A stretch of DNA of 20,347 nucleotides from a virus. This document shows positions 1-20,347 of this stretch, piece by piece. Each line of letters starts with the position of its first letter. Within the stretch, counting starts at the first letter, position 1. Location: positions 1 to 20,347 of the IMG/VR virus record IMGVR_UViG_3300031974_000267, one strand, 5' to 3'. A program made the position numbers and the translations under genes. The notes below the pieces were generated by a model, which ran no database searches, was not told the DNA's origin, and saw nothing but the letters and a program-made list of their open reading frames with translations.

Positions 1-210
1 TGCAGATGTAGCACTTGTTAAAGTTAATGTAGTTCCACTTGCAGTATATGCAGTTGTAGGTTCTTGTCTTACAAAATTTATAAATAATGCTAACTCATTT
101 TCGTTAGTTACAGGATTATCAAGTGTGTAAGATGTAGTCGCACTTGTAGTGAAGTCTTGCTTTGCAAAACTTGTATAACTTAATGCAGGTTGATTTCCTA
201 TAAACGGCAT
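1..210 (-). CDS. Tail-fibre-associated protein, N-terminal part (truncated by window edge)
   Basis: Reading from an ATG at 208-210 to the window edge gives 70 residues without a stop, beginning MPFIGNQPALSYTSF. An AGGAG ribosome binding site (CATAGGAGATTA) lies just upstream. The visible part is rich in Thr, Ser and Ala and looks like beta structure (TTSYTLDNPV, TASGTTLTLTSA). The opening 'MP-F/Y-IG-x-xP' is a start I associate with fibre or appendage proteins of marine podoviruses and myoviruses, from memory. It begins 7 bp after the stop of the preceding small tail protein and is the last gene seen in the late operon, which fits a distal fibre or adaptor. The C-terminal part, where receptor-binding domains would lie, is outside the window. 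Confidence 0.75.
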   Translation of the reverse strand, partial: MPFIGNQPALSYTSFAKQDFTTSATTSYTLDNPVTNENELALFINFVRQEPTTAYTASGTTLTLTSATSA

Positions 211-217
211 TAATCTC

Positions 218-544
218 CTATGTACTTATTGCATCTACTGTTGATACCCAAACATCTAATGATGAAGCTGTATCTGATATTACTTTTAAAGCATCACCAG
301 ATTGAACTACAAATTTTGCTCCACCATCTAATACTTGTAATGAAGAACCTGCAGGGATTGGTGCGTCTTTAATTAGGTAAATATCATTCACACCATCATT
401 AATATATACAGATGCAATTACAGCAGATGTTGTAACATTTGCAACTGATATACCTACAACAGTATCGTAACTGTCTGAAGTAAATAGAGTTGCTGCTGAT
501 GTACCTACATCATTTCTTGTGTATCTTCTAAAGTTCTGTGCCAT
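218..544 (-). CDS. Small conserved tail/virion protein (108 aa), function unknown
   Basis: The 108-residue protein starts at an ATG with a clear AAGGAG site (AAGGAGTATAT-ATG). It opens MAQNFRRYTRNDVGTSAATL and continues with alternating hydrophobic and polar strands (VVGISVANVTTSAVIASVYI, then a segment with IPAGSSLQVLDG). There are no Cys residues and no signal peptide. The pattern, including 'PIPAGSSLQVLDGGAK' and 'GDALKVISD', suggests a single beta-sandwich domain like small structural proteins found next to fibre genes in marine phages. It sits between the gp17-like fibre (12 bp gap) and the truncated fibre-associated gene (7 bp gap), so it is probably part of the tail or fibre. No enzymatic motif is visible, and a fibre-tip or attachment role is inference from position. 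Confidence 0.8.
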   Translation of the reverse strand: MAQNFRRYTRNDVGTSAATLFTSDSYDTVVGISVANVTTSAVIASVYINDGVNDIYLIKDAPIPAGSSLQVLDGGAKFVVQSGDALKVISDTASSLDVWVSTVDAIST

Positions 545-556
545 ATATACTCCTTA

Positions 557-1942
557 TTATAAAGCGATTGCCATTGCAATAGCAAATCCATTAGTTGCAA
601 AAGATGATGTATCTGTAGCTTCAACATTTTGCCAAGCAGAGCCATCCCAATATTTAAGTACGTTCCCCGTTGTATTAAAATATAATGCACCGTCAATCAA
701 GGCATCCCCATCATTATCTGTTGTAGGGTCTGATGCTTTGGGTCCTAAATATCTATCATCAAAATTATCGTATGCAGTTTCCGCAGCAGTAGCACTTGCA
801 GCAGCAGCGGTAGCTGAAGTCGCAGCATTGGTTGCTGATGTACTCGCAGCACTCGCAGAGGATGCAGCATTAGTTTCTGAAGTCGATGCAGCAGATGCTG
901 AACTGGCAGCAGCTGTGGCACTTGATGCAGCATTGGTTTCAGACGTTGCGGCATTGGTTGCAGAAGTTGCAGCATTGGATGCTTGAGTAGCAGCCGAGGT
1001 AGCAGAGCTTGCAGCAGCAGTTGCTGATGAAGCGGCATTAGTTTCTGATGTTGCAGCATTTGTTGCAGAAGTAGACGCATTGCTAGCAGACGTGGATGCT
1101 GCAGAAGCAGAGCTAGCTGCATTGGTTTCACTTGTTGCTGCGTTGGTCGCAGATGTTGCAGCATTTGTCTCTGATGTAGCTGCATTGGTTTCTGAGGTAG
1201 CGGCAGCTGTTTCAGATGCGGCAGCGGCTGTTGCGCTAGCAGCAGCATTGGATGCAGAAGTAGCTGCAGCAGCGGCATCTACAATTAAAGACCATTTTCC
1301 TATATCGGCATTAGAACTTAATGGTAAAGAACCAGATGATGTATGAGCTGTCTGGCAAATGTATATGTTATCATTAGTTGTATCTTTAACAATATCTCTA
1401 ACCGCAAATGTTTCACCAGCAGACCAATTTCCTTTAAAGGTTCCTAGCTCTTGAGCAACACTTAACTCTCCTGTATTATCAAATGATAAAACTTTATTAG
1501 CTCTATCAGTTGGTCCCACAGTAAATTCTGTGTTAGTCATAGTGTTAGTTCTAGAAATTTTAATTGATCTATCTACTTCTTCTTGTAATTCTTGAGCTAA
1601 AATAACTGATCTATCTAAACCTTCTTCATGTGTTTCTGCAGGAAAAGGGTCGTTCGCTATATAGTCGATTGCTTGAGTTTGAGTAGTATCTCTAAGTAAC
1701 ACAACTGTTTCTGTTGCACTTGGAATATTACCCGCAGTAAATGTAATGCTTCCTCCAGATGGAGAACCTACACCTGTAATAGTATAATGTGTTGTTAAAG
1801 TTTTTGTAGTCTCAGTTCCTAGAGCTGATCTAATAATAACGGTTAAGTCAGACTCAGCTAATACTTTAAATGTGTAACTAAAGGTAGTGGTAGTTCCATC
1901 ACCCGAATAACTGTTTTTTACAATTGTAGTCGATATTGTCAT
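557..1942 (-). CDS. Tail fibre protein, T7 gp17-like N-terminus with Ala/Ser/Thr heptad shaft
   Basis: This 461-residue protein is probably the trimeric fibre that binds the host and attaches to the tail. Residues 1-135 match the phage T7 tail-fibre N-terminal domain in pattern: a 'GDGTTTTFSYTF' start, 'GVGSPSGGSITFTAGNIP', 'VLLRDTTQTQ', then 'LDRSVILAQELQEEVDRSI'. Residues 168-220 (KGNWSAG...DIVKDTT...YICQTAHTS...GKWSLI) resemble a small carbohydrate-binding module of the CBM5/12 type. Residues 222-389 are almost only Ala, Ser, Thr, Asn and Glu in seven-residue units such as SETNAAT. The C-terminus (YLGPKASDPTTDNDGD...YFNTTGNVLKYWDGSAWQ) is a common fibre cap motif. AAGGA lies 5 nt before the ATG. 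T7 gp17 is longer (553 aa) and has a different tip, so receptor binding may fall to the genes downstream. Confidence 0.92.
   Translation of the reverse strand: MTISTTIVKNSYSGDGTTTTFSYTFKVLAESDLTVIIRSALGTETTKTLTTHYTITGVGSPSGGSITFTAGNIPSATETVVLLRDTTQTQAIDYIANDPFPAETHEEGLDRSVILAQELQEEVDRSIKISRTNTMTNTEFTVGPTDRANKVLSFDNTGELSVAQELGTFKGNWSAGETFAVRDIVKDTTNDNIYICQTAHTSSGSLPLSSNADIGKWSLIVDAAAAATSASNAAASATAAAASETAAATSETNAATSETNAATSATNAATSETNAASSASAASTSASNASTSATNAATSETNAASSATAAASSATSAATQASNAATSATNAATSETNAASSATAAASSASAASTSETNAASSASAASTSATNAATSATAAAASATAAETAYDNFDDRYLGPKASDPTTDNDGDALIDGALYFNTTGNVLKYWDGSAWQNVEATDTSSFATNGFAIAMAIAL
776..1279 (-). repeat. Coding heptad repeat region of the tail fibre (21-nt periodicity)
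   Basis: About 500 bp encode residues 222-389 of the fibre as imperfect seven-residue units, typically S-E/A-T-N-A-A-T/S. At DNA level this appears as degenerate 21-nt units built from GCA/GCT/GCC with TCT/ACA codons. The units differ in their codons, so this is protein-level repetition rather than a recent tandem duplication. Regular Ala every few residues would suit a long trimeric helical shaft. Confidence 0.85.
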
Positions 1943-2019
1943 GCTATCCTTATATATTATTTTTTAGCTGATAATAGCTTTTTGTATGCCAAAATATATT
2001 TATATTATCAAGCATTTTA

Positions 2020-4611
2020 TTAATTAAATATTCTCTTTGGTAATTCACTTGGTTTACTTTCACCAGGAGACCACCAAAAATCTTGTTGGGTGTCTCTCAT
2101 ATAGTTGTTAATTATACGGCTATTTCTACTATCAAAATCTGGGTCTAATTGTCTTTGGATAGTTTCCATAATAACTCTTTCCCATAATAACCTTAAATAG
2201 AATACCGATGAACCTGGCATGTTTCTTTTTAAAAAATTTAAACTATCACCTACTACATTAGTATCTCTACCATTGAGATGATCGAATATAGCATTTTTAG
2301 GAATACCTAATAAATCAGATAAGAAACCCATTGCAGGTCCTGGTAAAGTTTCTGCCATAGTTTTACCATATCTATTCGTGTCATTAATAAAAAAATCACC
2401 AAATAGACCTAAACCACCTCCTGTAACTAAAGCTCTTAAAAAATATTCGCCTGGATTTTCTTTTACATAATCAACAGGAGTTGGATTTCTACCTTTAGTA
2501 ATTTCTCTAAGTTCCATAGTAAAGGCACCATATAAAGCTCCACTTAAAATTATATCACCCATATATCTAAATTTACCTAAACCTTGTTGTGAAATACCTC
2601 TGGCAATGTGAGTAAACATAAGTGTAATTGGAAATTGTTTAAACATAGCAGCAGATAAAATAAGTTCTCCAGCAAAGGTACCAGGTCTAGCATTTTGAAG
2701 TAAAGCAACACGTCCTTTTGCAGATAAAGATGGAACCGCAAATTCAGTTTCTGTTTTAATCATATCAAAAAATTTAGCTGCAATTCCTTCTTTGGTATAA
2801 TCATCAATATCAGTTCTTATTCTAATTTCATCGGGTATAAAAAATTTTGCTTCTTTACCTTGATAAGAAGGTATATCTTCACCTGCATCATACAATTTAG
2901 TAGTTCTTGCAACATTCCAATCATCTTCTGTAATACCATATCTTTTAAACGATCTTTGTAATGGTTTATCTAATTCATTAAATGTTTTACCAATACTATC
3001 TGCAAGATAACCCTGGAACTCCATACCAAAACCCCAACGTCCAGCTTGTGTATGACCTTGTAGTCCAGATAGAGTAAGTGTGGCATCTGCTAATCTTTGT
3101 GTAAATTCTGAACCATTAACTTCTAACATAAATCGATTGACTTGTTGTGAATATGGAACCCAGTTTTCTGCAATCAAACCAGTTCGTATTGCAAGTTTTG
3201 CAATCTGTGGGTCTTTAGCAGTTAATCCTTCTTTGTATAATTCTAAAGTTTTTCTAGCAGATTTGAACGCAGGTAAACCATTAAAACCATTAGTAACCCT
3301 TTGCCAGTTAAAGTCTGTTAATGCAACAATAGAAGCTGAACCCAAATAAGATGAAGTTAGTACCTGTCTTAAATTTGAGAAAGTTCTTGCCCAGAAGGGA
3401 CTGCCTGGTTGTCCAAGTTGATTTTTAAAATATAAATGTAAATTTTCAAAACCAGCTTTAAATAAACTACCTTTGACAGCAGCTTCTGCTTTGTCCATTT
3501 TAGTCGCTTTTAATATAGAAGGTTTTAAAGGCTCATCACCTGTTGCTTTTCTTCCTGCTGCTAAAACTGTATTTTTTAATTCAATGTAAGTTTTGTCTGG
3601 GTCTGGTCCTAAAATTCTCATCATAGCAGTATCTCTTGATACACTATCAATATGTTTCATTACTAAACCAAGTAAACCACCTTCTTTAATTCCAAATTTT
3701 TGTTGATAAGTTTTCCAAGCATCGGAGTCTTTAAATACTAAAAATCTATGATCTATTCGTTTGTTGTAAAGTTTCCCTTTTTGTAAAATGTTTCCAGTTT
3801 TATTTAAACCACCTTGAGTAATCGTTTCCCAAACATCTGCTAAAGCTAATCTTAAACTTTCATCACTTGCAAATACTTTGCTAGTAGTATGGTCAATCAT
3901 TTGTGAACGATTAAGTAATGGAAAAATAAAATCTGTCCAAGCATCTTTACCTGCTTTACTAATAGTAACCCAATCATGCGGTTGAGGTAAATGGTAATCA
4001 GCTCTAACAACAATGTTACCACCATATTTATTATGTCTAGCAACTACTAGATCATTTGCTTTTCTATAAGCCTTAGCCATTTCAATCGCAACAGTATCGT
4101 TTGTATCTTCATTAAATAAAGCTTTTAATAAATTAGTTTCTGTAGTTTGTTTTTTTTGATTTTTTTTACCAAACAATAAACCAACTTTTTCCAAAGGTTT
4201 TTCTCTAAGCTCTGCTAATACTTCATCTAAGTATCTTTGAACAATTGCAGTTTCTTCTTGTATAGCACTTTCTAAAGATTGAAAGTTTGCCATATCATCT
4301 CTAGCATAAATAGCGATTGCTGCTTTATTAATATCTGGCTCTCCTTTAGCATTTCTGTATTCCGTAAGTTTACGTCTAATCTCCACCTGTCTTTGCATTT
4401 GTAAACGGTTACGTCTTTTTTTAAGTAATGCTTGACCTTTAAAATTATCATAAGCATCTTTAGCAGCTTTAATACTTGCTTCAGTAGGATTAATACCTTG
4501 ACCTTTATAAAATCTTTCTTGCATACCAATGAACTCTAATTGTTCATCGTATTGTTCTTTAGTAACTAAACCTTCATTTAAACCATTTGATAAACATTGT
4601 TTGTAACTCAT
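2020..4611 (-). CDS. Large internal virion/ejection protein, gp16 position (second of two)
   Basis: The best start is the ATG at 4609-4611 (MSYKQCLSNGLN, 863 aa). It overlaps the upstream stop as TAATG and has AAGGA 9 nt before it; a TTG start three codons upstream is possible but weaker. About residues 55-90 and 105-145 are charged and helical (KKRRNRLQMQRQ). Around residues 280-340 is the block IDHRFLVFKDSDAWKTYQQKFG followed by 'SVSRDTAMMRILGPDPD', a pattern I know from very large phage ejection or polyvalent-type proteins. Residues 650-745 include hydrophobic stretches (ITLMFTHIARG, ILSGALYGAF, TGGGLGLFGDF) that might insert in membranes. The end, 'QQDFWWSPGESKPSELPKRIF', is also typical of such proteins. 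It lies after the gp15-like gene and before the fibre, the place of T7 gp16. No catalytic motif was recognised. Confidence 0.82.
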   Translation of the reverse strand: MSYKQCLSNGLNEGLVTKEQYDEQLEFIGMQERFYKGQGINPTEASIKAAKDAYDNFKGQALLKKRRNRLQMQRQVEIRRKLTEYRNAKGEPDINKAAIAIYARDDMANFQSLESAIQEETAIVQRYLDEVLAELREKPLEKVGLLFGKKNQKKQTTETNLLKALFNEDTNDTVAIEMAKAYRKANDLVVARHNKYGGNIVVRADYHLPQPHDWVTISKAGKDAWTDFIFPLLNRSQMIDHTTSKVFASDESLRLALADVWETITQGGLNKTGNILQKGKLYNKRIDHRFLVFKDSDAWKTYQQKFGIKEGGLLGLVMKHIDSVSRDTAMMRILGPDPDKTYIELKNTVLAAGRKATGDEPLKPSILKATKMDKAEAAVKGSLFKAGFENLHLYFKNQLGQPGSPFWARTFSNLRQVLTSSYLGSASIVALTDFNWQRVTNGFNGLPAFKSARKTLELYKEGLTAKDPQIAKLAIRTGLIAENWVPYSQQVNRFMLEVNGSEFTQRLADATLTLSGLQGHTQAGRWGFGMEFQGYLADSIGKTFNELDKPLQRSFKRYGITEDDWNVARTTKLYDAGEDIPSYQGKEAKFFIPDEIRIRTDIDDYTKEGIAAKFFDMIKTETEFAVPSLSAKGRVALLQNARPGTFAGELILSAAMFKQFPITLMFTHIARGISQQGLGKFRYMGDIILSGALYGAFTMELREITKGRNPTPVDYVKENPGEYFLRALVTGGGLGLFGDFFINDTNRYGKTMAETLPGPAMGFLSDLLGIPKNAIFDHLNGRDTNVVGDSLNFLKRNMPGSSVFYLRLLWERVIMETIQRQLDPDFDSRNSRIINNYMRDTQQDFWWSPGESKPSELPKRIFN

Positions 4612-7600
4612 TATGTGCAATCCTTTAATCGTTGTAAGAACGTGTCATCTTGTTGTTCACGTTGCAAGATTTCTTTAACTGTAATGTTAGTGTTTTCTAG
4701 TTCGCCAGTATCTTTATTTAAGACTGTTTGATCTGGGATTTTGTCATCGGGACTGAGTTTTGCAACAATGTCTTCTGAGTATCCTCGGACACCAAGTTCA
4801 AGTCCGCTGTCTTCATAAACCACTCCTGCTCGTTGTTCTCCATCTTTAATGCTAGTTCCGCTGAAGTTTCTTTTGGAGTTGTCAATTTTTCCGATTTTGT
4901 ATTTTTCATTAAGCGCATTATAGTTGTTTTCTATCCCTTTGACAATATCATCTGTAATTAATTTTTTACCATCAATTAATCTATTTTTAGTAAATGTTCT
5001 TGTTACGTTCCTCATTAATAATTCTGGTACATCTGCTGTTATAAGTTTTACTTTTACTGTGTAACCTTCTTTTTCTGCATTACTAATAACTTTTTGTAAT
5101 TTTTCTGAAAATCTACCTGTAGTTGGATAAATAATATTATCACCATTTTTAGATGCAATCTTCATAATTTGATAATTAATAATACTACTTTCTACATGAA
5201 CACCGTTAGCATTAGCGCCTTTTTGAAATTCTGGTAGTAATGATTTTATATCATCGCTATCTGCAACAATTGCTCCTAACTTATCTTTTTCTTGTGTAAC
5301 AAATGTAGACTTACCCGATGCAGTAGGTCCCATTACAATAGTCAGTTGTCTTTCTTTTTTAGCAGCACCTGTACCATAAACTCTTTTTATAAACTCATCT
5401 AAACCAACTCCTAAGTTACCAAAGTCTCTAGTCTTAAAATATTCTGGTGTACCAAAATTTGCTCTAACAGATGTGTCATTAAAAAATTTAGCATTTTCAT
5501 CAAACTTTTGTTTAACCAAAGGATGATCTAAGAACTTGTTTGCATTAGCAATGGTAGGTTCTAGGTTTTTGATTTCGTCAATTAATCTTTCTTCATTTAA
5601 ATTTAAAACGGTTCGAGGACCAGTAGTAGGTAGGTCTTCACCAAACAAATTAGTATTTAAATCTTCTATTTGTTTTTCAACAACTTCTGGATTTTTAGAT
5701 ACTTCTTTGTGTTTTAAGTCTTCTATTATGTCGACTTTTTCTGCTGTCGGTTCTTTAGATATTGATGATGACGGAGTTTCAACTTCATTAGTTCGTTGAA
5801 GTCCCCCAGCTGAGAACCTATCAAAATCGCCTTCTCTAACTGCTCGTCTGACAGCTTCTTCAGCGAGTCTCCTAGCTTCTGACTTGTTACCCTGTTTGAA
5901 GATTCCTGCTGCGGCATTGAAGTCGTCTGAGAGTCTTCCTGTTTGGGTAGCGATGTTACTAAGTCTTTCGTAGATTTTTTCATTGTCTATTCCTCTTTGT
6001 AAGTTTTCTTGTTTATTTAAAACATTACCAGCAGAAGATAAATCTTTTTCATTCGCAAGTACAGTTTTAAATACATCTTTTAGTTTTTTTGAATTTTGAG
6101 CTACATACTTAATCAAAGCTGTTTTTTCAAATATTAATGTTTCTTCAAAAAATTCTTTACCAAATAAAGTTTCTTGTTCTGATTTTACAGTAGGTGTTCT
6201 TTTAATTTGATCTAATACAGTATCTATTTCTTGTAAGGATGTAAATTTACGAGTTGATAATGCTGCTAATAATTTATTATGAATTGATTTGTTTTCTATT
6301 TTTAAACCAATACGAGCTGCTAAATCTTCATCTATTCTTTTATTTAAAAATAAACCCCAAGCATCATCTGATAATTTAGATAAACCATCAGCATTTCTAA
6401 TTAATTTTTGTTTTAAAGGTAAAGTTTTTTTAATTTTATCCCAATCTAATTTACCAGTTGTTCTTAATACTCTTGCTGCATCTAAAGCTGAACCAGTATT
6501 ATTTCTTAGATTAACCAACATACCTTTAACCAGCATCATTTCTTTAGGGATATTATCTACTTCTTTAAATACATGAGCTATAATTTTAACATCTTGACCT
6601 CTAGCTTTTAATCTTTTTGCAAGTCCTAGTCTTTGGTGTCCATCCACAACAGCTTTTGTACCATCTGCAAATTCATAAATTAACAATGTACCTGCTGAGG
6701 GTTGGTCCCAAGCTTCTACAGCTTTTAACTTTTCACTTACCCCAAATACGTCTCCATCCATTTTGTATTGAAATTCACCAGGTCTAAACTCAATTTCGTC
6801 TGGGTCTAAAGTTCTTACGGTACTTTTATAATCATCTAAAAGTTTTAAATCAACTTCAGCAGTTGGTTGTTCAAGTATTTTATTTGGTTTCTTATCAGCA
6901 AATACTACATCTGCCATTTCATCTATACGTTCATCAAATTCCTTATTGCTAGCTGGATTATCAATAAAAGGGTTATCATCATCTGTTAATGAAGTTTTAG
7001 TAGCAACTTCTGCAGGCTCTGATTTTAATTTAGGATTTTTCTTAACTACTTCTGCATACATTCTTTTTAATCTATGAGTAGGTATTTCATCTAATTTATC
7101 TCTAATAATTTTTAAACCATCTCCTGTTAAATCAAATCCTTTACCTAATCCCTTAAATAAACCCAGTAAGGCAGGACCACCAATTGCAGCTCCTAATGTT
7201 GCTGCAGCTATTTTTTGTTGTTCGGGTGAAAGAGTTAAACCAAATACTTGTAAATCTGGGTCTTCAAAACCAAGTTGTTTTCTATATTCACCAACATAAC
7301 CATATTGAATAGCAGTCTCTGCAGTAGCTGCTAATACACTTTCAATCATAGCAATACGTCCAGCAGCTGCTAAAAATGTTTTAGGTACTTGATAAGCAAA
7401 ACCAATAGGTAAAGTTCCAACTATAAATGGGTCAGCAACTACACCTGCTTGACCTACAAATGAACCAAACTTACCATAACCACTTGCTCGACTTCTTATG
7501 TCTTGTAAATTTTCAAATGATTGTTGTGCTTCAAACCCTATTTGTTTTTGTAAAGCTTCTTGGCTATCCAAACCTTTATCTTTTAAAAGTTTTTTTAAAT

Positions 7601-7946
7601 TAACATCTTCTTCTAATTTTTTATTTAATCTTTCGTGAAACAACTCTATTCTATTTTCTAGAGGGTCTACATCTTCAGAAGTATAAATATCTAAATTAGT
7701 TTCATCAAATGATTGTCCTTCACCAATCATAGGATTAGTTAAATCAGTATGACCTAGGGTGTGCGCCATATCTACAACTTCACCATATTTATTCATAAGG
7801 TTCCATTGTTCAGAAGTAGATAGCTGTGTTTTCTTTACATAGTTCCAGGCAGCAGCAAGGTTTTCATTGTAGTTAGTTTTGTTACCAGTTGCATATTCAT
7901 CTGGACTAACTCTAGTTGCTTTGTCTTCATCTATAAAAAAAGACAT
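4611..7946 (-). CDS. Multidomain ejection/polyvalent protein with ParB-like and zeta-toxin-like kinase domains
   Basis: The 1111-residue protein starts at an ATG with AGGAGT nearby. Residues 155-270 are Gly/Ala-rich and hydrophobic (FVGQAGVVADPFIVGTLPIG; IAAATLGAAIGGPALLGLF), a possible membrane-active segment as expected for gp16-type ejected proteins. Residues 375-480 form a ParB/sulfiredoxin-fold domain with the signature V-V-D-G-H-Q-R-L-G-L-A at 433-443, followed by a helical region to about 583. Residues 865-1020 form a zeta-toxin-like P-loop kinase: Walker A GPTASGKST (873-881), VADSDDIKSLLPEF, HVESS (917-921), IIYPTTGR (938-945) and RNVTRTFTKNRLI. The end (TVKEIL...DDTFLQRLKDC) recurs in large phage polyvalent proteins. 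No transglycosylase domain is seen at the N-terminus, unlike T7 gp16. It probably enters the host with DNA and acts on nucleotides, nucleotide sugars or DNA; the substrate is unknown. Confidence 0.88.
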   Translation of the reverse strand: MSFFIDEDKATRVSPDEYATGNKTNYNENLAAAWNYVKKTQLSTSEQWNLMNKYGEVVDMAHTLGHTDLTNPMIGEGQSFDETNLDIYTSEDVDPLENRIELFHERLNKKLEEDVNLKKLLKDKGLDSQEALQKQIGFEAQQSFENLQDIRSRASGYGKFGSFVGQAGVVADPFIVGTLPIGFAYQVPKTFLAAAGRIAMIESVLAATAETAIQYGYVGEYRKQLGFEDPDLQVFGLTLSPEQQKIAAATLGAAIGGPALLGLFKGLGKGFDLTGDGLKIIRDKLDEIPTHRLKRMYAEVVKKNPKLKSEPAEVATKTSLTDDDNPFIDNPASNKEFDERIDEMADVVFADKKPNKILEQPTAEVDLKLLDDYKSTVRTLDPDEIEFRPGEFQYKMDGDVFGVSEKLKAVEAWDQPSAGTLLIYEFADGTKAVVDGHQRLGLAKRLKARGQDVKIIAHVFKEVDNIPKEMMLVKGMLVNLRNNTGSALDAARVLRTTGKLDWDKIKKTLPLKQKLIRNADGLSKLSDDAWGLFLNKRIDEDLAARIGLKIENKSIHNKLLAALSTRKFTSLQEIDTVLDQIKRTPTVKSEQETLFGKEFFEETLIFEKTALIKYVAQNSKKLKDVFKTVLANEKDLSSAGNVLNKQENLQRGIDNEKIYERLSNIATQTGRLSDDFNAAAGIFKQGNKSEARRLAEEAVRRAVREGDFDRFSAGGLQRTNEVETPSSSISKEPTAEKVDIIEDLKHKEVSKNPEVVEKQIEDLNTNLFGEDLPTTGPRTVLNLNEERLIDEIKNLEPTIANANKFLDHPLVKQKFDENAKFFNDTSVRANFGTPEYFKTRDFGNLGVGLDEFIKRVYGTGAAKKERQLTIVMGPTASGKSTFVTQEKDKLGAIVADSDDIKSLLPEFQKGANANGVHVESSIINYQIMKIASKNGDNIIYPTTGRFSEKLQKVISNAEKEGYTVKVKLITADVPELLMRNVTRTFTKNRLIDGKKLITDDIVKGIENNYNALNEKYKIGKIDNSKRNFSGTSIKDGEQRAGVVYEDSGLELGVRGYSEDIVAKLSPDDKIPDQTVLNKDTGELENTNITVKEILQREQQDDTFLQRLKDCT

Positions 7947-7949
7947 AGA

Positions 7950-10025
7950 TTACTCCTGTATTTTAGATTTTATTAAATTTAAATCTAGGATTAGCGGTTG
8001 TTGAGTTCCTTTAAATAAATCAAAATTTTTAGTCATTACATATCTTGGTTGACCTTTGAACGGATGGTTAGTTAATGAAATCATATACCGACCATTACCT
8101 ACTGCAACAAATTCTGGGTTTTCATTATTTTTAAATATATCAATTGATCTGATAGAACCATCTCTTATAGATGCTCCAACACCTTCTTGATTACCAATAG
8201 CCTGTTTAAATAACTCTGGGTCTTGTCTTAATCTTTCTACAATGTTTGAAAATTGTCCTTGTTTTACAAATGAAGGTATAGAAATAAATGTACCATTATA
8301 TTTATCTAATCCACCATAATTATCAATTTTACCAGCAGCTAAATTAATTGCATTTTCAAAAATATTTTTTTTGAAAGTTACATCTGTCTCTCCTTTAATA
8401 TACATTTCATAAGCATAAATATATTCAGCAGCTTCAATAATGGCATTATAAGTTTCTGGATTATTTGGATAAGCTTCTCTATATTTTGCAACAGTAGATT
8501 TATAAGTGCTTTCAGATTTTTTAATACCTGGTGAAATGTTTTTGTTTTTAACAATATCGTAACCACTAATAGCTTTTTTAAATCCTTCTCCATACTGACC
8601 AGTTTGATTAAATAAACCACCTATATAAGCAAAGAATTTATTTTTAGGTGCAATTTCTGAAAAGACACGTCCAGCATCTTGACCAAATGTTTTATTAATT
8701 GTTGATAACACTCTAACTAACTGATCTTTATTTCTATTGTTTTCAAAAAAATCAGTCAATTGTGATTTTTCATCTTCACTAAAATATTTAGTTTCAACTC
8801 CATAAAATGCTGAAATAGATTTAGCCTGGATAATTCTTTCACTCATTGCATTAGCAACTGTATCTGATTGCGCAGGATTATTTAATAAATCAGTAATAGG
8901 TAAAGCGCTAACATTGTTAAATACACCAATATTTTTTGCAGTAGTGATTGGGTCTTTAATTAAACTGCTTGATATTTCATTATAAAAATCTCTAATAACT
9001 TCAGATTTTAATACTATATCTGGGTCTGCACCTTCTTTAACAGTAAGTGCTGCAGAGTTTGCTTTAGATAATTCTTGATAATTCATTGTTTTTAATTCAG
9101 ATAAAACTTGTCCTTTTAATAAAATTTTGTTTGCTCTATCTAAAATAGAATTATCTTGTGTTGAAGCAGCTTCATCAATTATGTTTTCTAAAACACTTAC
9201 ATCTGGAAGACTGTAATCTTTCAATTGATCTTCCATAACCTTTAAAGTTTCTTTAGCAGTTTCATTTATAGTTTGTCTATTTTTTCCTGCATAAGCTTTT
9301 AGTTTTTCTATTGTATCTAAATTATTTATATTTTTAATTGCATTAGCTAAACCTTCTTCTGGGTTTACATCTATTTCTCTTTTTGCTTTATAAAAATCTA
9401 TATCATCATAAGAACCCTTTTTTACTTTTTCTGAGTCTGGACCAAATAGATTTTGAAATTTAGATGAATTTAAAATATTATTTAAATCATTTAATGCTAA
9501 ATCTTTTAGCTCTTGGGTCTCACCATAGACAACATCCTTTTTTAACTTTTCAATATTTTCTAATTCTAGTGTTTGGGATTTTATAATAAAAGCTTTGTTA
9601 GAGTTTTTTCTAACAACTATACCATCTTTAATTTCTTGTTTTTTTAAATATGAGTCAAATAATTTTTTAGAAAATCTATGTTTAAAATTACCACCAACAT
9701 TAATTTTAGCTTTTGTTAAAGCATTATTATAATATTTAACTGCTTCATCTGGGTCATCTATCATGCCAGCTTTTTCAACTGCCATAGATAAACCTTCAAA
9801 ATTTTCATTACCTTCTAATATTTGTCTTGATTTTTCTAATACTTCATTTTCTGATTTTCTAGTTTCTATTTCTGCATAAAGTTTTGTAGCAGTTTGTGCA
9901 GCTCCTTTAAATGCAGTTCCTATTTGTGCAGCTGTCGCCTGGCTAACTCTCATTCCAGACGTTGTAGGTCTAGCAGCTATTTCAGAAGTAGGTTTAACTT
10001 GTGTTTCATAAATCTTAATTGCCAT
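7950..10025 (-). CDS. Internal virion protein, T7 gp15-like position (691 aa)
   Basis: The 691-residue protein starts at an ATG with AGGAGT upstream and ends 3 bp before the next gene. It is highly charged and almost all helical, with Lys/Glu/Asn-rich segments and no signal peptide or catalytic motif. Order (gp13-like, gp14-like, this gene, then giant proteins) and length (T7 gp15 is 747 aa) point to the inner core/ejection protein that forms part of the channel across the periplasm during DNA entry. The opening MAIKIYETQVKPTSEI is followed by 'TTSGMRVSQATAAQIGTAFKGAAQTATKLYAEIE', an amphipathic start common in gp15-like proteins of marine podoviruses. The C-terminal 140 residues include 'PSFVKQGQFSNIVERLRQDP' and 'GNGRYMISL', suggesting a small globular domain. 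Direct sequence similarity to T7 gp15 cannot be judged by eye. Confidence 0.8.
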   Translation of the reverse strand: MAIKIYETQVKPTSEIAARPTTSGMRVSQATAAQIGTAFKGAAQTATKLYAEIETRKSENEVLEKSRQILEGNENFEGLSMAVEKAGMIDDPDEAVKYYNNALTKAKINVGGNFKHRFSKKLFDSYLKKQEIKDGIVVRKNSNKAFIIKSQTLELENIEKLKKDVVYGETQELKDLALNDLNNILNSSKFQNLFGPDSEKVKKGSYDDIDFYKAKREIDVNPEEGLANAIKNINNLDTIEKLKAYAGKNRQTINETAKETLKVMEDQLKDYSLPDVSVLENIIDEAASTQDNSILDRANKILLKGQVLSELKTMNYQELSKANSAALTVKEGADPDIVLKSEVIRDFYNEISSSLIKDPITTAKNIGVFNNVSALPITDLLNNPAQSDTVANAMSERIIQAKSISAFYGVETKYFSEDEKSQLTDFFENNRNKDQLVRVLSTINKTFGQDAGRVFSEIAPKNKFFAYIGGLFNQTGQYGEGFKKAISGYDIVKNKNISPGIKKSESTYKSTVAKYREAYPNNPETYNAIIEAAEYIYAYEMYIKGETDVTFKKNIFENAINLAAGKIDNYGGLDKYNGTFISIPSFVKQGQFSNIVERLRQDPELFKQAIGNQEGVGASIRDGSIRSIDIFKNNENPEFVAVGNGRYMISLTNHPFKGQPRYVMTKNFDLFKGTQQPLILDLNLIKSKIQE

Positions 10026-10026
10026 A

Positions 10027-10473
10027 TTAGATTACTCCTACTGTTGATGCGTCCGTTAAAAGACTAGATGCCGCTCTAAAGTAACTTGCGGTTTTAGCAA
10101 CTCTACCTCTATATCGTTCAACATTTGCTTCTGCTCTTTGCATAATTGCATCATTTATTCCTTGGTCTCTAGCAATCTCAGCATTGTATTGCATCATGTC
10201 TCTATCAGTATCAACCATAATTTGATTTTCTAATGCTAAAGAATATGCTGAACCAGAAAATTCTACTCCTGCTCCTGCAAAAGAAGTTTCTAATGCACCT
10301 CTTTGTTTTTCAGCAAAATAATCAAAACGTGGTAAATCGTATTGTTCAAATACTTTATAACCTTGTTCGGCTTGTTGTTCTTTTAATTTTGCATCTCGAT
10401 CAAGTAAAGCTGCATTGTAATTAGAAGCTTTTGCTGCTGCATCACCTGCAATTAAATCACCAAAAAAACTCAT
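10027..10473 (-). CDS. Internal virion protein, T7 gp14-like (148 aa)
   Basis: The 148-residue protein starts at an ATG that overlaps the upstream stop as ATGA, with AGGATA 6 nt before it. It opens MSFFGDLIAGDAAAKASNYN and is mostly a long helix rich in Ala, Gln, Glu and Asp (LLDRDAKLKEQQAEQGY; NAEIARDQGINDAIMQRAEA), ending in an Ala/Ser-rich amphipathic tail (TASYFRAASSLLTDASTVG). A short hydrophobic start followed by coiled-coil-like sequence is characteristic of gp14-type ejection proteins, which form the outer-membrane part of the DNA channel in T7. T7 gp14 is longer (196 aa). The neighbours, gp13-like before and gp15-like after, match the T7 order exactly. Confidence 0.83.
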   Translation of the reverse strand: MSFFGDLIAGDAAAKASNYNAALLDRDAKLKEQQAEQGYKVFEQYDLPRFDYFAEKQRGALETSFAGAGVEFSGSAYSLALENQIMVDTDRDMMQYNAEIARDQGINDAIMQRAEANVERYRGRVAKTASYFRAASSLLTDASTVGVI

Positions 10474-10913
10474 ACTATTATCCTCGCATATCTTATATAA
10501 TTTGAACCATCTGGACCGTAATACTTCATTAATCCTTCTTTTTCAAATCCTAACCATTCAGCAAATTTATGACCTAGTTTAAAATCTGCTTTTACGTTAG
10601 TTTGTATTCTTTTTACTTTAGAAGTTTTAACAAGTATATCAAATTTTTCTTTAAAATTTCTAGCCATAGATACTCTATATTTCCAAACATCTTTAGTAGC
10701 CATAACCCACCCTTCGGCTACACCATCCCACAGCAAGTAAATGCCGCCTGCCGCTATTGGCTTGTGATTTGCAAGCGCTGTAAACGACATCCCAACTCTT
10801 TCTAAATACTGAGCATATTTTCTATGCTCTGGTTTTAAATAAAGTTCTTGTGCATTAAGCTGTTGGCTTAATATAAATTTTGCGTGTTCTGACTTAAAAG
10901 GAATTATATCCAT
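10470..10913 (-). CDS. GNAT-fold internal virion protein, T7 gp13-like (147 aa)
   Basis: The 147-residue protein starts at an ATG that shares one base with the stop of tail tubular protein B (TAATG). The chain has the order of a GNAT acyltransferase fold: 'FILSQQ' helix, 'GMSFTALANHKPIAAGGIYLLWDGVAEGWVMA' strands, the helix 'NFKEKFDILVKTSKVKRIQT', then 'HKFAEWLGFEKEGLMKYYGP', the usual C-terminal strand of GNAT proteins. The canonical acetyl-CoA pyrophosphate loop (Q/R-x-x-G-x-G/A) is not visible, so it may be structural rather than enzymatic. Phage proteins of this type sit in the place of T7 gp13 (138 aa), required for virion maturation. Order immediately after the gp12-like gene supports this. 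Confidence 0.85.
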   Translation of the reverse strand: MDIIPFKSEHAKFILSQQLNAQELYLKPEHRKYAQYLERVGMSFTALANHKPIAAGGIYLLWDGVAEGWVMATKDVWKYRVSMARNFKEKFDILVKTSKVKRIQTNVKADFKLGHKFAEWLGFEKEGLMKYYGPDGSNYIRYARIIV

Positions 10914-12922
10914 TAAGTATCGTATAGCTCCAATCTTGCGTAAATTGCTAAGACAGTCATAGGTAAAGGTTGATCTTGTTTTACTACTACAAAACCATCT
11001 GTACCATAATCGCTCGGAAACTCGGTAGACTTATCTCCTGTAAACAAAGGAACAGGTGCGGTCATGGCAGCTGAACTATCTCTAAATGGAATAATATCCA
11101 AAGTATTTTCATTGGGTCCTACCTTAGCACCTACTGTTTCAAAAAATCTTACTGTTACATCATAAATTCTTTTTGTTTTAGTTTGGTCAGTAATTCCTCC
11201 ACCCTCATCTATTCTCATAGTTTTTAATAATGAGTCATAACCTAGACCAACAACTGCATCGGTAGTTGCTATATCTAGTGATATAGAACCAGAACTGACT
11301 ACCTTATCTGGGTGTGTTGCACCATTAATGATAATTTTTACTGTTTCACCTTCTAAGTGATCTAATCCACTTAATGTACTCGTTGAAGAACCAGAATAAG
11401 TTAATCCACTATCTACAAAATGTATTTCTTCTAAGTCTGAACTAAAATTATATGGTGTTAAATATTCAACATATTTTTTAGTAGCACCATTAATTGTTCT
11501 TTCAACTATAACCCATACTTGGTCTTCATCAGTATCAATATCAATAACAGCAATTGATTTACATTTAGCATCAGTTCCACCAAAGTCATGTTCATGCCAG
11601 GCTACTACATCTTGTAATCTATTGTAAGTCATGCCTACTAAACTTCCATCTACTCTTACACACCAAACAATACTAAAAGGTTCTTGTTGATAATCCATTT
11701 GAACAATGCCTGATAAAGTTATGTTTTCTGAAAGGATGGTAAGGTCTGGTGCTATGTAACCGTCTGTATCAAAGTTATAAGCTAATTCTCTAATTTTTCT
11801 TTTAGCTCTTTGAACAAACAAAGTTGAGTTACCAATTGATATTCCATCTATTCCTGCAGAACCATAGTTAGATTGTTTTCTAATATTTAGATTAGTAGGG
11901 GTTATAGGAGCCGTAGTTCCTCCAGACGTTACAGTAAATTCTCCACCTGTTGTCATTACAATTAAAGTTCTTGTAGCTTTAATAGATTGAATTGCGTTTA
12001 CTTGGTTAGATGCAATTGTATAAATCATTGCAGAACTATCTGTAGTAGCTCCATGGTAATTATCATCCATATTTTCATAATCACCAGATACTGAAAAAAA
12101 TAATGTTTGTGGTTGATCTGTAGTTCCTGCAAATACTAATCGTTGTTCAAAGAAGGTTACGCATCTTGGATGACCTGTGGTATCAGAGAATGAACCCATT
12201 GCAAAATCATCAGTTGCAGAACCAGAAGATATTACCGATTGTACGGTACCCGATACAGAGGTTGAAGACGTATATCCTGTAATTTTAACATGACCATCTT
12301 TAATGTGAACTAATCTTCCAACATCAGTAGATAAAAAACCTTGGTTAGAATTAACACCTGTTGTTGATGATAAAGTTAATACAGTTGAAGCACCTTCTGC
12401 AGTATGAGAACTTGTCATAGTTGTAGAAGTAGTATTATGATCTTGAAAGGGACCATTTAAAAAATCAACTGTAGTTAGTGTCCAGGACGTATGACCTGTA
12501 CGAGATAATTTTCTAACGGCATGATTTGGGTGGCATAAGTACATTACGTCAGCAGATTGCGCAAATTTTATATCAAACAATTCTGCTTCTAAGTATGGTG
12601 AACTAATTTCATAAGGTGAACCACCAGAAGAAATTTGACCATCATCTTTATAAAAACGAATATACTGATTACCAAATTCTAAAATATAAGTTTGAGTAGT
12701 TGAAAAAGAAAATGGAATAAGTCTGGTAGCTTTAGAACTATCTTTTACTTCAGATACAAAATGAGTTCCAGGTCTTCTAGTAATTGGACCATGAGGTTGA
12801 ACTACAAAATTGTTTATTGTTTTACCAGATGAAAAATATTTTTGAAAGTCTGTACGACCTTCCATTCTAGGTGATAATTGTCCAGCAGTAAAACTTGGTA
12901 CTGATACAAGTGTCTTTGGCAT
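10913..12922 (-). CDS. Tail tubular protein B (T7 gp12-like nozzle)
   Basis: The 669-residue protein forms the distal nozzle of the short tail. It opens MPKTLVSVPSFTAGQLSPRM and continues 'GRTDFQKYFSSGKTINNFVV' and 'PHGPITRRPGTHFVSE', then 'TRLIPFSFSTTQTYILEFGN', the standard opening of marine gp12-like proteins. Later blocks 'PRCVTFFEQRLVFAGTTDQP', 'NQVNAIQSIKATRTLIVMTTGGEFTV' and 'QSNYGSAGIDGISIGNSTLF' are also typical of this family and suggest beta-propeller-like repeats. T7 gp12 is 794 aa. The gene starts one base after the gp11-like stop and overlaps the next gene by one base. The ribosome binding site is weak (TAGG, about 8 nt upstream), so translation is probably coupled to the gene before. 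Confidence 0.93.
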   Translation of the reverse strand: MPKTLVSVPSFTAGQLSPRMEGRTDFQKYFSSGKTINNFVVQPHGPITRRPGTHFVSEVKDSSKATRLIPFSFSTTQTYILEFGNQYIRFYKDDGQISSGGSPYEISSPYLEAELFDIKFAQSADVMYLCHPNHAVRKLSRTGHTSWTLTTVDFLNGPFQDHNTTSTTMTSSHTAEGASTVLTLSSTTGVNSNQGFLSTDVGRLVHIKDGHVKITGYTSSTSVSGTVQSVISSGSATDDFAMGSFSDTTGHPRCVTFFEQRLVFAGTTDQPQTLFFSVSGDYENMDDNYHGATTDSSAMIYTIASNQVNAIQSIKATRTLIVMTTGGEFTVTSGGTTAPITPTNLNIRKQSNYGSAGIDGISIGNSTLFVQRAKRKIRELAYNFDTDGYIAPDLTILSENITLSGIVQMDYQQEPFSIVWCVRVDGSLVGMTYNRLQDVVAWHEHDFGGTDAKCKSIAVIDIDTDEDQVWVIVERTINGATKKYVEYLTPYNFSSDLEEIHFVDSGLTYSGSSTSTLSGLDHLEGETVKIIINGATHPDKVVSSGSISLDIATTDAVVGLGYDSLLKTMRIDEGGGITDQTKTKRIYDVTVRFFETVGAKVGPNENTLDIIPFRDSSAAMTAPVPLFTGDKSTEFPSDYGTDGFVVVKQDQPLPMTVLAIYARLELYDT

Positions 12923-12923
12923 T

Positions 12924-13505
12924 TTATAACCTACTATTTATAAAATCTTCTGAAGAAATATTATCTGTTGGACCTAGGGTAGCATCGGTATTGTAACCTT
13001 CACCAGCATCCGCATGTCTAGCTTCAGATAATTTTAATTGATATTTCTCTGCCATTCTTTGTTGTAAGGTTGCATTAGCAGTAACCGCATAAGCAATATC
13101 AGAAGCAAGCGCTGCAGAAATACTTTCTCTTAATAAAACATCCATCTCATTAGGGTCAGTAATTCTTGCAACGTAAACTAATTTTACACTTGTATCGTTA
13201 GTTAAAATTTTACGTCCTTCAATTTTATAATTGGAGTCATAATTTTGTATTGTTAAAACTCTTAGACAATCAGAAGGTAAAGTATATTGTTTAGTAAAAC
13301 CCCAATCTGGATTAACTGTATCTGCAGCTAAAGTTTGTCTTTTGATTGCTGAGTTCCAAGGATGCGCTCTTAATACACTATCTTTAACGGTCTCATATCT
13401 CGCATTACATAGTCTGCCATTTTTAGAATTTTCTGTTAGAGATAAAATAGTTGATGCACCTAATTGATTTAGTGCTGAGTTACAAATTTCTATTACACTA
13501 GCCAT
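12924..13505 (-). CDS. Tail tubular protein A (T7 gp11-like adaptor)
   Basis: The 193-residue protein connects portal to nozzle. Its opening, MASVIEICNSALNQLGASTI, is the hallmark of the gp11/gp4-like tail adaptor family, followed by 'CNARYETVKDSVLRAHPWNS' and 'YTLPSDCLRVL'. The second half has strands around 'KLVYVARITDPNEMD' and helices 'ESISAALASDIAYAVTANAT' and 'MAEKYQLKLSEARHADAGEG'. Length is almost the same as T7 gp11 (196 aa). The start ATG lies inside the end of the upstream 71-residue gene (8-nt overlap) with AAGGAG about 10 nt before it. The tail tubular B gene follows directly. Confidence 0.94.
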   Translation of the reverse strand: MASVIEICNSALNQLGASTILSLTENSKNGRLCNARYETVKDSVLRAHPWNSAIKRQTLAADTVNPDWGFTKQYTLPSDCLRVLTIQNYDSNYKIEGRKILTNDTSVKLVYVARITDPNEMDVLLRESISAALASDIAYAVTANATLQQRMAEKYQLKLSEARHADAGEGYNTDATLGPTDNISSEDFINSRL

Positions 13506-13713
13506 CTTTTTTATTCTCCTTAATTATATATTTTCTTCTAATCTTTCTATCATTTTCTAATGCAAAAATCTCTTTTTCAGTTTTCTCAAGTTTTGCATCA
13601 AAACCATGATGTATTTTAGCAGTATTTTTAAATCTATCTACTAAAACATACCTATACACATAATTCTCTTTTTTAAAATGTAATACAGGTTTTAAATCTT
13701 TTATTGTCTTCAT
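13498..13713 (-). CDS. Small basic hypothetical protein between capsid and tail adaptor (71 aa)
   Basis: The 71-residue protein is Lys-rich, with a pattern of strands then a charged helix (HFKKENYVYRYVLVDRFKNT; EKTEKEIFALENDRKIRRKY). I do not recognise a family. It starts only a few bases after the strong hairpin downstream of the capsid gene, and no usable ribosome binding site is seen: the GGGGAG upstream is inside the hairpin stem and about 20 nt away from the ATG. The last 8 nt overlap the gp11-like start, and its body carries the AAGGAG used by that gene, so its translation may help express the adaptor. A role as a head-completion or decoration protein is possible from position only. Confidence 0.7.
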   Translation of the reverse strand: MKTIKDLKPVLHFKKENYVYRYVLVDRFKNTAKIHHGFDAKLEKTEKEIFALENDRKIRRKYIIKENKKDG

Positions 13714-13720
13714 AATGTGA

Positions 13721-13740
13721 TGAGGGGATTGCTCCCCTCA
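13721..13740 (-). terminator. Strong GC-rich hairpin just after the major capsid gene
   Basis: A perfect 7-bp stem TGAGGGG/CCCCTCA with a 6-nt loop lies 12 bp after the capsid stop, in otherwise AT-rich DNA; a further G-T pair is possible. T7 has its late terminator (T-phi) in the same place, after gene 10. No T-run follows on the minus strand (ATCACATT), so it may be a partial terminator, a phage-polymerase terminator or an RNA-stabilising/processing hairpin protecting the capsid message. Confidence 0.6.
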
Positions 13741-13752
13741 CCAAGCTAATGA

Positions 13753-14628
13753 TTATTCGTTACATCTAATCTCAACTACTTTGTCTTCTTCCATTCTAGT
13801 AGCACCAATTGCCATAGAATAGTAAACTTGTGTAGCATAAGATTTATCATTTCTTTCATCAATTCTAGCTTTTACGTCAGAACCGATTGCAAGTTTTACA
13901 GCATCTTCAGTAAACGCGAAGATTTTTCTATCGTCTGTATTAGTTGCATCGAAAGATAGTCTTGTAGACATGATGAACTGGAAACCCATAAACGAGTTAA
14001 TATCACCTTGAGCAAGAGCTTTAACTGTGTTGAAGTCAGAGCTTTTTACTTCTGTAGTGTTTAACAAGTCTTGGATTTGTTTTGGACCACAAACGATGTA
14101 CTTTTTGATTGAAGGGTCAACATCATTATTATCTAAGATGTATTTCGCTTCTAAAAGTTTCGCTACTGTTAATCCATCAGTTTGGTTTACAGTTGCACCA
14201 ATTTTTTGTGCTGCTGGTAGAGAAGTAGTAGTTCCACCTGCAACACCTGTAGCTGCATCTGCATCAAAAGCAGAAATGATAACATCATCCATACTTCTAC
14301 CCATAGCAGCAGCCGCAGCTTTTGCATAAGATGAAGTTGGGTCAATTAACATTCTTACTTTGTCTAGATCGTCAATAAGATCAGCCCACTCGTAATCTGC
14401 AAGAGATACACGTCTTCTAGAGTGGGGTGTATCTACTTGAGGAGTTGCGCCGTGTCTTGTTGTTCGAGCAACAGCTGCTGTAGCACCGATTTGGTCGAAG
14501 AAAGCATTTTTTCCTCTAACCGTTTCGACATCAACAGCACCTCTTAACTTACTCCCCATTTGTTGAGCAAGCATAGTAACATTTGAAGAATATTGTTCTA
14601 CAAATGCTGTAGTTATTTGAGTTGACAT
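13753..14628 (-). CDS. Major capsid protein
   Basis: The 291-residue protein forms the icosahedral head shell. It opens MSTQITTAFVEQYSSNVTML and has 'LRGAVDVETVRGKNAFFDQIG', 'TTRHGATPQVDTPHSRRRVS', 'DYEWADLIDDLDKVRMLIDP', a long segment starting 'YAKAAAAAMGRSMDDVIISA', and the C-terminal 'AFTEDAVKLAIGSDVKARID'. This pattern matches the capsid family of BPP-1-like and many marine podoviruses, an HK97-type fold, rather than T7 gp10 itself; the assignment is from memory of the family. AAAGGAG lies 9 nt before the ATG, the best ribosome binding site in the window. It follows the scaffold gene after a 145-bp structured leader and is followed by a strong hairpin, both suited to very high expression. 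Confidence 0.92.
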   Translation of the reverse strand: MSTQITTAFVEQYSSNVTMLAQQMGSKLRGAVDVETVRGKNAFFDQIGATAAVARTTRHGATPQVDTPHSRRRVSLADYEWADLIDDLDKVRMLIDPTSSYAKAAAAAMGRSMDDVIISAFDADAATGVAGGTTTSLPAAQKIGATVNQTDGLTVAKLLEAKYILDNNDVDPSIKKYIVCGPKQIQDLLNTTEVKSSDFNTVKALAQGDINSFMGFQFIMSTRLSFDATNTDDRKIFAFTEDAVKLAIGSDVKARIDERNDKSYATQVYYSMAIGATRMEEDKVVEIRCNE

Positions 14629-14773
14629 AATTTATGTCTCCTTTTTTGTGTTGTGTTAATGTTAAAATAATCGGTTGATTGTCCTTGCGGGTCGTCCTAA
14701 ATTTTTAACCTCTCGGTCTTTTGTCTTTCCAAAATGCCAAACGGGTCTTTCGATTATCCGTTATTCAAATTTA
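14629..14773 (-). promoter_or_regulatory. Structured leader/probable promoter region of the capsid gene
   Basis: This 145-bp gap between scaffold and capsid is the second-longest gap in the window. On the minus strand, ATAATCG (at 14751-14757) can pair with CGATTAT (at 14667-14673), closing a large loop that contains a short GACC-GAGA-GGTT stem with a GNRA loop (14707-14718). The segments AGACCCGTTTGG and CGACCCGCAAGG share an ACCCG core. The region ends with AAAGGAG before the capsid ATG. In T7 the strongest late promoter (phi10) is also before the capsid gene; no T7-like core is seen here, so a promoter role is inferred from position. Confidence 0.4.
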
Positions 14774-15616
14774 CTATACTGAGTTGTGTTTCAAAGCAAG
14801 TAAATCTTGAACCTCTTGAACAGCCAAAGCATGACCTGGATGATTTTTATTCCAGTATGCTGAACCTTCTTGTTGTAAACTAGCGATCTGTTTATCAATT
14901 TCAGCAGGTGTCATGTATTGTGGTCCTTGTGCTGCTACTAATTTATCTTCACCTAAATCATTAGCTATATTAGCAAAAGCTTTGATAAAGTCTGGATGAT
15001 CTCCAATTTTGGTTCCATCTGATAAAGTTAAATGTGCAAAGTCATCATTGATATATTTGTTAGCAATGGTACTTGCTTGTTGAACTTTATTATCAAATGC
15101 AGCACCCCATTCTTTTTTAAGAGTTTGTTCTGCATTAATTCTACCTTGTTCAGATTTTGAATTTAAATCTTCAATATAATTTTGCGTCATATCGTTATAA
15201 AAATTCATTATCGCTTCTGCTTGTTTAGGTAATAAACCATTTTTATGTGCAGTCTCTTTAAAACCTTTAAGAGCATTTTCATCAATGTTAGAATTTTCTT
15301 TTAAATTAAATTCATAAGCATCTGGGTTTTCGGGTCTACCTAATTTACTATAAACTGCTTGCCAATCTTCATCCGTTGCAAATTTATTAGGAACAGGAAT
15401 TTTATCCGCTCCTACTAATTTTTGTGCATGGATATAAGATTTAGCTAATCCAGGTATATCTTGTATAGACTCTAAAGCTTTTTCAGCTTTTAAATCATCT
15501 GGTAAACTATCTTTCCAATTAGAAATTTGTTCTGTTATTGGTGGTGTATTACTTAACTCTGTAACATTATTGTCAGACGCAACTTGTGGTTCCGCTACCT
15601 GTGTTTCGTTACTCAT
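14774..15616 (-). CDS. Scaffolding protein
   Basis: The 280-residue acidic, helical protein directly precedes the capsid gene, the usual place of scaffolds. The N-terminal 35 residues are disordered and rich in Glu, Gln, Asn and Thr. Then come 'WKDSLPDDLKAEKALESIQD', 'GLAKSYIHAQKLVGADKIPV' and 'LGRPENPDAYEFNL', a combination typical of the putative scaffolds of marine podoviruses. A Gln/Ala-rich helix (PKQAEAIMNFYNDMTQNYIE) and a basic-polar C-terminus (NKNHPGHALAVQEVQDLLAL) suit transient assembly contacts with the capsid. The start ATG has AAAGGAG 6 nt upstream and lies within the end of the Bbp19-like gene (8-nt overlap). T7 gp9 is similar in size (307 aa) but not obviously alike. Confidence 0.87.
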   Translation of the reverse strand: MSNETQVAEPQVASDNNVTELSNTPPITEQISNWKDSLPDDLKAEKALESIQDIPGLAKSYIHAQKLVGADKIPVPNKFATDEDWQAVYSKLGRPENPDAYEFNLKENSNIDENALKGFKETAHKNGLLPKQAEAIMNFYNDMTQNYIEDLNSKSEQGRINAEQTLKKEWGAAFDNKVQQASTIANKYINDDFAHLTLSDGTKIGDHPDFIKAFANIANDLGEDKLVAAQGPQYMTPAEIDKQIASLQQEGSAYWNKNHPGHALAVQEVQDLLALKHNSV

Positions 15617-15833
15617 GGTTTTCTCCTTTAGGGTTTTTGTTTATTATTGATTTAATAAAAAGAACAACTTGTCTTTGTCCTTCTCTGTAAGATGTTTCGT
15701 GCGGGTCTGTTGAAAAAGATGTGTGATGCACGTTACATCTTTTTTCTAAGTCTTTTAGAACGGTTTTACCATCTTCTGACTTAAAAACTCTTTGATATGT
15801 TTTTGTTAATTCAGCTATATCTTTTTTATTCAC
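15609..15833 (-). CDS. Bbp19-like small protein between portal and scaffold (74 aa)
   Basis: The 74-residue protein resembles the Bbp19-like phage family first seen in Bordetella phage BPP-1: 'YQRVFKSEDGKTVLKDLEKR' with a Cys, then 'TSFSTDPHETSYREGQRQVV' and a final hydrophobic helix 'LFIKSIIN'. The order F-x-x-x-D/E-G-x-x-V-L-x-D-L and D-P-x-x-T-x-x-x-E-G-x-R is the part I recognise. The start is GTG at 15831-15833, overlapping the portal stop by 8 nt, with AAGGT before it; no ATG is available upstream. Members usually sit next to portal and capsid genes and the function is not established; a role in head assembly is inference. Confidence 0.8.
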   Translation of the reverse strand: MNKKDIAELTKTYQRVFKSEDGKTVLKDLEKRCNVHHTSFSTDPHETSYREGQRQVVLFIKSIINKNPKGENHE

Positions 15834-17403
15834 CTAGTACCTTAGCTAACGGTGCAGCTTTGTTAGCAATTTCAGCTTGCTGCATATCTTGCTGCATCTG
15901 TTGTTGTTGTGCTATTTGATTTTGTTGTTCAGCTCTGATTTGTTCTACTTCAGCTTTTGATTTTAAAACTTTAGCAGGAATACCTAATACATCTTTAATA
16001 TGACCAACCAAATTATCAGTATCTAAGTAATCAAATACAGGTGCAACATTTTGTAAAGAACCCATAATCTCAATACCTCTCATTAAAGAATTAAGTTCAC
16101 CAGTTTTCTGAGCTTTTGCTAGTGGTGATACATATTCAATCTCAATATTTTGAGCGCCAATAAATTCAGGGATTTCTTTAAATTTTTTATTTCTAAGTAA
16201 AATATTAAAACATCTTGTAATTAATGGCTGTAATAATTCTGATTGTAGTCTACCAAGCACGGGACCAAGTATTCTCATCTTTTCTTCGTTTCTTTGGATA
16301 ACCTCAGTCGCGGTCATTTGCGGTCCTTGAACAGAGATTAGTTGGTCAACAAAGAAGTTTTGTCTAATCGCATCCCGTCTTTGTTCTTCCATTTGTATAC
16401 CCACAGGATTGTTTGCACCAATATTTAATGGTTCAATTCTTTCTCTGGTTCCTGCTCTGTAATAGTTTAATCCTCCTGGTACTGTTCTAATAGGCATCAT
16501 AAACCCGTCATCTGGAACCATTAGTGGTGGGTCGATTTGTTTTTGCGCAGCTTTGATAGAAGTTTTAGACATTAGATTTAACATCTTCACATCTGGTAAT
16601 GCGTTCATTGCTGGACTTCTACCGTATGTTTCATTCGATGATTTTAAATATCTAGGAACTGCATACGGAAACTCTTTGAAGTTTTTTTCTGATAATAAAA
16701 AACCAGATTCTTCGTGAACATAACAAGATACATATTTGTTGTTTGTATATTCGGTTGAAGGGTAAACACTATGAATAATACTAATATTATCATACGGTGC
16801 TTTATTAAATTTTTTAGCTAATTCTTCTGGTAAGTCTACTCCTGGAAATGCGTTGTAAATGTTTTTAGCTTGCATTTTAAATTTACGAGTTAAGCTATCA
16901 ACAAAACCTTTTTCATTTTCAGTTATATAAATTTCTGAGATATGAATATTTTTAAATCTTAATTCATTCTCATCATCATCTGCAATAAATAGAGCTGCTG
17001 TACCAAATGCAATAAGGTCATGGTATAATTCAAAAATTTCTTGTTGGAAATTACTTCTATTAAAAGCCTGGTTAAGAACTCTTGTGCAATCTTCTAACCA
17101 TTCCATTGCTTCATCTTCTTGGTTTAACTCATCATTTTTATATTTTAAATAAAACCATGGTGAAACTGTATTCGTTAACATTCCATGTAAAGATGCAGCT
17201 AATAATTCTAGAGAATGTGTTGCAGTACCATCAAAAATTAATTCGTGTCTCTTATCCCCTTTACTTCTGTTCTTAGTAATATCTGCTTTTCTAGGTAACA
17301 TATAATCAGCAACATCCTGCCAATGACTTTCCCAGTTTTGTCTTTCAGTTCTAAGAGAAGCATATCTCTCTAAGATCATTTTAGCTTTTGGTGTTATCTG
17401 CAT
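15826..17403 (-). CDS. Portal (head-tail connector) protein
   Basis: The 525-residue protein forms the dodecameric portal ring through which DNA is packaged and ejected. The opening 'RTERQNWESHWQDVADYMLP', 'LIFDGTATHSLELLAASLHG', 'LTNTVSPWFYLKY' and the region 'PYAVPRYLKSSNETYGRSPA' are diagnostic of the podoviral head-to-tail connector family (T7 gp8-like, 536 aa). 'ALPDVKMLNLMSKTSIKAAQ', 'PPLMVPDDGF' and 'GPQMTATEVIQRNEEKMRIL' follow in the usual order. Residues 480-525 form a Gln-rich helical tail (QQNQIAQQQQMQQDMQQAEI). GGAGG lies 6 nt before the ATG. It is placed after terminase and the two small motif-sharing proteins and before Bbp19-like, scaffold and capsid genes. Confidence 0.96.
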   Translation of the reverse strand: MQITPKAKMILERYASLRTERQNWESHWQDVADYMLPRKADITKNRSKGDKRHELIFDGTATHSLELLAASLHGMLTNTVSPWFYLKYKNDELNQEDEAMEWLEDCTRVLNQAFNRSNFQQEIFELYHDLIAFGTAALFIADDDENELRFKNIHISEIYITENEKGFVDSLTRKFKMQAKNIYNAFPGVDLPEELAKKFNKAPYDNISIIHSVYPSTEYTNNKYVSCYVHEESGFLLSEKNFKEFPYAVPRYLKSSNETYGRSPAMNALPDVKMLNLMSKTSIKAAQKQIDPPLMVPDDGFMMPIRTVPGGLNYYRAGTRERIEPLNIGANNPVGIQMEEQRRDAIRQNFFVDQLISVQGPQMTATEVIQRNEEKMRILGPVLGRLQSELLQPLITRCFNILLRNKKFKEIPEFIGAQNIEIEYVSPLAKAQKTGELNSLMRGIEIMGSLQNVAPVFDYLDTDNLVGHIKDVLGIPAKVLKSKAEVEQIRAEQQNQIAQQQQMQQDMQQAEIANKAAPLAKVLGE

Positions 17404-17420
17404 TTATCCTCCAAATTAAT

Positions 17421-18152
17421 TTACCCTAGTAATTTTTTTTTTGTGATTAATGGTTCTGAACCACCTAATCCCGTTGATTGTGTTAATATAGTTTCTTTTC
17501 GACCTCTTTTTTTTACTCTTAAAGCTTTTTGTTCATCTGTTAACTCTCCACCATAAGCTGAAGTAGATTGACTAACTTCTGAAGTGGTAGGTCCATTTGG
17601 TGCTTGCGCAACCGCTGCTTTTTGAACTTGTGTTATAACCCTTCTGTCATCTCGTCTTTGTGCAATTGGATTACCATAAGCATCTGTTGTGTTAGAACTT
17701 CTTTTTGAAAGATAGTCTTTATAAATACTTTCTTGTTTATTTCTGCTTAATTTAGAAAATTCTTCTTTACTATAACCAATATTTTTTTTTGCTCTTTTTG
17801 AAGTTAAAACTTTATCTGTAAAAAATGTTCTAGTTTTTTTAGCACCAGCATCAAAAAGTGGTTCAAATGGTCTTAACATTAATGGTCCACCTTGTTTTTT
17901 TGTATATGGATTATTTATAAACAAATCCATTTTAGCAGCAGTATCATTTTTCTCTCTTGGATCAGATAATGTTCCAGCAGTTACGGATTTTGTTTTTGAG
18001 CTTCCACTATCTGTTTGAGAATTAGGTCTAGTTGAAGTTTTAACGGGAGAAGATTTTTTAGTAGAAGTAGATTGTGTTCTATTTCTTGCAGCACCTCTTT
18101 CTCTAGCTGTAGACCCACCATAATTTTTTGAAGCTCCGTAACCGTATGGCAT
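17421..18152 (-). CDS. Disordered basic virion-type protein with shared C-terminal motif (243 aa)
   Basis: The 243-residue protein begins MPYGYGASKNYGGSTARERG and is rich in Ser, Thr, Lys, Arg and Gln for its first 75 residues, with no fold I recognise. A somewhat more ordered middle follows (INNPYTKKQGGPLMLRPFEP; NIGYSKEEFSKLSRNKQESI). The C-terminus (about 216-243) reads RGRKETILTQSTGLGG then SEPLITKKKLLG, very like that of the small protein just upstream. Its ATG has AGGAG 8 nt before it and follows that upstream stop by one base. Position between terminase and portal recalls T7 gp6.7/gp7.3, small virion or tail-assembly proteins, but no alignment was made. A structural or assembly role is likely. 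Confidence 0.72.
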   Translation of the reverse strand: MPYGYGASKNYGGSTARERGAARNRTQSTSTKKSSPVKTSTRPNSQTDSGSSKTKSVTAGTLSDPREKNDTAAKMDLFINNPYTKKQGGPLMLRPFEPLFDAGAKKTRTFFTDKVLTSKRAKKNIGYSKEEFSKLSRNKQESIYKDYLSKRSSNTTDAYGNPIAQRRDDRRVITQVQKAAVAQAPNGPTTSEVSQSTSAYGGELTDEQKALRVKKRGRKETILTQSTGLGGSEPLITKKKLLG

Positions 18153-18153
18153 T

Positions 18154-18375
18154 TTATTCTCCTAGTAATGTTTTCTTTTTAATTTTTTCATCTTCATCTG
18201 CTAGACCTCCTGGACCCGTCAAAATAGTTGATCTTCGTCCTTTTCTAGCACGCATAATTTTTTCCATTTTTTCTCTAGCTTCTTGTTCTCTTTCCTCATC
18301 CTCAAAACTTGGCGGCTCGGGAGCTGGCGCTGGAGGTGGTGGTGGAGCAGGTATATCTGGTTTTAAAAATCCCAT
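18154..18375 (-). CDS. Small proline-rich protein with shared C-terminal motif (73 aa)
   Basis: The 73-residue protein has three visible parts: a start MGFLKPDIP with a proline-rich stretch (residues 9-22, APPPPPAPAPEPP), a charged helix (residues 25-46, EDEEREQEAREKMEKIMRAR), and a motif KGRRSTILTGPGGLADE...KKKTLLGE at residues 45-73. The 'R-R/A-S-T-I-L-T ... K-x-L-L-G' ending occurs widely in small phage proteins near portal genes, in my memory without an assigned function. The same ending closes the neighbouring 243-residue protein. AGGA lies 8 nt before the ATG, and the gene is 10 bp downstream of terminase. Confidence 0.8.
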   Translation of the reverse strand: MGFLKPDIPAPPPPPAPAPEPPSFEDEEREQEAREKMEKIMRARKGRRSTILTGPGGLADEDEKIKKKTLLGE

Positions 18376-18385
18376 ATTTTAATCC

Positions 18386-19660
18386 TTATAAAATTTTATA
18401 TTCTGTAATAGCATTAGGAAATCTTTTATTCAAATTTTCTTGATTTGGCAACTCATCAATTGCAATTGCCATATATCTAAAAGCATCATTCGCATGGCTC
18501 GACCAGTCGTGAATGGGTTTATTTGAGAACATTCTCATCTTCTCATTATACTTTCTATGATAATGTCTAAGCGCATCTATCAATGGTCGGCAGTTTCCAA
18601 GATCAATATAGACTCTAGGAAATATCATTTTAGCAGCATGAATACCGTCTTCGAGCGGTAATTTGGGTAAAATTTTAAAATTAATACCTAGTTGGTATGC
18701 TACCTCGCGCCTTGTTTTACCAGAACTAAATTCAGTAACTTCAATATCGTGCGGTGCATAATGATGTTCGTAAAGATAATCTTTTTGTTTTATGATGTTT
18801 ACATAGTGAGGTAAACCTTCTCGATTGTTTTCATAATAATCAATTATTCTAACAGTATTACCTAGTTGTTGAAAAAAAATAATAGACGTGGAATCTCCTA
18901 CGCCGATGTCCCAAACTGTACTCACTAAAAGACTTGGGTCATACTCAATGCTACTTATCCTACCTTTATCTTCCGCTTGCTTGACTAGATTGCCATATAC
19001 AGAACCTTCTATGTTGGCAATCCAATCACATTCAAATTCTTGTTTATATTTAGCTTCACCCATTTGAGCTAGCGCTGCATCTAATTCTTCCTGGTCAATA
19101 ATTTTAGTTTTAGATACTGGTGCTGTAAAGGCTAGCCACTTCTCATCTTTCATAGCATGCTGATAAATTTCGTAAAAAAAGTTTTGCATCCCAGCGGGTG
19201 TACCTATGAAATAACAGAAACCCTTACGATCTGATAATGCAGGTCTTAAAATTTCATTCCAAAGTTTAGGGTCTACTTGAGCGGTTTCGTCTATACACAC
19301 CCCGTCTAAAAATATACCTCTTATGCTTTCTGCGTTTTCACTTGATAACAATGTTATACGGGAACCATTAGGTAGGTCGCATCTTAATTCTGTCTCATTG
19401 TATTTTGTGCCAGGTATCTTAGCAGTAAATTGTTTAATATAGTCCCATGCGATGGATTTAGCTTGCTTATAAGTCGGAGCCACGTATGCAAACCTTGGGT
19501 TTTGCAAAGGGTGCATGAGAGCTGCTTTTATTAAATGATTTAAAATACAAACGGTCTTACCAAATCTTCGGTGACAATTTAGAACAGCAAATCTATGTTG
19601 GTCTAGCAAGTCGTGAAGTTCTTGTTGTTGAGGTCTAGGTGTATATAATTCTATGTGCAT
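18386..19660 (-). CDS. terL: Terminase large subunit (DNA-packaging ATPase/nuclease)
   Basis: The 424-residue packaging motor docks on the portal, pumps DNA with ATP and cuts concatemers. ATPase: Walker A-like H-R-R-F-G-K-T at 30-36, adenine-contact region PRPQQQ near residue 8, Walker B V-C-I-D-E at 121-125, coupling motif G-T-P-A-G at 153-157. Nuclease (RNase H fold): W-D-I-G with Asp 251, P-H-D with Asp 305, and H-A-N-D-A-F-R-Y with Asp 392. Both halves look intact; length is shorter than T7 gp19 (586 aa) but normal for marine podoviruses. The ATG shares one base with the stop of the preceding small gene (TAATG), and no Shine-Dalgarno sequence is visible, so translation is probably coupled. 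No small terminase was recognised nearby. Confidence 0.96.
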   Translation of the reverse strand: MHIELYTPRPQQQELHDLLDQHRFAVLNCHRRFGKTVCILNHLIKAALMHPLQNPRFAYVAPTYKQAKSIAWDYIKQFTAKIPGTKYNETELRCDLPNGSRITLLSSENAESIRGIFLDGVCIDETAQVDPKLWNEILRPALSDRKGFCYFIGTPAGMQNFFYEIYQHAMKDEKWLAFTAPVSKTKIIDQEELDAALAQMGEAKYKQEFECDWIANIEGSVYGNLVKQAEDKGRISSIEYDPSLLVSTVWDIGVGDSTSIIFFQQLGNTVRIIDYYENNREGLPHYVNIIKQKDYLYEHHYAPHDIEVTEFSSGKTRREVAYQLGINFKILPKLPLEDGIHAAKMIFPRVYIDLGNCRPLIDALRHYHRKYNEKMRMFSNKPIHDWSSHANDAFRYMAIAIDELPNQENLNKRFPNAITEYKIL

Positions 19661-19863
19661 TAGTGTATTGTGGGTATGGTGTCGAATAAGTTATCTTTTG
19701 TTTCATAATTCATGCCAGACTTTGTTAGCATATAACTAGCAAATGCTTCCGCAATATCAGAGTTTTCAAAACCATGAACATGTATAACAAGACTATTAGT
19801 TTCTTTGTCTACAAATGCAAGTGTTGTTAAGTTCTTATCTATTTTAGGTTTCTTGTTTTTCAT
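19660..19863 (-). CDS. Small hypothetical protein upstream of terminase (67 aa)
   Basis: The 67-residue protein reads MKNKKPKIDKNLTTLAFVDK, then 'NSLVIHVHGFENSDIAEAFA' and a polar end. One beta hairpin and a helix (DIAEAFASYMLTK) would suit a small soluble alpha/beta protein. I do not recognise a family, though small proteins of this kind often precede terminase in marine podoviruses. It ends in a TAATG overlap with terminase, so it may help to express it. No ribosome binding site precedes the ATG (CAGACAGACAACACT-ATG). It is the first gene after the structured gap and so probably the first of this transcript. A small-terminase role is conceivable from position but it is short for one. Confidence 0.72.
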   Translation of the reverse strand: MKNKKPKIDKNLTTLAFVDKETNSLVIHVHGFENSDIAEAFASYMLTKSGMNYETKDNLFDTIPTIH

Positions 19864-19933
19864 AGTGTTGTCTGTCTGTGTGTCTGTAACTCAAAGTCCC
19901 AATATATATATATTGCGACCTGCGACCAGTTTA

Positions 19934-19955
19934 GCGGGTATAGTGGCATTTTTGC
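19934..19955 (-). promoter_or_regulatory. Candidate phage-RNA-polymerase promoter (CACTATA core)
   Basis: On the minus strand the sequence GCAAAAATGCCACTATA (19955 to 19939) ends in CACTATA, identical to the core of T7, SP6 and K11 promoters, with an A-rich upstream part. By T7 spacing, transcription would begin near 19938, about 75 nt before the 67-residue gene. The expected initial GG is replaced by CC, which weakens the call. I saw no second copy of the core on this strand, and no phage polymerase gene is in the window. Confidence 0.3.
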
Positions 19956-20014
19956 AACACATTGTTGCATTTTTACATGCTATAGATTGTGTCTCAGATA
20001 CAATACCCGCGCCA
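19934..20014 (+). other. tRNA-like fold or three-way-junction RNA (not a canonical tRNA)
   Basis: On the plus strand a perfect 7-bp acceptor-like stem (GCGGGTA with TACCCGC) is followed by G and CCA (20011-20014). Adjacent to it is a 5-bp stem with a 7-nt loop (TTGTG-TCTCAGA-TACAA, one G-T pair, 19987-20003), the geometry of a T-arm, and TA occupies positions 8-9. However, the T-loop is not TTCRA, no GG-containing D-loop is present, and no 5-bp/7-nt anticodon arm can be formed. The middle instead folds as a hairpin (19953-19969). It could be a decayed tRNA, a tRNA mimic, or unrelated structure around a promoter. Confidence 0.3.
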
Positions 20015-20131
20015 ACCGTTCTTATTCCTTATTAATATTTGTTGATTGTGTTTCTTTTGTGTGTTCTTGTTTTGTTCGTACTCCATAACACACGCGCGAA
20101 ACTCTGTCCTCGCTAACCAAAAAACCAACAA

Positions 20132-20347
20132 TCAAGACTTTTTATTATTTCGTGCGAACTTGGCTGCTGCTTCTTTACTGCCAAACCCCCACTTTTTTAA
20201 AGCAAGAGCAAGACGCGTTGGCTCACCATTTGGTTTCTTCATTGGTCCATCCATCCCAGCAAACCTAGCTGCAAAGCTCACCCGTCTCGGGTTCTTACCT
20301 TCTTTGACTGGAGCTTTTAAGTTACTTCCTTCTTTTTTCTTGAAGTA
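20132..20347 (-). CDS. DUF6321-like small protein, C-terminal part (truncated by window edge)
   Basis: The window edge cuts this gene; 71 residues and a TGA stop (20132-20134) are visible. The sequence YFKKKEGSNLKAPVKEGKNP is followed by 'RRVSFAARFAGMDGPMKKPN', 'GEPTRLALKKWGFGSKEAAA' and 'KFARNNKKS'. The pattern R-V-S-F-A-A-R-F-A-G-M-x-G-P-M, then P-T-R-x-A-L-x-K-W-G-F-x-S-K/V-E-A-A-x-x-F-A matches small DUF6321-type proteins found in cyanophages and other marine phages. It is strongly basic, which would suit nucleic-acid contact, but the function is not known. It is on the same strand as the late genes and is separated from them by the structured gap. Confidence 0.82.
   Translation of the reverse strand, partial: YFKKKEGSNLKAPVKEGKNPRRVSFAARFAGMDGPMKKPNGEPTRLALALKKWGFGSKEAAAKFARNNKKS

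What the first reader, a model, noticed from the sequence alone, without database searches (positions are those of the whole stretch)
4611..7946. ParB-like domain and zeta-toxin-like kinase in one ejection-position virion protein
The protein in the gp16 place has a hydrophobic Gly/Ala segment, then a ParB-fold domain (DGHQRLGLA, residues 435-443), then a P-loop kinase domain (GPTASGKST, 873-881, with downstream zeta-like motifs). It would be packaged and injected, so it could act on the host before any phage gene is expressed, for example on nucleotide sugars, nucleotides or invading/host DNA. Multidomain 'polyvalent' phage proteins carrying ParB-like and zeta-type domains are described as a class (Aravind and colleagues); this combination in a compact T7-like marine phage ejection module is unusual to me.
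Basis: partly seen in the sequence, partly recalled or inferred. Interest (0 to 1): 0.78.

Follow-up and report, generated by a model that had tools for sequence, protein, structure and literature searches.

The report
Swappable enzyme slot in phage ejection protein
In a group of mostly marine viruses of bacteria, the protein in the position that normally helps push DNA into the cell has a ParB-like body with an exchangeable slot that usually holds one of two kinds of nucleotide-attacking enzyme or nothing, which looks like a swappable weapon injected with the viral DNA.

Summary
The minus-strand gene 4611-7946 encodes 1111 aa with a zeta-type P-loop kinase (Pfam E 1.3e-12) and a ParB module. 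Pfam misses the ParB module, but its predicted structure matches ParB/Noc. Head and tail genes place the phage with HTVC010P-type pelagiphages.

The finding is wider. ParB-module relatives number 495 in one IMG/VR scan. In the loci examined they sit at a nearly fixed place: gp14-like, gp15-like, [N-part + ParB + slot + C-tail], 866-aa structural protein, fibre. Among 117 non-identical proteins the slot holds a RelA/SpoT-like domain (51), a zeta kinase (47), nothing (18) or possibly an ART (1). One RelA/SpoT-like payload was modelled; its best structural match is the toxin Tas1. Three pairs of phages with 94-98% identical chassis differ in payload; one shows clean in-frame payload loss. Cultured pelagiphages Skadi and Greip carry only a short N-part-like protein there.

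Beside zeta forms there is no room for an immunity gene before the next gene. Packaging and injection are inferred; a homologous zeta domain was found in P-SS2 virions. It works like MuF polymorphic toxins but lacks MuF. I read it as an injected, exchangeable host-takeover effector.

The parts
4611..7946 (-). Whole gene, 1111 aa ejection-position protein (N-part, ParB module, linker, zeta-type kinase, C-tail)
   Evidence: ORF and translation
6837..7946 (-). N-part, residues 1-370: mostly helical, with Gly/Ala-rich hydrophobic segments (top windows at residues about 163-187, 190-209 and 245-267); cultured pelagiphages Skadi and Greip have a short protein matching this part
   Evidence: Predicted structure, hydropathy, profile hits of the N-part plus ParB profile to Skadi_48 and Greip_6, 23.2 and 22.2 bits
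6498..6836 (-). ParB/Srx-fold N-terminal (CTP-binding-type) domain, residues 371-483
   Evidence: Foldseek and VIA matches to ParB, Noc, KorB, PadC
6618..6644 (-). DGHQRLGLA motif, residues 435-443; D-G-H-Q-R invariant in 45 of 45 aligned homologues
6192..6497 (-). Helical domain like the DNA-binding domain of ParB/Noc, residues 484-585
   Evidence: VIA match to Noc DNA-binding domain 6y93 at 484-587, Z 6.7 rmsd 4.5 (a middling score by the tool's own note), and longer ParB/Noc matches ending at 581-585
5832..6191 (-). Beta-hairpin and helices conserved in the family, residues 586-705 (LFG and GN.L motifs)
5397..5831 (-). Linker, residues 706-850
   Evidence: lower conservation
4884..5396 (-). 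Payload slot, here a zeta-type P-loop kinase, residues 851-1021
   Evidence: Pfam, alignment of 22 payloads, PDB profile hit 1gvn E 7.3e-11
5304..5330 (-). Walker A GPTASGKST, residues 873-881
4614..4757 (-). C-terminal tail, residues 1064-1111, shared by zeta, RelA/SpoT-like and empty forms
   Evidence: profile hit E 4.8e-18 in the window protein
2020..4611 (-). Next gene, 863 aa from the ATG at 4611 (866 aa from the listed TTG), phrog_684 virion structural protein; its ATG overlaps the stop codon (TAATG)
7950..10025 (-). gp15-like ejection protein (phrog_992), homologue of phiV10 p18
10027..10473 (-). gp14-like internal virion protein (phrog_418)
10470..10913 (-). Homologue of phiV10 p16 (annotated internal virion protein) and of an HTVC034P gene annotated putative acetyltransferase; no Pfam match of its own

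Best explanation
This is a podovirus ejection protein built as a delivery chassis with an exchangeable effector slot. Shown from sequence: a conserved N-part, a ParB/Noc-like module and a C-terminal tail enclose a slot that holds a zeta-type kinase here, a RelA/SpoT-like pyrophosphokinase in relatives, or nothing. The slot is swapped or lost cleanly between near-identical phages, and the gene sits inside the ejection cassette with no immunity gene between it and the next structural gene. Inferred: the protein is packed inside the head and leaves with the DNA through the tail. The N-part and C-tail serve packaging and membrane passage. The ParB module holds the protein on DNA, perhaps with CTP as a switch. 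The payload then acts in the host cytoplasm before phage genes are expressed, phosphorylating a nucleotide or nucleotide-sugar (zeta form) or making (p)ppApp or (p)ppGpp (RelA/SpoT-like form). This would stall host growth and redirect resources. No immunity gene is needed because the cell is doomed.
For: Zeta domain. Walker lysine, acidic pair and arginines invariant in 22 of 22 aligned zeta payloads; patterns GxxxxGKS, [D/N]xDxxK and HxES present in 29 of 29 zeta tails of the second survey. Low dN/dS of the zeta domain against close relatives L004 and L006: 0.070 and 0.087. ParB fold. Position: the 866-aa family follows in 73 of 76, 66 of 66 and 20 of 23 loci with room, and the gp15-like gene precedes in 78 of 84, 72 of 76 and 18 of 26 (the first two sets share contigs). 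Payload swaps: L054/L055, L264/L267, L240/L245; 16 changes of payload state on a tree of 51 rows. RelA/SpoT payload: Pfam above cut-off in 3 of 10 tails scanned; Foldseek best hit Tas1 6ox6, E 2e-7, for the one payload modelled, L065. No room for an immunity gene before the 866-aa gene: gap of 60 nt or less in 43 of 43 zeta and 53 of 56 RelA/SpoT-like forms. Virion evidence for a homologous kinase: P-SS2 ORF 030, MuF-type minor head protein with a zeta-like domain, 96.5 peptides on average in virion proteomics (PMC2784084, passages). MuF toxins with adenosine 3'-pyrophosphokinase domains are toxic in E. coli and make (p)ppApp (PMC12226406, abstract).
Against: No proteomics of this phage or of a member with the ParB + payload architecture was found. 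For P-SCSP1u, a distant ParB-module relative, term searches of the cryo-EM paper found no passage on such a protein. Toxicity and substrate are untested. The residue aligned with Glu116 of zeta toxin is proline, so UDP-GlcNAc may not be the substrate, and polynucleotide kinase Pnkp1 is the second-best PDB profile hit (E 3.5e-8). 18 of 117 proteins have no payload, and cultured pelagiphages Skadi and Greip have neither payload nor ParB module in the protein at that place, so neither is needed for infection in general. 8 of 53 RelA/SpoT-like tails lack the E-x-Q motif and may be a divergent or inactive type. dN/dS of the zeta domain is high against more distant L005 (0.589) and L097 (0.432). The chassis is not randomly paired with payloads: 90 of 116 nearest neighbours agree.
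Confidence: 0.5

Rival explanations
1. The payloads are injected counter-defence enzymes, not toxins: for example the kinase domain repairs cleaved RNA ends or changes a defence nucleotide, and the RelA/SpoT-like enzyme makes or depletes a signalling nucleotide.
For: PDB profile hit to RNA-repair kinase Pnkp1, E 3.5e-8; PHROG polynucleotide kinase phrog_505, E 1.4e-6; exchange between close relatives fits an arms race.
Against: The best PDB hits are zeta toxin itself (7.3e-11) and, for the other payload, Tas1. No ligase or phosphatase domain showed up in P0001, and the neighbours in the cassette are structural genes. RelA/SpoT-like and PBECR domains are described as toxin domains (PMC5512222, and passages).
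Confidence: 0.25
2. A weapon between phages: the injected payload blocks competing phages or superinfection rather than taking over the host.
For: Phage-encoded MuF toxins have been proposed to serve competition (PMC5576092, abstract and passages); related cassettes lie in contigs of alphaproteobacterial genomes, probably prophages (integration not tested).
Against: No immunity gene between zeta forms and the next gene (43 of 43), unlike MuF toxins, of which 89.4% are followed by a small ORF (PMC5576092). An immunity gene elsewhere in the genome is not excluded.
Confidence: 0.12
3. The kinase domain is a structural or energy-coupling part of the ejection machine, such as a gate that uses nucleotides.
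For: Nearly fixed position in the ejection cassette; nucleotide-binding fold.
Against: The slot is exchanged with an unrelated fold or is empty in phages with near-identical chassis and neighbouring DNA; Skadi and Greip infect without it.
Confidence: 0.1
4. Assembly chimeras or annotation artefacts created the mixed architectures.
For: Most contigs are metagenomic; no reads were examined.
Against: The same classes recur in frame in 117 non-identical proteins, with a shared C-tail; RelA/SpoT-like forms also occur in contigs of named strains, Methylobacterium jeotgali and Bradyrhizobium sp. NAS80.1.
Confidence: 0.02

Closest known systems
MuF polymorphic toxins of temperate phages (Jamet 2017, PMC5576092; Apk2, PMC12226406)
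   Same: Virion-module protein with a constant part and exchangeable enzymatic domains, including RelA-like ones; proposed to be loaded in the head and injected.
   Different: Here the constant part is an ejection-protein N-part plus ParB module, not MuF; the slot lies between the ParB module and a conserved C-tail; no ORF fits between zeta forms and the next structural gene; the cassette is a podovirus one. L111 bridges the two: MuF, two zeta domains and two ParB modules in one ORF.
Polyvalent proteins (Iyer 2017, PMC5512222)
   Same: Several unrelated domains in one late protein thought to be injected. The paper names zeta-like kinases (in conjugative elements and MuF fusions), RelA/SpoT and DdrB-like ParB domains (passages and two sections).
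   Different: This podovirus architecture and its payload exchange were not in the parts I read; the ParB here looks ParB/Noc-like with a DNA-binding domain.
Zeta/PezT toxin kinases
   Same: Fold family; positions of the Walker lysine, Asp67 and Arg158 of zeta.
   Different: No antitoxin gene beside it; Glu116 equivalent is Pro; embedded in an ejection protein.
Tas1 and small alarmone synthetases
   Same: Best structural matches of the alternative payload, for the one modelled (L065).
   Different: Delivered, as inferred here, by a phage protein rather than a secretion system; product unknown.
Halovirus HCTV-5 gp114
   Same: Annotated zeta toxin plus ParB in one protein, five genes before the major capsid gene.
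   Different: Zeta lies before ParB (147-287, then about 566); only a 26-29 residue match to this ParB family; no ejection cassette in the stretch seen.
Middle internal virion protein of pelagiphages Skadi (424 aa) and Greip (421 aa)
   Same: Same place, just before the 866-aa family (profile E 5.9e-105 and 2.4e-95); matches the family profile in its N-part at 23.2 and 22.2 bits.
   Different: No ParB module, no payload and no C-tail match; the gene in the gp15 place is a lysozyme or pesticin-domain protein.
phiV10 p19 (epsilon15 p16 homologue by annotation)
   Same: Same place between the gp15-like gene and the 866-aa family; weak match to the C-tail, E 2.9e-4.
   Different: 600 aa, no ParB module and no payload found by these profiles.

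Membership tests
Zeta-type kinase domain (Pfam PF06414) | Score above curated cut-off | tested here: met
   48 bits against 22.3
Zeta-type kinase domain (Pfam PF06414) | Walker A lysine, catalytic Asp (zeta D67) and Arg (zeta R158) positions | tested here: met
   K879, D898, R983 by the printed HMMER alignment to 1gvn, invariant in 22 of 22. That these residues are catalytic in zeta is recalled.
UDP-GlcNAc kinase toxins (zeta/PezT proper) | Glu116 position of zeta toxin | tested here: not met
   Aligned residue is Pro, invariant in 22 of 22. The role of Glu116 is recalled. I therefore do not claim this substrate.
UDP-GlcNAc kinase toxins (zeta/PezT proper) | Adjacent antitoxin gene (toxin-antitoxin module) | tested here: not met
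   The next gene overlaps the stop codon and the gene before it is the gp15-like gene, 3 bases away; 43 of 43 zeta forms have at most 60 nt before the 866-aa gene
ParB/Noc/KorB clamp proteins | ParB N-domain fold followed by DNA-binding domain | tested here: met
   Predicted model: 7nfu 370-585, 198 aligned, rmsd 4.8, Z 8.3; 7bm8 375-483, rmsd 2.4, Z 9.7; the second domain alone is weaker (6y93 484-587, Z 6.7)
ParB/Noc/KorB clamp proteins | Recognised by a ParB sequence family | tested here: inconclusive
   None for P0001 or 46 members in Pfam, and no ParB chain in a PDB sequence search; homologue L111 hits TIGR00180 at E 3.8e-5, below the cut-off
ParB/Noc/KorB clamp proteins | CTP binding and hydrolysis, loading on a parS-like site | not testable with these tools
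   Canonical parS (recalled) absent from the window, 0 matches with 3 mismatches, but the specificity of this domain is unknown
DdrB-like ParB domains of polyvalent proteins | Belongs to the DdrB-like group | tested here: inconclusive
   No Pfam match; a DdrB-like viral protein at rank 16, E 6.4e-4, among ParB/Spo0J-type rows in the viral fold search
MuF polymorphic toxins | MuF domain | tested here: not met
   No MuF match in P0001; of six proteins scanned with NCBIfam only L111 has one
MuF polymorphic toxins | Constant part with exchangeable toxin-like domains | tested here: met
MuF polymorphic toxins | Small immunity ORF downstream | tested here: not met
Polyvalent proteins | Unrelated activities in one polypeptide within virion genes | tested here: met
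Polyvalent proteins | Packaged and injected | not testable with these tools
   needs proteomics; indirect support from P-SS2
RelA/SpoT-like pyrophosphokinases (alternative payload) | Pfam RelA_SpoT or fold match | tested here: met
   Pfam above cut-off in L019, L027, L030 of 10 tails scanned; Foldseek of L065

The most novel reading that the evidence does not exclude
Podoviruses own a standard injection vehicle: an ejection protein whose ParB/Noc-type module acts as a CTP-switched clamp on the phage DNA, whose ends fit it to the ejection machine, and whose slot is reloaded by recombination with different nucleotide-attacking enzymes. Phages would then switch host-takeover weapons without changing their virion. 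This would explain why internal virion protein genes fall in metaviromic islands of marine phages.
Probability: 0.35. Interest if true: 0.85.

Novelty: new variant of a known kind. Interest (0 to 1): 0.72.

Why it matters
Virion-delivered toxin domains have been described above all as MuF fusions. An ejection protein with a payload slot in podoviruses, including relatives of the globally abundant HTVC010P group, gives a defined and testable system. Natural pairs such as L264/L267 show the payload present or absent in otherwise similar phages, and cultured SAR11 phages Skadi and Greip show the place occupied by a bare N-part-like protein. It also offers an answer to an open remark of Mizuno et al. 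2014, that the reasons for internal virion proteins lying in metaviromic islands 'are more obscure' (PMC3909814, passages): the gene may vary because its cargo is exchanged. Bacterial strains whose contigs carry RelA/SpoT-like versions (Methylobacterium jeotgali, Bradyrhizobium sp. NAS80.1) make experiments possible.

Tried and rejected
Rejected: that the combination is unique to this phage; that it is a toxin-antitoxin module; that the kinase is needed for the ejection machine as such (empty forms).

Corrected while checking: I first held that the cultured HTVC010P-type phages lack this cassette. That is true of HTVC010P and HTVC034P by phmmer, of the two HTVC034P proteins at that place by profile (its large protein, and a HTVC010P one, carry LPD38) and of two Lederberg proteins by profile. 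It is not true of Skadi and Greip, which carry the 866-aa family and an N-part-like protein without ParB or payload. HTVC203P also has a short match to the 866-aa family, not followed up.

Led nowhere: a PDB sequence profile for the N-part plus ParB gave no ParB chain; canonical parS in the window, none; promoter/terminator scan, nothing above chance; single-sequence PDB search of P0001; NCBIfam on the payloads of L065 and L055, nothing; Pfam on the P-SCSP1 protein, nothing. Paper searches for pelagiphage, internal virion or ejection terms with zeta toxin, and for Tas1 with phage, virion and polyvalent, listed no title or abstract describing this architecture (listings only, open-access papers only; one search listed 15 of 2,742).

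Limits: the surveys return the best 80 of 495 and of 446 relatives, the two sets share contigs, and they are biased to the queries. Truncated proteins and second copies of contigs were left out before counting; rows for the tree were picked by hand from one set. In one search, 35 identical rows of 152 were merged; 7 truncated loci of 80 carry no label; a few proteins cut by a contig end after the payload stay in the counts. Labels came from profiles trained on the first set. The ART-like call for L062 is by eye (DUF3990 only E 0.12). The second ParB-like motif in L055 is by eye. L245's RelA/SpoT-like label is a weak profile match without the E-x-Q motif. E-values of local profile searches refer to small local sets.

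Full report
The observation. The gene at 4611-7946 lies on the minus strand and encodes 1111 aa. The kinase is a clear Zeta_toxin match (E 1.3e-12). The ParB part is invisible to Pfam in this protein and in 46 aligned members up to E 0.1, and a profile of 45 homologues finds no ParB chain in the PDB by sequence. An AlphaFold2 model of residues 1-695 built on 45 homologues (mean pLDDT 74.5) indicates the fold. The top 27 Foldseek rows in the PDB are ParB, Noc, Spo0J or KorB chains, 3 of them at E 0.001 or better. VIA-align matches cover residues about 370-585 (Z 8-11), several of them with rmsd near 12 A; the first domain alone is tighter (7bm8, rmsd 2.4) and the DNA-binding domain alone is weaker (6y93, Z 6.7). 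A distant homologue, L111, hits ParB TIGR00180 at E 3.8e-5, below its cut-off. So this is a ParB/Noc-type module by predicted structure.

What the phage is. By TerL (64.1% to HTVC034P, 61.8% to HTVC010P) and by portal, major capsid and tail tube genes (59-64% to these two) the window belongs with HTVC010P-type pelagiphages; GC is 33.5%. The ejection cassette varies in this group. HTVC010P and HTVC034P have no phmmer homologue of the gp15-like, ParB-payload or 866-aa proteins; their large protein carries LPD38; two Lederberg proteins at that place match none of the profiles. Skadi and Greip do carry the 866-aa family (E 5.9e-105 and 2.4e-95) and, before it, a protein of 424 and 421 aa that matches the family profile in its N-part (23.2 and 22.2 bits) but has no ParB module, payload or C-tail match. 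Of 50,697 phage records, 109 match the 866-aa protein, 13 of them named Pelagibacter. The fullest match to the window's cassette in a named record is Dunaliella virus SI2, which has the ParB module without a payload. In epsilon15-like phiV10, homologues of the p16-like, gp14-like, gp15-like and 866-aa genes occur in the same order around p19, a 600-aa protein with only a weak C-tail match (E 2.9e-4).

The family. A second profile found 446 among 501; the best 80 were kept. In bacterial genome contigs 28 of 191 matches were relatives, including contigs of named alphaproteobacterial strains. Where the contig has room, the 866-aa family follows in 73 of 76, 66 of 66 and 20 of 23 loci, and the gp15-like gene precedes in 78 of 84, 72 of 76 and 18 of 26 (eight second copies of contigs were left out of the first set, and the first two sets share contigs). 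The exceptions include Ruegeria phage 45A6, P-SCSP1 and the MuF protein L111. Of 50,697 phage records, none has a match covering 80% of the window protein. With four family queries the ParB-module relatives among the listed rows are SI2, 45A6, the P-SCSP1 group and one fosmid phage; the other listed hits match the zeta region or, in one Vibrio phage, the N-part, and one row was not listed. The P-SCSP1 authors guessed from size and place that g20/g21 encode internal virion proteins and found no annotation or significant hits (PMC9860041, passages).

The slot. After the ParB module and a linker, the proteins differ, and then share a C-terminal tail of about 48 residues. Among 117 non-identical proteins (152 before merging), labels are RelA/SpoT-like 51, zeta 47, none 18, possible ART 1. 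RelA_SpoT is called by Pfam in L019, L027 and L030 of ten tails scanned. A second, Pfam-negative type aligns with it by hhalign (94% probability). Its model (L065 tail, mean pLDDT 63.6, about 82-96 over residues 111-290) has T6SS effector Tas1 as best PDB hit (E 2e-7), followed by small alarmone synthetases. Of 53 distinct RelA/SpoT-like tails, 45 keep the E-x-Q motif and 8 do not. In genome contigs there are also a PBECR1 RNase match in the slot of L184 (E 1.2e-8) and an M15 peptidase before the ParB module of L191.

Exchange. On a tree of 51 ParB modules, payload states need at least 16 changes (shuffled mean 22.2; as low in 1 of 200 shuffles). Zeta needs 12 and the RelA/SpoT-like state 9, of which well-supported branches force 9 and 8. 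So payloads are inherited to a degree but replaced often; 90 of 116 nearest neighbours under 98% identity agree. Three pairs show recent events. L054 (zeta) and L055 (RelA/SpoT-like) have identical ParB modules (308 of 308) and N-parts 97.9% alike; their DNA is 90% alike for 7285 bp up to the slot, without detectable similarity in the slot, and 78% alike after it. L264 and L267 are 91.4% alike over 8244 bp before and 92.8% over 4412 bp after the slot; L264 lacks the payload cleanly and in frame. L240 and L245 are 89% alike before and 84% after; the payload of L245 is only a weak RelA/SpoT-like match.

Function of the payload. Between the window and its relatives L004 and L006 the zeta domain has dN/dS 0.070 and 0.087; with the more distant L005 and L097 it is 0.589 and 0.432. 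Walker A, the acidic pair, H-x-E-S and three arginines are invariant in 22 of 22 aligned zeta payloads, and the first three motifs occur in 29 of 29 tails of the second survey. The best PDB profile match is zeta toxin (7.3e-11), then Pnkp1 (3.5e-8) and PezT (3e-6). By that alignment the positions of zeta K46, D67 and R158 are kept (K879, D898, R983) and that of E116 is proline; which zeta residues matter is recalled, not tested. The substrate is therefore open.

Delivery. The module position, the Gly/Ala-rich hydrophobic N-part and the stop-start overlap TAATG with the next structural gene fit an ejection protein, but packaging was not shown for this family. The closest experimental fact is for a homologous zeta domain. 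ORF 030 of cyanophage P-SS2 (17648-22147), 32% identical over the kinase, was detected with 96.5 peptides on average in virion proteomics (PMC2784084, Table 2 passage); the paper calls it major capsid protein, the GenBank entry minor head protein. That is a siphovirus head protein, not an ejection protein. MuF toxins with adenosine 3'-pyrophosphokinase domains are toxic and make (p)ppApp (PMC12226406, abstract).

Comparison. It works like MuF polymorphic toxins (constant part, exchanged enzymes, virion context) but is not one: there is no MuF domain and no adjacent immunity ORF. 89.4% of MuF toxin genes are followed by a small ORF (PMC5576092, passages), whereas here 43 of 43 zeta and 53 of 56 RelA/SpoT-like forms have at most 60 nt before the next structural gene. 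It fits the broad polyvalent-protein class (PMC5512222, passages and two sections). Precedent for zeta with ParB exists in HCTV-5 gp114. What appears new is the podovirus chassis with a slot that mostly alternates between two nucleotide enzymes, and its frequent exchange; this rests on the searches (listings, open-access papers only). [quoted passage not shown] PMC6487183 found that island to vary in sequence rather than gene content in its population. The cause of internal virion genes lying in such islands was called obscure (PMC3909814, passages).

Noticed in passing
L005 ORF residues about 438-498 and L029 residues about 416-480: A similar insert of about 60 residues sits at the same place in the ParB domain, just before the DGHQR motif, in one zeta-type and one RelA/SpoT-type protein; perhaps a movable mini-domain.
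   Followed up: partly
L111:4603-9822: One 1740-aa ORF with MuF (TIGR01641, E 9.5e-17), two zeta-type and two ParB modules, joining the MuF toxin world to this family.
   Followed up: partly
L280:24363-28573 and L281:8339-11855: In cultured SAR11 phages Skadi and Greip the middle internal virion protein is N-part-like only, and the gp15 place holds a protein annotated lysozyme or pesticin-domain.
   Followed up: partly
L185:4885-13098: ParB module and the 866-aa structural family fused in one ORF of 2738 residues.
   Followed up: no
L184:3883-8031 and L191:4018-7356: PBECR1 RNase match in the slot in Aureimonas flava, and an M15 peptidase domain placed before the ParB module in Oceaniglobus trochenteri.
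   Followed up: no
L062:6990-10010: Payload with an ADP-ribosyltransferase-like look by eye (weak DUF3990, E 0.12).
   Followed up: no
L055:8922-10700: Before the RelA/SpoT-like domain there is a second ParB-like motif by eye (RDGNSTYAIAAQAG), so this payload may itself be two domains.
   Followed up: no
L168:18174-21863 and L167:14832-16346: A HTVC034P and a HTVC010P ejection-position protein carry LPD38, a polyvalent-protein domain; the same domain lies near the end of the 3912-aa ParB protein of Ruegeria phage 45A6, which also has helicase, methyltransferase and acetyltransferase matches.
   Followed up: partly
window 557-1942 and 519-986: Tail fibre gene with an Ala/Ser/Thr-rich repeat-like middle; the plus-strand ORF 519-986 opposite it looks like a shadow ORF.
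   Followed up: no
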